This document shows, piece after piece, positions 1 through 64,000 of a DNA stretch of 64,000 nt. The notes under the pieces are model-generated. The model made no database searches. It was not told the DNA's origin and saw only the letters and a list, made by a program, of their open reading frames with translations. The position numbers and the translations under genes were made by a program. The first letter of the stretch is position 1. Each line of letters starts with the position of its first letter. The stretch comes from Campylobacter troglodytis (lineage in GTDB: Bacteria > Campylobacterota > Campylobacteria > Campylobacterales > Campylobacteraceae): positions 28,907 through 92,906 of the forward strand of contig NZ_QHLI01000003.1 of assembly GCF_006864425.1 (NCBI RefSeq), read 5' to 3'.

Positions 1-545
1 CTTCTTGCAAAGTTGCGAGTGTAACGAAGCAAAAAATCCACCAAGGCACCGTAGGATTTTAGTCAATCGCTGTAAATTTCACTTTCTTTAAGCTCTGAAA
101 AGTCCTTTATGATGGGTAGCAACTCTTTGGCAGAGCAAATGTTTGAGCGTATAGACTCGTGCGATTGCATTTTAGTATTCCTTCTCGCAAAGGGACAAGA
201 GGCTTAACGAAGTAAAAACACAGGTGTCTTTTTTCCAGCCCCGCGCCCACGCTTTCCACGCACACCACCGAAGTAGCTCTCATCAACTTCGATTTCACCG
301 CTGAGATTTTTTCGCACTCTTTAAGGGTTAAAAGCTTGCTGCACTATCCTATTAACACAAGGGCGAGAAACCTTGCAAAGAGGGCAATTTTGCTTACGCA
401 AAGATCAGCACAAAAACACTCTAAAATTGATTAAATTTTCGCTTTCAAATGTAGGGCAAAAACATATACTAAGATCGATTTTATCAATTTTTTAGATCTA
501 ATTATATTAGCTAAAAGTATCAATCGCCATTTAAAAATATGACTT
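1..545 (-). mobile_element. IS1595-type transposase remnant, copy A (cut by window start)
   Basis: Reading the minus strand, conceptual fragments resemble the ISXO2/IS1595 DDE transposase: SGEIEVDESYFGG near 290, a GKKTPVF segment near 220, then GILK and, after a gap, KELLP and KDFSELKESEIYSD. The frame is broken. A 34-bp insert lies at 182-215 between the TTT of TPVF and the GGA of GILK. A second, 31 bp, lies at 2-32 after a VDF segment. The SYF/GG site is uninterrupted in this copy. A stop codon replaces the glycine after YSD, so this is a pseudogene. The C-terminal part lies outside the window. Confidence 0.75.
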
Positions 546-693
546 TCTATGTTATCTTTAACTCCCCTCTCCTCCGAGTCCTCAAACATACACAATTAAC
601 TGAATTTTAAGCCTTAAACATATAATTTGTTTTAAAGTCATTTAAGCAAGATGAATGTTGGCTTGAATTTATAAGGATTTAGCTAAATTTAAA

Positions 694-856
694 CTCAATT
701 AAACTTAATAGGATTTGCTCTTATCAATTTCAATAAAGTTTAATGAGAATTTGTCCTAATTTTTTTATCTTAATGCTCTTGCTTTTAAATGAAGGACAAA
801 ATTTATATCAGGTTTTATTAAAATTGATAAGAGTAAATCTGCTTAAAATTGGTTAA
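694..856. repeat. MITE-like inverted-repeat element
   Basis: The left arm begins CTCAATTAAACTTAATAGG at 694. The right arm, ending near 856, is its approximate reverse complement over about 40-50 bp, including the shared core CTCTTATCAATTT. The outer bases resemble the ends seen beside IS remnants near 46580 and 56425. I read it as a non-autonomous deletion derivative of the local IS1595-type elements. It has no coding capacity. Confidence 0.55.
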
Positions 857-859
857 AAC

Positions 860-1484
860 AAATTACAAAAATTCAAACAGTTAAATTCAAGCTAGCTAAG
901 ATAGAACTTGCAAATTTATTTAAGTTTCAGCTAGTTTTGTAAATTCAAATTTGCAAGATAGATAAAGATCTTGTCTAGCAAAGGCTCTTTTCTTTAAAAA
1001 ATTCAAGCTTTTTATGGTAAAACAGTTGCTAAGGGTGTTTATTTAAGGACAAGCTCAAAGCTAGACACAAATCACTTAAAGCCCTCTTTTTGCAAATCTA
1101 CGACTTAGCCAAACACCTTACTAAAAAAAACTGCACAAAAAATAACTAACTTAAATTACGCAAAAAAAAAAAAAATTCAAAGCAACTTTTTTTATAGCTT
1201 GAAGCAAAATATAATCAAAATGCCTTGAATTTATATATTGATATATTTTAATTTTGATAATTTATAAATTTTACAAGGCTTAAATTCAAAAATAAAAGCT
1301 CTTTAAATTTTAAAAAATTCACAAGATTAAAATAGTAAATAAGCCCTAATTTTGCTCTTTTTCTCTCGGTTTGCCCTAACAAATCAAAGCTTTGCGCACT
1401 AAAAGACTAACTCAAAGGCTAAAATCGCTTTTCAAGCCCACAAAAAAGCATAAGCTTAATAATCTAAAATCGCCACTCCCTCAC
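860..1484. other. AT-rich intergenic DNA, no gene seen
   Basis: About 620 bp with long A and T runs (for example the A run near 1158-1172) and scattered AAATTC/GAATTT words. I see no convincing start codon with a ribosome-binding site and no structured RNA. Confidence 0.6.
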
Positions 1485-1572
1485 TTCACCTCCATTTCAC
1501 CTCCATTTCACCTCCATTTCACCTCCATTTCACCTCCATTTCACCTCCATTTCACCTCCATTTCACCTCCAC
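1485..1572. repeat. 11-bp tandem repeat, 8 units
   Basis: The unit TTCACCTCCAT occurs seven times perfectly in a row from 1485, followed by one unit with a final C (1562-1572). The degenerate C-rich tail continues to about 1625. It lies about 290 bp upstream of the TonB-dependent receptor. The unit is not a multiple of three, and the reading frame through it (HFTSISPP-like) has no recognisable start signal, so it is probably not coding. Copy number is likely to vary between isolates. Confidence 0.85.
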
Positions 1573-1861
1573 TATCTTCCCACTTCCACTTCACCCCCAC
1601 TTCATCTCCACCTCCACTGTCCCCCCATTTTATCTCTTTGCAAAATTTCACTTTTCACAAAGTTTTAAAAAAATATTAAACTTAAATAACTTCGCAAAAA
1701 TTCAAATAAAAATCTTTAACTTTAATCCTAAATATCATAATTTCATAAATTTTTAAGCTGAAAAATAATACAATACTTGCCTTAATTAAAATCAAAAAGC
1801 TTTCAAAATATCTTTATTGATTTAACATTAAGAATTTTTTAAATCAAAACAAGGAGATCTT

Positions 1862-3967
1862 ATGCAAAGGCATAAATTTTCATTAGCAGCTGTATTTTTT
1901 ATGGTTGCGGGGGGGGGGGGGCTAGCCTTTGGCGATGAAACCTACACCCTTGAATCCACAGTTATCTCAGCCTCAGGCTATGAGCAAGAGATCAAATACG
2001 CCCCAGCCTCAACAAGCGTCATCACAGGAGAGGAGCTTTCAAAGATGCCAGTTCGCGATCTAGCAGAAGCCATAGGAGAAATTCCAGGAGTTGATCTACA
2101 CGCTAGCAAGGGCAAGACAGGAGGCTTTAACATCACTATGCGCGGGCTTACAAACTACACCCTCGTGCTTGTGGATGGTAAAAAGGTGTCAACCACCTCA
2201 AACAACGATCTAGGTCCAAATGGCTTTGGCGAGTTTACCAACACCTTCTTGCCCCCTCTTTCTAGCATAGAAAGGATAGAGGTCATTAGAGGTCCTATGA
2301 GCACGCTTTATGGCTCAGAAGCCCTTGGAGGCGTGATAAATATCATCACAAAAAAGGCTAGTAAAAACTGGCAAACCTCTGTGTCCTTTGATAGCCTCTT
2401 ACAAGAGCATAGAGACTATGGAAACGCCTTTAATTTTGGCATCTTTTCAAGGGGACCTCTCATTGAAGATAAGCTTGATGTGCAGCTAAGAGCAAGGACG
2501 GGTTATAGACATCCGGCTGATGTTAGAAATCAAAACGGCACCATTCGCCGCCCTCACGCAGGGGATAATCCAACCAAGGCAAATCTTTATAATTTTGGAG
2601 CAAGATTAAGCTATCTTTTTGATGAGAAAAACACTGTGATAGCAGATGTGGATTTTTCCTATCATCATTATGATAATAGACAGTCTCAGATGGGAAATAG
2701 AACTGTTAGAGAAGCAAACGGTCTGTATACTGGTGGCTATCCTCCAACTGTCATTATGAAAAAGCTAAGTGGGTATTTAGCACATGAGGGAAGGTATGAT
2801 GGGCTTAATTTAAACTCAAGCCTAAGCTTTAACGAGTATGCAAATATGGGACGAGAGGTAGTAGCCACTGGAACTAGCAGAGACGGCTCAAATAGGGATC
2901 TAAGAACTAGGGATTATATAGCTGAGAGCAAAGGCGTTTTAGCACTTGGCGAGTATAATACCCTAAGCCTTGGTGCTTCTTATCAATACTCAACATTTAG
3001 AGATAGACTTGTAGAAAAGACACATTTTAATAGCTCCTTGCTAGGCGTTTTTGCAGAGGATGAGCTAAATATCTTTAATAAGGTCTTTTTAACCCTTGGT
3101 GCTAGGTATAATTACCACGATACCTTTGGAAGTAATGTAAGCCCTAGAGCTTATGTAGTAGCTGAAATAATGGATAATTTAATGCTAAAAGGAGGGGTTA
3201 GCACAGGCTTCAAGGCACCTCCTCCAAATAGACTAACCCCAGGAAACTACAACCTCTCAGGGCAAGGAACCACCTATGTATATGGAAATCCTAAGTTAAA
3301 AGAGGAAACTAGCATCAATTACGAGTTAGGCTTTACTTATGACAGCAACTTTCTTACTCACTCAGTAACGGGATTTTACACAGTCTTTGACAACAAGCTT
3401 TCATCTCAATCAGTAGCCCAAGGCACAACAGTGCCAAATACCAGCGTCTTGTGTGCTACAAATGAAATTTGCTCGCAGGCTATAAATCTTGGCAAGGTTG
3501 AATACAGAGGCTTTGAGGTAGGAAGCACCCTAAGACCTATTGATAATCTAGCCTTTAATCTATCTTATACCTATCTTGATAGCAAGGTTAAAAAGGATCA
3601 AAACGGAGTAAATGTAGGAAAGCCAGAAGCTGGCTCTTTAAAGCACAACATCATCACAAAGGCTAGCTATAAAATAGCAAGTATTAGTCCTTGGATCAAG
3701 GGTGAGTGGCAGCTTGGCAGATACAGAGGAAGTAGTCAAACTCCTGGAACAACTGATCTTTTTAGAGGCTCTCGTTATTATGGGGATGTATTCTTAGCCT
3801 CTGTGGGTGTGGGATATGAGCTAAATAAGAACTGGAATTTTAACCTAGCAGTTTATAATGTGCTTGATAAGAACTTTGTAAAGGAATTTGATACACCTAC
3901 AAATGGGCATTATAATAGAATAGAAGAAAGAAGGCGCTATTATATTTCTGTAAATGGAAGCTTTTAA
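1862..3967 (+). CDS. TonB-dependent outer membrane receptor (CfrA/CfrB-like siderophore receptor)
   Basis: A 701-residue outer-membrane receptor. Residues 1-24 form a signal peptide and are followed by a TonB-box-like ESTVISASG. The plug domain contains TGEELSKMPVRDLAEAIG and the conserved IRGPMSTLYGSEALGGVIN. The rest is a 22-strand-type barrel ending in YYISVNGSF, with the terminal aromatic residue typical of BAM substrates. The family imports ferric siderophores using TonB/ExbBD energy. The plug most resembles my memory of Campylobacter enterobactin receptors, but the substrate is not proven. AAGGAG precedes the ATG. A 13-G tract inside the signal peptide makes expression phase-variable; the frame is ON in this sequence. 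No TonB genes are adjacent. Confidence 0.92.
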   Translation: MQRHKFSLAAVFFMVAGGGGLAFGDETYTLESTVISASGYEQEIKYAPASTSVITGEELSKMPVRDLAEAIGEIPGVDLHASKGKTGGFNITMRGLTNYTLVLVDGKKVSTTSNNDLGPNGFGEFTNTFLPPLSSIERIEVIRGPMSTLYGSEALGGVINIITKKASKNWQTSVSFDSLLQEHRDYGNAFNFGIFSRGPLIEDKLDVQLRARTGYRHPADVRNQNGTIRRPHAGDNPTKANLYNFGARLSYLFDEKNTVIADVDFSYHHYDNRQSQMGNRTVREANGLYTGGYPPTVIMKKLSGYLAHEGRYDGLNLNSSLSFNEYANMGREVVATGTSRDGSNRDLRTRDYIAESKGVLALGEYNTLSLGASYQYSTFRDRLVEKTHFNSSLLGVFAEDELNIFNKVFLTLGARYNYHDTFGSNVSPRAYVVAEIMDNLMLKGGVSTGFKAPPPNRLTPGNYNLSGQGTTYVYGNPKLKEETSINYELGFTYDSNFLTHSVTGFYTVFDNKLSSQSVAQGTTVPNTSVLCATNEICSQAINLGKVEYRGFEVGSTLRPIDNLAFNLSYTYLDSKVKKDQNGVNVGKPEAGSLKHNIITKASYKIASISPWIKGEWQLGRYRGSSQTPGTTDLFRGSRYYGDVFLASVGVGYELNKNWNFNLAVYNVLDKNFVKEFDTPTNGHYNRIEERRRYYISVNGSF
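1909..1921 (+). repeat. Poly-G(13) contingency tract in receptor signal peptide
   Basis: Thirteen consecutive G bases encode the GGGG of MVAGGGGLAFG. Gain or loss of one G would shift the frame within the first 20 codons. Poly-G tracts of 8 or more are the usual phase-variation switch in Campylobacter. This placement inside a hydrophobic signal peptide tolerates extra glycines only in steps of three. Confidence 0.9.
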
Positions 3968-5216
3968 GGCTTGAAGGGCTTTGAGCTTTAAATTTAAAGC
4001 AAGGTTTCAAGGCTTGGCTAGATTTAAGGGCTTGGTGAATTTAAGTTTTGAATTTAAGCTTGGTTTGTAAGCTTTAATGTTTCGATTTTTAAAATAAGAT
4101 CAAGCCTTTGGCTGGATTTAAGCCTTGAATTTAAATTTTAAGTCTCTTAAATTTAAAAAAAAAAATTCAATGCCTTTAGGTTTTAAATTTAAAGCAAAGC
4201 TTCAAGGCTTGGCTTGAATTTAAACTGTGATTTTAAGCTTGAATTTAAGCTTTTAGCTTTCAAGTTTTAGAGCTTAAATTTAAAGAATTCACACAGTTGT
4301 GTTGTAAGTTTAAGCAAGTAAATTTAAGCCTTGATTTAAGTTAAGCTTGAATTTAAACTTAGTTTTTAAGCTTTAATGTTTAAATTTTTAAAATAAGATC
4401 AGGCCTTTGGCTAAATTTAAGGGGCTTACTTGAATTTAAATTTTAAGTCTCTTAAATTTAAAAAAATTCAAGGCTTTGGGTTTTAAATTTTTTGAGTCTT
4501 GAATTTAAAAAAGTTTCAAGCCCTTGGATAGATTTAAAGGCTTGGCTTGAATTTGCTTAAGCCTTTGATTTAAGCTGTTTTGTTTAAATTTACGAAATTC
4601 AAGCCCTTGACGAAGTTCAAACTCAGTTTAGCCTTTGAGCTGTGTTTATCTTAGGTGTTTTGAAATTTAAGCTAAATATAAAAAGAATTTTTTTCTTTCA
4701 TAACACGCTCAAATGCTTTTTCAAATCCAAAGAGTGCTATCTTGGCACTCTTTTTATCTTAAAGCCCTAATGAAAAACTAAAACTGTGAATTTTAATGAG
4801 TTGCTTTTAAAAACACTTTGGGCATTTCCTCTCTTTTAATTTTCCTACAAGCTGGGCAAATTCAAGGTCTATTTATAAACTACAAAGCTTTAAATAACTT
4901 GCAAATTACAAGCCAAAGCCTAAATTTACTTAAATTCACAAAAATTCAAAAAAGCTTGTTTTGATAATCTTGCTTTGCAAAATGAACAATTTAAAAAGCA
5001 AGGTTCTTTTGCGAAAGTCTTTTTATGATTTTAAATTCAACTGTGCTGAATTTTTACTTAAATTCAATGTCTAGTATGAGGCATTTCAATGTTTTTTTGA
5101 CAAAGCTTTTTTTACAAAAGATCCATGAAATTTTAAGTTTGCTTTGAATTTAAAGAATTTTCAGCCTTGGAATGCTTTTTGCTTTTAAATTCAAAGTTTA
5201 AAAAGAGGAGCAAAAG
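3968..5216. repeat. Intergenic DNA filled with GAATTTAAG/AAATTCAAG words
   Basis: About 1.25 kb without a gene. It consists largely of imperfect, overlapping copies of words such as GAATTTAAGCTT, TTTAAATTTAAAGC, GGCTTG and AAATTCAAG in both orientations. Two longer stretches repeat each other: around 4075-4190 (TAAGCTTTAATGTTTCGATT onward) and around 4365-4480. The six-base core RAATTY recurs throughout. It holds one clear intrinsic terminator (listed separately). Confidence 0.7.
4729..4756 (+). terminator. Rho-independent terminator without an upstream gene
   Basis: AAAGAGTGC (4729-4737) pairs with GCACTCTTT (4745-4753) around a 7-base loop, followed by a T run. The nearest upstream coding gene ends 760 bp earlier, so it may end a small RNA or be left over from a lost gene. 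Confidence 0.7.
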
Positions 5217-5591
5217 ATGAAAGCTTTTACGCAAAAATATGATTTTAAAGGCACAAATGCAGCCTTTGATAAAAATGACAAGGAGTATATAAAAGCCTTA
5301 TTAAGTAGCGATGAAACACCTGTGATTCCAAGCTCTAAGGAGTATCAAGAAGCTGTAAAAAGCATAGCCCATCTTATGAAAAAGCTTACTGACTTTGCTT
5401 ATAAGAAGACAAAGGACAGTGAATTAGCCCACGATCTAATGATGATGGGTGGGTATAATTTCTCCACAAAGCCCCTTTGGAGTGAGGCTCAGGGCTTTTT
5501 TGAGTATGCTAACAAGAAATTTAACAATCTCCCTCAAGCTGAGATCTACAAAAACATAGCCATTATGAAAAATTACACCCAAACGCATTAA
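5217..5591 (+). CDS. Hypothetical protein, 124 aa
   Basis: A well-formed small gene: AGAGGAGC lies 7 bases before the ATG and the codon use matches the neighbourhood. The product is soluble, without a signal peptide or membrane segment, and mostly helical in character (KEYQEAVKSIAHLMKKLTDFAYKK). It has a methionine-rich MMMGGYNF segment near residue 80. I do not recognise a family. It stands alone between repeat-filled regions, so context gives no function. Confidence 0.7.
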   Translation: MKAFTQKYDFKGTNAAFDKNDKEYIKALLSSDETPVIPSSKEYQEAVKSIAHLMKKLTDFAYKKTKDSELAHDLMMMGGYNFSTKPLWSEAQGFFEYANKKFNNLPQAEIYKNIAIMKNYTQTH

Positions 5592-5756
5592 ATTAAAGCC
5601 TTGTTTAAATTCACAAGGCTGTGCTTGTTAAGCCTTTTACTGCTTAAGCATTCTTAGAATTTTAATCTGCAAAAATTATATCTCTTGGTGGCATCTATTA
5701 GAACTTAAATTTTAGGCTAAAAAGCCCCTTTTTTAAACAAGCTTAAATGAATTTAA

Positions 5757-6440
5757 GAGCTATCTTGCCAAATTTAGCCTTTAAATTTAAGATTAATTTA
5801 AATTCAAGCTTATTTTTTTACAAGAAACAAAGTCGAATTAAACTATTAAAAATACATAGTTCTTTTATAAAAATTAGAATTTGTCATACTAAGCAAAAGT
5901 ATCTCACAATAACGCAAACTTTGTCATACTGAGCGAAAGTGTCTCAAAATAACGCAAACTTTATCATACCAAGCGTGTGCTAAGTATCTCAACTTGTGTC
6001 TTGCCATACTGGTCTTTCACAAAAAGCTAAGTATCTTAAACTTTGTCATACTAAGCGTGTGCTAAGTATCTCAAAGAGAAAGAGATATTTCGCTTTCTGC
6101 GAAAGCTCAATATGACAATGCAAGAGATTTTTCGCTTTGTGCTTTGCATTCGGCTCAAAATGACAAAATTCTTGTCATACCAAGCGAAAGATCTCACAAA
6201 AATATATCTTTGTTGCGCCTACTCCTTGTAGCCACCTAACTCCTTATAGCCACCTAATAGTTTTCTTGCGAAAATTCAAAAATACAAGGCCTTGTTGTAA
6301 GATTAACACTTTTTAAAAAAGAAGCTTTTAAAGCTATCTTGCCAAATTTAACCTTTAAATTTAAAATTAATTTAAGCTTAACTTTTGGCAAAAAACAAAG
6401 GCAAATTGAGACATTAAAATACACTAAAAACAGCTAAAAT
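5757..6440 (+). repeat. Direct duplication of the rpsF upstream region flanking repeat DNA
   Basis: The segment from 5757 (AGCTATCTTGCCAAATTTAG, then CCTTTAAATTTAAG and on to AAAATACATAG near 5862) recurs with small changes at about 6330-6440, just upstream of the rpsF promoter. Between the copies lies a cluster of GTCATACTAAGCG-type repeats. The arrangement suggests that the leader was duplicated when the intervening DNA was gained. Confidence 0.7.
5883..6195. repeat. Cluster of GTCATACTRAGCG-type intergenic repeats
   Basis: At least five tandem-like degenerate copies of TTGTCATACTAAGCG followed by AAGTATCTCA, in both orientations, with the inverted form AGATTTTTCGCTTTGTG near 6126. The same family recurs near 29050-29330, 44195 and 58930-59160. 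Similar dispersed repeats are common in many bacterial genomes. I see no coding potential. Confidence 0.75.
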
Positions 6441-6450
6441 TTAAGAAAAC

Positions 6451-6461
6451 TTTGCTATAAT
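6451..6461 (+). promoter_or_regulatory. Predicted sigma70 promoter of rpsF operon
   Basis: TTTGCTATAAT (extended -10, TATAAT at 6456-6461), preceded by T/A-rich DNA as is usual in Campylobacter promoters that lack a strong -35 box. It lies about 57 bp before the rpsF start codon. Confidence 0.7.
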
Positions 6462-6479
6462 TTGCTTTTTAAAATCCTT

Positions 6480-6495
6480 GCCTATGAAGATAGGC
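6480..6495 (+). promoter_or_regulatory. Hairpin in rpsF leader
   Basis: GCCTAT-GAAG-ATAGGC is a perfect 6-bp stem with a GAAG loop in the 5' leader, 22 bases before the ATG. Many rpsF-rpsR operons are autoregulated by S6:S18 binding to a leader hairpin. This simple stem could play that part, but I do not see the full published motif. Confidence 0.4.
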
Positions 6496-6517
6496 TATAT
6501 ATCCATAAGGAGAAGAT

Positions 6518-6892
6518 ATGAGACATTATGAGGTTTTATTTATACTAAAACCCACGCTCACAGAAGAGGAGCTAAGTGCTAAGGTGGATTTTGTCAAAGA
6601 GATCCTTACAAAAAATGAGGGGCTAATCGAAACTGTAGTGCCTATGGGGACGCGAAAGCTTGCTTATACTATCAAAAAATACGAAAGAGGGACATATTTT
6701 GTCATCTACTTTAAATCCCCACCTACTCTTATCGCAGAGCTACAAAGGGTGCTAGGCATCACAGAAGAAATCATCCGCTATCTCATAGTAAAATATGAAA
6801 GCAAAAAGGAGATTGTAGCTTGGGAAAAGCTAAGTAAGGGCATAAAGCAGGCTAAAAAAGAGATAAAGCCTCTAGAAGCACCTGAAATTTAA
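6518..6892 (+). CDS. rpsF: 30S ribosomal protein S6
   Basis: 124 residues with the S6 fold signature [18 protein letters not shown] at the N-terminus and a [10 protein letters not shown] strand near residue 55. S6 binds 16S rRNA together with S18 in the platform of the 30S subunit. AAGGAGAAG precedes the ATG. It is first in the rpsF-ssb-rpsR operon, 10 bases before ssb. The C-terminal tail is lysine-rich and slightly longer than in E. coli before its modification tail. Confidence 0.97.
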
Positions 6893-6902
6893 GGATAAAA
6901 CA

Positions 6903-7454
6903 ATGTTTAACAAAGTTGTTTTGGTTGGCAACCTCACAAGAGACATAGAGATGCGTTATGCACCATCAGGTACGGCTATAGGTGCGACAGGCATTGCCGT
7001 TACACGCAAGATGACCGTAAATGGCGAAAAACGCGAGGAAACCTGCTTTGTAGATATCACCTTTTGGGGACGAACAGCAGAGGTGGCAAATCAATATTTA
7101 TCCAAGGGTAGCAAGGTACTTATAGAGGGTCGTTTGCGTTTTGAGCAATGGAATGATCAAAACGGACAAACTAGATCAAAACACACCGTATCCGTAGAAA
7201 ATATGGAAATGCTAGGATCAAGCCCAAATAGTCAAAACCCAGCTCAAAATCTAAGCTACAATCAAGGCCAAGGAGGCTATAATCAAAACTACAATCAAAC
7301 AAAAACAATGAGTGGGGATCCCTACTCAAATCAGTCTGTAAATCAGTCCGCAAAGCAGGCTCAAAAACCAGCCCAACAGCCTCCACAACAAGAAAAGCTA
7401 AGAGAGATCGATGTAGATAATTTCGAAGCTGACGACTCAGAATTACCATTTTGA
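6903..7454 (+). CDS. ssb: Single-stranded DNA-binding protein
   Basis: 183 residues. The OB fold is at residues 1-110 ([19 protein letters not shown], then [11 protein letters not shown] and the [15 protein letters not shown] segment). It is followed by a flexible Q/N-rich linker and the acidic tip DDSELPF, which recruits repair and replication partners. It protects single-stranded DNA during replication, repair and natural transformation. It sits between rpsF and rpsR as in other Campylobacter and overlaps no neighbour. Confidence 0.97.
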
Positions 7455-7465
7455 AAGGAAAAATT

Positions 7466-7726
7466 ATGGCAGAAAAAAGAAAATACTCACGCAAATACTG
7501 CAAATACACAGAAGCAAAGGTAGAATTTATAGACTACAAGGACACAGCCTTGCTTAAATACGCTTTGAGCGAAAGATTTAAGATCATGCCAAGGCGCCTT
7601 ACAGGCACAAGCAAAAAGTATCAAGAAATGGTCGAGGTGGCCATAAAAAGAGCAAGACAGGTGGCCTTAATCCCCTACATAGTAGATAGGAAAAATGTAG
7701 TAAATAACCCCTTTGACGGACTTTAA
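7466..7726 (+). CDS. rpsR: 30S ribosomal protein S18
   Basis: 86 residues starting [12 protein letters not shown], 11 bases after the ssb stop and with AAAGGAAAA just upstream. I chose this ATG over an in-frame TTG at 7451 because S18 normally begins here. [20 protein letters not shown] is the conserved rRNA-binding helix. It partners S6 in the 30S platform, which fits the shared operon. Confidence 0.96.
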
Positions 7727-7984
7727 AGAATTAAATTCAAGCTTTTCATAAGGACACTTTGAATTTTGTGTATTTTTGGATAAAAAGCTTAGAAATTCAC
7801 TAGGCTATGTGAGCTTTAAGGCTTTTTATCTTTTAGCACACAAAGATGGCAAGGTTATTTTTAAGAATGACAAAATCAAAGTTTGTCAGCTTAATACTTT
7901 TTAAAAAAGTTTGCTTTTGTCTAAATTTAAGCCCTATTTTAGATCTTAGATGCTTAAAGTGGGAGTTTTACTTATAAATTTTTG

Positions 7985-8897
7985 CTCAAGATACTTTAAT
8001 AGGATTTTGGCTTATCAATTTTAATAAATTTTGATGAGAATATTGCCTTAAATTTTTCGTCTTAACTCTGTTTCTTTTAAATGAAGGATAAAATTTTCTT
8101 TTTTTGTGCTTCTAAATTTAGCTAAACGAAACTTTGCAAATCCCCCTCTGCTTGCAGTTGCAAGAGGCTTAACGAAGTAAAAAAGTTCTTTATTTCGTTA
8201 TGTGGTTTTGTCCCTTTGCAAACCCGTTTGCACTATGCTTTACTCTGTAACTTGCCTTTGCTCCTTCTTGCAAAGTTGCAATCCTTGCGAAGCAAAAAAT
8301 CAACCAAACCATCATAGGCTTTGAATCTTTCTTGTAAATCTCACTTTATTCAAGCTTTGCAAAGTCCTTTATAATAGACAATAGCTCTTTGGCAGAGCAG
8401 TGTTTGAGCATATAAACGCTAAGCTAGCGTTTTAATAAACCTTTTGCTTACAGTTGCAAGAGGCTTAACGAAATAAAGACATAGGTGTATTCTTACCAGT
8501 TCCATGTCCCATTTTTTCCACAAACTCTTTTTGCACATTCTGTTCGAAGTTGCAAGACGAAACGAAACAAAAAATAACTCTCACCATCTTCAATCTCACC
8601 ACTCATTTTGCTAATTTTTCACACTCTTTAAGGGTTAAAAGCTTGTTGCACTATTCTATTAACACAAGGGCGAGAAACCTTGCACAAAACAGCGATTTTG
8701 CTTACGCAAATATCAGCACAAAAGCACTCCAAAATTTGTCTAAATTTACGCTCAGAAATGTGCGATAAAAATATATACTTGTTTAACATCGATTTTACCA
8801 ACATTTCAGCCGTAATTACATCAGCTAAAAGTATCAATCGCCAAATTTATATATTTATACTTTAAAACCATCTTGTATCAAATTAAAGTATCTTGAG
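7985..8897 (-). mobile_element. IS1595-type element remnant, copy B, with perfect 16-bp ends
   Basis: CTCAAGATACTTTAAT at 7985-8000 is exactly inverted at 8882-8897, marking a complete element of about 913 bp. The minus strand encodes broken transposase pieces: an N-terminal HTH (CADICVSKIAVL), GEIEDGESYF, and RVKHSANGFAKGQNH. Four short inserts interrupt it: 8538-8570 (after SYF), 8442-8474 (before GLLKR), 8265-8295 (after VDF) and 8146-8180 (after NF). The KYF-equivalent position near 8700 carries none. Inactive as it stands. Confidence 0.8.
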
Positions 8898-9388
8898 TCT
8901 AAATTTTAAGTATGTTTTTAAAAGCTAGTTTTAAAACTTTAATTTTACAGTTAAAACAAAGTGCTTTTAAGCCTAACTTTAAGGGCTGAATTTTAGATGT
9001 GCTGTGAAAAACTGATATAAACTTTTGTAAGATTAAATTTTAGCCAAGGAACTAAATTGAACGACAAAACTAGCCTAAGTTTAAGCTTTAAATTTAAGGA
9101 ATTAAAATATCGATTCTACAACACGCTATTCTCATTTTGCCAAAGAAACTAGGCTTTTAGTTTTTGCAAAAATAAAAATTCACACCCTTGTCATTTTTAA
9201 GTTTATAAAACAAAGAGGCTTTATTTGATTATTTCGCATTTTGCCTTGTATGACAAAAATTCAAAGGCTTTTGTGAATTTTCTTTTGTGTTGCCATTTTA
9301 AAGCTTACAAGAGTAAGGCGAAAAATTTGTATTGATACACTTTGCATTCCAGAATATAAATAAGTATTTTAAGATACTTATCATAAGG

Positions 9389-9774
9389 CTCAAGACAACT
9401 TAAGCGGATTAGAACTCATCATTTTTAACAAGATTTTATACAAAGCTTGATCTTGAATTTTCGTCTTAACTTAGTTTCTTTTAAGTGAAACAAGAAATTT
9501 GCTTTTGCCTTTAAATTTAGCAAGTCTATGTTTAGCAAAGCTCTAGAAATTCACAATTTTATTTATGTGATTCTTAGCTAAACTCATTTTTGGAATGTTT
9601 TACCCTAAATGTTCTTTAGTACCTTCTTGCAAAGTTGCAAGTGTAAGGATGCAAAAAAATACTTCAAAATCTCTTTAAATTTAGCCTCTGAAATTCTGAA
9701 ACGATTGATATACTTGTTTTTCATCTTATAAATCATAACTTGAAACTTCTTTATGTGAGCTTAAGTTTAAGAGA
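9389..9774 (-). mobile_element. Internally deleted IS1595-type remnant, copy B2
   Basis: The left end CTCAAGACAACTTAAGC (9389-9405) is identical to that of copy D. A degenerate inverted end lies at 9759-9774. On the minus strand an N-terminal segment ending in KYF runs into one insert (9624-9654), then straight into a C-terminal segment GTKEHL with HIN near 9570. The catalytic middle is missing. This is the structure expected if inserts at two different positions had recombined. Confidence 0.7.
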
Positions 9775-9889
9775 GCCAATCTTTTTTTAGGCTCTAAGAT
9801 TTGCCAATAGTGCTTAAGTGTTTTTTATTAAAAAGCACTGTGGCAAAAGCCTTTTGAATTTAAATTTTTTTCGCACAAGGCTAAAATCC

Positions 9890-10687
9890 CTAGGCGTTGT
9901 TTTTATACAAGGCTTTTAGATTATCATAGGCTATTTGAATTTGCTCAAATTTCTCCCTACATCTTAGCTGTTCTATTTGATCCTTATCATAATGTGAGTC
10001 AGGGTGATAAAGTTTGACTAGGATGAGGTATTTTTGTCTGATCTGGTCTATATTATCATTTGGAGAGCAATCAAGAAGTTGAAAATATGAGCCAAAGATC
10101 TTAGCCAAGGCATTGAATTTCCACCTATCATTTTCTTTTTTATGTGCTTCTTCTTTGAATTTTTTGTATTCATCCTCATCTATCTTAAAGCTAACACAGT
10201 ATTTTAAATGCTCATTCACAGAGGCAAAGCTTTCAAAGAGTGCCACCGTGCCTTTGTCCTTGTAAGAAATACTAAGTATGTTAGCTGTTTCGTTGTATTC
10301 GCATTGATGCTCTTTGAAATACTGCTTGATATAAGAAACAAAGAGTTTTTCATTTGATCCTAGCTTAAAGATAAGCCCCCCATTTTCAAAGCTCACATCC
10401 ACAAGGATTAGGGGTTTGAGGGCATTTTCTTCTTTGAAATTTAGCTTAAAGGTCTTTTTGTAGCAAGAGCTGTCTAATTCTATATCATCTTCTTTGTAAT
10501 GCTTGGCAACTAGCTTTAAAAAATACTTTCTTTGCTGAATTTCACCCTCATCAAAAAAGGACAGGATCTTGTATTTCTTGCCTATTACCTTTGAGAAGTT
10601 TTTTGTAATGATTTCTTTAAAATAATGAAAAAGGCTAAGATCGTCTATATTAAGACTTATGGACTGTAAATTTTGGACAATTTGCAT
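9890..10687 (-). CDS. DnaJ-like protein with C-terminal J domain
   Basis: 265 residues from the ATG of [14 protein letters not shown] chose this start because the alternative at 10717 would lengthen the overlap with bpt. Residues 1-195 are a Campylobacter-type domain I cannot name. The last 65 residues are a J domain ([20 protein letters not shown], then [11 protein letters not shown]) with the HPD motif that stimulates Hsp70 ATPase. It corresponds to the gene order of C. jejuni Cj1034c-Cj1037c. It overlaps the 3' end of bpt, so the two are probably translationally coupled. Confidence 0.85.
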
Positions 10688-11429
10688 TAGATTTCTCCCA
10701 CAAAAACGCACTCTCATCCAAGGAGCTTGTTTGTTTTAATATTTCATTTGGAGTATAATCGGCTTTATAAGCTAATGATTGACACCCTTTTACAAAATAT
10801 CCTAAGTAAATGTATTTTAGGTTTCTTTTTTGAGCCATTTTAATCTCAGTTAGCAAGGAAAACTTACCCAAGGAAAATGATCTATATTCAGGATCGTAAA
10901 AACAATAAATACTCGAAATTCCATCCTCTAAGATGTCAATTAGATCCACACAAACAAGCTTACCGTCTATGTAAAAATCAAGCTCATAGCCAAAGTCCTG
11001 GGCTGCATCTACATAAAGATTATAATACTGTCTAAAATTTAAATAATAAAATTTCCAAGCCTTTGTATCCTTCATAAAGGAGTGATATTTTTCATATAAA
11101 AGCAAATGCTCGTTACTTAAACTTGGCTTTCTTAAAACGATCTGAGTTTTTTCATTTTTTTTAATAGCCCTTCTTAGGCTCTTAGAAAAGATAAATTTTT
11201 CAATCTCAATTCTAAGCCCCAAGCACTCAGAGCAGCTCTTGCAAATGGGTCTTGAAAAATACGCACCAAATCTCCTCCACCCCCTACTTACAAGCTCTTG
11301 ATTAAGCTCTTTGGAGCATTCTTGTATGAATTTATACTCCATTATACAACGGTGCCTATCCAAATAAGGGCAGTCATCCTCTAAGGTGCAAAAGCTAATC
11401 TCTCTTCTTTCTTCTTTAAAATGTGTCAT
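10650..11429 (-). CDS. bpt: Aspartate/glutamate leucyltransferase (Bpt, N-end rule)
   Basis: 259 residues. The N-terminal half has the conserved cysteines CPYLDRHRC and [16 protein letters not shown] of the arginyl/leucyl-transferase family. The GNAT-like C-terminal half contains [16 protein letters not shown] and [17 protein letters not shown]. Bpt adds Leu to proteins with N-terminal Asp or Glu, marking them for ClpAP/ClpS degradation. Its ATG overlaps the TGA of the preceding 50-codon gene (ATGA), so the cluster pycA-small ORF-bpt-dnaJ-like is one operon. Confidence 0.9.
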
Positions 11430-11578
11430 CTTTTTAATATATCACTATCCTTGACAAAGTCGGCAAATTCTTTACGCAAAGAAGCTTCCTTTGATTCTTG
11501 TGAGCTTTCTTCTTTTAATTTTTGCTCTTTTAAAAGCTCTTTTTTAATGTCTCTTAGACTGTCTAAAAAATCACTCAT
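11426..11578 (-). CDS. Small conserved protein, 50 aa (Cj1036c-like position)
   Basis: A 50-codon frame, [20 protein letters not shown] onward to [10 protein letters not shown]. It overlaps the pycA stop at one end and the bpt start at the other, each by an ATGA junction. The coupling on both sides and the matching small gene at this place in C. jejuni support it as real. It is charged, helical and rich in K and E, with no signal peptide. Function unknown. Confidence 0.75.
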
Positions 11579-13014
11579 TTCCTAGCCTCTCTGATCCTTT
11601 GCAGAGTAGCTGCTATGGCTGCTATGACCTCTTCTTTGTTTTCTTGGTGTCTGTCTTCTGTGTGTTCTAGTATTTCTTGCATATGAGTTTCTATGAAGGA
11701 GGTGTCAAAATACCCTCTTCTAAATTCTCTAATCTTGGTAATTGCAATAAGAAAGGGTATGGTTGTTCTTAGATCATCTATGACAAATTCTTTCAATGCC
11801 CTTTCTAGCTTGTTAATCACCAAATCATAGCTAGTAGCCTTTACTATAAGCTTAGCAAGCAAGCTATCATAAAAGGAAGGCACGACATAATCCTTATAAA
11901 TATGGCTATCAACCCTAACCCCAGGTCCTAAGGCAGGAAAATACTCACCTATCTTACCAGCACTTGGGATAAAATTTTTCCACACATTCTCAGCTGTGAT
12001 CCTAGCCTCCACAGCATAGCCTCTATGCTTTATATCGCTTTGTTCTAGATCTAAGATCTCTCCTGCTGCTATGCGAATTTGCCTAACCACAAGATCAACC
12101 CCTATAACCTCCTCTGTGATGGGGTGTTCTACTTGAATTCTTGTATTCATCTCCATAAAATAAAAGCGGTTATAATCATCTAGCAAAAACTCGACCGTTC
12201 CAGCATTTGAATATCCCACAGCCCTAGCAGCAGAAACAGCAGTAACCCCTAGGGTCTTTCTTAGATCCTCGCTTATGCTAGGACAAGGTGCTATTTCTAT
12301 GATCTTTTGATGCCTTCTTTGGATGGAGCAGTCGCGTTCGCAAAGGTGGATTATGTGTCCGTAATTATCCCCTAGAACCTGAATTTCTATGTGTCTTGGA
12401 TTTACTATATATTTTTCCATAAAAACCTCATCGTTATTAAAAAAAGCCAAGGCCTCTCTCTTGCAAGCCTCAAAAGAAGACTCTAATTCCTCTTCTTTAT
12501 GAACGACACGAATTCCTCGTCCCCCTCCTCCTCCACTTGCCTTTAAGATAACAGGATAGCCTATTTTTTCAGCCTGTGTTTTAAGCTCATCCAAGGAACA
12601 GTCATTTAACTTTTCTGTTCCAGGCACAATGGGAATGCCGTTTTTACTCATAAGATAGCGAGCTATGTTTTTATTTCCCATTTTGTGAATTACTTCTGAT
12701 CTTGGTCCTATAAAGATAAGCCCTGCATCCTCGCAAGCCTTTGCAAATTCATAATTTTCACTTAAAAAGCCATAGCCTGGATGTATAGCATCAGCCTTGC
12801 AAGCCTTTGCTACATCTATGATTCTATCAATGTCTAGGTATCCTCTAATGGCGTTTGTGCCTATTTTATAAGCCTCATCTGCTATTTTTACATGAAGGCA
12901 GTGCATATCAGGTTCTGTATAAATAGCCACGCTTTTAATGTGTAAATCCCTACAAGCACGAATCACGCGAATAGCTATCTCGCCTCTGTTTGCAATTAAA
13001 ATTTTATAAATCAT
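11575..13014 (-). CDS. pycA: Pyruvate carboxylase subunit A (biotin carboxylase)
   Basis: 479 residues of the biotin carboxylase family. The N-terminal ILIANRGEIAIRVIRAC is followed by the ATP-grasp glycine loop KASGGGGGRGIRVV near residue 165, the metal-binding MEMNTRIQVEHPITEE, and the C-terminal RGYAVEARI. It carboxylates biotin with ATP and bicarbonate. The neighbours bpt and DnaJ-like match C. jejuni Cj1037c, the pyruvate carboxylase A subunit, rather than accC. The partner pycB is not in the window. Strong operon with downstream genes. Confidence 0.88.
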   Translation of the reverse strand: MIYKILIANRGEIAIRVIRACRDLHIKSVAIYTEPDMHCLHVKIADEAYKIGTNAIRGYLDIDRIIDVAKACKADAIHPGYGFLSENYEFAKACEDAGLIFIGPRSEVIHKMGNKNIARYLMSKNGIPIVPGTEKLNDCSLDELKTQAEKIGYPVILKASGGGGGRGIRVVHKEEELESSFEACKREALAFFNNDEVFMEKYIVNPRHIEIQVLGDNYGHIIHLCERDCSIQRRHQKIIEIAPCPSISEDLRKTLGVTAVSAARAVGYSNAGTVEFLLDDYNRFYFMEMNTRIQVEHPITEEVIGVDLVVRQIRIAAGEILDLEQSDIKHRGYAVEARITAENVWKNFIPSAGKIGEYFPALGPGVRVDSHIYKDYVVPSFYDSLLAKLIVKATSYDLVINKLERALKEFVIDDLRTTIPFLIAITKIREFRRGYFDTSFIETHMQEILEHTEDRHQENKEEVIAAIAATLQRIREARK

Positions 13015-13471
13015 ACTAGCTTCCTTGAAGATAAAATCGCATAAGGAAATTATAATTAAAAAACATTAAAAAGTGCATAAAAAAAACAGTTTGTGCTAAA
13101 AAATGCCCAAAAACACGCAAGGTTTTGAAATTAACAAATTTTTTATCAAAAGATTTTTAGAACTTGATATTTTAAATTTAAGAATTTGTTTTGTGAATTT
13201 TTTTAAGTCTTAAAAAATCTTTTATGCAAATAAAAGGCTTTAAACTTTAAAATGATGGATTGTGAATGCTTGAATTTTTATTAAAAATAGCTAAATTTGC
13301 AAAAATTGACCTGGCAAAGTTCTTGCTAACAAGACTTTTAACATTTGCAAGAAAAAGAGCGTTTATAGCGAGAACGCAAAGCGTGGATTAAAGAACAGTA
13401 TTAAATTTAGCACTTTTAACAAAATATTCTTCTTTATCTATTTTGTAGTTTTAAGCATAGCCTTGCCTATA
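13015..13471. other. Intergenic DNA, no gene seen
   Basis: About 455 bp, AT-rich, with scattered AAATTT/GAATTT words. It must hold the promoter for the pycA operon near 13030-13060. I see no gene or RNA. Confidence 0.5.
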
Positions 13472-14653
13472 CTACAAAAGCCTGTTGAATTTATAGCGCT
13501 CAAGCATAGAGGCATTGCCACTTACCCCTCCTTGATGCACATAAAGCATAGGTCTAGCAAATAAATGCCTATAAAAAAGCATGGTACCTAGCCCAACTGT
13601 ATCATAAAGTAAGCTAAATTCTATCCCGCACTCAAAAAGTGCTTTTTTATATATAGCCAAAAGCTCCTTGTAGGGCTTGGCAAAATGAAAATTTTTTGGT
13701 TTTTTTAATATAAAAAGCTTTTTGCAAGAGGTGTCATTGAGCTTTACTGAATTTTTTAAGCCCTCATCACTAGGATCTAAAATTTCAATGCAAAGTGGCT
13801 CCTTTAAATCAAGCATTTGCCTTTTTAAATAAGCCTCATCCCCCACACAAGCACAAGTAAAGACCCTAAATTCACTGTGTTTTGCAAGATATAAGGCACT
13901 TGTTCCTGTGCCTGAGGGCAAGAAGATGTTAAATTGTAAATTTAAATCAAAGGCTTGTTCTTTAATCTCTCTTGCAAGGCTTTCAAAACCCATCTCAGCT
14001 TCTTTGCAAGCTAGTCCCTCTGGTATAAAAAGATCCCCTTTTTCACATAGAGCCAAAGCCTCAGCTTTTAGGCTAGAATTTAAACTTTGTATGATCTTAG
14101 CCTCATTTTTCAAGGCAAGGGCATAATTTCCACAAGGCTTATCCTTTAAAAAGCTTGAAATTTGCTTACAAACAAAGATAAGCTCAAAATCATACTTCCT
14201 TGCAAATTCACTCAAAACAGCCAAACAGTTACTTTGAGAGCTACCAAAGCTTATGATTCTTGGCTGAGTTTTACTTTGAATTTTTTGAGTGAAGTTTTTT
14301 AAATTTAAAGAAGTATTTGTGGCTAGTTCTTGCTTAAAATTTGAGCTTAGCTTTGTTTTAAATTTACGAGCTTTTAAGTCGCCTATTTTTAAGGCTTGTT
14401 TAAAATTATAGGTTGATAGGTCCCCACTTTTTAAGCCTAGTTTAAAATTATGAGCTTGCAAGGCTTGATCTTTAAGGCTTGATTGATGAGATAGTTCTTG
14501 CATTAAAGAAACTCTTAGCTCTTTTGCGTTTTTAATGAAATACTTAAGCTTTCTTGCCTTATTTCCCCCACAAAGATCCCCAAGTAGATCATCTCTTTTT
14601 ACAAAGAATTCAAAGCCATCAAGCTTGGTTTTTTCAAGCCTACTAAGGCTCAT
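13472..14653 (-). CDS. PLP enzyme, ACC deaminase/D-cysteine desulfhydrase family, with repeat insertion
   Basis: 393 residues, about 80 more than usual. The start FFVKRDDLLGDLCGGNKARK carries the PLP lysine. SFGSSQSNCLAVLSEFA follows near residue 135, and FLPSGTGTSALYLA and VHQGGVSGNASM lie further on. The family deaminates or desulfhydrates small amino acids; the substrate is not clear. Residues about 46-130 are an insertion of related units (NFKLGLKSGDL, NFKQALKIGDL, NFKQEL) that separates the lysine motif from the next conserved block. Its ATG overlaps the MotB-like gene's stop. Confidence 0.8.
   Translation of the reverse strand: MSLSRLEKTKLDGFEFFVKRDDLLGDLCGGNKARKLKYFIKNAKELRVSLMQELSHQSSLKDQALQAHNFKLGLKSGDLSTYNFKQALKIGDLKARKFKTKLSSNFKQELATNTSLNLKNFTQKIQSKTQPRIISFGSSQSNCLAVLSEFARKYDFELIFVCKQISSFLKDKPCGNYALALKNEAKIIQSLNSSLKAEALALCEKGDLFIPEGLACKEAEMGFESLAREIKEQAFDLNLQFNIFLPSGTGTSALYLAKHSEFRVFTCACVGDEAYLKRQMLDLKEPLCIEILDPSDEGLKNSVKLNDTSCKKLFILKKPKNFHFAKPYKELLAIYKKALFECGIEFSLLYDTVGLGTMLFYRHLFARPMLYVHQGGVSGNASMLERYKFNRLL
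14264..14518 (-). repeat. In-frame repeat insertion inside the PLP-enzyme gene
   Basis: About 255 bp encoding degenerate units of roughly 15 residues built on NFKxxLKxGDL. The DNA carries several AAATTT/AAATTC-type words, as do the other in-gene expansions at 36600, 42030, 59800 and 61085. It lies between two blocks that are adjacent in other family members. Confidence 0.65.
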
Positions 14654-15495
14654 TTGTCAAAAAGCTCTTGAGTTTTTTTGATGATGAAGTCCTTAGAAAG
14701 TTCAAAGTCAAGCTCCACCCTACCCTCTTTCTCATCATTTTGTACGCTAGTATTTGCAAAAAGCAAGGAATTTAGCCTCTCATCCTTGTAAAAAGAAAGC
14801 ACAAAGCCCATAAGCTCGTTGCTTCTTTTGGAGGCAAGATCTATCTTGTGAAGAAACGAATGCCCTTCCTCTGCTATGTAAGCTTGTATGCTGATCTGTT
14901 CTATGCTGTTAGCAAGGGAGCTATCTTGCAAGATGGCACTTAGATATTCATTTAAGATATTTCTAAGCTTTGGCTTAACCTCGTTTTTAAGTAGATATGA
15001 GCCTTGATTAAAGAGGGTGTTGTTAAATAAGATGAGTGCTCCTGTTTGAGGATTAACTGTAATATTAAAATCAAATTTAGCTTGAAGTTCTAAGATGAGG
15101 TTATTCTTAATAAATCTTAAATTAGCAAATTCTTCTCTTAGCTGAGTAAAATTGTCTTTTAAATTTTTAAGCCTAATTTCTTTTTCATTTAGCTGGGATA
15201 ATAAGATCAGCATCTCCTCATCTTTTTTGCTTGAAAAATTCAGCTCTGTTCCTTTGAGATTTTTACCAAGCTCATAGATGATTTTTTGTTCTTCTTTAAA
15301 GCTTTCTTTTTGAGCTTCAAACTGTGTTTTTTCATCATTTAGCCTTGCTTCAATGAGATTAAAATCAAGCCTTGCATAAGAGTTTTTAATCAAAACAGCA
15401 GCCAAGATGAACAAAAAAACAAAAAAAAGCCCAGCCACAAGGGTGGTATAACTAAGATAAAATAAGCTTCTTTCTTCTTCGTAATTTTTTTTCAT
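14650..15495 (-). CDS. OmpA-family, MotB-like membrane protein (Cj0599-like)
   Basis: 281 residues. One membrane segment (about 14-37), a long coiled coil (about 45-130, KDEEMLILLSQLNEKEIRLK), then an OmpA/MotB-like peptidoglycan-binding domain (LFNQGSYLLKNEVKPKLRNI). It overlaps the MotA-like gene by 4 bp, so the two probably form a stator-like complex. In MotB the membrane helix carries the proton-binding Asp of YADFM. Here the matching stretch is YTTLV with Thr, so proton-driven force generation is uncertain. Same neighbours (fba, peb4, nth) as C. jejuni Cj0599. Confidence 0.8.
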   Translation of the reverse strand: MKKNYEEERSLFYLSYTTLVAGLFFVFLFILAAVLIKNSYARLDFNLIEARLNDEKTQFEAQKESFKEEQKIIYELGKNLKGTELNFSSKKDEEMLILLSQLNEKEIRLKNLKDNFTQLREEFANLRFIKNNLILELQAKFDFNITVNPQTGALILFNNTLFNQGSYLLKNEVKPKLRNILNEYLSAILQDSSLANSIEQISIQAYIAEEGHSFLHKIDLASKRSNELMGFVLSFYKDERLNSLLFANTSVQNDEKEGRVELDFELSKDFIIKKTQELFDK

Positions 15496-16808
15496 TTACT
15501 TGAAAATTCACCGTCTTTATTAAACTTAGCTATGACCTCGCTAGCCTCGTTATCAAGCTCGCTTATTTCAGCCTTTAATTTAGAGGCTAGTTCTATGCCA
15601 CCGTCTATGTGCTTTTCATCCTCATAGGCTTCTTTGAATTCTCTAATGCCTTGAATTAAACTATCCTTAAAACCAAGAAAGATCTTTTCTTGATTTTGTA
15701 TCATTAGCTCTTGATAATGCCCAAAGCTTTTCTTAAAATCCTCTATCATCTCATCGAGGCTACTAAGGGTTTTATCAAGGTGCTGCACCCTATCTGCGCT
15801 TAATTCCAGCAAGCGACTATACTGCTCGCTAAGCTTAGAATTTACCTCTTTTAAGTTATGATTAAAGCTAGTTATAACCTCTGTCATATCTATATAAACC
15901 TTGCTTAGATCCTTTTGCTTTCTGTGCGAGGCATTAAGCTCGTTCATAGTCTGCTTAATATGCTCAGCACTGATGCGAATGGCCTTTTCCTCGACATTTA
16001 GCATCTCTTGAAAAAGCCCAAATTTTCTTTCTATACTGTAATTAAGCTCCTTGAAAAAGTCTTGATTACTAACTTGTTCAAAGATCACACCAACCTTATC
16101 AAAATGCTGCAAACCCTGAGTCAAATATCTTTGTTCTAGCTCTTCTTTGGTCCAAAAAAATATGCTTGTTGAGCTTTTTAATCTATCAAATAATTTTTGT
16201 ATCTTAGACCTACCCAATCTTTCAAAAAATACCCACCACAAGGACAAAAATACCCCATAAATAGACACATAAAAAGCAGCCCCTAGCCCACTTAGAAACT
16301 GTGAAATTTCTTGCTCTAAAGCACCTAGCTCCTTTGCATTAAAGCTTGGCACAAACAAGGCTATGCAAATGAAGGTGCCTAAAATTCCCATCATAGAAAA
16401 CAAGCTAGAAGCTATGTTGGCAAAATTTTCATTCCTAGAAGTTCTTATGTAGGTAGCACAAAAGGCATCAAAACTGCCATTGCATTTGGTTTCCTTGCCT
16501 ATTTTTAAAAAATTTTTCATAATATAGCTTTTTAGGGCTTGCTTGAAATCGTTTTTTTGTTGTTCTAAGAAACTAGAAGCGTATTCTGCGTTATGTCTTG
16601 CAAGAAGAAGGGCTACAACCAAGATAAGACCCATAAGAGCAAGGGCAAGTAGGCTTATTTTAAAATCTATCTTTCCAAAATATGCCAAAAGCACAAGAAT
16701 GTATATCAAACAAGGCAAAAAGATGATTTTAAGATAAACCAAAAATCCACTTCTTTCCTTAATATCTGGCAAAGAAAGCTCTGAAACCCCTTCTATCCTA
16801 TCCATCAC
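15492..16808 (-). CDS. MotA/TolQ/ExbB-like membrane protein with long coiled-coil tail (Cj0598-like)
   Basis: 438 residues. Hydrophobic segments lie near residues 27-45, 50-68, 130-150 and 172-195 (ISQFLSGLGAAFYVSIYGVF, typical of the MotA/ExbB channel helix). A roughly 240-residue helical cytoplasmic tail follows (EEKAIRISAEHIKQTMNEL, then SLDEMIEDFKKSF). It pairs with the MotB-like gene downstream. It is known to me only as a conserved Campylobacter gene of unknown function; cell-envelope work is likely. The ATG overlaps no upstream gene. Confidence 0.8.
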   Translation of the reverse strand: MMDRIEGVSELSLPDIKERSGFLVYLKIIFLPCLIYILVLLAYFGKIDFKISLLALALMGLILVVALLLARHNAEYASSFLEQQKNDFKQALKSYIMKNFLKIGKETKCNGSFDAFCATYIRTSRNENFANIASSLFSMMGILGTFICIALFVPSFNAKELGALEQEISQFLSGLGAAFYVSIYGVFLSLWWVFFERLGRSKIQKLFDRLKSSTSIFFWTKEELEQRYLTQGLQHFDKVGVIFEQVSNQDFFKELNYSIERKFGLFQEMLNVEEKAIRISAEHIKQTMNELNASHRKQKDLSKVYIDMTEVITSFNHNLKEVNSKLSEQYSRLLELSADRVQHLDKTLSSLDEMIEDFKKSFGHYQELMIQNQEKIFLGFKDSLIQGIREFKEAYEDEKHIDGGIELASKLKAEISELDNEASEVIAKFNKDGEFSSK

Positions 16809-17258
16809 TCCTACCTTTAATCTTAGCTTTTACTTTAATCTTGTTTTTGTAAACTGTGTAAATCTTATATTTATAAGTATTTAAAAAATATTTAAATTCC
16901 TTAAATTCAAAACCTAGTAACCTTTGCAAAAAAAATTCACAAAAAGCCAAATTGTCTAAATTCATAAAACTACAATTTGCAAATTCTTGTCTTAAATTTA
17001 GAGCAAAAGCAACAAGTTTTAAAAACTTAAATAATTTTGAATTATATCTAATTTTTCTTTCTTTTTAGGAAAAAATAAACTTATTTTAAGCTATCTTTGG
17101 TGTTTAAATTTAAGCTATCTTTTAAATCTTGCATAAAATTCAATTTCTAGGATCAATTTATGTGAGCTTATAAAAAGCTCATTTTTAAAACACCCAACAA
17201 AAATTAAATTTGTGAAATGCTAACTTTAACAGCTTGTTTTAATGCGGCAAAAATAATG
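16809..17258. other. Intergenic DNA, no gene seen
   Basis: 450 bp of AT-rich sequence with AAATTC words. It presumably holds the promoter for the minus-strand motA-like operon. Nothing else is recognisable before the IS remnant. Confidence 0.5.
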
Positions 17259-18109
17259 GCTCAATTAAACTTAAACTAAATTGAAAGGTTTTTAAGTTAA
17301 GTCCTATGAAAAACAAAAATCCGTTCCAGAATTGTATCAAAAGAAATTTAGGTAAATTTTGCGTTATTTTTTACTTCGTGCTACGCGTCTTGTAACTTTT
17401 GGGGGATTGATTTAGAGGTGAAAAAAACGCTCTACTTTGTCAAATTCCTCATCAAAGTTTGTGTAAAATTTTCAAATAAATTCACATTTTGATAGCCAAA
17501 GAATGCTAGAAACTTTCTAAAATGATCGGTGAAATAGAAGTTGATGAGAGTTATTTCGGTGTAAGGAGTGGACGTGGTAAGCGTGTATGTGGGGTTGGTA
17601 AAAAACACCTGTGTTTTTACTTCGTGCTACGCGCTCATAACTGTAAGCAGAAGGGATGTTAAAGCGAAACGGTTGTATTTATACTCTAAAACACTTGCTC
17701 TGCCAAAGAGCTACTATCTATTATAAGGGACTTTGCAGAGCTTAAAGAAGGTGAAATTTACAGCAACAGCTTCAAAGCCTACGGTGCCTTGGTTGATTTT
17801 TTACTTCACTATGCTTGTAACTTTGCAAGAAGGAGTAAAGCTAATTATATGGTAAAACATAGCAAAAACGAGTTTGCACATTAGCGAAATCATATCAATG
17901 GGATAGAGAACTTTTTTACTTCGTGCTACGCGTCTTGTAACTGCAAACAGAAGAGGCTTTGCAAAGCTTCATATTATTGAAATTCGTGGCATAAAAATAG
18001 AAAATTTTGTCCCTCATTTAAAAGAAATTAAGTCTCAAAATTTAGGACAAAATTCTCATCAAAATTTAATGAAGTTGTAAGAAAATATCCGCTTAAGTTA
18101 TCTTAAGCC
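17259..18109 (+). mobile_element. IS1595-type transposase remnant, copy C, with four short inserts
   Basis: Ends resemble GGCTCAATTAAACTTAA (17259) and an inverted GCTTAAGTTATCTTAAGCC (18091-18109). The plus strand reads as transposase pieces: GEIEVDESYFGVRSGRGKRV from 17523 (uninterrupted site 2), GMLKRNG near 17655, YGALVDF, NYMVKHSKNEFAH and IENF. Inserts lie at 17372-17402 (site 1, after YF), 17617-17652 (site 3, after the VF codons), 17801-17831 (site 4, after VDF) and 17915-17952 (site 5, after ENF). The stop codons inside the inserts inactivate it. Confidence 0.82.
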
Positions 18110-18144
18110 AAAACCATTTACTTTGAATTTAACTTAGCCAAATT

Positions 18145-19209
18145 TTAATTTCTATTCAAACAGTTTAAATCCTCAAAGGCTCTTTCAAGCCTTTTTATCA
18201 TACTTTCCTCACCTGCTCTAAGCCACACACGAGGATCGTAATATTTTTTATTTGGCTTGTCATCGCCCTCAGGATTTCCGATCTGTCCTTGTAAATAAGC
18301 CCTATTTGCACTCTCATAGCCTCTGACCCCATCCCAAAAAGCCCACTGGGTATCTGTGTCTATATTCATCTTTATGACCCCATAGCTAAGTGCTTCTTTT
18401 ATGTCTTTTAGCTCGCTTCCACTGCCTCCGTGAAAGACAAAATTCACAGGCTTGTCATCTTTGAGTGCGAATTTTTCCTTGACAAAATTTTGTGAATTCT
18501 TTAAGATACTAGGCTGTAAGCTTACATTTCCTGGCTTATACACCCCGTGTACATTGCCAAAGCTAGCCGCAATGGAGAATTTATCACTAATCTTACCAAG
18601 CCTTTCATAAGCAAGGGCTACGTCCTCTGGCTGGGTGTATAATCTAGCATTGTCAATTCCTGTATTATCCACGCCGTCCTCTTCACCTCCTGTGCATCCA
18701 AGTTCTATTTCAAGGCTAATTCCAAGCTCACTTAGCCTTTTAAGATAAGCCTCGCAAGTAGAGATATTTTCCTCTAAGTCCTCCTCGCTTAGATCAAGCA
18801 TATGAGAGCTATAAAGGGCTTTACCATAGATCTTTTTATTATCCTCACTTGCCTTTATAAGAGCATCCACCCAGGGAAGTAATTTTCTTGCTGCATGATC
18901 TGTATGCAAGATCACAGCCACTCCGTAATTTTTAGCAAGTAAATGAACATGCCTTGCACCGCTAATAGCACCTAGGACATCGCCATTTGGGCAGTTTTTA
19001 CCAGCCATAAATTTAGCCCCTCCATTTGAAAATTGAATAATCACAGGAGAGTTTACCTTCTTTGCCACCTCTAAGACCGCATTTATGGAATTTGATCCAA
19101 CTACATTTACAGCAGGTATGGCAAAGCCTTGTGCCTTTGCATAGGCATATACCTTGTTTAGCTCATCCCCACTTACAACCCCAGCACCTACTAAGTCTAA
19201 AACACCCAT
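18145..19209 (-). CDS. fba: Fructose-bisphosphate aldolase, class II
   Basis: 354 residues. The zinc and active-site motifs are VILHTDHAARKLLPW near residue 100, ELGCTGGEEDG near 170, FGNVHGVYKPGN near 220, and VFHGGSGSELKDIKEAL followed by KMNIDTDTQWAFW. It interconverts fructose-1,6-bisphosphate with DHAP and glyceraldehyde-3-phosphate. In Campylobacter, which lacks phosphofructokinase, it serves mainly gluconeogenesis. Its ATG overlaps the peb4 stop (TAATG), so it is translated from the peb4 message. Confidence 0.96.
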   Translation of the reverse strand: MGVLDLVGAGVVSGDELNKVYAYAKAQGFAIPAVNVVGSNSINAVLEVAKKVNSPVIIQFSNGGAKFMAGKNCPNGDVLGAISGARHVHLLAKNYGVAVILHTDHAARKLLPWVDALIKASEDNKKIYGKALYSSHMLDLSEEDLEENISTCEAYLKRLSELGISLEIELGCTGGEEDGVDNTGIDNARLYTQPEDVALAYERLGKISDKFSIAASFGNVHGVYKPGNVSLQPSILKNSQNFVKEKFALKDDKPVNFVFHGGSGSELKDIKEALSYGVIKMNIDTDTQWAFWDGVRGYESANRAYLQGQIGNPEGDDKPNKKYYDPRVWLRAGEESMIKRLERAFEDLNCLNRN

Positions 19210-20021
19210 TATTTTAACTCCACCTTTGCTCTACCATAAAGCTCATTAGCCTTTTGTCCTAATAATCTTTGAAGTTCTTGCATCTTGTAGTCGTTTTCTA
19301 AATTTGGCTTTACCTGATCAAAACTAAGCTGTGTCCTTGCTTGTGCGTCTTGTTTTAAGATGATATGATAGCCAAAGTCTGTTTTTATGGGAGTCTTAGA
19401 ATAATCCCCTTTTTTAAGAGAAAAGGCAGCATCTGAAAAAGGCTTTACCATATCTCCTTCGCCAAACCAGCCAAGCTCACCTCCATTTTGAGCTGAGCCA
19501 TCTATGGATCTAGTCCTTGCTAGCTCGCTAAATTTTTGATCTAGACTTTCTCCTTTTAGATTTTTAAGATCATTGATTATGCTTTTTGCCTCTGCTTCGC
19601 TTTTAACTAAAATGTGCTTAGCCCTAACACCAGCAGGACGGACAAATTGGCTCTTGTTTTTATCATAAGCAGCTTTGATCTTGGAATTATCAACCTTTAT
19701 AGAATCATAAAGCTTCTTGTGATACAAATTCAAAGCTATTTGATCCTTTGCCCTTTCAAGCTCTTTGTTAAAATCTGAGCCCTTGTTAAAGCCTTGTTTT
19801 TTGGCTTCTTCAAGTAGTAGCATTTGGGCTATGTATTGCTGAATCAAAAGCCTTTTTTGTTGTTCTGGCAAGGAGTTAAGCTTTTGTCCTCCTAAGGCAG
19901 AGGCTAGATCTTCATTGATCTGAGTATCTGTAATATTTTTCCCATCCACAGTGGCAACCACAGCTGCATTTAAATTTAGCGTAAGCAGTAAAGAACCAAG
20001 TGCTAGTGAGATTTTTTTCAT
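19209..20021 (-). CDS. peb4: PEB4 periplasmic peptidyl-prolyl isomerase/chaperone
   Basis: 270 residues. The signal peptide MKKISLALGSLLLTLNLNAA precedes a SurA-like chaperone region and a parvulin domain (about 130-225: RAKHILVKSEAEAKSI, then NGGELGWFGEGDMVKPF and IKTDFGYHIILK). It folds outer-membrane proteins and is a major Campylobacter antigen (also called Cbf2). AAGGAAGAAG precedes the ATG. It is divergent from nth across 76 bp, so the two promoters must lie back to back. Confidence 0.94.
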   Translation of the reverse strand: MKKISLALGSLLLTLNLNAAVVATVDGKNITDTQINEDLASALGGQKLNSLPEQQKRLLIQQYIAQMLLLEEAKKQGFNKGSDFNKELERAKDQIALNLYHKKLYDSIKVDNSKIKAAYDKNKSQFVRPAGVRAKHILVKSEAEAKSIINDLKNLKGESLDQKFSELARTRSIDGSAQNGGELGWFGEGDMVKPFSDAAFSLKKGDYSKTPIKTDFGYHIILKQDAQARTQLSFDQVKPNLENDYKMQELQRLLGQKANELYGRAKVELK

Positions 20022-20097
20022 CTTCTTCCTTTGTATTTAGAGATTTAGGCATAATTTTATCTAAGCTTGGTTAAGATTAATTAACTAAAATAAAAAA

Positions 20098-20721
20098 ATG
20101 AAAAGAAATTTAGAGATTAAATCCTTGTTTTTAAAACATTTTGAGGGTGCTAGAACAGAACTTGTCTTTAAGGATCTTTATGAGTTAATAGTCTGCGTTA
20201 TGCTCTCAGCACAGTGTACTGACAAAAGAGTGAATTTAATCACCCCAAATCTCTTCAAAGCCTATCCTAGCGTTGCTGATCTAGCTAGGGCTAATCTTGC
20301 AAGCGTGAAAGCTCTCATACAAACTTGTTCTTTTTTTAATAACAAGGCACAAAATTTAATCAAAATGGCAAGGGCTGTGTGCGAGAATTTCAAGGGAAAT
20401 ATACCCCTAGATCAAAAAGATTTACAAAGCCTTGCAGGTGTGGGGCAAAAGACGGCAAATGTGGTTTTGATCGAGTGGTGTGGGGCAAATGTGATGGCTG
20501 TTGATACTCACATTTTTCGCGTAGCACATCGCCTTAATTTAAGCAAGGCTAAGACACCTGAGCTTGTAGAAGCCGATCTTACTCGCATCTTTAAGGATAA
20601 TTTAAACCGCTTGCATCAAGCAATGGTGCTTTTTGGACGCTATACCTGTAAGGCTAAGAATCCTTTATGTGAAAGCTGTTTTTTAACTAAGCTTTGCAAG
20701 AGCAAAGACAAAAGGGCTTAA
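20098..20721 (+). CDS. nth: Endonuclease III
   Basis: 207 residues with the HhH-GPD fold. The helix-hairpin-helix LAGVGQKTANVVL carries the catalytic Lys near residue 120 and VDTHIFRVAHRL the catalytic Asp. The C-terminal [4Fe-4S] ligands are CKAKNPLCESCFLTKLC (C-x6-C-x2-C-x5-C). It removes oxidised pyrimidines in base-excision repair. The divergent arrangement with peb4-fba is the same as in C. jejuni. Confidence 0.96.
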   Translation: MKRNLEIKSLFLKHFEGARTELVFKDLYELIVCVMLSAQCTDKRVNLITPNLFKAYPSVADLARANLASVKALIQTCSFFNNKAQNLIKMARAVCENFKGNIPLDQKDLQSLAGVGQKTANVVLIEWCGANVMAVDTHIFRVAHRLNLSKAKTPELVEADLTRIFKDNLNRLHQAMVLFGRYTCKAKNPLCESCFLTKLCKSKDKRA

Positions 20722-21430
20722 ACCTTGCATTTAATCTTTACTTGTAAATTTAAGGCTAAATTACTTAAAATTCCCATTTTATCCTAACTTGAATTTCACG
20801 CTTTAAATTATGTTTTTAACTTCGTTCTAGCTTGAAATTTTTAAACTTATCAATTTTTCCTTGAATTTAAACTTGCTTGAATTCTTAAAACCTACACTCT
20901 CAAATTCAAACAAGTTTGCCTTCATTTTTAAATTTACACTCCTTCATTTTTAAATTTACACTTTAAATTCAAAAAAATCTTACTTTTTAAACTTGTTTAA
21001 GCTTGCTTGAATTTTTTAAATTCAAGCTCCCTTTTAAACAAGCCTTAAATTTAGACAAAGGATTCTTTGTCGTTATTTAAAAAATCTTAATCGAATTTTT
21101 AAGCTTAGATACTAAAAACTCAAAAAACCTCGCTTGAATTCTCAAAGCTTAGACCTTAAATTTAAACAAACTTACCTTAATTTTTAAATTTAGACCTTTA
21201 AATTCAAGCAACACCTTACTTTTTAAAGCTTGTTTAAGCTTTATTTAAACCTATTTAAATTGTTTAACTTGCTTGAATTTTTTAAATTCAAGTCCCCTTA
21301 GTTATCGCAAAAATTTTTATCGCATTGGCTTTGGATGTGATAAAGCAAATTAAGTAAACCTTAAATTTAAACAAAGCATTCTTGTTTGTTATTTAATGCA
21401 AATTTAAGGCAGAGTATAAAACAGCCAAAT
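20722..21430. repeat. Intergenic DNA rich in AAATTCAAG/TTTAAATTTA words
   Basis: 710 bp with no gene. Two related halves can be seen: CTTGTTTAAGCTTGCTTGAA near 20990 recurs in altered form near 21230-21290, each followed by TTTTTTAAATTCAAG and a CCTTAAATTTA-type segment. The rest is mixed RAATTY words. Confidence 0.6.
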
Positions 21431-22663
21431 TCACAGCATAGCCTTGGCTATATTTAAAAATGCCGTTATGATGATGGCATTTGTGATATTGCTTATAAAG
21501 CCGCCCACTAAGGGCACCACAAAGAAGGCTATCTTTGAGTAGCGGTAACTCTCACAAACCGAGCTCATAGTAGCCATACTTACAGGCACAGCCCCAAGCC
21601 CAAAGCCACAGTGTCCTACGCTAATGATGGCAGCATCGTAGTTTTTCCCACACATCTTAAAGGTAAGAAAGACTATGAAATAATAAATAAACACGCATTG
21701 TAAAAGCAAGATCGTGATTAAGGGCAAGGCTAAGGAGGCTAGCTCCCATAATTTCATCGTTATGATAGATAAGGACACAAAGAGACTAAGACACACAGCC
21801 CCTACGATCTGTATGCTCTCATACAAGGCTTCTCTTTCTTTTAGCTCCTCTTCTTGAAAATTCTTTGATCTTTTATCTAGTATAAATCTTAAAAGTATCC
21901 CACCAAACATACTCATAACATGTATGGGTAAATTCACGCTTGGAATGAGCCATTTAAAAAAGACAAAAAGCACCTCGCCTATCCCACAAGCTAAAAGTAG
22001 GATAAATACCGCTTGCTGGGCTCTTTTTGAGCTTACAAAGGCTTTGATCTTGGCATTTATGCTATCTTCTTGCCTTGTAAGGCTTTCTTCTTTATCTAGC
22101 TTATACTTTGTAATTAGCCTTCTGCCAATGGGACCTCCCATTATGCACCCACTTACAAGACCAAAGGTAGCAGCGGCAATTGCCACCTCCAAGGCTCCCT
22201 CTCCTCCCATCTCAACGGCTATGGGAGCAAAGGAGGCTGAATTTCCGTGCCCTCCTGTAAGGGGAGTTGATCCTGCCATTAAGGCAACAAGGGGATTCAT
22301 GCCCATCAAGGAGCCAATGCCAATGGCTAGGACATTTTGAAAGATAGCAAGTAAGGCTGCTAAAAAGGCAAAGATAAGCACCAATTTGCCTCCGTGTCTA
22401 ATTAAGGCCAAAGAAGCACTTAGCCCAGAGGCTGCAAAGAAGACATTGTAAAAAAATTTATTCATCACCTGATAATCAAAGCTAAAAGCAAGGATCCCAC
22501 TTGAATAACAAAGTGCTGTTAAAATAGCAAAGGCAGTACCCCCCACAACAGCAGAAGGCAAACACCAAGTCTTTAAAATTTTAATCTTTTCTCTGCAAAA
22601 CTCACCCGCATAAATGGCCAAAACAGCAAGCATTAGGGTGCTAAACATTCCAACCTCAATCAT
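21431..22663 (-). CDS. gltS: Sodium/glutamate symporter
   Basis: 410 residues, about ten membrane helices, a typical GltS length. The two re-entrant signature loops are visible: MAGSTPLTGGHGNSASFAP near residue 135, and GHCGFGLGAVPVSMATM near 350. It imports glutamate with Na+, supplying a major Campylobacter carbon source. AAGGGGGAT lies before the ATG. A single gene with no linked partner. Confidence 0.93.
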   Translation of the reverse strand: MIEVGMFSTLMLAVLAIYAGEFCREKIKILKTWCLPSAVVGGTAFAILTALCYSSGILAFSFDYQVMNKFFYNVFFAASGLSASLALIRHGGKLVLIFAFLAALLAIFQNVLAIGIGSLMGMNPLVALMAGSTPLTGGHGNSASFAPIAVEMGGEGALEVAIAAATFGLVSGCIMGGPIGRRLITKYKLDKEESLTRQEDSINAKIKAFVSSKRAQQAVFILLLACGIGEVLFVFFKWLIPSVNLPIHVMSMFGGILLRFILDKRSKNFQEEELKEREALYESIQIVGAVCLSLFVSLSIITMKLWELASLALPLITILLLQCVFIYYFIVFLTFKMCGKNYDAAIISVGHCGFGLGAVPVSMATMSSVCESYRYSKIAFFVVPLVGGFISNITNAIIITAFLNIAKAML

Positions 22664-23017
22664 AAATCCCCCTTAAATCAAAAAGCCCTTCAAAGATCTT
22701 GATTTATCACCTAAGCTTTTGCCAAAAAGCTGGTTTTAGCTACTTTGCCAAGAAAGATAAATGCCTTTAAAAAGCCTTAACATAAATCTTAGCAAAAAAA
22801 GAGTAGTTTTTAGCGTTTTTTTTTTTTTTGAATTTAAGCTTTTTAAAGATAAAATTACCATAGGTAACAATTTAGGGTGTTTAAATGGGATTTAAAGATC
22901 TTTTTTAGTTTGCTTGAATTTAAACTTTTTAAATGCCTATTTTAAATTTGAGCATTTTTTAAATGACTTGGCTAAAATTTGCCTTTGAAAAATAGAATTT
23001 AGCTTAAAGGGGATAAG
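22664..23017. other. Intergenic DNA with a long T tract
   Basis: 354 bp. The run of T residues near 22818-22830 is followed by GAATTTAAGC. It holds the divergent promoters of gltS and cmoB. No gene seen. Confidence 0.5.
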
Positions 23018-23863
23018 ATGACAAAAGAGCTTCTTAAACAAATAGAAAGCTTAGAAAAGCGCGTTAAAAAGGGCATTTTAAGCCTAGATGAGAGCGTGAA
23101 TTTGAGTTGCGAGCTTGAATTTAATGAGGAAATAAAACAAATTGCGCTTGATTTAAAGCCCTGGCGAAAGGGACCCTTTCGCATAAATGAGCTTTTCATT
23201 GATAGTGAGTGGCAAAGCTTTGTGAAGTTTAATCTTTTAAAGCCCTATTTAAACGAAATTCAGGGTAAGGTGGTAGCTGATGTGGGCTGTAATAATGGCT
23301 ATTATATGTTTAAGATGCTTGAGTTTAGCCCCAAAAAACTTGTTGGCTTTGATCCAAGTATGCGTTGCTTTTTGCAGTTTAAGCTCATAAATGCCCTTGC
23401 TAAAACTGCCATAAAATACGAGCTTTTGGGGGTTGAAGCCTTGCCAAACTACAAGCATAAATTTGATCTTATCTTTTGTCTTGGGGTGCTTTATCACAGA
23501 AGCGATCCCCTTAAAATGCTTAAAGAATTAAAAGCTGGTTTAAACAAAAAAGGGGTGGTATTTTTAGACACGGTTTTCATAGAAGATGAAAGGGAAATCG
23601 CCCTTGTGCCGAAAAAAACCTATTCTAAAATCTCCAACATTTACTTTGTGCCTTCTATCTTAGCTTTGAAAAACTGGTGCGAGAGGGCGGGATTTTCACA
23701 CTTTGAAGTGCTTGCCACCAAAACTACCGACAGCTTTGAGCAAAGAAAAACTGAGTGGAGCGATGGCTTTTCTTTGAGTGATTTTTTAGATCCTTTAAAT
23801 TCAAATCTTACTTGCGAGGGATATCCTGCACCTCAAAGGGTATATGTGAGGCTTGGAATTTAG
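23018..23863 (+). CDS. cmoB: tRNA U34 carboxymethyltransferase
   Basis: 281 residues, shorter than the E. coli enzyme at the N-terminus, as in other Campylobacter. The SAM-binding loop [15 protein letters not shown] is near residue 85, [19 protein letters not shown] near 152. The K/W-P-W-R-K-G-P-F substrate segment (KPWRKGPF) is conserved. It uses carboxy-SAM to make cmo5U in the tRNA anticodon wobble base. AAAGGGGAT precedes the ATG. The gene ends 8 bp from the convergent TIR-like gene, an insertion relative to the C. jejuni order cmoB-Cj0977. Confidence 0.93.
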
Positions 23864-23871
23864 GGCTTTTT

Positions 23872-24330
23872 TCAGTCTCTATCTGTGGGTAAAGTGTTTT
23901 TATATTTTAATAAATCACATTGTTTGTCTATCCAAGAACTTAAATTTTCTCTTATTTCATCATAGTTTTTAGGCTCATAAGCGTAAATATCAAAAACATT
24001 TTGCCCCCGCCTTGCTGTTTTGCCATATTGATCTTTTAAATTATGAATAAATATGCCAAAAATAGGCTTTTTAAGCTCTCTTGCCTTTTTTGCTTCGTGT
24101 CTTACCCATCTTCTAGTATGAGTTTTTTCTCCTATAAGCAAGATAACACAGTTACACTCTTTCATATTATCATTTATCCATTTTTTGATATTTTCATCAC
24201 CTTTACGCTTGATTTCCTCCCATTCATTTGGCTTACAAATTTGTTGTCCTTCGACAACGCCCATATTTCGCACTTGATTTACACGCCAAAAATCAAGCTC
24301 GTAATGAAAGCTAAAAAATACCTTTTTCAT
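23872..24330 (-). CDS. TIR-like protein of the Thoeris ThsB/MTH538 type
   Basis: 152 residues from MKKVFFSFHYELDFWRVNQV, preceded by AAAGGAGATC. I chose this ATG because the gene upstream ends in TAATG overlapping it. The family pattern is clear: KKVFFSFHYELD at strand A, CNCVILLIGEKTHTRRWVRH, then EAKKARELKKPIFGIFIHN. The Glu after RRWVRH is a candidate catalytic residue. Relatives are TIR-fold proteins that make NAD-derived signals in Thoeris immunity, but no ThsA is present here. It is last in a three-gene operon. Confidence 0.85.
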   Translation of the reverse strand: MKKVFFSFHYELDFWRVNQVRNMGVVEGQQICKPNEWEEIKRKGDENIKKWINDNMKECNCVILLIGEKTHTRRWVRHEAKKARELKKPIFGIFIHNLKDQYGKTARRGQNVFDIYAYEPKNYDEIRENLSSWIDKQCDLLKYKNTLPTDRD

Positions 24331-24731
24331 TATAAGATCTCCTTTAAAACAAAAATACAAACACCTAACAAAGCATAAAAATACAAAATCGTTTTAGAAA
24401 ACCAAGCTTTAAAACAACCGCAACAATCCTTATGATAGTTTTTAAAAGCACTTAAGTCAAACATTTGCACTTTGCTATCTTCTTTTCGCACCTCATCATA
24501 CAAGGCTCTAAATTTTTTCTCTTGACACAAATAATACGCATCAAAAACCCAGCAAAGCCCCAACACAACAAGGCTTACATAAAAGATAGCCTTGTTGCCA
24601 TTTGTCGCATACACCGCAAAAATGGCAGAAATGATAGCCACACACATAGCCTTAATTTGAAATGAATTTGTATTCATTCTTGTGATGATATTTTGGATAA
24701 ATTCTAAAAATTTAAGTTTGTCCTCCGCCAT
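24330..24731 (-). CDS. Three-TM membrane protein (SLATT-like), partner of TIR-like gene
   Basis: 133 residues. Two close N-terminal membrane helices (about 27-44 and 49-67, AIFYVSLVVLGLCWVFDAYY) are followed by a charged helix, YYLCQEKKFRALYDEVRKED. A cysteine pair region YHKDCCGCF and a third helix at 113-131 follow. Two TMs plus a long cytoplasmic helix resemble the SLATT effectors found in nucleotide-signal immune systems; that is inference. Its TAA overlaps the TIR ATG (TAATG), so the two are made together. It lies 15 bp after the Hcp-like gene. Confidence 0.75.
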   Translation of the reverse strand: MAEDKLKFLEFIQNIITRMNTNSFQIKAMCVAIISAIFAVYATNGNKAIFYVSLVVLGLCWVFDAYYLCQEKKFRALYDEVRKEDSKVQMFDLSAFKNYHKDCCGCFKAWFSKTILYFYALLGVCIFVLKEIL

Positions 24732-24746
24732 TTTAATTACCCTTTC

Positions 24747-25361
24747 TTAGTAGCCGTAAATTTGCCTTTGTTGCCTTTGTATGTTATCCATTTGCATTTG
24801 CCTTTCTATGTCCTCCATTTTTCTTAACATTTCTCGTTCAATTCTTTGACTAGGATCATACCATCCTTTCTTCGCCCACTCACCACATCGAGGATCCGCA
24901 TTTCCAATTTTATCACACCACTTTTCAATAGCTCTTTTTTTAATAGAAGTAAGCGTTTCTTCAGAACTAGAAGTAGTTGGCGCAGAATTTACCATTTTTT
25001 TATAATTATCGCAAGACATTGAATCGCCCAAATCACAAGCCTTATCCAAAAACTCTTTTGCCTTGTTTTTGTTTTGTTTAATGCCTTGTCCGCTGTAATA
25101 TAGTCCGCCAAGATTACCACAAGCATTGGCATATTTTAAATCGCAAGCCTTTTCATAAAGTTTTATGGTTTTTGATAAATCTTTGCCAACACCTTGTCCC
25201 TTAAGATATAAAATACCAAGTATATTACACCCCTTGCCATCATCTAAATCACATAATTTTTCGCACGATTTAAAATCTATTTTATCATAGCATTTATCTT
25301 GCATTTCCTTAAATTCAGTATCGCTAGTAGCACCAAAACCCGCACTCACCGCACCAACCAC
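24747..25361 (-). CDS. Hcp-like cysteine-rich Sel1-repeat protein, exported
   Basis: About 204 residues from a GTG. Sel1 repeats of about 36 residues carry paired cysteines (LCDLDDGKGC, ACDLKYANAC, ACDLGDSMSC) as in Helicobacter cysteine-rich proteins, whose disulfides form in the periplasm. The open frame continues upstream of the GTG as KRLIAIFTFVVGAVSAGFG, a good signal-peptide core, but contains no ATG, GTG or TTG before a TAG near 25467. The true start is therefore unclear, or was damaged. First gene of the operon with the three-TM and TIR-like genes. Confidence 0.75.
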   Translation of the reverse strand: MVGAVSAGFGATSDTEFKEMQDKCYDKIDFKSCEKLCDLDDGKGCNILGILYLKGQGVGKDLSKTIKLYEKACDLKYANACGNLGGLYYSGQGIKQNKNKAKEFLDKACDLGDSMSCDNYKKMVNSAPTTSSSEETLTSIKKRAIEKWCDKIGNADPRCGEWAKKGWYDPSQRIEREMLRKMEDIERQMQMDNIQRQQRQIYGY

Positions 25362-25671
25362 AAAGGTGAAAATTGCGATTAACCTTTTTGTCCTTTGTAA
25401 AGAGAAATTTAAATATAACTTTGAGTTTTTAACCTTAAAATTTGTAAATTTCTTGCCATTTTGCTAAAAAATTCACGGAATTTTAAAAGCCAAGCCATAA
25501 AGCCTAGCAACGCAAATTTAGCTAAGTTTCTCATTTTTGCTCCTTTAATTTTCTTTAATTGAGTTGATTTTATCGTTTTTTTTTGCTTAAAGTGCGATGA
25601 AAAATTGACAATTTTTGCAAAAACTTTAGGTTCTCAGTTAAAAACTTTTACTTAAAATAAATTTTTAATGG

Positions 25672-25697
25672 TAAAATTTTTTGGATTTTGTCGATTT
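25672..25697 (+). promoter_or_regulatory. Predicted sigma28 (FliA) promoter
   Basis: TAAA (25672-25675), 16 bases, then CGATTT (25692-25697), close to the Campylobacter FliA pattern. It lies 28 bases before the start of the Cj0977-like gene, which is known to be sigma28-dependent in C. jejuni. Confidence 0.6.
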
Positions 25698-25725
25698 GAT
25701 TGTAAATATTTTTAAAGGCGAGGCT

Positions 25726-26298
25726 ATGATTAAGCAAGGCGTTAATTACACAAAGATTGAAAAATATGTATCCCAAGAGGAAGCAGCTAGGATAAGAGGT
25801 GAGCTTCTAACTTGTCCTAATATCAGTGCTACCTTGGCTGGTACAATCTCAGAGTTTTCTGAAAATCAGGCTAAGTCTGTTTTTATCCCAACGGCTGAGA
25901 TGGTAGTGGATGAGTATGGGCTAATTCACGATGCCTTTGTTTTCAGTGCTGCAAACTATGTAGCCCAAGCAGCCATAAACAAAGAGTATTCAGTGCTTAT
26001 AACCTCAAAGTCTATGTTTTACGCACCCTTAAAGCTAGGAGATGTGCTAATCCTTGAAGCCCAGGCTCTCTTTGATGATAGCTCGAAAAAAAGAGATGTT
26101 AAGATAGTAGGCTCTGTAAATGAGATCAAGGTCTTTGAATCAAGTATGAGCCTTGTTGTAACAGATGATCATATCTTTAAGCTTAAACGTCCTCCAACTA
26201 GCAATCCTATCAAAAAAGATAACGACAAGGACGAAAAAGCTGATAACTCTGATGAAGCAGAGGCTATGAAGCTACTTAATGCCTTTGGAGGTCTCTAA
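25726..26298 (+). CDS. Cj0977-like hot-dog-fold protein, flagellar co-regulated
   Basis: 190 residues from MIKQGVNYTKIEKYVSQEEA. I prefer this ATG, with AAAGGCGAGG upstream, to a TTG at 25681. A single hot-dog domain (SVFIPTAEMVVDEYGLIHDA, then AANYVAQAAI and ITSKSMFYAPLKLGDVLILE) precedes an acidic tail, NDKDEKADNSDEAEAMK. C. jejuni Cj0977 is a FliA-dependent non-motility virulence factor with this fold; its ligand is unknown to me. Placement between cmoB and the lipoprotein agrees. Confidence 0.87.
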   Translation: MIKQGVNYTKIEKYVSQEEAARIRGELLTCPNISATLAGTISEFSENQAKSVFIPTAEMVVDEYGLIHDAFVFSAANYVAQAAINKEYSVLITSKSMFYAPLKLGDVLILEAQALFDDSSKKRDVKIVGSVNEIKVFESSMSLVVTDDHIFKLKRPPTSNPIKKDNDKDEKADNSDEAEAMKLLNAFGGL

Positions 26299-26498
26299 GG
26301 CTTTGGAGTAAGAGGCAGATCAAACCAATTTGGTATGCACTCCTCGTGATAGCTCCCACTTGCATCATAATAGGGCTTACAGTCATCATAAAAGCGGTTT
26401 GAAAGCCCTCTTTCATTTATAAAACAAGCAGAAAAAAGCAAAGCTATTAAGGGTATGAGTATATAGATCTTGCAAATTTTTTTGAGATTTTTTAGCAT
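26295..26498 (-). CDS. Small lipoprotein (Cj0978c-like)
   Basis: 67 residues: a hydrophobic signal ILIPLIALLFSAC with lipobox LFSAC near residue 25, then a short mature part rich in aromatic residues and cysteine (YDDCKPYYDASGSYHEEC). Its stop overlaps the 3' end of the convergent Cj0977-like gene. Probably anchored in the outer or inner membrane. No known function. Confidence 0.8.
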   Translation of the reverse strand: MLKNLKKICKIYILIPLIALLFSACFINERGLSNRFYDDCKPYYDASGSYHEECIPNWFDLPLTPKP

Positions 26499-27205
26499 TG
26501 TTAGCCTTTCTTTTTGTTTGAATTTAAACTCTTTTTTTAAAAATTGGATTTGTTTAAATTTAAAAATATTTTTTTAAAAATGTCGCTTTTTCTCATATTA
26601 AGCATTTCTATACAGCGATACTTTTAGACATAGTCAAAGCAAAGAGTTCTCAAGGTTTTTTTTAAAAAAAGAACTTTTTTGTTTTAGCACCTAATGCCAA
26701 GCCACTAGCACTTCACAAAGATACCAATTTAACAAAATTTATGTAAAAAGATCGGCACTTTTTTAAAAGAGCCTTTGATTTAAATTCAGTCTAAACCTAC
26801 AAGCCTTAAATTCTTGCTGAATTTAAGCTTGTTTTAAAATGATTTGTTAATATTTGAATTTAAAAAAATATTTTTCATATTGAACAAGCTTTAAATTTAA
26901 AACATACTAAGCATAGGCTCTCACAAAAGCTTACCTTGCTACTCTTACAAGCCACTAGATCTTCTTTTTGCAAGAGTATCATTTTGACAAGCCTATGCGA
27001 AAAGATCGGCACTTTTTAAAATATAGCCTTTAAATTTATCAAACTCAAAGCTTTTATCCAAATTTATAATCTCAACCGTCCTTTAAATTCAAGGCTCTTC
27101 ATTTTCTAGTTTAATGCACCTTGCAAATTTTAATCCTATGAATTTAAGATCTTAAAACTATAAACTGTCAAACTGTTTTTAAATCAAGCCTTGAATTTAA
27201 GCTTA
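26499..27205. repeat. Intergenic DNA with a degenerate direct repeat
   Basis: No gene. AAAAGATCGGCACTTTTT occurs at about 26746 and 27001. Each copy is preceded about 55-60 bp earlier by AAGCCACTAG and followed by GCCTTTRATTTAA/GCCTTTAAATTTA-type sequence, so a block of roughly 90 bp is duplicated in diverged form. RAATTY words are abundant. Confidence 0.6.
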
Positions 27206-27745
27206 TCACCTTGAAGGGCTTTTTTCCCTATCCTTTCTCCACTTATATGGCTCTATGGGATTTTTGCCCCTCCACAGTCCAAGTCTTTGTTTTTTGGCCT
27301 TTTTATGCTCATTTAAATAAAGATCCGTGTAATAAGTATAAGCCCAGGCATACCCACTTGCTACCATCATCTTGTTAATATCCTTGCCATTTAGCTTTAC
27401 TATGCCGACAATCCTGCCGTATTTATCTTTGTCCTTAACCGTTACCTTGACACTTTTGTTGGCTACAAGGGAGGCAAGATGGTTTTTTGACTCCTTGCCA
27501 AAGGGCTGATTTGTTTCAGGTGCATCTATGCCATAAAAGCGAATGCTATGCTTTTTACCCCTCTTATCTAAAACTGTGATGGTATCTCCATCATATACCT
27601 TAATCACCTTGCCCTCTATGCTTTCATTTGTAGCAAAGGAGTTAAGAAGCAAGGCAAGTGCTAAAAACACAAGCAAGATAAAAAGCCTTTTTGGATCGCT
27701 AGCCAAGGCTCTTAAGCTCATCAATCTTTTATAATTTATCCTCAT
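27206..27745 (-). CDS. Thermonuclease-family (SNase) nuclease, membrane-anchored or exported
   Basis: 179 residues. Residues 21-39 are a hydrophobic export or anchor segment (LFILLVFLALALLLNSFA). The SNase domain follows: KVIKVYDGDTITVL, SIRFYGIDAPETNQPFG and KDKDKYGRIVGIV give the Ca2+-binding Asp residues and catalytic Arg/Glu set. It cleaves DNA or RNA outside the cytoplasm. C. jejuni Cj0979c, in the same place after the lipoprotein, is the equivalent. An internal ATG at MSLRAL is an alternative start. Confidence 0.9.
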   Translation of the reverse strand: MRINYKRLMSLRALASDPKRLFILLVFLALALLLNSFATNESIEGKVIKVYDGDTITVLDKRGKKHSIRFYGIDAPETNQPFGKESKNHLASLVANKSVKVTVKDKDKYGRIVGIVKLNGKDINKMMVASGYAWAYTYYTDLYLNEHKKAKKQRLGLWRGKNPIEPYKWRKDREKSPSR

Positions 27746-27826
27746 AAAGCTACTTTAAATAAAATTTCGTATAATTATAATAAATTTTGGGCTAACAAAC
27801 TGAATTTTAGCCGTGAAAAGTTTGAG

Positions 27827-28720
27827 ATGAGAATTTTATATCTTTTGTTGCTTGTTGTTTTGAGCTTGTATTTTTTGTATGAGGATGAAGAAAAAATGAT
27901 AAAGCAAGATCTGCAAGAGTTACAAGAGTTACAAGAGTTACAAGAGTTACAAGAGTTACAAGAGTTACAAGAGTTACAAGAGTTACAAGAGTTACAAGAT
28001 AAAGATTTACAAGATTTCAAAGATAAAGAGCTAAGTCAAAATGAGCTTGAAGAGAATTTAAGTAGCACTTTTGAGGAATGGCTAGAAGATGAAAGCATAA
28101 TAAAAGAAGAGCTTAATGTATTTATCCAAGAATTAAGCCCCTTTGATATGAATTTTAGCACTCAAAGCATAGAAAGCCAAAAGGACAAGATCCTCTTGCA
28201 AATGCCCTTACTGCCAAATCTTAGCCTAGCTGATCTTAAATTCACAAAGACAAAAATAGGACTTGAAACAAGGCTTTTTGAATTAAAAGAACTTTGGCAA
28301 AATGAGCCAAGCTGGGAGCTTTGGAGGGATAATAATACAACAAGCCGCTTTGTTTATAACTTGCAAAGCAGCGTGTATTATCTTTACAAAAACGAAGACA
28401 AAAAAGGCTATCTTAGCGATGAATTAAGCCTTAGTTTGCAAAAAAATAAGAATAATTTCTTTATAAGCATAAACACCCCCACTAAATACAAAAATTTTTT
28501 AATCAAGGATCTAGGACAAAGCGGGGGGTATTTTATCTTTAAGCTTGATGAGACAAGTTTTATAATAGCTCTAAGCTCTCACAGTTTTTTTACAAGATGG
28601 TGGCAATGTGAGCTTATAAAAGAGGAGTTAGAATGCCTAACTGTAAGCTCAAAGCAAGGACTTAGTGTATTTAGCAATGATACAAATTCTTATGAGATGA
28701 GGCTTAGCGAGGGAAGGTGA
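27827..28720 (+). CDS. Hypothetical membrane-anchored protein with LQE tripeptide repeat
   Basis: 297 residues. The N-terminal anchor MRILYLLLLVVLSLYFLY is followed by an (LQE)9-LQ run encoded by 9-bp repeats, then acidic EENLSSTFEEWLEDESIIKE. The globular remainder is rich in W, F and Y (RDNNTTSRFVYNLQSSVYYL, FTRWWQCELIKEELECL). I do not recognise the family. The repeat lies directly after the membrane segment and could act as a variable-length spacer. It is divergent from the nuclease gene across about 80 bp. Confidence 0.75.
   Translation: MRILYLLLLVVLSLYFLYEDEEKMIKQDLQELQELQELQELQELQELQELQELQELQDKDLQDFKDKELSQNELEENLSSTFEEWLEDESIIKEELNVFIQELSPFDMNFSTQSIESQKDKILLQMPLLPNLSLADLKFTKTKIGLETRLFELKELWQNEPSWELWRDNNTTSRFVYNLQSSVYYLYKNEDKKGYLSDELSLSLQKNKNNFFISINTPTKYKNFLIKDLGQSGGYFIFKLDETSFIIALSSHSFFTRWWQCELIKEELECLTVSSKQGLSVFSNDTNSYEMRLSEGR
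27911..27997 (+). repeat. 9-bp tandem repeat (TTACAAGAG), 9.7 units, in frame
   Basis: 87 bp encoding nine LQE units plus LQ. All units are identical except that the first uses CTG for Leu. Because the unit is 9 bp, slippage changes the protein length without a frameshift. Confidence 0.9.
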
Positions 28721-29886
28721 GATGCGAAGTAATTTAGCCTTGCAAGTAATATTAATAGCAAGAGAACTTAAACTATATTTTTAAATTCAAAGCCCAAAGT
28801 TTCAAAAAGAAAAAAGCTTTAAGTTGCGTATATTAAGTTATCTAAGTCAAATTTCATCAAGCCTTGATAGAACTTTCTTTGATGAAGCTTTTATGAATTC
28901 TAGGCTTTTTATTTTATAAAAGACATTTAGTTTTTCACTTCAAATTTAAAATGGAAAATTTAAAACGAGGTGTTTGCTTGTGCTGGAGATGGGGTGAAAT
29001 TAAATTTAAAAAGGCTCTTTTTAAAAAAGTATTTATTTTAGATAAAATACAAACTTTATCATACAAAGCGAAGAATCTCAAATTTTAAAAGAAATTTTTG
29101 CTAAACATTACAAAAATAGATAAAATTTTATAAATTCTCATTTTAGACCTCGCAAGAATTAAGATGAATAAACTTAAATTTAAAAATAAAACTATTTGAA
29201 TTTTTAAATTGTATCCAACTAGTCTTTTACCTTCTAATGCAAAGCAAACTTTGTCATATTAAATGTGTGAGAAATATCCACTAAGACCAATAAATCCTTA
29301 AATTCTTGTCATACTGAGGCAAAGCCAAAGTATATCAAAGCCTAGTTTCTTTTGCAAACGAATTTTTCTAATAAAACATAGCTTCTTTGCCTACTACTCA
29401 AAAGAACAAACTTTGCAAGACTATGAAAATATCTGCTTAATTCAACAAAACATTTCCTTAAAGAACTTTGCAAAAGATCTCAAAAATAATGAAACTATAT
29501 TTAGATTGCTAACTTCATAACAGTAGCTACGAATTTGCTTTTTTGTTTTTTCTTTCAATTAACTAAATGCATTTTTAAGGGCTTAAAGACTGCTATCTCG
29601 CCCCTTTCATCCTCCTTTGAAACTAGTAAAACATCTATGTCTTTTATTTATATTCTTTAATCTCCATCAAGAACATACAAGATTTAAAACTATGCTAACA
29701 GCCTCCCAAAAAACCAAATCTATTTTAGAAAAGCTTGAAAAGTACTCTCAAAAGCTACTAGCCAAAGGCCTTGTATGTTTTGCTTTGTCAAAGTAAAAAT
29801 TCACGCTTTTAAGGCAAAAATTCACAAAAACACTAAAATAAAGGTTAAATGCTTATAAAATTCACAAACAAGCTATTTTAAAATGG
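28721..29886. other. Intergenic DNA, no intact gene
   Basis: 1.17 kb. It contains GTCATAYTRA-type repeats (around 29040-29080 and 29245-29330) and RAATTY words. Near 29560-29640 the minus strand has an open stretch reading DIDVLLVSKEDERGEIAVFK with stops just upstream, possibly debris of a lost gene. Nothing intact. Confidence 0.5.
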
Positions 29887-30745
29887 CTCAAGACAACTTA
29901 AGCGAATTATTTCTTATCATTTTTAGCAAGATTTTATACAAATCTTGACCTTGAAGTTTCGTCTTAACTCTGTTTATTTTAAATGAAGCATAAAATCTTC
30001 CTTTTTGATTCCTTTAAATTTAGCTAAGCTATGTTTAGTAAAGCCTAAGAAATTCACAATTGCATTTATGTGATTCTTAGCCAAACTCATTTTTTGAGTG
30101 TTTTACTCTAAATGTTCTTTAGCTCCTTCTACTACGCAGTTGCAAGTGAAACGAAGCAAAAAATCTACAAGTTAATCATAAGCTTTCCAAGTATCACTAT
30201 AAATTATGCTAGATTCTAAGTCTGCAAAGCTAGGTAAGGCAAAAGCTCACTAGCAAAACAATTCTTTACTACTTGGGTATAAACGCTAGCCTAGCGTTTT
30301 AACATACCTTCTTGCAAAGTTGCAAGACGCGTAACACGAAGCAAAAACACAGGTGTTTTTTTACCTACTCCTCTGCCTCTTTTGCCTCTGCCTCTTTTTG
30401 CACCTTCTGCTAGCAGTTACAAGCCTAGCGTTGTAAAAAATAGCTTTCATCAATTTCTATTTCACCATTTAATTTAGAGATTTTTTCACATTCTTGTGCA
30501 ATTAAGATTCTAATTTGCTTAAAGAGTTTGCATAAAGTTTGCTCTGATATTTGAGTAATTTTTGCAATTTTTACTGCTTCAATATCAAGGCTTCTTGCAA
30601 AGTTGCAAGCCGCAAGGCGAAGCAAAAAATACTTTACAATTTCTTTAAATTTAGCATCTGAAATTTTGAAACTATTGATATACTTATTTTTCATTGCTGT
30701 AATCATAACTTGAAGCTTATTTCTTAGAGCTTAAGTTGTCTTGAG
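29887..30745 (-). mobile_element. IS1595-type element remnant, copy D, with perfect 17-bp ends
   Basis: CTCAAGACAACTTAAGC (29887-29903) is exactly inverted at 30729-30745, giving an 859-bp element. The minus strand reads as transposase pieces: ISDAKFKEIVKYF, LDIEAVKIAKITQISEQTLC, GEIEIDESYF, GAKRGRGKRG, GMLKR, ASVYTQVV and HINAIVNF. Inserts lie at 30592-30625 (after KYF), 30405-30436 (after SYF), 30309-30344 (after the PVF codons) and 30127-30159 (after the site-4 F). Stop codons within the inserts break the frame. Confidence 0.83.
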
Positions 30746-31074
30746 TCTTTTAAAATACTTAAAACAAAGTGAAAATTCGCGTTTGCGTGAATTTTATGGA
30801 TGAGCTTAGTTTTTTTGCTATAAATTGACAAGGCGAAGTATTACTAGGCGATGTTTTGCTTCGTGCTCTTGTAGCTACGTAATAACAGGGGCTACATAAG
30901 GCAGTAAGCAGAAATAGAATAATGTAGTTTATCCCTATGAAGTAGCCAAAGTTGGAGTGAGCTTGAAAAAGAGCTTTGATTAAAGGCTAAGCCCTCAAAG
31001 GCTAAATTGTTATTAAAATTTACTTAAACGAAGCATTGATAGGCTTAATTGTGAATTTTTACTCATTTAAAATC

Positions 31075-31279
31075 TTAGTTTTATCCTTTTTATAGGGAAA
31101 AAAATTTAAAAATTCAGCTTAACTTCCTTGACATTAAACTAAGTTTTTTAATAAAATCACATTTCTATTTAGCTTAGACTAAGGAGTTCTTTGTAAAGGA
31201 TATTTATGGATAAGATTAAAGCCTATGATCATAGGGTTTTAGATAGAACAGTTGCGGCCATAGTTGAGGCTGTTAGACG
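31075..31279 (+). repeat. Upstream copy of the rpsJ promoter/leader region
   Basis: From TTTTATCC near 31080 through the promoter, GTTCTTTGTAAAGGATATTT and the first codons of rpsJ, this stretch matches 33233-33460 with few changes. The two direct repeats flank the ATPase/TOPRIM pair. The second copy drives the real ribosomal operon. Confidence 0.88.
31128..31157 (+). promoter_or_regulatory. Duplicated rpsJ-type promoter upstream of ATPase/TOPRIM genes
   Basis: TTGACA (31128-31133), an 18-bp spacer, then TAAAAT (31152-31157). The rpsJ copy at 33287-33315 has the same boxes with a 17-bp spacer. It would give the inserted genes a ribosomal-operon promoter, perhaps weakened by the longer spacer. 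Confidence 0.7.
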
Positions 31280-31295
31280 AATAAGCACATTTTAA
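31206..31295 (+). pseudogene. Truncated rpsJ copy (29 codons)
   Basis: [20 protein letters not shown], then EAVRRISTF and a stop. It matches the first third of S10 but lacks the RLKL segment near residue 5 and diverges after EAV. It keeps the GTAAAGGATATTT ribosome-binding context. If translated, it would act as a short leader peptide ahead of the ATPase gene, whose GTG lies 28 bases after its stop. Confidence 0.8.
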
Positions 31296-31323
31296 ATGGA
31301 GCTTATATGGTGGAGAATAACTA

Positions 31324-32385
31324 GTGTTAAAAGAATTTCGTATTAAAAATTTTAAAGCTTTTAAAGATTTAAAACTAAATGGTTTTAAAAAAGTTAATAT
31401 TTTTGTTGGAAAAGCAAATACCGGTAAAACTTCTATTTTAGAGGCTTTGAGTTTATTTTTGGCTAAACATCCACAAATTCTTATTTCTTTGTTAAATGAA
31501 AGAAGTATGCTTGGGGACGATGCTTGTTTTGAAAATTTATTTTTTGATTACAAAACAAATGAGCTTATCACCCTAGAATCAGATCTAGAAAAATTAGAAC
31601 TTAGTCCAAATTTTGAAAATCAAAGCTTGGTTATTTCTAAACAAACTGCTTATATTGACAGATCAAATTCTTATAATTTAAAAAATAGCTTAAAATTTTC
31701 TTTTGAATCAAAAAATAAAAAGTCGTTTTCTAGTAGCATTTCATTCAATAAAATTGAAACAAATCAAACGGCATATAATGTTTCTATGAACGAGACTGAA
31801 AAGAGGACTTTTACATCATCTTTAAATAGTATAGAATTTATAGCTAGTGTAAAAAATAGGGAATATTTCAATAGATTTATTAATAATTTATCTGCAGTTA
31901 TTACAGATAATGAAAAAGCCAAAGAATTGCAACAAAAAATTAAAGAATTTGCATTAGATATTGAGGATTTAAAATTTGTTGGTGGGAATAAAATCTTAGT
32001 GCAGCAAAAAGGTTTGCAACATGCCATCGATTTTCGCTTACTTGGACAAGGTTTTCAATCCTACATCTTTATGCTTGTTGCAATACTTTCTGATAAAAAA
32101 TATATCATTATAGATGAAATAGAAAATGGACTACATTTTGAAAGTATTGATTTGCTCTTAGAATCAATGTTTCAAACACCAAAAGATACTCAATTTTTTA
32201 TTACAACACACAATAAGGAGCTTTTGAAAAACTTGGCATTAAAACTTGAAAAACAAGATGATAAAATAAAGAATGTAGCACTTTTTAATATCTACTACGA
32301 TAAAGAGAATAAACTAAGGGGCGTACAATATAATGGAGAAAATTTTGTTCACGCTTTGATTAATGGAAATGAAACAAGAGGATAA
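31324..32385 (+). CDS. OLD/AAA_15-21-type ABC ATPase, probable defence gene
   Basis: 353 residues from a GTG with GGTGGAG 9 bases upstream. N-terminal KEFRIKNFKAFKDLKLNGFK and the Walker A loop VGKANTGKTSILEALSLF near residue 30. LLGQGFQSYIFMLVAILSD serves as the signature region. Walker B YIIIDEIENGLHFESID and the switch FFITTHNKELL follow. Such SMC/Rad50-like ATPases act in OLD, Gabija, PARIS and related anti-phage systems. The following gene encodes a TOPRIM protein, one base away. The composition lacks the RAATTY words common nearby, consistent with transfer. Confidence 0.88.
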   Translation: MLKEFRIKNFKAFKDLKLNGFKKVNIFVGKANTGKTSILEALSLFLAKHPQILISLLNERSMLGDDACFENLFFDYKTNELITLESDLEKLELSPNFENQSLVISKQTAYIDRSNSYNLKNSLKFSFESKNKKSFSSSISFNKIETNQTAYNVSMNETEKRTFTSSLNSIEFIASVKNREYFNRFINNLSAVITDNEKAKELQQKIKEFALDIEDLKFVGGNKILVQQKGLQHAIDFRLLGQGFQSYIFMLVAILSDKKYIIIDEIENGLHFESIDLLLESMFQTPKDTQFFITTHNKELLKNLALKLEKQDDKIKNVALFNIYYDKENKLRGVQYNGENFVHALINGNETRG

Positions 32386-32386
32386 A

Positions 32387-33031
32387 ATGTTGATTATTGT
32401 AGAAGGAGATACAGATAAACATTTTATTGAGTCTTATTGTAATTATTTGTCCCTTAAATGTGAGGTTTTTACAAGCAAAGGAAAAGATAAGAGCCAAAAA
32501 AATGAGAATAATGGAATACAAAGGGTAAGACAATATATCGAAAAAGCATTGACAAAAGGAGAAAGGATATTGATCATCTTTGATGCAGATGATGATAAGG
32601 AAAAATCTTTAAAAAACATTCATAATCAACTTGATTTGTTAGAGACTAGCTTAAAAAAACAATGTGAAAGTTCGCTAGATACTATCTTAAAAGAACAATG
32701 TGAAATTTTTCTCATACCAAACAATCAAGATAAGGGCAACTTAGAAACGCTCTTAGAAAATATAGCCAAAGAAAAATGTATCCTTAAATGTTTTGATGAT
32801 TATAACAAGTGTATTACGAGACTACAAAATCAAAATTCTAAAATTAAATTACCAGAGAAAAAATCAAAGGTATTTGCATATCTTAGTTCTTTTGACATAA
32901 AAATTGATGAAAATTTTCAACTAAATGAAGATATATGGGATTTGCAAAATCCATATTTAGACAATCTTAAAAATTTTCTTATGCAAACAACTAAAAATGC
33001 CAAAATTAAAAGCAAGACTAAAAAACCTTAA
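32387..33031 (+). CDS. TOPRIM-fold protein (DUF3226/DUF4435-like), partner of ATPase
   Basis: 214 residues from MLIIVEGDTDKHFIESYCNY. I chose this ATG, with AAGAGG 5 bases upstream, over one at 32363 that overlaps the ATPase gene. TOPRIM features are the Glu in IIVEGDTDK, the DxD in ILIIFDADDDKEKS, and LIPNNQDKGNLETLL, as in OLD-type nucleases and the AriB subunit of PARIS. Probably a nuclease effector controlled by the upstream ATPase. It is lysine-rich (tail KNAKIKSKTKKP). No third gene is present before the rpsJ leader. Confidence 0.82.
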   Translation: MLIIVEGDTDKHFIESYCNYLSLKCEVFTSKGKDKSQKNENNGIQRVRQYIEKALTKGERILIIFDADDDKEKSLKNIHNQLDLLETSLKKQCESSLDTILKEQCEIFLIPNNQDKGNLETLLENIAKEKCILKCFDDYNKCITRLQNQNSKIKLPEKKSKVFAYLSSFDIKIDENFQLNEDIWDLQNPYLDNLKNFLMQTTKNAKIKSKTKKP

Positions 33032-33286
33032 ACATTAGATCTTTCTTGCTTACGAAGTTTTCTTTGCTAAATTTATTGATAATATCTACTTTGAATTTGT
33101 AATGCTTTGTAAGAGTCTGTTTTAATTTATTTTCATCTTTTTATTTTACCAAGCTACATTGATTAAAGTAGAGAACTTCTTATTTATAAGGGTAATATTT
33201 TAAACACTCTTATTATTTTGCCAAATACAATTTAAAGTTTTATCCTTCTTACAAGGAAAAAAATTCAAAAATTCAGCTTAATTTCC

Positions 33287-33315
33287 TTGACATTAAACTA
33301 AGTTTTTAATAAAAT
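33287..33315 (+). promoter_or_regulatory. Predicted sigma70 promoter of the S10 operon
   Basis: TTGACA (33287-33292), a 17-bp spacer, TAAAAT (33310-33315). It lies 48 bp before the rpsJ ATG. A near-consensus promoter, fitting the high expression needed. Confidence 0.8.
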
Positions 33316-33363
33316 CACATTTTTGTTTAGCTTAGACTAACGAGTTCTTTGTAAAGGATATTT

Positions 33364-33675
33364 ATGGAAAGGATAAGATTAAAGCTTAAAGCCTATGATC
33401 ATAGGGTTTTAGATAGGACAGTTGCAGCCATAGTCGAGGCTGTCAAGCGAACGGGTGCTGATATTAGAGGACCTGTGCCACTACCAACCCACATTAAACG
33501 TTACACAGTCTTGCGTTCGCCTCATATTAACAAGGATTCAAGAGAGCAGTTTGAGCTGAGAATTCACACAAGGATGCTTGACATAGTCGCAGCCACGCCT
33601 GATACAGTAGATAGCCTAACCAAGCTTGATTTAGCCCCAGAGGTGAATGTAGAAGTAAGGGCTATGGGCAAATAA
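33364..33675 (+). CDS. rpsJ: 30S ribosomal protein S10
   Basis: 103 residues. [20 protein letters not shown] and the [20 protein letters not shown] loop are diagnostic. S10 is part of the 30S head and, as NusE, takes part in antitermination. First gene of the S10-spc operon, with AAAGGATATTT before the ATG. A shortened copy of its 5' end lies at 31206. Confidence 0.98.
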
Positions 33676-33685
33676 GGGAGAAATT

Positions 33686-34261
33686 ATGGAATATATAGTT
33701 GAAAAGATAGGTATGAGTAGGGTTGTGGCTAATCCTAGCTTTGCCGTTACGCTTTTAAGGCTTGTTAGCACCAAGGTTTGCGAGCTAAATGAGGGCAAAT
33801 CACTTGTAGCCTACTCAAAGGGCAAAGGCACAAACAAATGCGTAGCAGGACAGCAAAAAAAATTCAAGCTCTCGGCTGAATTTAACCGCTTTGCAAGTTT
33901 AAAGGTAGCAAACAAAGAAGTAGGCGACATAGACGAAGCACCCCTAAAAGAAGCAAAGATTTTAAAGGTAAGTTTTAACTCAAAGGGTCGTGGGTATAGT
34001 GGCGTTATGAAAAGACACGGCTTTAGTGGCGGTCCAAAAAGCCACGGCTCTCGTTTTCATAGACGTCACGGATCTATCGGCAACAGAGAATGGCCAGGCC
34101 GCGTTAGACCCGGAATGAAAATGGCAGGGCAGTTTGGAAATGTCCTAGTAAGCGTTAAAAACGAGCTTATCTCTTATGATGAGGGCAATAAAATCCTAGT
34201 TTTAAGAGGTGCAGTGCCAGGCTATAACGGAGCTTATGGCAAGATAAGGATAGCAAAATGA
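33686..34261 (+). CDS. rplC: 50S ribosomal protein L3
   Basis: 191 residues, [14 protein letters not shown] with the conserved loop [20 protein letters not shown] and [14 protein letters not shown], which reaches the peptidyl-transferase centre. It nucleates 50S assembly. It overlaps the rplD start by 4 bp (ATGA), 10 bp after rpsJ. Confidence 0.97.
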
Positions 34262-34869
34262 GTAAGGCTATAATTTTAAATGAAAATTTTGAAAAAGCAA
34301 GTGAAAGTGCTTTGCCTGCTGAATTTGACAAGATAAATCCGCATAATCTTTATTTGTATGTGAAATCCTATATGGCAGCACTTAGAGCCAACACAGCTCA
34401 CACCAAAAACCGCAGCGAGGTAAGTGGGGGTGGCAAAAAGCCTTTTAGACAAAAAGGACGAGGCGGTGCAAGGGCTGGCTCGACACGAACAAATGTTTGG
34501 GTCGGAGGTGGAGTAGCCTTTGGTCCTAAAAATACGAGAAATTACTATCAAAAGGTCAATAAAAAGCAAAAAAGACTAGCCTTTGAACGCGCTTTGATGG
34601 ACAAGGCAAAGGCAAATGCTCTCTTTGTAGTGTCAAATTTAAGCATAGAAAGTGGCAAGACAAAGGACGCAAAGGCTGTAATCTCAAAGCTTGGCTTAAA
34701 AGACGCACTCATAGTTAAGGATTTGCTTGATGAAAAGACGCTTTTGGCTTTTAGGAATTTGGCAAATTGCTATGTGGTGGATTTAAGCGAGGTAAATGCT
34801 TATTTGTTGAGCGTTTTTAATGCTGTGATTATGGAAAAAACAGCTTATGAATCAATCATAAAGGGTTAA
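34258..34869 (+). CDS. rplD: 50S ribosomal protein L4
   Basis: 203 residues. [20 protein letters not shown] and [20 protein letters not shown] form the tunnel-lining extended loop. L4 lies in the exit tunnel and in enterobacteria also represses the S10 operon. Coupled to rplC and one base from rplW. Confidence 0.97.
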
Positions 34870-34870
34870 A

Positions 34871-35152
34871 ATGGCTGATATTACTGATATAAAGACTATA
34901 CTTTACACCGAAAAAAGCCTGAATTTACAAGAACAAGGCGTAGTTGTGATTCAAACCTCGCCAAAGATGACTAAAAATAGCCTCAAAGCCGTGCTTAAAG
35001 AGTATTTTGGAGTAAGCCCACAAAGCGTGAATTCTTTAAGGGTAAATGGCAAGGTGAAAAGATTTCGTCAGCGTTTGGGAACAAGGAATGATTACAAGAA
35101 ATTTTATGTCAAGCTGCCTGAGGGGGCTAGCTTAGGAAATATGGAGGCTTAA
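34871..35152 (+). CDS. rplW: 50S ribosomal protein L23
   Basis: 93 residues: [17 protein letters not shown] at the N-terminus, then [20 protein letters not shown] and [20 protein letters not shown]23 sits at the tunnel exit and docks trigger factor and SRP. One base separates it from rplB. Confidence 0.96.
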
Positions 35153-35153
35153 G

Positions 35154-35984
35154 ATGGCGATTAAAACCTACAAACCCTACACCCCAAGCAGAAGGTATAT
35201 CACAGGACTAAGCTCTGATGACATCACAGCAAAGCCAAGTGTGCGTTCCTTGCTAGTAAAATTACCCTCAAGTGCTGGTCGCAACAGCTACGGACGCATC
35301 ACAAGCAGACACAAACAAGCAGGGGCAAAGAAACTTTACCGCATAATCGACTTCAAACGCCGTAAATTTGGTGTTGAAGGCAGGGTCGAAGCCATAGAAT
35401 ACGACCCTTACCGCACCTGCCGCATAGCCTTAATAGCCTACAAGGATGGCGACAAACGCTATATCTTAGCCGCAAAGGGCTTAAAGGTAGGCGACATAGT
35501 AGCTTCTGCTGAAAGCGGACTTGATATAAAGCCAGCCAATGCTATGAAACTTAAAAATATCCCTGTTGGAACCATAGTGCATAATGTAGAATTAAAGCCG
35601 GGCAAGGGCGGACAAATGATACGCTCAGCAGGTGCCTACGCTCAGCTTATGGGAAAAGAAGAAAAATATGTCATCTTGCGTTTAGCAAGTGGGGAGATGA
35701 GGCAGATTTTGGCTGAATGTATGGCTAGCATAGGCGAGGTAGGCAATGAAGAATGGGCAAACATTACCATAGGCAAAGCCGGACGCAATCGCTACCGTGG
35801 CATTCGCCCACAAACAAGAGGCTCGGCAATGAATCCAGTTGATCACCCACACGGAGGTGGCGAGGGTAAAAAGAATTCAGGACGCCACCCTGTTACACCT
35901 TGGGGCAAACCAACAAAGGGCTTTAAAACTCGCCGCAAAAAGGCAAGCGATAAGCTCATAATTTCAAGAAGAAAGGGAAAATAA
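35154..35984 (+). CDS. rplB: 50S ribosomal protein L2
   Basis: 276 residues. Signatures are [12 protein letters not shown] at the start and [20 protein letters not shown] near residue 222, with the histidine close to the peptidyl-transferase centre. One base before rpsS. Confidence 0.98.
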
Positions 35985-35985
35985 A

Positions 35986-36267
35986 ATGGCAAGATCATTA
36001 AAAAAAGGTCCTTTTGTCGATGAGTGCGTGATGAAAAAGGTCATCGCAGCAAAAAAGGCTAATGATAACAAACCCATAAAAACTTGGAGCCGAAGAAGCA
36101 CAGTAGTGCCTGATATGATAGGACTTACCTTTAATGTGCATAATGGCAAGAGCTTTATCCCTGTTTATGTAACTGAAAATCACATAGGCTACAAGCTTGG
36201 CGAGTTTGCTCCAACACGCACTTTCAAGGGGCATAAGGGCTCAGTGCAAAAGAAAATCGGTAAGTAG
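35986..36267 (+). CDS. rpsS: 30S ribosomal protein S19
   Basis: 93 residues, [19 protein letters not shown] and [20 protein letters not shown] are diagnostic. S19 binds S13 in the 30S head near the A-site tRNA. It follows rplB by one base and lies 7 bp before rplV. Confidence 0.97.
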
Positions 36268-36274
36268 GTGAGAT

Positions 36275-36937
36275 ATGAGTAAGGCAGTGATTAAATATCT
36301 AAGATTATCGCCCACAAAGGCAAGGCTTATTGCAAGGCAGATTCAGGGTATGAATGCTGAACTTGCTATGGCTAGTTTGAAATTTATGCCAAATAAGGGG
36401 GCAAAATTCATAGCAAATGCCATTTCTAGTGCGGTGGCAAATGGGGGCTTTGAGGCAAATGAGGTTGAAGTGGTAAGTTGCCGCGTGGATGCGGGTGCTG
36501 TTTTAAAACGCTTTCAGCCAAGGGCAAGAGGCAGTGCAAGTCGCATAAGAAAGCCAAGTTCTCATATTTTGGTTGTAGTTGAAAAGACTGAGGAAAAAGC
36601 TAAAAAGCCCACACAAAATTCAAGCAAGGCTACAAACGAGGCTAAAAATTCAAGCTCCAAAGCAAAAAATTCAAGCCAAAATTCAACAAAGGTAAGTGAA
36701 AATTCAAGCAAGGCTGTGAATTCTAAAGAAAATTCAAACAAAGCCGTGAATTCTAGCGAGAAAAAAGCTGAAAATTCAACTAAAAATGTGAATTCAAGCG
36801 AGGCAGAAAATTCAAGCAAAGCAGTGAGCGAGGACAAAAAGGCAGAAAATTTGAGCAGTGAAAATTCAAAGACAGCCAAAGGCGAGGCAAAAAAAGCACC
36901 CGCAAGGGCTAAAAAGAGCGAGACAAAGGAAGACTAA
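36275..36937 (+). CDS. rplV: 50S ribosomal protein L22 with a roughly 110-residue NSS-rich tail
   Basis: 220 residues where about 110-140 is usual. Residues 1-110 are ordinary L22 ([20 protein letters not shown], and the tunnel hairpin [20 protein letters not shown], then [13 protein letters not shown]). From about residue 109 the protein is low complexity: repeated [13 protein letters not shown] and AVNS units with E/K/A, which is unlikely to fold. The DNA of the tail carries about 13 RAATTY words in 337 bp. The tail is in frame and ends 2 bp before rpsC, so it does not disturb the operon. Confidence 0.95.
36601..36937 (+). repeat. AAATTC/GAATTC-rich expansion at the 3' end of rplV
   Basis: Thirteen RAATTY sites by eye (mostly AAATTCAAGC or GAATTC), each AATTC encoding Asn-Ser. 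Irregular spacing of about 15-40 bp. The same word dominates local intergenic DNA. Confidence 0.85.
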
Positions 36938-36939
36938 GT

Positions 36940-37641
36940 ATGGGACAAAAAGTAAATCCAGTAGGTATGAGGCTAGGCATCAACAGAAATTGGGAGTCAA
37001 GGTGGTTTCCTACCAAGGCAAATTTGGCTGAAAATATCAGCGAGGATTATAAAATTCGGGCATTTCTTAAAAGAAAGCTTTATTATGCTGGCATTTCTCA
37101 AATTTTAGTTGAAAGAACGGCTAAGAAACTTCGTGTTACCGTTGTAGCAGCGCGTCCGGGCATTATCATAGGCAAGAAAGGCTCTGATGTTGATGTGCTT
37201 AAAAACGAGCTAGTTTCGCTTATAAAAAAGGACCTTACCATAAACATAAAAGAGGAAAGAAAGGCAGGTGCTTCAGCACAACTTGCTGCTGAAAGCGTTG
37301 CCACTCAGCTTGAAAAAAGAATAGCCTTTCGCAGAGCTATGAAAAAGGTCATTCAAGGCGCGCAAAAAGCAGGTGCAAAGGGCATTAAGGTAAGCGTTGC
37401 TGGGCGTTTGGGCGGTGCTGAGATGGCACGCACTGAATGGTATTTAGAGGGACGCGTGCCGCTTCATACTTTAAGGGCTAGGATTGATTACGGCTTTGCT
37501 GAGGCTCGCACGACTTATGGAAACATAGGCGTTAAGGTGTGGATTTTTAAGGGAGAGATTTTACAAAAGGGCGTTCAAGCTGAAAAAAGCGAGAGCGAAG
37601 ATGCACCTAAAAAGCCTAGACGCACAAGAAGGAGCAAATAA
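36940..37641 (+). CDS. rpsC: 30S ribosomal protein S3
   Basis: 233 residues. [20 protein letters not shown] starts the protein. The KH domain has [20 protein letters not shown], and the C-terminal part has [20 protein letters not shown]. It lines the mRNA entry tunnel. Its TAA overlaps the rplP ATG (TAATG). Confidence 0.98.
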
Positions 37642-38066
37642 TGTTAATGCCAAAAAGGACAAAGTATAGAAAGCAAATGAAGGGTCGCAACCGCGGCTAT
37701 GCTTGTAGGGGAACTGAATTTACCTTTGGTGAATATGCCTTGAAGGCTGTTGAGGCAGGACGCGTGAATTCAAGACAAATTGAAGCAGCAAGAATTGCAC
37801 TCACTCGCTTTGTAAAAAGGCAAGGTAAAACTTGGATACGCGTTTTCCCTGACAAGCCTTTGACAAAAAAACCCCTTGAAACTCGTATGGGTAAGGGTAA
37901 GGGCGGAGTTGAGGAATGGGTTATGAACATTAAGCCCGGCCGGATTTTGTTTGAAATGACAGGTGTCGATGAGGCTATGGCAAGGGTTGCTTTGACCTTG
38001 GCTATGCACAAACTCCCATTTAAAAGCAAGTTTATAACAAGAGAGAGTCAAAATGAAATATACTGA
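37641..38066 (+). CDS. rplP: 50S ribosomal protein L16
   Basis: 141 residues from [20 protein letters not shown]; conserved [18 protein letters not shown] and [19 protein letters not shown], near the A site. It overlaps rpmC by 14 bp. Confidence 0.97.
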
Positions 38067-38247
38067 GTTAAAAGATAAGACAGCAGCTGAGCTAAACAAA
38101 ATGCTAAAGGATGAGAAGTTGCTTTTGTTTGAAAAGAGGCAAAAGCTTAAAACTATGCAGCTTACAAACCCAAAAGAAATAGGACAGACAAGAAAGAACA
38201 TAGCTCGTATAAGCACTGCTATAAACGCTTTAAAGAAGGACAAATAA
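38053..38247 (+). CDS. rpmC: 50S ribosomal protein L29
   Basis: 64 residues, all-helical: [20 protein letters not shown], then [20 protein letters not shown] and [10 protein letters not shown]29 lies next to L23 at the tunnel exit. Its stop overlaps the rpsQ ATG (TAATG). Confidence 0.95.
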
Positions 38248-38498
38248 TGGCATTTAAAAGAGAAATTCAAGGCATTGTCGTGCAAAAAAGTGGAGACAAA
38301 ACGGCTAGCGTTTTGGTTGAAAGAAAGGTCGTGCATCCTAGGTATCACAAAACCGTAAAAAGGTTTAAAAAATACCTTATCCACGATGAGAAAAACACAG
38401 CAAAGGTAGGCGACACAGTGCTTGCCTTAGAATGCAGACCCATTTCAAAAAGAAAGTCCTTTCGTTTAAAAGCGGTGGTGGCAACAGGAGTTGAGTGA
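38247..38498 (+). CDS. rpsQ: 30S ribosomal protein S17
   Basis: 83 residues, OB fold: [20 protein letters not shown] and [20 protein letters not shown], with [11 protein letters not shown] near the end. Primary 16S rRNA binder. TGATG junction to rplN. Confidence 0.96.
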
Positions 38499-38866
38499 TG
38501 ATACAAAGTTTTACAAGGCTTGCCGTGGCTGATAACAGCGGGGCAAAGGAATTGATGTGCATTAAGGTTTTAGGAGGCAGCAAAAGACGATATGCGTCCA
38601 TAGGCGATGTCATCGTTGCTTCTGTAAAAAAGGCTTTGCCAAATGGCAAGGTGAAAAAAGGACAGGTTGTAAAGGCTGTCATAGTGCGAACTAAAAAAGA
38701 AATTCACAGAGAAAACGGCTCGCTCATTCGCTTTGATGAAAATGCAGCCGTGATTTTGGATAATAAAAAAGAACCCATAGGCACTCGTATCTTTGGTCCT
38801 GTGGGGCGTGAGGTGAGATATGCGAATTTTATGAAGATAGTCTCACTAGCACCGGAGGTATTGTGA
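38498..38866 (+). CDS. rplN: 50S ribosomal protein L14
   Basis: 122 residues, the standard L14 length, from the ATG of [24 protein letters not shown] three bases earlier is rejected. Conserved [20 protein letters not shown]. It forms an intersubunit bridge with 16S rRNA. TGATG junction to rplX. Confidence 0.97.
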
Positions 38867-39087
38867 TGAAACGAAAAATTAAAAAAAATGACGAGGTCAA
38901 GGTCATCGCTGGCAATGACAAGGGTAAGACAGGCAAGGTCTTAGCTGTGTTTCCTAAAACAGGCAAGGTGATAGTTGAGGGGTGCAAAATCGCTAAAAAG
39001 GCTGTTAAGCCAAGCGATAAAATTCCAAATGGTGGCTTTATCAACAAGGAAATGCCTATGGACATTTCAAATGTAGCAAAGGTGTAG
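38866..39087 (+). CDS. rplX: 50S ribosomal protein L24
   Basis: 73 residues from the ATG of [20 protein letters not shown], with the KOW motif [20 protein letters not shown]. One of the two proteins that start 50S assembly. Overlaps the rplN stop. Confidence 0.96.
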
Positions 39088-39089
39088 GT

Positions 39090-39644
39090 ATGATAAGATT
39101 AAAAGAAAAGTATAACAAAGAGATTAAAACTACTTTAAGCAAGGAATTTAATTTCAAAAATCCTATGCTTATACCAAGCCTTGAAAAAATCGTCATTAGC
39201 GTTGGTGCTGGCGAGCTTGCAAAGGACACAAAGGTGCTTCAAAATGTAGCCGATACCATCTCACTCATCGCAGGACAAAAGGCTGTCATCACAAAGGCTA
39301 AAAAATCAGTGGCAAGTTTTAAGGTTAGAGAGGGCTTTCCTGTGGGCGTTATGGTAACGTTGCGAAAAAATAATATGTTTGTATTTTTGGATAAGCTAAT
39401 CTCCATAGCACTTCCAAGGGTAAAGGATTTTAGAGGGCTAAGCCGTGAGGGCTTTGACGGCAGAGGAAATTATAATTTTGGACTCAACGAACAGCTAATG
39501 TTCCCAGAGGTAGAGTATGATAAAATTTTAAGGACACACGGAATGAATATCTCCATCATCACCACAGCAAATTCAGACAAAGAGGCACAAAGACTGCTCG
39601 AACTCATCGGCATTCCCTTCGCAAAAGGACGACAAAATGGCTAA
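39090..39644 (+). CDS. rplE: 50S ribosomal protein L5
   Basis: 184 residues: [20 protein letters not shown], then [20 protein letters not shown] and [20 protein letters not shown]. Binds 5S rRNA and bridges to the 30S head. It overlaps rpsN by 8 bp. Confidence 0.97.
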
Positions 39645-39822
39645 GAAATCAATGATAGCAAAGGCAGCAAGAAAGGCTAAATTTAGTTCTCGTGCTTATA
39701 CAAGATGTAAAATTTGCGGTCGCCCACATTCTGTTTATAGAGACTTTGGAATTTGCAGAGTGTGCCTACGAAAGATGGCAAATGAGGGTTTGATACCCGG
39801 GCTTAAAAAAGCAAGTTGGTAA
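39637..39822 (+). CDS. rpsN: 30S ribosomal protein S14, zinc-binding type
   Basis: 61 residues, the short S14 form with [20 protein letters not shown] providing four cysteine zinc ligands (CxxC-x12-CxxC). Part of the 30S head. Ten bases before rpsH. Confidence 0.96.
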
Positions 39823-39831
39823 GGATAAAAG

Positions 39832-40227
39832 ATGATTAACGACATAATTTCAGATTCACTAACTCGCATAAGAAATGCGGGTATGAGGCGACTTGAAAGC
39901 ACAAAGCTCTTACACTCAAAGGTTGTCGAAGCCTTGGTGCAAATCTTTGAGGCAAAGGGCTACATAGAAAGCTTTACTGTCATCGAAGAGGACAAGAAAA
40001 AATTCATAAGCGTGATTTTGCGTTATGATGAGCAAGGAAGAAGCGTTATAAACGAGCTTAAAAGGGTTTCAAAGCCCGGACGCAGGGTTTATAAGGGCAA
40101 GGATGAGATAAAAAGATTTAAAAATGGTTATGGCACTATAGTTGTCAGCACAAGCAAGGGTGTTTTGCCAAACGATGAAGCCTACAAGATGGGCGTGGGC
40201 GGCGAAATTTTATGCACGGTTTGGTAA
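39832..40227 (+). CDS. rpsH: 30S ribosomal protein S8
   Basis: 131 residues: [20 protein letters not shown], and the RNA-binding [20 protein letters not shown] with GGEILCTVW at the end. A central 16S rRNA binder. A slightly longer gap (51 bp) precedes rplF. Confidence 0.97.
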
Positions 40228-40278
40228 AATTTACGGCATTTGATAGAAGTATCATAGACAAGTAAAAAGGATAAAAAT

Positions 40279-40815
40279 ATGTCTCGTATAGGCAAACAAC
40301 CAGTAACTATCCCAAGTGGAGTAGAGGTGAAATTAGAAGGCAATTTGCTTAAATTTAAAAAGGGCAATCTCGCCAAAGAACTAGACACCAAAGGCGATGT
40401 AGGCATTGAGCTAAAAGATAATGCTTTGATTTTTTCTCCAAAGGGCGAGGACAGGCAAAGTAGAGCCTTTTGGGGAACTTATAGAGCCTTGGCAAATAAT
40501 GTAGTAGTAGGGCTTACGCAAGGCTTTAGCAAGAGCCTTGAAATAAACGGAGTAGGCTACAAGGCAGCCTTAAAGGGCAAGGTTTTAGAGCTTACCCTTG
40601 GATTTTCTCACCCCATAAATTACCCCATACCTGAGGGCATAGAAATAGCCCTTGATAAGAATAATATCATAGTCAAGGGAAGCGACAAGCAAGTAGTAGG
40701 TCAAGTAGCAGCACAAATTCGTGAATTTAGACCCCCAGAGCCTTACAAGGGCAAGGGTGTGAAGTATAGCGATGAACGCATTATCCGCAAAGCGGGCAAG
40801 ACTTCTAAGAAATAA
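40279..40815 (+). CDS. rplF: 50S ribosomal protein L6
   Basis: 178 residues, two L6 repeats: [20 protein letters not shown], and the C-terminal [20 protein letters not shown]. Near the sarcin-ricin loop and GTPase site. AAAAAGGATAAAA precedes the ATG. Confidence 0.97.
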
Positions 40816-40824
40816 GGGCATAAG

Positions 40825-41181
40825 ATGAGAGCAAAGGTTTTAAAGAGAAAATTAGCTTTAAGAATCAAAAGAAAAAAGCGAATTAGGGCAAAGATTTTTG
40901 GCACACAAAATCTGCCTAGAATTTCTGTGTTTAAGTCAAACCGCACACTTTATGTGCAAGCCATTGATGATAGCAAGGCTCATACCATAGCTAGCATTGA
41001 TGGCAAAAAGCTTGGCATAAGGGCAAACAAAGAGGGTGCAAAGAAGGTGGGGCTTGAATTTGCCAAGATTTTAAAGGATAAGAAACTTGAAAATGCGGTA
41101 TTTGATAGAAATGGCTACTTGTATCACGGCGTTGTAGCCGAGCTAGCTAACTCTTTGCGTGAAAACGGCATAAAGCTATAA
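40825..41181 (+). CDS. rplR: 50S ribosomal protein L18
   Basis: 118 residues: basic N-terminus, then [20 protein letters not shown] and [20 protein letters not shown]. Binds 5S rRNA with L5. Nine bases after rplF. Confidence 0.96.
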
Positions 41182-41191
41182 GGGAGCAAGA

Positions 41192-41641
41192 ATGCAAAAT
41201 TACAATAGAGAAGAATTTGAAGAAATCATTGTCGATATAGGCAGGGTTACCAAGGTCGTTAAGGGCGGACGGCGTTTTCGCTTCACAGCCCTTATGGTCG
41301 TGGGCAATAAAAAAGGGCTTGTGGGTATAGGTTACGGAAAGGCAAAGGAAGTGCCAGATGCCATTCGCAAGGGCGTTGATGATGCCTTTAAAAATATCAT
41401 TGAGGTTAAAACCAAAGGCTCTACCATAGCTCACGATGTGGAGGTTAAGTTTAATTCTAGTAGAATCTTACTAAAACCTGCAAGTGAAGGAACAGGGGTT
41501 ATAGCAGGGGGTTCAACTCGTCCTATAATGGAACTTGCAGGCATTAAGGACATACTCACAAAGTCTCTAGGCTCAAACAACTCAGCAAATGTCGTTCGTG
41601 CAACCATCAAGGCTTTAACTATGCTAAAGGATAGACGATGA
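41192..41641 (+). CDS. rpsE: 30S ribosomal protein S5
   Basis: 149 residues: [20 protein letters not shown] with the double-stranded RNA-binding fold, then [20 protein letters not shown] and the [20 protein letters not shown] loop tied to decoding fidelity. ATGA overlap with rplO. Confidence 0.97.
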
Positions 41642-42405
41642 ATCTAACAAAAGCACCAAATTCAACCCATAAAACCAAAAGGATAGGACGAGGACAAGGT
41701 AGCGGTATGGGAAAAACCGCTACAAAGGGTGGCAAGGGACAAACCGCTCGCAAGGGCTATAACGAAAAAAGAGGCTTTGAGGGCGGACAGCAGCCACTGC
41801 AAAGAAGATTACCAAAGGTTGGCTTTAGCTCTAAAATCACAAAGCCCTATGCCATAAATGTAGAAAAGATAAGGGGCATTAAGGATTTAGCTGAAATCAG
41901 CTTTGAAAGCCTTAAAGACGTGCATAAATTTGCAAAATCAGTTACTAAGATAAAGCTCATAGGCAAAGGTGCAAAGGAACTTGCAAGCAAGATTAAAGAT
42001 GAAAGAATAAGCACAAGCGGACAAGAAAATTCAAAAAATTCAGCCAAAGTCGCAACTAAAAAAAGCGAAAAAGTAGCAAAAGCTGAAAATTCAAGCCCAA
42101 ATTCAGCAAAATCGGCTAAAAATTCAGCAGATGAAAAAGCAGCAAGTGTAAAGGCTGAAAAAGTGGGCGAAAAGCCTGTAAATTCAGCTAGTGAAAAAGC
42201 CGAAAATTCAGTGAAGCCTACAAGCTCAAAGGCTCAAAATTCAACAAAGGCTGAAAAAGTTTCGTCTAAAACTGCTTCAAAGGCTGAAAATTCAGCAAAG
42301 AATTCAGCCACAAAAGCAAGTGGCGAAAAAGCTAGTAAAAAGGCGACAAATTCAGCTCCAAAGACTGAAACAAAAAGCACCAAAAAAGAAAGTGAAGCTA
42401 AATGA
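41638..42405 (+). CDS. rplO: 50S ribosomal protein L15 with a roughly 125-residue NS/EK-rich tail
   Basis: 255 residues against about 130 in relatives. The core is ordinary L15: [20 protein letters not shown], then [20 protein letters not shown] and [20 protein letters not shown]. After about residue 130 comes a disordered tail of [18 protein letters not shown] and [10 protein letters not shown] units. The tail DNA has about 11 RAATTY words in 375 bp, the same signature as the L22 tail in this operon. It overlaps the secY start by 4 bp, so the frame has been kept. Confidence 0.95.
42029..42405 (+). repeat. AAATTCA-rich expansion at the 3' end of rplO
   Basis: Repeated GAAAATTCAGC/GAAAATTCAAG and AAAGC-type units, each AATTC encoding Asn-Ser. 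Independent in position and detailed sequence from the rplV expansion but with the same core word. Confidence 0.85.
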
Positions 42406-43667
42406 ATAAAGCCTTGATGAATAAAATCCTCATCACTCTAGCATTTTTATTTGCCTACCGCGTTCTAGCCTTTGTGCCTGTGCCAGGTGTAAATTCAGCG
42501 GTGATTGCGGATTTTTTCAACCAAAACTCAAACAACGCCTTAGGGCTTTTTAATATGTTTAGCGGAGGAGCAGCTGAGAGATTTTCCATAATCTCCCTTG
42601 GCGTTATGCCCTACATCACAGCAAGCATTATTATGGAGCTACTTGCGGCAACCTTTCCTAACATAGGCAAGATGAAAAAAGAGCGAGACGGTATGCAAAA
42701 ATATATGCAAATCATCCGCTACGCCACCATTTTCATCACGCTTATTCAAAGCATAGGCGTTAGCATAGGCTTGCAGGGCTTACACTCTAGCACAGGTCAG
42801 GGTGCTATTATGATAGAAAATATGAATTTATTTGTCGCCCTTTCAGCCATCTCAATGCTTGCAGGAACTATGCTTTTAATGTGGCTTGGCGAGCAAATCA
42901 CGCAGCGAGGCGTGGGTAATGGAATTTCACTCATCATCTTTGCAGGAATTGTAAGCGGAATTCCATCTGCCATCGGAGGAACTGTGGATTTAATCAACAC
43001 AGGCGAGATGAATTTCCTAACGGCATTTGCGATTTTAGTCATCATATTGCTAACCATAGGTGCGATTATCTTTGTAGAGCTTGGAGAAAGACGCGTTCCC
43101 ATTTCATACTCTCGCAAGGTTGTAATGCAAAATCAAAACAAACGCATTATGAACTACATCCCCATTAAGATAAATTTAAGCGGAGTAATCCCTCCCATCT
43201 TTGCAAGTGCTATCTTAATGTTTCCAGCTACCATCTTGCAAGCAAGCACGAACGAATATGTAAGGGTAATCAATGATTTTTTAAATCCTGAGGGCTATTT
43301 GTTTAATTTCTTAACCTTTTTGCTTGTGATTTTCTTTGCTTATTTTTACGCATCCATAGTCTTTAATCCCAAAGACATAGCCGAAAATCTCAAAAAGCAA
43401 GGTGGCTTTATACCGGGCATTCGTCCGGGGGAAGGCACTAGCAGCTATCTTAGCGAGGTAGCAAGCCGATTAACCCTATCAGGTTCTATTTACTTGGGGC
43501 TTGTGGCGACTTTGCCTTGGGTGCTTGTAAAGCTTATGGGCGTGCCTTTTTATTTTGGTGGCACCTCAGTTCTCATCGTGGTGCAAGTTGCCCTTGATAC
43601 TATGCGTAAAATAGAAGCACAAATTTATATGAATAAGTATCAAACCCTAAGTGCTGTGGGGCTTTAA
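42402..43667 (+). CDS. secY: Preprotein translocase subunit SecY
   Basis: 421 residues, ten membrane helices. [20 protein letters not shown] lies at the start, and the plug-side [20 protein letters not shown] follows. The cytoplasmic loops [19 protein letters not shown] and [20 protein letters not shown] are diagnostic. It forms the Sec channel with SecE and SecG. Last gene of the operon in this window; ATGA overlap with rplO. Confidence 0.98.
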
Positions 43668-43805
43668 GCCTTAAATTTAAGGGCTATTTTAACGACTTTG
43701 GATTTTTGTCTTAAAACTCCGTCATTGCGAGCATAGCGAAGTATCCAAAATCGCATTTTACTCTAATTCAAGCCCGTTTCTCGCTTGTCTTTTGGCGATA
43801 AAGCA

Positions 43806-43855
43806 CTTTTGCGGGGCTTGATAAACTAAGCTGTTTAATCCACGCCCCGCAAAAG
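43806..43855. repeat. GC-rich inverted repeat
   Basis: CTTTTGCGGGGC (43806-43817) is inverted at 43844-43855, with a 26-base loop. It lies about 140 bp after secY and is too far, and lacks a T run, to be a clear terminator. It is much GC-richer than its surroundings. Confidence 0.7.
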
Positions 43856-43969
43856 CACTTTCTCATCCAAAATACTTCGCTTGTGGAAACGCTTTGATTT
43901 AAACATTTCTAGCGTAGAATTTTGCAAATTTTTTAACTAAATTCCGTTAAAATTTCTAGCTTTTTTTAA

Positions 43970-44313
43970 AATTCACGCTTTTGCGTGAATTTCCGTTTTC
44001 TGTTTTCCGTATTCCGTATTCCGCACGAAAAGCCCCCTCCCTTGCGGAGGGGGTTTGGGGGTGGGTAATTCACGCTTTTGCGTGAATTTTAGATAAATTT
44101 TCGTAGAAATTCACACTTTGTCGTCATTGCGAGATTTTGCGTTAGCAAATTCGTGGCAATCCATAGAAATTCAGACGAAAACCTTGAATTTCTTGTCATA
44201 TTGAGCGAAGCGAAATATCCATAAATTCACGCTTTTGCGTGAATTTCCGTTTTCTGTTTTCCGTATTCCGTATTCCGCACGAAAAGCCCCTTCTCTTGCG
44301 AAGAGGTTTATGG
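43970..44313. repeat. Array of palindromic and GC-rich hairpin repeats
   Basis: AATTCACGC-TTTT-GCGTGAATT occurs at 43970-43991, 44067-44088 and 44224-44245. After the first and third copies the sequence CCGTTTTCTGTTTTCCGTAT continues to CCGCACGAAAAGCCCC. This leads into a stem CCCCCTCC-CTTGC-GGAGGGGG (44033-44053) and a weaker one near 44287-44306. A block of about 80 bp has thus been duplicated. GTCATTGCGAG repeats lie between. Confidence 0.8.
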
Positions 44314-44377
44314 GGGTTAGTATTTTGCATTAGCAAAAAGTAAAATTCAAAGCAAAAGCCTGAATTTTTAAGTTCTT

Positions 44378-44830
44378 TTACCACTTGCACTCGTAAATTA
44401 CAACATAAACTCTGTATGCTATTGGTGGAGGCTCTTGGTTTTGTGCAAGTCCTTGTTGTTTTGCAATGCTTTTGCAATCTACCTCTTGCCTTTGTAGTTT
44501 GCATATAGCCGTTTCTTTTGTAGCATAGATTAAGCTTTTTTACCTTTTACAATAGATCTTAGATGTATTGCATTATTAAACAAATCGTTTCTAGCACTTG
44601 TTCTTAACAATTCCTTTGTCGCACCTATTTTGCCTATGGCATTATGCCTTCTTTTCCACCAACAATCATACAAGCATAAGGCTTACTAGGGGCGAAAGAT
44701 ATAGACCTTGCTTATCGCTTAGGGTGTTGCTTCCTAGCTGGTAGCTCATAGTTAAACTCGTAAGCTATAAAATTTACAAACACTACAGTTACTAATGCAA
44801 TGTCTACTAAATTGTGTTTGGAAAACATAG
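44378..44830 (-). pseudogene. Debris of one or two unidentified genes
   Basis: The minus strand has short open stretches that look coding but are broken by stops and frameshifts: FVNFIAYEFNYELPARKQHP near 44780, YACMIVGGKEGIMP near 44660, GATKELLRTSARNDLFNNAI near 44600, and KETAICKLQRQEVDCKSIAK running to YRVYVVIYECKW and a stop at 44378. I do not recognise the family. Confidence 0.4.
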
Positions 44831-44949
44831 TTTTTTACTTTGTAGTGAATTTTTATCAGCATAAACTAGGCGAAAACTTGAAAAATGTATGAAAATTGTG
44901 AATTTTTTGGCAAAAATCGCTGTGATTTTGAATTTTTGATAAAAATTTT

Positions 44950-45560
44950 CCATCATTGCAAGCCTTGCTAAATCAAGGTGTGGCAATCCATAGAAATGAA
45001 AATTTATGAAAGTTGTTGCCATTGCGAGCTTTGCGAATACAAAGCGTGGCAATCCATAAAAATAAAAACTTGTGAATTTTTAAGAAAAATTTGTGAATTT
45101 TACAAGAAATTAGCATGAATTTATAAAGTCTGGTGTGAATTGTATAAGCTAAAGACTGAGTAAACGATAGAAAGAAAGAGGGCAAAACGCCCTTGTTTCT
45201 TGCCACTTTGCTTTTAAAATACCCATACTAAAACTAAAGCGTCTTTGGATCTTTGATTAGTCTTTAAGCTAGTTATTTGAGCTTATAATCTGCAAAAAGT
45301 GCTTGCATTTTAATCCTATTAAACTTTGTTTTTTAAATTTATTTTGAAGTTCTAGCTTTATTTGTGTTTTATTTTTGTTTAAATTTAAGTTTTTTCCCTT
45401 TTTAAAGGAACTTAAATTCAGCATTTTGCAAAATTTTCATGGCAAAAAAAGCAAAATTCAACCACACAGTCATTGCGAGGAAGCGTAGCTAACAAAGCAA
45501 TCCACAAAAACAAAGCGAATTTGCAAAAAATGGATTGCCACTAGCCTAAGGTCTCTTGCA
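44950..45560. repeat. GTCATTGCGAG...GGCAATCCA intergenic repeats
   Basis: Diverged copies near 44953-45000, 45017-45062 and 45468-45560 (also 44120-44170). Each has CATTGCGAG, a variable middle and GGCAATCCA or AAGCAATCCA, sometimes inverted. A dispersed repeat type common in many bacteria. No gene is convincing in this stretch. Confidence 0.7.
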
Positions 45561-45644
45561 ATGACTACACAAGCAGCAACAAAAAAGGCAATAAAAATGT
45601 GGATAAAAAAGCTTACAAAATCAGCGACAAAAAAGCAAAGGCTC

Positions 45645-46592
45645 AAAATGCTTTAATGTGATACAAGAACATTTGAAAGTATAAAGAGTTAGATAAAAAA
45701 CAAGTATATGATTCGTTTCCGAATTTTGCAGATATAATTTTGGGGAATTTTAAGGTATTTTTTACTTCGCCTTTCAATCCCCTCACTTTGCAAGCAGCCT
45801 TTGAATTAAAGACGAAAAAATCCCCGAAATTTGTAAAATTCTAGTATTTGCGTTAATAGAATTTTGCATAAAATTCGCATTTTAATTGCCAAAAAGTGCG
45901 AAAAATCTCTAAAATGAGCGGTTGAAGTTGATGAAAGTTACTTTTTGCAATGCTTGGCTCGTAACTGTGTAGTAGAAGGTGCAAGGCATGTTCGTGGTAA
46001 GCATGGATGTGAGCTGGTCGCACAAGATCTGTGTTTTTATTTCATGCTACTCGTCTTGTAACCGCAAGCAAAAGGTTTGCTAAAACGCAACGGCTGTGTC
46101 TATACACAGGTCGTCAAACATTGCTCTGCCAAAGAATTATTACCGGTTATAAAGGACTTTTCAGAGCTTAAAGAAAGTGAAATTTACAGCGATGGGCTAA
46201 AATCCTACTGTGCCTTGGTTGATTTTTTGTTTCGTTTTGTCTTGCAACCTTACAAGAAGGAGCAAGGGCACATTACAGAGTAAAACACACCAAATTCGAG
46301 TTTGCAAATGGGCGAAGCCATATCAACGAAATTGTGAATTTCTGGGGACCTTACAAAGGCTAGCTTAGGGGGTTTCACGGAAAGAGAATTTTTCTTTTTA
46401 CACTTAAAGGAAACTGAATTTAGATCTAATGTCAAGGTTAAGAATGAAAATTTGTATAAAATTTTGTTAAAATGGCTTAGAAAAAATCCTAGGTCATTTT
46501 AGCTAAAAGTATCAAGTGCCTAAAATTAAGACAAAATCTCTATCAAGATTTATTAAAATTGATGAGAGAAAATCTTGTTAAGTTTAATTGAG
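45645..46592 (+). mobile_element. IS1595-type transposase remnant, copy E, with four short inserts
   Basis: Reads VEVDESYF, GARHVRGKHG, GLLKRNGCVYTQVVKHCSAK, ELLPVIKDFSELKESEIYSD, then GARAHYRVKHTKFEFANGRS, HINEIVNFWG and a C-terminal FFFLHLKETEFRSN. Inserts lie at 45762-45796 (site 1), 45945-45977 (site 2), 46037-46073 (site 3) and 46227-46258 (site 4). Site 5 (NFWG) is uninterrupted. Between inserts the frame is mostly open, making this the best preserved copy. The right end GTTAAGTTTAATTGAGC is near 46577-46593; the left end is degenerate. Confidence 0.82.
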
Positions 46593-46988
46593 CTACAATC
46601 ATTATGCTATATTACAAGATTGATAAGTTCTCAGACTTTTAAATTCTTTTGTTATAATAGGCACAAAAAGCCAAAATCATCTTTAAGTGCTTTAGCGTAC
46701 TTATTTTTTATTTAAAGTATGGTATTTTAACTTTTTTGTCGTTTAAAAAATTCACAGCTTTGTAAATTTTAATTTTTGTAAGCTTTATAGTTTGCATATG
46801 CCTTGTAAAACTGTGTTTAAAAAGCTTGTGTGTTTTAAAGCTTGTCTTGGAATTTGAGTGAATTTTTTGCACTTTTGAATTTAAAAAACTGGCTGTTGAA
46901 ATGAGCTTTTGCTATGCTAAAAACTACAAGCAAAAAATAAAATTAGCACAAAGTAAGCAAGGGCTAAGTTAGCAAAAAAGGATAAAAA

Positions 46989-47690
46989 TTGAGTTTAAGC
47001 TTAGATCTTGATCTAAATTCTATTTTAATGAATGAGGACTGGAAGGCTTTTTTAAAAGATGAGTTTAAAAAGCCCTATTTTGCAAGGATTAAGGAAAATT
47101 ATGTCCTTGCTTTGAAAAACAAGGCTTTGATTTATCCACCTGCAAGACTAGTTTTTAACGCCTTTAATCTAAGCTCCTTAAACTCCATAAAAGTAGTGCT
47201 TTTAGGGCAGGATCCTTATCATAAGCCAGCCCAGGCCATGGGTCTAAGCTTTTCTGTGCCAAATGGAGTAGCTTTGCCACCAAGTTTGAGAAATATCTTT
47301 AAAGAACTGCATAGCGATTTAGGCATAAGTTTAAATTCAAGTGGAGATTTAAGCAAATGGGCAAGGCAGGGCGTTTTGCTTTTAAATTCAATACTAACAG
47401 TTGAGGCAAACAAGCCAGCCTCTCACTCAAACTTTGGTTGGCAGGACTTCACAGATGCTGTGATTTCAAAATTAAGCTGTGAAAAAGAGGGGCTGATCTT
47501 CTTGCTTTGGGGTAGGTTTGCAAAGACAAAAAAGACATTAATTGACACAAAGAAACATTTTTTGCTCGAAGCAGCTCACCCCTCGCCCCTTGCAAGAGGT
47601 GGCTTTTTGGGGTGTAGGCATTTTTCAAAGGCTAATGAGCTTTTACAAAAGCTTAACAAAGAGCCTATAGAGTGGGATCTAAGTAAGTAA
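46989..47690 (+). CDS. ung: Uracil-DNA glycosylase
   Basis: 233 residues starting at a TTG with AAAAAGGATAAAAA upstream. The catalytic water-activating motif LLGQDPYHKPAQAMGLSFSV is near residue 73 and AAHPSPLARGGFLGC near 197. It removes uracil from DNA. It ends 12 bases inside the convergent Cj1650-like gene's 3' end. Confidence 0.96.
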   Translation: MSLSLDLDLNSILMNEDWKAFLKDEFKKPYFARIKENYVLALKNKALIYPPARLVFNAFNLSSLNSIKVVLLGQDPYHKPAQAMGLSFSVPNGVALPPSLRNIFKELHSDLGISLNSSGDLSKWARQGVLLLNSILTVEANKPASHSNFGWQDFTDAVISKLSCEKEGLIFLLWGRFAKTKKTLIDTKKHFLLEAAHPSPLARGGFLGCRHFSKANELLQKLNKEPIEWDLSK

Positions 47691-48176
47691 ATCTTTAAAG
47701 CTTCTAGCCACTGTGTTTGACGAAAAGATAGCCAAATCACCAAGGGCTATAGCCTCTCCTAGCTGATCAAGTAAGGATGAGAGCTCCTCTCTTTTGTCCT
47801 CTATATAGGCTAAAACGCCCTCATAACCTGTCCTTTCAAGCAAGAGCAAGGGGTTTTGTATCTCGTACTTAAAGCATTGCCCTGCAACTGTGGTGTTTAG
47901 CTTGGTATTAAAAAGCCCCTCGCCCATAAAGGAGCAATTTTCAATAATGCTAGAATTACTAGCATCTAGGCTTCTTTTTTCCTCTGCATCTTCAAGGCTT
48001 AAAGCAGATCTTGCTTCTATGTTTTGCTGTACCTTTTTTAAGGACAGATCAAGTAGCTGCAAGGCTGCTATGAAGTCGTTTGCATCATTTATCTGAGAGG
48101 AAAGTTCCTTTGCCTTGAATTTACTCTTGCCCTCTACCTCGCCTAGGTGTTTTTTTAAGATCTCAAGTTCGTTCAT
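47679..48176 (-). CDS. Conserved helical protein (Cj1650-like)
   Basis: 165 residues from MNELEILKKHLGEVEGKSKF, with AGGAGTTAAA upstream; an in-frame ATG at 48242 is less likely. Two helical stretches (residues 20-60 and 130-160) flank a central segment with paired cysteines (ENCSFMGEG, AGQCFKYEI). The same gene follows the Mla-like block in C. jejuni, where it is uncharacterised as far as I know. No signal peptide. Confidence 0.75.
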   Translation of the reverse strand: MNELEILKKHLGEVEGKSKFKAKELSSQINDANDFIAALQLLDLSLKKVQQNIEARSALSLEDAEEKRSLDASNSSIIENCSFMGEGLFNTKLNTTVAGQCFKYEIQNPLLLLERTGYEGVLAYIEDKREELSSLLDQLGEAIALGDLAIFSSNTVARSFKDLLT

Positions 48177-48204
48177 TTTAACTCCTTTTAGGATAAATAA
48201 GCAA

Positions 48205-48879
48205 TTAGCGTTCCAAAGAAAAAAGCCAGCTAATAAGCTCATCTGCTAATAAATTCAAGCCCTCATCAAAGCCAGCAATGGCCAAATCTGGCTCAATGGC
48301 TTTAAGATGGATCTTATAGCTAAAATGCCTTGAATTTAAAAGGGTTTTGCCCTTGATTAAACTTGCACTCAATGCTATATAAACATAGACTTTATCACCC
48401 TCAAAGACCTGTTCGAAAGCATCAAGTCTGCTTTCAAGCACGAAATCTGCTACTACTTGGCTGTTATTATTAAGCACTGCCTTGAAAAGCTTGTTTTTTT
48501 CCAGCTTTGTTGTAAGCATTGTTGATACAAGATTTACAGGGGATTGTTTCCACATATGCTTAGTATAAGCACCAAGCTCATTGTCCTTAATATAAGAAAT
48601 ATCCTTGCTTTTTAAGTATAAGGGAGCTTGAATGGGTGCTATCTTAATGCTTTTTTGGCTAGGCTTTATGTTTTTAAGAATGACAGTTTCATTTGCCTTT
48701 ATCAAATAGCTTGTGGGATTTAGCTGTGGGCTTGGAGCAAGGGAGCAAGCACAAAGACTTGTTAGGGCAAAAAAGATCAAGCTTTTTTTAAAATTTTCTT
48801 TTAAAGAGGCTTTGAATTTAAGCATTAGGCAAGATACAAAAAATATTGAATTTTTAGGCATTTTAGCTTTCAAGTTCAT
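48205..48879 (-). CDS. ABC-transport auxiliary lipoprotein (Cj1649-like, PqiC/LptE-like group)
   Basis: 224 residues with lipobox LCAC near residue 45 (SLIFFALTSLCACSLAPSPQ). The long stretch before it suggests the real start may be the ATG of MLKFKASLKENF (48825). The mature part (SYLIKANETVILKNIKPSQK, MWKQSPVNLVSTML) fits the auxiliary lipoprotein family of MCE transporters. Its first ATG overlaps the stop of the MCE gene. Probably the outer-membrane-side partner of the IamAB transporter. Confidence 0.8.
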   Translation of the reverse strand: MNLKAKMPKNSIFFVSCLMLKFKASLKENFKKSLIFFALTSLCACSLAPSPQLNPTSYLIKANETVILKNIKPSQKSIKIAPIQAPLYLKSKDISYIKDNELGAYTKHMWKQSPVNLVSTMLTTKLEKNKLFKAVLNNNSQVVADFVLESRLDAFEQVFEGDKVYVYIALSASLIKGKTLLNSRHFSYKIHLKAIEPDLAIAGFDEGLNLLADELISWLFSLER

Positions 48880-49637
48880 TCTCCTGGGGCAGCTTTGTTT
48901 TTAGAGCTTTTAAAAAGCAGATCAGATGGGCTTTGCTTTAGGGCTATAAGCATTTCATTCATATTTAAAAGTAGCTCTTCTAAGAGCTCTAAATTCGAGT
49001 TTAAATGAGCACTTAGTTGCGTCATATTTTCAGAAAAAGTATTTAAATTCACAAAGGCAGGGTTTAATCCCTTATCAAGATCCTTGGCAAGTTCATTAAA
49101 ATTTTTTAAGAGCAAGGAAAAATTTGCAAGATTTTCATCATTAAATAAAATTCTTAGTCTCTCATCAGTAAAGGTCAAAAGTTCAAGCAAGACATTTCCC
49201 CCGCTTTCTAAGCTAGAAAATAAGCTTTCTTTCATCTTTATGGTAGGAATCTCATCTGCTTTTTCTCTTAAAGGCTGAGATAGTCTATCATCTTGGTGAA
49301 GTTCTATGTATTTTAATCCAGTGATTCCTTGTGAGGATAGTTTGGCGTAGGTACTATGGGTGATGGGGGTATTTTCTTTTACCTTAATCAAAATCCTAGC
49401 CTCCACCTCAGTACTTGTAACTATACTAGTATCCTCAACCGTTCCCACATCAACCCCAAGTAGCTTCACAGGGCTTTTTATGCTAAGTCCTGAGATGGAT
49501 TCTTTGGTAAAAATTTGATAGTAAGCAAAGCTTTCTTTTTGATTAAGCGAGCTAAGCCAGACCATAAAAAACAAGCTTGCAAAAAAGATCCCAAAAACAA
49601 AAAGTCCAACATAAAGATAATTTGCCTTATTTTCCAT
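48876..49637 (-). CDS. MCE-domain (MlaD-like) periplasmic protein
   Basis: 253 residues: an N-terminal anchor LYVGLFVFGIFFASLFFMVW, then one MCE domain (ESISGLSIKSPVKLLGVDVG, STYAKLSSQGITGLKYIEL), then helices. It would form the substrate-binding ring on the ABC permease and carry phospholipids between membranes. Two bases separate it from iamA. Confidence 0.9.
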   Translation of the reverse strand: MENKANYLYVGLFVFGIFFASLFFMVWLSSLNQKESFAYYQIFTKESISGLSIKSPVKLLGVDVGTVEDTSIVTSTEVEARILIKVKENTPITHSTYAKLSSQGITGLKYIELHQDDRLSQPLREKADEIPTIKMKESLFSSLESGGNVLLELLTFTDERLRILFNDENLANFSLLLKNFNELAKDLDKGLNPAFVNLNTFSENMTQLSAHLNSNLELLEELLLNMNEMLIALKQSPSDLLFKSSKNKAAPGE

Positions 49638-49639
49638 CT

Positions 49640-50365
49640 TTATCCCATAAATTTATTGTATAACTGTATATCGCTTGTGAGTAATTCTTCTTTAGTTCCT
49701 ATGAAGCCTACTTTTTTATCTTGCAGGATCAAAAATCTATCCAAGATGCTCTTCATACTGTCCTTATCGTGAGTTACTATAATCACCGTTAAGCCTAAGC
49801 CCTCTTTAAGATGCAAGATCAGCTCGTCAAATTCACGAGAGCTTTGCGGATCAAGCCCTGAGGTAGGCTCGTCCAAAAAAAGCAAGGAACTATCAAGTGC
49901 TATAGCCCTTGCAATGGCTACCCTTTTAACCATACCCCCGCTTAACTCACTAGGATACAGCCCCACAACCCTCTCATCAAGCCCTACCATCTTAATTTTC
50001 ATCATTACAAGCTCTCTTATAAGCTTATCATTAAGGCTTGTGTATTCTTTAAGCAATAAGGCTATGTTTTCATACACTGTAAAAAAGCTAAATAAAGCAC
50101 CAAATTGAAACACCACGCCCCAAGACTGTCTTAGTTTCAAAGCATCCTTGTGGCTTAGTTTTTTTAAATTTTTTCCTAAAATTTCATATTCACCGCTATT
50201 AAAATGCTCTAAGCCTAGCATCTGCTTTAAAAGCACAGATTTACCACTGCCTGAACCCCCTAAAATGCCAAAGATCTCGCCCTTTTCAACTGTAAAATTC
50301 ACTCCATTATGAATTAACTTACCATCAAAACGAGTGATAATATCTTTTGCCCTAATCACTATCAT
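49640..50365 (-). CDS. iamA: MlaF-like ABC transporter ATPase (IamA)
   Basis: 241 residues. Walker A GILGGSGSGKSVLLKQMLGL near residue 33, Q-loop VVFQFGALFSFFTVYEN, signature YPSELSGGMVKRVAIARAIA, Walker B LLFLDEPTSGLDPQ, and the H-loop VIIVTHD. It energises lipid transport by the IamB permease. It overlaps iamB by 4 bp. The locus was named for invasion-associated markers in Campylobacter. Confidence 0.92.
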   Translation of the reverse strand: MIVIRAKDIITRFDGKLIHNGVNFTVEKGEIFGILGGSGSGKSVLLKQMLGLEHFNSGEYEILGKNLKKLSHKDALKLRQSWGVVFQFGALFSFFTVYENIALLLKEYTSLNDKLIRELVMMKIKMVGLDERVVGLYPSELSGGMVKRVAIARAIALDSSLLFLDEPTSGLDPQSSREFDELILHLKEGLGLTVIIVTHDKDSMKSILDRFLILQDKKVGFIGTKEELLTSDIQLYNKFMG

Positions 50366-51471
50366 AAATCAGCCCAGGTTAAAAATATAGAAAAGATAGC
50401 ATCAAAGGCTATGACCCAAAAAATCGCATTTACCACGCTTTTAGTGGTGTAAATGCCTATGCTTTCTGTGGTGTGTTTTACCTCAAAGCCACGAAAGCAA
50501 GCCACAAGCCCTATTAGGATGCCAAAAACAGGGGCTTTTATTAGCCCTATGATAATGTGCTGCATCCCTACTTCTGCTTTGAAACGGTTTATAAACTCAA
50601 AGGCATTGACACCAAGGCTAAGATCAGCTACTATCATACCCCCAACAATGCTTACCAAATCAGCCACAGCTACGATCAAAGGCATGGCAACAGTTAAGGC
50701 CAAAACCCTTGGCAAAATGATAAATCTTGCAGAATCAAAGCCCATGGTATTCATAGCTGCTATTTCTTCTGTTAGCTTCATAACCCCAATTTGTGCTGTG
50801 TAAGAACTAGCACTTCGTCCTGCTATGACTATGGCTGCAATTAGTGGGGCGATTTCTCTTGTAGCTGAAATGCCTACTAAATCCACTATAAAAATATTTG
50901 CTCCAAACTGTGCTAATTGATAAGCTGCTTGATAAGCAAGCACCACGCCCACAAGCAAGGAGGTCAAAATGATAATAGGCATAGCCTTAATAGCACTTTG
51001 TTCTATATGGTATAAAAAAGCCTTAAAACGAAAGCTTTTTGGCTTAGAAAGGCAGATAAAAAAAGCCACAAAAACCATACCCATAAAGCTTATAAAGTCT
51101 ATTAATGATAGACATAAAAGCCTTGTTTTTTTGCCAAGAAGGACAAAGAAATTATCCTTTTGTGGCCTTAGACTCTTGGTTTTTATCCTCGTGTAATTTT
51201 TCTCGCACAGCTCAAAAAGGCTTGAATTTGCTTCATTTAAACCCTCTCTTTGAATTTCAAAGCCTAAGTCTTTAAGATCTGATTCAAGGGATAAAAAAAA
51301 GCAAATTGCAGCAGTATCAAGCTCTGTAAGCCTTGAAAAATCAAAAAAAGCCTTTGAGCCCTTGTAGTTTAAATTAAGCTTTTTTTGCCATCTTGCCACC
51401 TCGTCCTTATCCCAGACCCCACTTATGATAAGTAGTAATTTCTCTTCTTCTTTGTGAATTTCAAGTGGCAA
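50362..51471 (-). CDS. iamB: MlaE-like ABC transporter permease with N-terminal STAS domain (IamB)
   Basis: 369 residues. Residues 1-100 are a STAS-like domain (GSKAFFDFSRLTELDTAAIC), fused here where E. coli uses separate MlaB. The MlaE permease follows: VGVVLAYQAAYQLAQFGANI, REIAPLIAAIVIAGRSASSY, GLIKAPVFGILIGLVACFRG. It moves lipids with IamA and the MCE protein. First gene of the operon iamB-iamA-mce-lipoprotein-Cj1650-like. Confidence 0.92.
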   Translation of the reverse strand: MPLEIHKEEEKLLLIISGVWDKDEVARWQKKLNLNYKGSKAFFDFSRLTELDTAAICFFLSLESDLKDLGFEIQREGLNEANSSLFELCEKNYTRIKTKSLRPQKDNFFVLLGKKTRLLCLSLIDFISFMGMVFVAFFICLSKPKSFRFKAFLYHIEQSAIKAMPIIILTSLLVGVVLAYQAAYQLAQFGANIFIVDLVGISATREIAPLIAAIVIAGRSASSYTAQIGVMKLTEEIAAMNTMGFDSARFIILPRVLALTVAMPLIVAVADLVSIVGGMIVADLSLGVNAFEFINRFKAEVGMQHIIIGLIKAPVFGILIGLVACFRGFEVKHTTESIGIYTTKSVVNAIFWVIAFDAIFSIFLTWADL

Positions 51472-51634
51472 TTTAGGCTCTTTTCAAGGATTTTTAGAGA
51501 TCTTTATAAGAGCTTTACTTTTTAAAAAACACAAAAAACTATAAGCTTGAATTTTAAGAACTTTTTTAAGCTTAAAGCTTAAGGTCTTAGTAGATTTAAA
51601 TTCAAGCTTGTTTGTAAATTTTTTAAGGATCATT

Positions 51635-53542
51635 TCACACCCTTAAAACAAATTCACATAAACTTTGCACAGTAAAGCCAAAATGTGCAAAAACATCCTT
51701 ATCCTTGCCGCTTTCTCCAAAGCTATTTATGCTAAAGATGGCATCGCAAAATTTGTAAAGTTCTTTCGCGCTTGCTGCTTCTACGCCTATGACTTTTCCT
51801 TGTAAAATGCGTTTTTGATAGGCTTCATCTTGGACTTCAAAAAGCTCAAAGCAAGGCATTGAAATCACATTTACACTCTTTCCTTTTTGTTCTAAAAGCA
51901 AAGCTGTTTCAAGGCACAAACTCACCTCGCTTCCACTTGCAAGTAGGCTAAATTCAGCATTTTTGCTTTCTTTAATCAAATACGCCCCCCTTTCAACGCT
52001 TCCAAAAACAGCCTCTGGCAGGGCTTTTAATTTCTGCCTGCTTAAAACAAAGGCACAAGGCAAATTGCTTTTAAGTGCTATTTTCCAAGCCGCCACATTT
52101 TCAACCCCATCCGCTGGGCGAAAAGTAAGGAAATTTGGCATAGCACGAAGGGTGCTTAACTGCTCTATGGGCTGATGGGTTGGTCCATCCTCGCCAACCC
52201 CTATGCTATCGTGCGTAAAGATGAAAAAATGCCTTAGTTTCATAAGAGCAGCTAGCCTTGCAGCAGGCTTTAAATACTCGCTAAAAATCAAAAAGCTAGC
52301 AGAAAATGGCACAAAAAGCCCATATCTTGCAAAGGCATTATTTATAGCTGCCATTGCGTGTTCGCGTATGCCAAAGTGCAGATTTTTGCCCTCTATAAAA
52401 TCGCCCATTTCTTTTAACTCTGTCTTATTTGAGGGGGCTAAATCCGCACTGCCTCCCAAAAAGCCCTCAATTTCAGCCGCAATGGCATTTAAAATCTCCC
52501 CATTGCTATCCCTTGTAGCTAGGTCCTTACCCTTGAAATCAGGGTATTTTATCTTGGCAAAATTTGGCTTTAAAAGGGCATTTAAAAGCTCTTTTTTATC
52601 CCAGTTTTCTAAATTTTTACGCCATTTTGCCTCGCTTAAATCCCCAAGCTCCACAGCACTTTCAAAGCGAAATTTCACATCCTTTTGAATTTCAAAGCTT
52701 GAATTTGAATCAAAGCCTAAGTTTGCTTTCATTTCTTTGATAACATCCTCGCCCAAAGGCGCTCCGTGGCTATGATGCGAGCCCTCAAGCCGTCCTGCAC
52801 CCTTGGCTATTTTGGTGTGAGCTATGATTAGCGTTGGCTTTGTGGCTTTTTTTGCCTTTTTAAGTGCTGAATTTATAGCCTCATAATCGTGTCCGTTTAT
52901 CTCCAAAACAAAAAATTTTTGAGCCTTAAATCTTTTTTTTATGTCCTCATTAAAGGCGATTTTGGTATCGCCCTCGATTGAGATTTCATTGCTATCATAG
53001 ATTATGATGAGATTATCTAGCTTATGAAGTCCTGCAAGAGAGCAAGCCTCATAGCTAAGTCCTTCTTGCAAATCCCCATCCCCGCAAAGACAATACACCT
53101 TGTGATTTATGAGTTTTTCGCCAAGCATTAAGGCTGCCTTTTTTGCTGCCATAGCAAAGCCCACAGCATTTGCTACGCCTTGTCCAAGAGGACCTGTGGC
53201 TATTTCTACTCCGGGAGTTGTGATTTCAGGATGGCCTGGCGTTTTTGAATGAAGCTGCCTGAATTTTTTTAAATCCTCCAAGCTTAAATCATAGCCACTT
53301 AGATGCAAAAAGCTATAAAGAAGTGCTGAGGCGTGTCCTCCTGAAAAAACTAACCTGTCGCGATTTAGCCAAGAGGGATTTTTGGGATTATGGCTTAAAT
53401 GAAGGCTTAAAACAGCCATTATATCAGCAAGTCCAAGGGCAGCACCCGGATGTCCGCTATTTGCCTTTTGCACCATATCAGCACTTAAAATTCGCAAGGT
53501 ATTTGCCATTTTTGTCAGCATCTTGGTGTCATCTTTTTTCAT
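51635..53542 (-). CDS. tkt: Transketolase
   Basis: 635 residues. The thiamine-diphosphate motif is GDGDLQEGLSYEACSLAGLH (GDG near residue 155). HPGAALGLADIMAVL lies at the start, SHHSHGAPLG in the middle and FTHDSIGVGEDGPTHQPIEQ near 450. It links the pentose-phosphate pathway with sugar phosphates from fba. AAGGATACAAG precedes the ATG. Head-to-tail with ispA, 9 bp apart. Confidence 0.96.
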   Translation of the reverse strand: MKKDDTKMLTKMANTLRILSADMVQKANSGHPGAALGLADIMAVLSLHLSHNPKNPSWLNRDRLVFSGGHASALLYSFLHLSGYDLSLEDLKKFRQLHSKTPGHPEITTPGVEIATGPLGQGVANAVGFAMAAKKAALMLGEKLINHKVYCLCGDGDLQEGLSYEACSLAGLHKLDNLIIIYDSNEISIEGDTKIAFNEDIKKRFKAQKFFVLEINGHDYEAINSALKKAKKATKPTLIIAHTKIAKGAGRLEGSHHSHGAPLGEDVIKEMKANLGFDSNSSFEIQKDVKFRFESAVELGDLSEAKWRKNLENWDKKELLNALLKPNFAKIKYPDFKGKDLATRDSNGEILNAIAAEIEGFLGGSADLAPSNKTELKEMGDFIEGKNLHFGIREHAMAAINNAFARYGLFVPFSASFLIFSEYLKPAARLAALMKLRHFFIFTHDSIGVGEDGPTHQPIEQLSTLRAMPNFLTFRPADGVENVAAWKIALKSNLPCAFVLSRQKLKALPEAVFGSVERGAYLIKESKNAEFSLLASGSEVSLCLETALLLEQKGKSVNVISMPCFELFEVQDEAYQKRILQGKVIGVEAASAKELYKFCDAIFSINSFGESGKDKDVFAHFGFTVQSLCEFVLRV

Positions 53543-53551
53543 CTTGTATCC

Positions 53552-54391
53552 TTAAATATATTTTTTGATAAGCTCTTTTAGCCAAGAAGCCAAATTCTCA
53601 TCAATATCAAGGCTCTCGCATTCTTTAAGCAAGTTTTCTTTTGCCTTTATAGCCTCATTTAAGCCCAATAAATTCACAAAGGAATTCTTATGAGTGTCCT
53701 TATTTGTAGGCTTTCCTAGCTCTTTTTCGCTAGCTGTGGCATCTTTTATGTCATCATTTATTTGAAAGGCAAGTCCCATTTTTAGCCCAAATTCGTAGAT
53801 TTTTTCTATTTCTTTGTCTGTAAGCTCACAAATTTCAGCCCCCATTTGAAGCGAGGCTGCTATTAGGCGGGCGGTTTTGTGGATGTGTAAGAATTTAAGC
53901 TGCGATAAATCAAGCCTCTTGCCCTCAAAAAAACAGTCAATAGCCTGTCCTATAATCATACCATTTATACCAGCATTAAAGGCTAGGGTTTTGATGAGTT
54001 TTATCCTCACAGAGTCGCTAAATTCAGCCTCGCTTAAAAGCAAAAAAGCCTCAGTGTTAAGGGCATCGCCTACCAAGATAGCCGTTGTTTCATCATAAGC
54101 CTTGTGCAAGGTAGCCTCGCCTCTTCTAAAATTAGCATTATCCATAGCGGGCAAATCATCGTGTATGAGGGAGTAGGTGTGTATAAACTCCACCGCCAAG
54201 GCTGCTTTCATAGCCTTTTGAGTGAGTTTGGGCTTTTTAAGCTTTACTACACCAAGCAAGAGCTGAGCCCTAAAATGCTTACCACCAGCTCTTAGCATTT
54301 TAGCCAAAGCCTCGTTAAAAAAGGGATGAAAGCTCTTTATCTTTGGTAAATTCGCAAGCAAAAAGCCCTCAAAGTCCTCTAAAACGCTCAC
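53552..54391 (-). CDS. ispA: Farnesyl diphosphate synthase
   Basis: 279 residues of the short-chain polyprenyl synthase family. First Asp-rich motif HDDLPAMDNANFRRGEATLH near residue 76, second FQINDDIKDATASEKELGKP near 207. It condenses IPP with allylic diphosphates to C15 for undecaprenyl and quinone chains. The ATG overlaps the stop of the PDZ gene (ATGA). Confidence 0.94.
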   Translation of the reverse strand: MSVLEDFEGFLLANLPKIKSFHPFFNEALAKMLRAGGKHFRAQLLLGVVKLKKPKLTQKAMKAALAVEFIHTYSLIHDDLPAMDNANFRRGEATLHKAYDETTAILVGDALNTEAFLLLSEAEFSDSVRIKLIKTLAFNAGINGMIIGQAIDCFFEGKRLDLSQLKFLHIHKTARLIAASLQMGAEICELTDKEIEKIYEFGLKMGLAFQINDDIKDATASEKELGKPTNKDTHKNSFVNLLGLNEAIKAKENLLKECESLDIDENLASWLKELIKKYI

Positions 54392-55479
54392 TTACTAAGC
54401 CTTATGAAGAACTGAAAGGTTCCATCCCCCTTTGATCTTCCATCCGAGCTTACAGGCAAATTTTTTACAGATCTTTCTACAAGCACATTGAACTCATTCC
54501 CACTGGCTAGGGCACTTTGAGCGCTTTTCATATCTCTTATGATTTGATTGTTAATCCTTAAAATTTTATCCCCTACTTGAAAGCCAGCCTGAGCTGCCTT
54601 TGAATTTGGCTCTATCCTTGCGACATTTAAGGAACGGTTTAGGCTAAATCCTAAGGCACTTTTGTAAAGGCTTGAACTTGCAGGTTTTGCTTGAGCACTT
54701 GGAGCCTTGTTATCTGCTAACTTAAAGCCTGAGAGATCCTTGGCAAATACATTTGTGGTGATATTAAGATCTTGATTGTCCCTTAGAACTTGAAAATACA
54801 TAGTAGAGCCTCTATCAGCAAATAAAATTTGCTCATTTAGCTTTCTTAAATCCTTTATGTTTAGCCCATCAACGCTTACTATCTCATCGTTGATTAAAAA
54901 TTTACCGTTATTTCTAACAGTTTCTACATAAATTTTTTCATCCCTTAAAACAAAATCAACCCCTATATCCCCCCAATAAACATCATTATACTTCATAAAA
55001 TGCTTTAAATAGCGGTTTCCAATGAAAGAACCATCCCCCAAGCTTATGCCAAGCATAGAGCAGCAGGTGGTATTAAGCTGACCTATTTTGGTGCTAAAAT
55101 CAAGCTGATCGCGTTCGTTTATGTTTTGACCTAGGTATTTTAAGTGTCCTATGTAGGCTTGTTGAGGATCTATGATGCCAACCCAATCATTTCTTGTAAG
55201 GTTTTGCTCATCATAAGTAGGGGCTGGAAAGAGGCTAAAATCTGTTCTGACAAGATATAAATTCAAAAAAGGATCGTATTTGACATATTTGTTTAATTTT
55301 TGATTTGGGGTTTTCAAAACTGCAAGTAAATTTTCGCTTAAAACAAAGGCATTTAAGCCCTCATAAATCATAACACTTGCCTTATTTCTTTGAAAACAAG
55401 CAACAAAGTCTTCAAATTTAGGTCTTTCAACCCCATAAGCAAACACAGCACAAAGGACAAAAAGCAAGATCTTCTTCAT
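54388..55479 (-). CDS. Exported PDZ-domain protein (Cj1643-like)
   Basis: 363 residues with signal peptide MKKILLFVLCAVFAYG. A middle region with a cysteine pair (TTCCSMLGISLGDGSFIG) leads to a degenerate PDZ near 190-245 (NGKFLINDEIVSVDGLNIKD) and a clear PDZ near 290-340 (VARIEPNSKAAQAGFQVGDK). No protease catalytic triad is visible, so it is probably a periplasmic binding or scaffolding protein. Translationally coupled to ybaB upstream and ispA downstream. Confidence 0.82.
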   Translation of the reverse strand: MKKILLFVLCAVFAYGVERPKFEDFVACFQRNKASVMIYEGLNAFVLSENLLAVLKTPNQKLNKYVKYDPFLNLYLVRTDFSLFPAPTYDEQNLTRNDWVGIIDPQQAYIGHLKYLGQNINERDQLDFSTKIGQLNTTCCSMLGISLGDGSFIGNRYLKHFMKYNDVYWGDIGVDFVLRDEKIYVETVRNNGKFLINDEIVSVDGLNIKDLRKLNEQILFADRGSTMYFQVLRDNQDLNITTNVFAKDLSGFKLADNKAPSAQAKPASSSLYKSALGFSLNRSLNVARIEPNSKAAQAGFQVGDKILRINNQIIRDMKSAQSALASGNEFNVLVERSVKNLPVSSDGRSKGDGTFQFFIRLSK

Positions 55480-55778
55480 AGCTTAAAGCCTCCTAAAATA
55501 TCTCCTGCCATACTTTGCTTGTTTTGATTTACCATATTTAAGGCATCATTTATGGCTGAGATAAGAAGTATTTGCAAGGATTCTTTATCATCAAACAAGC
55601 TCTCATCAATGCTTAGATCAATGATCTCGCCCTTGCCATTTGCACTGACCTTAACTAAGCCTCCGCCACTTTTGGCACAAAATTCTTTTTTGGCAAGTTC
55701 GTTTTCAAATTCTTGAGCCCTTTCTTGCACATTTTTAAACAGCTCGCCCATCTTGGACAAATCCATATTTTCAAACAT
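55476..55778 (-). CDS. YbaB/EbfC family nucleoid-associated protein
   Basis: 100 residues: MDLSKMGELFKNVQERAQEF, then KSGGGLVKVSANGKGEIIDL and SAINDALNMVNQNKQSMAGD, the usual YbaB layout. Dimeric DNA-binding protein. First gene of the ybaB-PDZ-ispA-tkt run; ATGA overlap with the PDZ gene. Confidence 0.88.
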   Translation of the reverse strand: MFENMDLSKMGELFKNVQERAQEFENELAKKEFCAKSGGGLVKVSANGKGEIIDLSIDESLFDDKESLQILLISAINDALNMVNQNKQSMAGDILGGFKL

Positions 55779-55821
55779 ATTTTTCCTTAAAATGATATGC
55801 GAAATTTTACTATAAATTTGG

Positions 55822-56434
55822 CTAAATCTTAATTAATTTTAATGAAATTTACAAAGAATTCACTTCAAGCTTCTTGCTTTTAAATTTACAAGGAGCTTGT
55901 ATGCTTTGGCGCTTAATGCTTTTAGCTGATACACTTAGACTTGGTAAAATCTATCTTAGTATATATTCTGCCCTACATTTAAAAACGAAAATTTTAGCAA
56001 TTCTTGGAGTGTTTTGTGCTGATCTTTGTCTAAGCAAAATCGCCCTTTTTGCAAACTTTCTAGCCCTTGTGTAAATGCAACTGTGAAGCAGGCTTTTAAC
56101 CCTTAATAGTCTAAAAAAACAGCAAAAGTTTCTTTATCAAATGAGTGCTTAGCTTGAAGTTGATGAGGGTTGTTTTTTGCAATGCTAAGCTCGTAGCTGT
56201 GAGTAGAAGGTGTAAAAAATGCGTAATAAATGTGGATGTAAGGCTGGTCGCAAAGGTTTTTTCGTGTTTTTAAAACTGTGTAGTAGAGGTTTGCTAAATT
56301 TAAACTTGCCAAATTTAAAGGCTCAAAGAAAATTTTTGTCCCTCACTTAAAGGAAGATGAAAAATTGAAGACAAAGTTCTAAGCAAATTTTTCTGAAATT
56401 GATAAGATAACATTCTGTTAAGCTTAATTGAGCC
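55822..56434 (+). mobile_element. IS1595-type remnant, copy F, with internal deletion at inserts
   Basis: N-terminal pieces LMLLADTLRLGKIYLSIYSA and CADLCLSKIALFANF lie from 55905, LEVDEGCF near 56155. An insert at 56177-56208 (site 2) is followed by GVKNA. At 56270-56287 an 18-bp degenerate insert joins a site-3 left flank (GRKGFFVF) directly to a site-5 right flank (FAKFKLAKFKG, then FVPHLKED), so the middle third is missing. The right end GTTAAGCTTAATTGAGCC is at 56417-56434; the left end is poor. Similar end-like DNA continues to about 56545. Confidence 0.75.
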
Positions 56435-56548
56435 AAAAATTTTATCCTTCATTTAAAAGAAATAAAATTAGATATAATGCAAAAAATTGAGGACAAAATT
56501 CTAAGCAAAATTTATAAAATTGCTAAGATAAAATCCTATTAAAATATC

Positions 56549-57829
56549 CTAATTTAAATTCAAAAGCTCCCTCACCACTTCTTTATCGCTAAAAGGGTAT
56601 TTCACGCCCTTTATTTCTTGGTAATCCTCATCCCCCTTTCCCAAAATCACCACTAAATCATCATCTACCCTCAGTTCTAATGCCATTTTAATGGCTTTTT
56701 TTCTATCAGGCTCGGTAATCACGGTTTCATCTTGGCTTATGCCCTCTAAAATTTCTGATATTATGGCATTTGGCTCTTCGCTGCGAGGATTATCACTTGT
56801 AATTACTAGCTTTTTAGCAAATTTTTTAGCAGCCCTTGCCATTAAAGGACGCTTACTTTTGTCCCTGTCGCCTCCGGCTCCAAAAACTACTATTAAGCCT
56901 TTATGCGAAAGCGTTTCAAGCACCTTTTCTATGCCATCAGGGGTGTGTGCAAAATCCACTATGACATTTTTAGCCACCTCCTCAACACGCCCACTTACTC
57001 CCTTAAAGCTACTCACAGCAACTTGCAAGGGCTTAAATTCAGGGCAAACAAGCTCATTTACACAAGCAAGAGCAGCTAAGAGATTATAAAGATTAAAAAG
57101 TCCCACAAGGGGCGAATTTATGGTGATTTTCTCCCCCTTAAATTCACACAAAGCCCTTATGCCTTCCCTTAAATCATATTCTAAGACCTTATAATCAGCC
57201 TTGTTTTTTACGCTGTAAGTGCGTGAATTTGTAGCATTATAAGCGATTTTTTCAGCATCAGCATTTATGAATTTCAAAGCATTATCTAAAAAAAAACCTT
57301 CTTTTGCCTCTTTGTAAGCAGCAAAGCTTTTGTGAAAATCCAAGTGATCCTGCGTTAAATTCGTGTAGATTTTCGCCACAAATTCAAGGCTTTCAATGCG
57401 TTTTTGAACGAGTGCGTGCGAGCTTACCTCCATCACAAAAAACTCGCACTTTTTAGCACTTGCCTTGGCTAAAAATTCAAGGCTTTGCAAGATGGGTGCT
57501 GTGGTAAGTGCCTTACTAGCGATACTTTCAGCACCTATGAAAGCCCCACGAGTGCCACACAAAGCCGTTTTGTGTCCAAGCTCGTTTAAAATATGAGCTA
57601 TGAGTGCGGCTGTGGTTGTCTTGCCATTTGTGCCTGTAAGCCCTATGATTTTAATGCCCTCATCAATGCCTAAAAGCCTTTTACACTCGCTTAAAGTGAT
57701 GATTTTAGCACCCCTTTGTGCTGCATCCTCCTTGAATTTAGCGTTTTGATGGCATTGAAGCCAAAGACAGTTTCTTTCGCATTCTGTGGAATTATCCGTT
57801 ATGAAGGTGTTTGAGAAGGGGATCTTCAC
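56549..57829 (-). CDS. murE: UDP-N-acetylmuramyl-tripeptide synthetase
   Basis: 426 residues. ATP loop [20 protein letters not shown] near residue 62, [12 protein letters not shown] near 140, [14 protein letters not shown] near 157, and the DAP-type motif [12 protein letters not shown] near 335. It adds meso-diaminopimelate to the peptidoglycan precursor. The N-terminal domain is short, as in other epsilonproteobacteria. Confidence 0.95.
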
Positions 57830-57906
57830 TGTTTCATCCTTGTTTTAAAGCATTGAATTTTTTAAAATAACACAGTTTTATAAATTAAGAAGTTTTAAGC
57901 AAGTTT

Positions 57907-58434
57907 CTAAAAGCCTCTTAGCTTAGCTTGTAATCTCATAAAATGCTCATCTCCTGCAAAATGCCCGGCTACATTTTCAAGATAATTTAGCATCAAGTCC
58001 TTGTAGCCATTGTCTAAGAGCTTTTCTAAGAAGTCTAAAAAATCGCTTTTGTTGTTGATTATAAGCTTGTTGGCAAAGATGATGTTTTCAAAGCTTTTTT
58101 TAAAGCCAAGTTCCTTTTCGCTTTCTAAAAAATCCCTATAATTAAGAGCCTCATCCTCAAAATCTTGCTGAAAGGATCTCTTTTTTTCGCTTAGTTCTAA
58201 GATCTTTTCAAACTCATCATTTATGCTTCTTGCCTTGCAATTTTTCATATAAAACTCAAAAAGCAAACCAGCCTCATCTGGTGAGTTTATGGCAAAATCG
58301 CAAAGTTCTATGAGATTTAGCAAATTCTTGTGTGCTTTTTTTTCATAAGCAAGGCTTAGATAAAGCTTGGCCTTTTCAAAGTCCTTTTTGCGAAAATAAT
58401 TTAGGGCTATTTTTTTATAATCTTGCGAACTCAT
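57907..58434 (-). CDS. Conserved helical protein (Cj1640-like)
   Basis: 175 residues from MSSQDYKKIALNYFRKKDFE; the ATG lies inside the end of the NifU-like gene. TPR-like helical start (ALNYFRKKDFEKAKLYLSLA, YEKKAHKNLLNLIEL), otherwise unrecognised. The same order NifU-Cj1640-murE occurs in C. jejuni. Overlap with the NifU-like gene implies cotranslation. Confidence 0.75.
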   Translation of the reverse strand: MSSQDYKKIALNYFRKKDFEKAKLYLSLAYEKKAHKNLLNLIELCDFAINSPDEAGLLFEFYMKNCKARSINDEFEKILELSEKKRSFQQDFEDEALNYRDFLESEKELGFKKSFENIIFANKLIINNKSDFLDFLEKLLDNGYKDLMLNYLENVAGHFAGDEHFMRLQAKLRGF

Positions 58435-58687
58435 TAGCACCGCCAACCAAATTCACAAGGCTAATCTCAGGGTGAATGTCTATTTTAAGCTGCTTTTCAA
58501 GGGCGTATTTAAGTGTGGTATTACTTGCCGCACAGCCCTGACAAGCTCCTATTAAATGCACAAAAACAACCCCATTTTTAACGCCCAAAAACTCCAAGCC
58601 CCCACCGTCTCGCTCCAAAATGTAAAGCTGTTTGTTTAAAACAGAACGAACAGGCTCTACCAAGTCCTCATCGCTAAAAGGCATCAT
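58415..58687 (-). CDS. NifU C-terminal-domain Fe-S scaffold protein (Cj1639-like)
   Basis: 90 residues: VRSVLNKQLYILERDGGGLE, then the CxxC cluster site in VHLIGACQGCAASNTTLKYA. Carries or delivers an Fe-S cluster. It starts MMPFSDEDL; either Met could begin it. First gene of a short operon with the Cj1640-like gene. Confidence 0.87.
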   Translation of the reverse strand: MMPFSDEDLVEPVRSVLNKQLYILERDGGGLEFLGVKNGVVFVHLIGACQGCAASNTTLKYALEKQLKIDIHPEISLVNLVGGANEFARL

Positions 58688-59376
58688 CTTAAATCCTTGA
58701 ATTTTTAATCTTATTTTAACAAGTTCTTTTTAAAAAAGGGTAAAATTGTATATTTTTTATCCTTATTTTGGCTCTGTTGTGAAATTAAGTTCATTTTAAA
58801 TTTTAACTCTTTGTCAAAAAAATGTTGATTTGTAATTCTTAGCCTACTAGCGAAGAATCCATTAAATTCAAGGTGTTTCTTCATAAATTCGTGGATTTTT
58901 GGCTTAGCTTGTAATGACAAGAATATGATTGTCATAAGGCGTAGCCAAAATATCTCTTTGAATTTTGAGGTGTTTAACTAGCTTAGTATGACAAGAACTT
59001 TGTCATTCTAAGCGAAGCGATCAAGCAGCTTGCAAGGCGTAGCCCAAGCAAAAAATCTCTTTTTGAATTACGAGCTACTTCATTCGTGCTACACAGCCTC
59101 TTAGTATGACAAAGGGTGTCATTTTGAGTATCTTGTTGAGATACTTCGCTTAGTATGACAAATATGCTATTTTATCTAAAATCAATAGTTTTTTAAAACA
59201 AAGCCTGAATTTTAAATTCAAGCACATTTAAAGCAAAGTTAAAACCCCAAATTAAAACTCTTTGTCTTAAAAGCTTGAATTTAAATGTTTGGATAGTATT
59301 TAAATGCTTGTTGATAAACATTTGTTACAAAAATTCTCACTTAACTTAAAGTAAGTCATCTTAAAATGCTTTAAGC
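58688..59376. repeat. Intergenic DNA with GTCATACTAAGCG-type repeats
   Basis: No gene. Repeats of GTCATWCTAAGCGAAG type lie around 58925-58985, 59001-59020 and 59105-59165. One of them is split by a short insert (59021-59051), listed separately. The rest is RAATTY-rich. Confidence 0.65.
59021..59051 (-). mobile_element. Short 31-bp insert inside an intergenic repeat (not in an IS)
   Basis: On the minus strand it begins TTGCTTGGGCTACGCCTTGC and ends CAAGCTGCTTGA, like the inserts in the IS remnants. It separates the AGATTTT and CGCTTCGCTTAGAATGAC halves of a repeat that is continuous elsewhere (compare AGATTTTTCGCTTTG at 6126). Left flank TTT, as in the IS copies. Confidence 0.6.
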
Positions 59377-60606
59377 TTAAATCTTAGCTAGCCTTTCAAA
59401 AAAGCTTGATGTTGCTTCATTATCATTCGTCTTTGTAAGAGTTAGCATTAGCAAAACACGGGCTTTTTGAGGATTTAAATGATGAGCTGAGATAAAGCCT
59501 AGCTTTTTATCATCGCCACTAAGAACCACACAGCCAGCCCTTACACGCGAGCTAACCACTACCTTCAAGCCCTTTTTAAGCAAGGCTTTGAGCGTTTTTT
59601 TTTGAAAGCTATGAATGCTTCCAGCCCCGCTTCCTGCAATTACCAAGCCCTTTGTGCCGCTTTTAAACAAGGCTTTTGCAGCAACGGCTAAGCCGTCATT
59701 GCTGTAAGTGTATAAAATATCAACCCTTGGCAGTTTTTTTAGCCTTGAAAGATTAAATTCAGCCTTTTTCGTTAAGCCTTTAAATTCAAGCATTTCAAGT
59801 AGCACAGAGCTTGAAGGATTAAATTCAAAGTCTTTTTCAAGAGTGCTTTGAGACTGTGTAAATTTAGCTTTTTTATTAAATAAGTTAGAATCTAAGTGCT
59901 TAAATTTATTTAAATCAACGAAGTTTGCATCCTTTAAATTTTTAAAATTGGCACTTTGAAACTGTGTAAATTCATCCTCTTTTGCTTGAATTTTAGCCTT
60001 TGCCTCGCTTACAATCACCTTATTTGCCACATTTTCATCAAGTTCTCTAAAAATCACCTCTCCATCTTTAACATAGCCGCACTCAAAGCCCTCAAAGGCA
60101 TTTATGTTTTGAGTGTGAATTTTTTGCACACTTTTACCCACAAAGATAGTGCCGTTCATAGTTACAAAAACGCCTTTTATGCTTTGCGAATTAGCCAAAA
60201 GCAAGGCATTGTAAAGATTTTTTGCCCCCTCATACTCAATGCTTGTAGCAGGTCTCATCGCCCCTGTTAAGATGATTGGCAGCTTGTTTTCAAGCACAAG
60301 GCTTAGAAAAAAGGCAGTTTCCTCCATAGTGTCTGTGCCGTGGGTGATGACTATGCCACGAGCCTTTGAGGCTAGTTTTTTGCACCGCCTTGCTAGTTTT
60401 AGCCAGATTTTATCGCTCATATCGCAGCTGTCTATGTTTGCTATTTGTTCTGTGTGAATTTGTGTGAATTTTTCGCTTAAACTAACATTTAAATCAGCCT
60501 CAAGCCTTGCTAAAAGCTCATTTATGCCTAAAATTCCAGCCTTATATCCTCCGCTATCATCACCAAGCCCTGCAACTGTGCCTCCTGTGGCTAAGAGTGC
60601 TATCAT
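59377..60606 (-). CDS. ansA: L-asparaginase with in-frame insertion
   Basis: 409 residues (about 330 is usual), from MIALLATGGTVAGL with GGGAGGC upstream; no signal peptide, so cytoplasmic. Catalytic motifs: IALLATGGTVAG (first Thr), GIVITHGTDTMEETAFFLSL (second Thr, Asp) and ILTGAMRPATSIEYEGAKN. Residues about 195-285 (QAKEDEFTQFQSANFKNLKD, HLDSNLFNKKAKFTQSQSTL) are extra, low in complexity, and encoded by RAATTY-rich DNA. They lie in the linker before the C-terminal domain (LPRVDILYTYSNDG), so activity may be kept. It converts Asn to Asp and ammonia. Confidence 0.88.
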   Translation of the reverse strand: MIALLATGGTVAGLGDDSGGYKAGILGINELLARLEADLNVSLSEKFTQIHTEQIANIDSCDMSDKIWLKLARRCKKLASKARGIVITHGTDTMEETAFFLSLVLENKLPIILTGAMRPATSIEYEGAKNLYNALLLANSQSIKGVFVTMNGTIFVGKSVQKIHTQNINAFEGFECGYVKDGEVIFRELDENVANKVIVSEAKAKIQAKEDEFTQFQSANFKNLKDANFVDLNKFKHLDSNLFNKKAKFTQSQSTLEKDFEFNPSSSVLLEMLEFKGLTKKAEFNLSRLKKLPRVDILYTYSNDGLAVAAKALFKSGTKGLVIAGSGAGSIHSFQKKTLKALLKKGLKVVVSSRVRAGCVVLSGDDKKLGFISAHHLNPQKARVLLMLTLTKTNDNEATSSFFERLAKI

Positions 60607-60660
60607 TTTGCCTCCCAAATTTTGTCCTAAATTGTAGCATTATTTTGCTATACTTTTAAA

Positions 60661-60912
60661 ATGAATGAGAAATTAAGGCTTTTATGCGAGCAAATTTTTG
60701 GCACAAAGAGGCTTGAAATTTGGCAGCTTTTGTGCGACAGGGCTGATGAGAATGGCTTTGTTTTGATAAAGATTGAAGAGCTTATGCAAGAATGCTCTGT
60801 CTCAAAGCCAACAGCCATAAATGCCTTGAAATTCTTGCAAGAAAAAAAGATCTTAAAAAAGCTTAAAAACGGCTTTTACGAGCTAAAATTAGGACAAAAA
60901 AATGAGGCTTAA
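60661..60912 (+). CDS. Winged-helix transcriptional regulator (Cj0258-like)
   Basis: 83 residues, one winged HTH: KIEELMQECSVSKPTAINAL as recognition region and FLQEKKILKKLKNGFYEL as wing. The ATG lies 54 bp from the divergent asparaginase start, and its 3' end overlaps the pyrC start by 11 bp. A local regulator of pyrC or ansA is possible but not shown. Confidence 0.8.
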   Translation: MNEKLRLLCEQIFGTKRLEIWQLLCDRADENGFVLIKIEELMQECSVSKPTAINALKFLQEKKILKKLKNGFYELKLGQKNEA

Positions 60913-62167
60913 AAATCCCTTGGATATGCACTTGCATTTGCGAGATAAAGATATGTTACAAGTTGTAGCACCCTTATCGGCAAAGCATTTTAAAGCAGGC
61001 GTCATAATGCCAAATTTAATCCCCCCCATTACAAGCAAAGAAGCCTTACTGTCTTATAAAGAGCGAATTTTAAGGGCTTGTGAAGACTTTTCAAAAAACG
61101 ACAGTGTGGTTAAAAATTTGGCAAAAAGCAAGGGTGCAGGCAAAAATTTGACAAAGAGCGAGAGTGTTCTTAAAAATTCACAAAAAAACGAGAGTGAAGC
61201 CCGAAATTCACAAAAAAACGAGAATATAACTATAAATTCAGCACAAACAAAAAATGCCATTAAAAATTCACAAAAAGGCGAGAGTTTAACTCAAAATTCT
61301 ATAAAAAGAGCTAACACAAGCAAAAATTCATACCAAAGCCAAAAAGGCATTGATAACCACAATTTCACCCCCCTAATGACTCTTTTTTATCAAAACTACG
61401 ACAAAGCATTTTTAGAAAGCATAAGAGAGGAGCTTTTTGCCATAAAGCTTTATCCAGCAGGAATTACCACAAATTCAAGCGGTGGAGTAAGGGACTTTGA
61501 TTTAAAACACTTAAAGCCAACGCTTGAAGCTATGAGTGAGCTTGAAATCCCACTGCTTGTGCACGGAGAAACAAATGATTTCGTGCTTGACAGAGAAGCA
61601 AATTTTGCCAAAATTTACGAAAAGCTTGCCACTTCTTTTCCAAAACTTCGTATAGTGATGGAGCATATCACCACGAAAGCCTTGTGCGAGCTTTTAAAAA
61701 AGCACGAAAACCTCTATGCTACCATAACCTTGCATCATTTAATGCTGACCTTAGACGATGTGATGGGGGATAAATTAAGACCTCATCTTTTTTGCAAGCC
61801 CATAGCAAAGAGGGCTGAGGACAGAGAGGCTCTGTGCGAGCTAGCATTTTCGGGATTTGAAAGGGTGATGTTTGGCTCTGATTCAGCGCCTCATCCAAGA
61901 AACGAGAAAGAATGCTACGGCTGTGCGGCTGGGGTATTTTCAGCCCCTGTGGCTATAAGCTTGTTAGCACAGCTTTTTGAGGAAAACTCAAATGAAAAAA
62001 ATCTGCAAAGATTCATAAGCGACAATGCTATAAAGGCTCACAAACTTGAATTTGACAAAGAAAAAATCATAAAACTAGTTAAAAAAGAATGGACAGTGCC
62101 TCAAAACTACGGCGAGGTGGTGCCATTTTTTGCTGAAAAAACACTGAAATGGCAGGTTGAAACTTAA
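60902..62167 (+). CDS. pyrC: Dihydroorotase with a 10-residue tandem-repeat insertion
   Basis: 421 residues where about 335-345 is normal. Metal ligands and active site are present: DMHLHLRDKDM (HxH), FAIKLYPAGITTNSS (carboxylated Lys), LVHGETND, MEHITTKALCELL and GSDSAPHPRNEKECYGC. Residues about 62-152 interrupt the block between ERILRACEDF and NFTPLMTLF. They form eight 10-residue units (KNSQKNESEA, RNSQKNENIT, KNSQKGESLT and similar). The enzyme closes the dihydroorotate ring in pyrimidine synthesis and is normally essential, so the insertion must be tolerated. Confidence 0.93.
   Translation: MRLKNPLDMHLHLRDKDMLQVVAPLSAKHFKAGVIMPNLIPPITSKEALLSYKERILRACEDFSKNDSVVKNLAKSKGAGKNLTKSESVLKNSQKNESEARNSQKNENITINSAQTKNAIKNSQKGESLTQNSIKRANTSKNSYQSQKGIDNHNFTPLMTLFYQNYDKAFLESIREELFAIKLYPAGITTNSSGGVRDFDLKHLKPTLEAMSELEIPLLVHGETNDFVLDREANFAKIYEKLATSFPKLRIVMEHITTKALCELLKKHENLYATITLHHLMLTLDDVMGDKLRPHLFCKPIAKRAEDREALCELAFSGFERVMFGSDSAPHPRNEKECYGCAAGVFSAPVAISLLAQLFEENSNEKNLQRFISDNAIKAHKLEFDKEKIIKLVKKEWTVPQNYGEVVPFFAEKTLKWQVET
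61085..61357 (+). repeat. 30-bp tandem repeat array inside pyrC
   Basis: Eight diverged 30-bp units, each beginning near AAAAATTCACAA or AAAAATTTG and encoding KNS/KNL plus seven charged residues. The period is exact at 10 codons. Units carry one RAATTY site each, nearly always at the same place. Confidence 0.85.
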
Positions 62168-63330
62168 ATTGTCATAAATTTTCATACCATTTTACAAAGA
62201 TAATTTCACTTTCTCACAAGCAAAAACCCTTTAAAATTTAGAACTTTTTAGCGATAATGTAAGCTTGAATTTAGCAAAGACTAAAACAACAAAGATGATA
62301 AAAGATTAACAGTTTCTTAAAATGAACTTGAATTTAAGAACTTGAAATCCTTGAAGTTAAGTTTATTTTACAAACAAGCTGAAATTATAAAATGTGTTTA
62401 AAATTCAAGGTGGGCATAAATTGTAAGCATTTTAAAGGTGAGATTTTGGTTTTAAACTTAGCTGAGTTTTAGCTTGGGACTGAATTTTAAAGGACTAAAT
62501 TCAAGCAAAGTTTAAATTTCAAGCTCATTTACGCTTTACATTATAGATTAAAAGATAATTAAACTTGTCAAGTCTAAATGTAGCCTCATTAAAATTTAAA
62601 GGCTTTTTTAAATTCAAGATCTAAATTTTTATATGAATTTTCAAAGGCTAAATTCAAGCAAAGTTTGAATTTAAGCCCAAAAGCCTCTTTTAAATTCAAG
62701 GTCTGAATGTTTAAAATGTTTAAAGCCTTGAAAAAATTCAAAGCTTTAAAACTTAAAGCAATTTAAACAAACAAGTAACACTTCTGCTCTAAGTTTAGCC
62801 TAAGCATATAAAATTTAAGGCTTTAAGCTTTAAAAATTCAAGCACTCCCACTAGGCAAATCAAAAAGCCCCAGTTAAAGACTAAGTGGTTTAAATTCAAT
62901 AAACAAAGAAAATCAAGCTAACTCAAACATTGCAAAAGCTTCAAGCGAAGCTTGAAATTGAATTAGCCAAATTCAAGCTAGGCTCAAAAACCCTCCACTT
63001 CAAGCCCCTTAATTCAACTCAGCTTCAAAAACCCAAAGCCACAAAAAAGGCTTAAATTTAAAGCCTCACACAACAAAATCTTAAATTTAAAGCCATTCAA
63101 AAAACCTCAAGCCAGTTTCAACAAAGCCTCAAATTCAAAGTCTATCAATAGCCTTGAAACTCCCACAAAAGCCTCTCAAAAGCTCAAAAGCCTTAAATTT
63201 AAGGTCTCTCCCACAAAACAGTTTCAAAGCCTTGCAAAACAGCCTCAAAGCCTCTCAAATAGCCTTAAATTCAAGGCTCCCCACAAAAAATCCTTAAATT
63301 CAAAGCCCACACAAAGTCCCAAACAAGCCT
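62168..63330. repeat. Intergenic DNA filled with AAATTCAAG/GCCTTAAATTTAAAG words
   Basis: 1.16 kb with no gene. From about 62560 to 63320 it is an almost continuous chain of units such as TTAAATTCAAGG, AAGCCTCAAA, GCCTTAAATTTAAAGCC and CCACAAAA, spaced about 20-40 bp. There is a switch from GAATTTAAG orientation (left) to AAATTCAAGCC orientation (right). Same style as 3968-5216. Confidence 0.75.
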
Positions 63331-64000
63331 TTAAAATTTCTTCTTCTTAACATCATCATAGATATTCTTAGCTATGGAGCTAACGCTATCTGAGATTAAA
63401 GAGGAATCATTTGCAATTCTAACATTATCTTGCGTGCTTGTTTCTATGGCTGCTACTGCGTCGTTTATTTGAGTGATTCCAGCGGTTTGTTCTTTGATGC
63501 TCTCAGCCATATCGTTTATGCTTTGAACGAGCAAGTTGGTGTTTGCTTCTATCTCACTTAAAGACTTTTGAGTGCGCTCAGCTAGCTTTCTAACCTCATC
63601 AGCTACCACAGCAAAGCCGCGTCCATGCTCACCTGCCCTTGCTGCTTCAATAGCTGCATTTAAAGCAAGTAGGTTGATTTGATCAGCTATGTCGCCAATT
63701 ATGCCTGTTACATTTTTTATCTCCTCACTTTGAGCTATTACCTCTGTGGTTTTGGTGGAGACATTTTGCATTGAGGAGGTGATTTCCTCAAGGGCTGCTG
63801 CTGTTTCTTCAAGTGAATGAGCTTGAGAATTTGAGCTTTCTGTTAATGCCTTTACAGCCTCGCTTAATCTCGTGCTTTCACTATTTAGCGCATCAGCAAA
63901 CTCAGCCGAGGTTTTAAGCATGGTTACTATCTCATCGCCTAGGGTATTTGTAGTAGTTTCTACGCTTCCCTTGGCATCTTGGATCTTTGTGGTAAAATCA
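63331..64000 (-). CDS. Methyl-accepting chemotaxis protein, C-terminal part (start beyond window)
   Basis: The frame is open to the window edge ([20 protein letters not shown] continues upstream of the first Met). It contains the invariant signalling tip [20 protein letters not shown] followed by [20 protein letters not shown], which contacts CheA and CheW. It ends YDDVKKKKF. The ligand-binding domain is outside the window, so its signal is unknown. Confidence 0.93.

Follow-up and report, generated by a model that had tools for sequence, protein, structure and literature searches.

The transposase genes of the IS1595-type insertion sequence (IS) copies in this stretch of DNA are interrupted by short related inserts, which raises the question of what these inserts are, how they came to lie at the same few positions and whether the genes that carry them still work. 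The window (the whole 64-kb stretch analysed) contains seven IS1595-type copies with 20 inserts at five sites (KYF, SYF, PVF, VDF and ENF), confirming the count in the initial annotation of about 20 inserts in seven IS remnants. The letters A-E denote the recurrent insert positions in the transposase gene, and the features are as follows.

2..32, minus strand: site D insert, IS copy 1
182..215, minus strand: site C insert, IS copy 1
8146..8180, minus strand: site E insert, IS copy 2
8265..8295, minus strand: site D insert, IS copy 2
8442..8477, minus strand: site C insert, IS copy 2 (bounds from the HMM match)
8538..8570, minus strand: site B insert, IS copy 2
9624..9654, minus strand: insert with the left flank of site A and the right flank of site D, IS copy 3
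17286..18224, plus strand: IS copy 4, the IS1595 remnant of the initial annotation (padded bounds)
17371..17403, plus strand: site A insert, IS copy 4
17617..17652, plus strand: site C insert, IS copy 4
17801..17831, plus strand: site D insert, IS copy 4
17916..17952, plus strand: site E insert, IS copy 4
30127..30159, minus strand: site D insert, IS copy 5
30309..30344, minus strand: site C insert, IS copy 5
30405..30436, minus strand: site B insert, IS copy 5
30592..30625, minus strand: site A insert, IS copy 5
45762..45796, plus strand: site A insert, IS copy 6
45945..45977, plus strand: site B insert, IS copy 6
46037..46073, plus strand: site C insert, IS copy 6
46227..46258, plus strand: site D insert, IS copy 6
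56177..56208, plus strand: site B insert, IS copy 7

The insert at 9624..9654 in IS copy 3 reads as a deletion joining two inserts, and IS copy 4 (17286-18224) has inserts at A, C, D and E and an empty site B.

The typical insert consists of TTRCTTCG, a variable part, CTYGYAA, a small second palindrome and AA, with TTT on its 5' side and G on its 3' side. Its right half, first described as a single sequence, comes in two kinds, CTyTGCrAG (sites A, C and D) and CTGCnnGCAG (B, E, and some inserts at C and D); the former is seen in 0 of 37 inserts at B and 0 of 30 at E. The variants are modular, in that a few loop words are joined with the two right-half kinds in many combinations. The net length at sites B-E is 24-45 nt, mostly 30-37, a wider range than the 31-38 bp first given as usual. 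Among 194 inserts at these sites, surveyed with a 22-45 nt filter, the length modulo three is 2 in 85, 0 in 58 and 1 in 51; the lengths thus ignore frame and, contrary to the initial annotation, include multiples of three. Translational -1 slippage at TTTTTTA was rejected because these lengths fit no one shift. In 168 parsed inserts the R of TTRC covaries with the Y of GYAA (A/T 67 and G/C 57 versus A/C 34 and G/T 10), and the TTRC/GYAA stem has this one covarying pair, with A-U in 28 and G-C in 19 of 56 distinct rows. The hairpins are weak: five of six inserts folded as DNA, one of the six being taken as its complement, are no more stable than shuffles. The outer CTTC/GAAG match of the insert ends is short, as judged by eye, and the IS1595 TIRs differ from it. 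Chance is excluded as the origin of the likeness among inserts, because CTTGCAACTTTGCAAGAA with up to three mismatches has 8 matches against 0.37 expected. A known RNA family was dropped as the identity of the insert, an Rfam search of window positions 17000-18300 at E up to 1 giving no family match.

The window genome (G000) is a 295-contig draft of 2,945,785 bases. Among named matches, the aldolase of the window is nearest to Campylobacter proteins, the best of these at 84-86%. The 48 other genus genomes searched measure 1.2-1.9 Mb, with IS1595 transposase matches at E 0.001 in two; at 2.95 Mb the window genome is about 1 Mb or more above them and displays an old IS1595 bloom. It has at least 71 matches to PF12762 (DDE_Tnp_IS1595), with 150 of 169 candidates scored. 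Target duplications of 8 bp with at most one mismatch flank 19 of 34 TIR-bounded copies, and 15 of these 19 contain inserts. The host element is therefore a member of the IS1595 family by its domain, its TIRs and its 8-bp duplications. An insert-free IS copy with TIRs and a 238-codon ORF lies 61 kb into contig C1 (L032); it differs from protein P0001 by two compensating frameshifts and shares 69-97% identity with the insert-free proteins P0001-P0004. None of eight insert-free IS copies in the window genome is free of lesions. Scanning contigs with the L032 transposase yielded 98 pattern matches and no confirmed one, in a scan that possibly did not take in the window genome.

The insert HMM was run over 1,089,637 bases, 37% of the window genome, and found 356 matches, 221 of them at E<1e-3; the reversed sequence gave 1 and 0. 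A genome search had been advised at the outset, as had weighing random decay, and the inserts prove to be one shared sequence. As many as 213 of the 221 strong matches (96%) lie in IS1595 clusters, which make up 107,018 of the 1,089,637 bases (10%); 211 of them are in sense and two in antisense orientation. Eight strong matches lie outside clusters, of which only L097:10306 is away from weaker IS similarity. Among all 356 matches, 348 are near IS1595 similarity and eight elsewhere, and at least two of these eight (L097:10306 and L134:12703) read as full inserts in intergenic palindrome clusters. The phenomenon is larger than first reported: the element extends beyond the window through 221 strong matches in the genome and through relatives in other genera.

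A census of site states in 139 IS copies of at least 300 nt gave filled/empty counts of 21/55 for A, 38/65 for B, 52/36 for C, 71/24 for D and 33/68 for E; from A to E, 36, 6, 4, 7 and 20 sites were in another state and 27, 30, 47, 37 and 18 were unalignable. The insert is the sole difference between filled and empty sites, with no repeated flank or target duplication seen in this comparison, and many empty sites have the family consensus text. None of 23 aligned family proteins has an insert at A-E. At another site, GEI/EIDES, proteins P0104 and P0120 have a 9-residue in-frame insert, a sister insert read in frame. The insert-free homologues and the plentiful empty sites uphold the original view that the segments are insertions.

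Several observations show how the inserts spread. The IS copies are old (median difference to the nearest copy 15.5% in 96 copies), and the minimum numbers of state changes on a quick tree of these 96 copies, a weakly supported one with 37 of 93 inner branches open, are 9 for A, 29 for B, 23 for C, 17 for D and 11 for E. The fill fraction rises with end-branch length (rho 0.43, p 1e-4, 74 copies), and also with stops and frameshifts; inserts accumulate with decay of the IS copies. At B and C the inserts become less alike as the backbones diverge (reached by 0 of 500 shuffles each), as they do at D (5) and E (11) but not at A (204 of 500 shuffles; nine inserts). Two copies, L089_12419 and L137_420, both have site A filled, with different variants, and share a C-to-D deletion joining two inserts; they have unlike flanks and perfect 8-bp target duplications, and the joined insert therefore moved with the IS. 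Broken IS copies have demonstrably moved with inserts aboard, and spread has probably been largely as an IS passenger, which lay beyond what the initial annotation could see. Passenger spread alone fails to account for the 17-29 state changes at B-D and for one 32-nt site-D insert that nine copies share letter for letter at a median backbone distance of 0.244, so that recombination between copies is needed as well. Our reading of the pattern combines passenger spread with reshuffling among copies. Long-tract gene conversion around the inserts was rejected, as filled B, C and D sites share no haplotype beyond about 10 bp; short tracts are possible, and at E and A some bins of the haplotype test exceed the shuffles. 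Frameshifts, too, are found repeatedly at particular codons, in about 6-32% of the copies that span them. These frameshifts were noticed at codons 12, 19, 51, 102, 112, 177, 188 and 202, in diverse copies and as discrete local sequence blocks.

The reading that we consider probable is that a non-coding REP/MITE-like repeat of about 30-37 bp entered after TTT and was then carried about, as a passenger, chiefly by the IS, which it broke. A tiny mobile element would have entered directly 3' of phenylalanine codons (TTT) in IS1595 transposase genes, its presumed target being a run of T with G behind it, in most cases TTTGG; the inserted repeat would break the host gene, the broken copies may have been mobilised in trans by an intact relative, and the inserts would then have spread mainly as passengers of IS copies, their variants probably being mixed between copies by recombination. 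We infer the original entry, its target preference and the enzyme behind it. The weak hairpins, the lack of target duplications at the inserts and the absence of a Y1 transposase (PF01797) match in the genome speak against this reading. The reference IS also has TTT(Y)GG sites, one on the plus strand and three on the minus strand, at which inserts do not recur; TTTGG alone thus does not define the target. Two copies in relatives with five and four inserts and no other lesion (L259 and L283) fit slow decay badly.

Searching other genomes of the Campylobacteraceae with the strict insert pattern gave 17 places in 10 of 149 genomes (reversed control 0). Three of these are IS1595 site A or B, in three genera, and 14 lie elsewhere as judged by eye, several at the apex of larger palindromes. 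These 14 places and the occurrence of both orientations favour the minimal mobile element, one of the two options first offered, over the other. Among 66 IS1595 copies from 34 other genomes, chosen among those with matches listed, 40 hold an insert of 20-75 nt, and 29 of 69 inserts are within two codons of sites A-E on position alone. By position, sites B, C and E are filled in five genomes each and A and D in one each; in two of the five at C (G146 and G149) the insert is not clearly this sequence. Because the intact proteins best aligned to the relatives' copies (five tried) have no inserts at B-E, and because the relatives' backbones differ by about 21-24% from window-genome copies, site B probably received inserts on more than one occasion. 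Both orientations are represented among the related inserts, and sister inserts, some of them inverted, lie at further sites. One sister insert of 23 nt was found in 17 of 153 genomes, in either orientation and both within IS1595 and away from it, and has no match in the window genome. Copy L266 (G161) has a tandem insert array at site A that is too long for the count, and in L284 (G188) an insert is apparently nested in another at site B.

These relatives bear on a reading that is possible yet rather unlikely, namely that a site-directed micro-element of 23-36 bp homes to Campylobacteraceae IS1595 and enters the same few codon sites independently in different genera, often as the first lesion of an IS copy. 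The sharing of sites A-E across genera, the two orientations and the copies with four or five inserts and no other lesion would be consistent with it. If true, the jumping gene would have a natural brake, supplied by some insertion machinery. It is likewise doubtful that an active micro-element entered each IS copy independently and in a site-directed manner, passenger spread playing no important part. In favour of this, site states are highly homoplastic, filled B, C and D have no common haplotype and several genera are hit at the same sites; units with shared inserts have demonstrably moved, however, insert similarity tracks the backbone and insert type depends on site.

That the IS ancestor had all five inserts and that copies lost them precisely and often is a quite improbable account. 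It would fit the drop in insert similarity seen at B-E as backbones diverge; against it stand the 23 insert-free family proteins, the many empty sites with consensus text, the increase of fill with decay, and the failure to see flanking direct repeats suited to clean deletion.

No more credible is that the genes still work, the inserts being skipped by translational bypassing, for which byps in yeast mitochondria and phage T4 gene 60 are examples, or cut out by splicing. The lengths of the window-genome inserts do not keep frame, which would suit such removal, and 4 of the 66 relatives' copies have inserts and no other frameshift or stop over at least 170 codons.

L259: five inserts, 226 codons, no other lesion, 8-bp duplication TAATAAAA
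L283: four inserts, 179 codons, no other lesion
L257 and L270: one insert each, no frameshift or stop elsewhere

Pairs that share two similar inserts also show a third-position bias (differences by codon position 529/447/910 over 27 pairs), which may predate the inserts or reflect conversion. Selection with inserts aboard was rejected as its cause, since the closest pair with two near-identical shared inserts shows none (10/11/10), nor do the copies of the single-contig genome G142. There, the 18 matches listed (18 of 38 candidates scored) all fall in 13 loci; 12 of these contain one and the same 32-nt insert at site B and the 13th (L244) contains part of it, and the copies have unlike flanks and 96.5-98.7% identity in the pairs compared. 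Their differences fall 7/11/7 by codon position; with no codon-position bias, these are dead copies that spread. In a trio of copies with a shared 23-nt insert and flanks alike by eye (L270, L285 and L286), L270 and L286 differ at 4/4/21 by codon position, but a tract of roughly 200 nt, at 373-568 from the ATG, accounts for 22 of the 29 differences, as in gene conversion. None of 73 insert-bearing copies in the window genome is otherwise intact, a weak test against a working gene because none of the eight insert-free copies is intact either; the absence of A-E inserts from the 23 aligned proteins also counts against removal. Most likely, the inserts break the IS1595 gene and are not removed from its message. 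Removal at the RNA or protein level is not supported, and the suggestion that the segments are removed at the DNA or RNA level found no backing in the 0 of 73 or in G142, though two copies in relatives, L259 and L283, may be exceptions.

An assembly artefact or random decay is negligible: the assembly is a 295-contig draft with more than 100 similar IS copies in 37% of the genome, but other assemblies, some of them single-contig (G142, G169 and G173), have related inserts at these same sites, and the inserts are one shared sequence.

Among known systems, the closest precedent appears to be RUP of pneumococcus. RUP and the Neisseria MITEs are described as small non-coding elements that enter and inactivate IS transposase genes of several families, and RUP as an intergenic element of 107 bp in 108 copies that inserts at TA and resembles IS630-Spn1 ends (PMC2229807). 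The insert shares with RUP that it is small and non-coding and that it would inactivate IS transposase genes; it differs in being about three times smaller (30-37 bp), in its fixed codon sites, in having 96% of strong matches in one IS family, and in showing no target duplication or matching transposase. Like a MITE it is under 200 bp, non-coding and multi-copy, but it has no target-site duplication. GTAG/CGTC-tagged REP sequences are palindromic, 20-40 bp long and of high copy number (PMC3733652), a size range that includes the insert. Whereas REPs are extragenic, the inserts lie mostly inside IS genes (213 of 221 strong matches), though 14 of the 17 strict matches in other genomes are outside IS1595. 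REPs go with Y1/RAYT transposase proteins. The window genome has no match to the Y1 transposase PF01797 at E 0.001, and Y1/RAYT mobilisation was therefore rejected. Rickettsia palindromic elements (RPE) are likewise described as palindromic and inside protein genes, at 105-146 bp and fused in frame (PMC2229807); the insert lengths here ignore frame (58 of 194 are multiples of three), which sets them apart. The byps of Magnusiomyces capitatus mitochondria are reported as short frame-disrupting inserts at many positions, with the frame restored in translation (PMC5009743); the inserts also disrupt frames at many positions and, with L259 and L283 as possible exceptions, show no sign of frame restoration (0 of 73; 7/11/7). 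Our verdict is that the insert is a tiny REP/MITE-like element that works like a MITE and matches the REP and MITE definitions only in part. Searches of the open-licence literature gave no description of such inserts in IS1595.

The insert would rank among the smallest mobile-looking DNA elements, and its residence in IS1595 would plainly exemplify one parasite living on another. Empty sites in the IS copies serve as built-in controls, so that one can measure how a REP/MITE-like element chooses its targets, how old it is and how it spreads, as is rarely possible with intergenic repeats. For annotation, these IS1595 genes are to be regarded as interrupted by inserts and not by sequencing error.

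Further repeats were observed beside the inserts. At window positions 45020-45057 and 45470-45503 and at L095:12504 there are intergenic repeats with the form ATTGCCACG..CTCGCAATGACG and a stem similar to the left half of the insert; they represent a wider class of palindromic repeats, from which the inserts may have arisen. Outside the IS copies, window positions 30854-30885 (plus strand) hold a weak insert-like sequence (E 0.29) within a GGCGAAGTATT palindrome cluster, resembling L097:10200-10345 and L134:12700-12770. A second recurrent insert, of 25 nt (AGCAAAACGAAGTTTCTTTAGAAA), lies in the codon 60 region of IS copies (e.g., L087:5120-5144), and a similar sequence is inverted in G009 at about L101:1224-1248.
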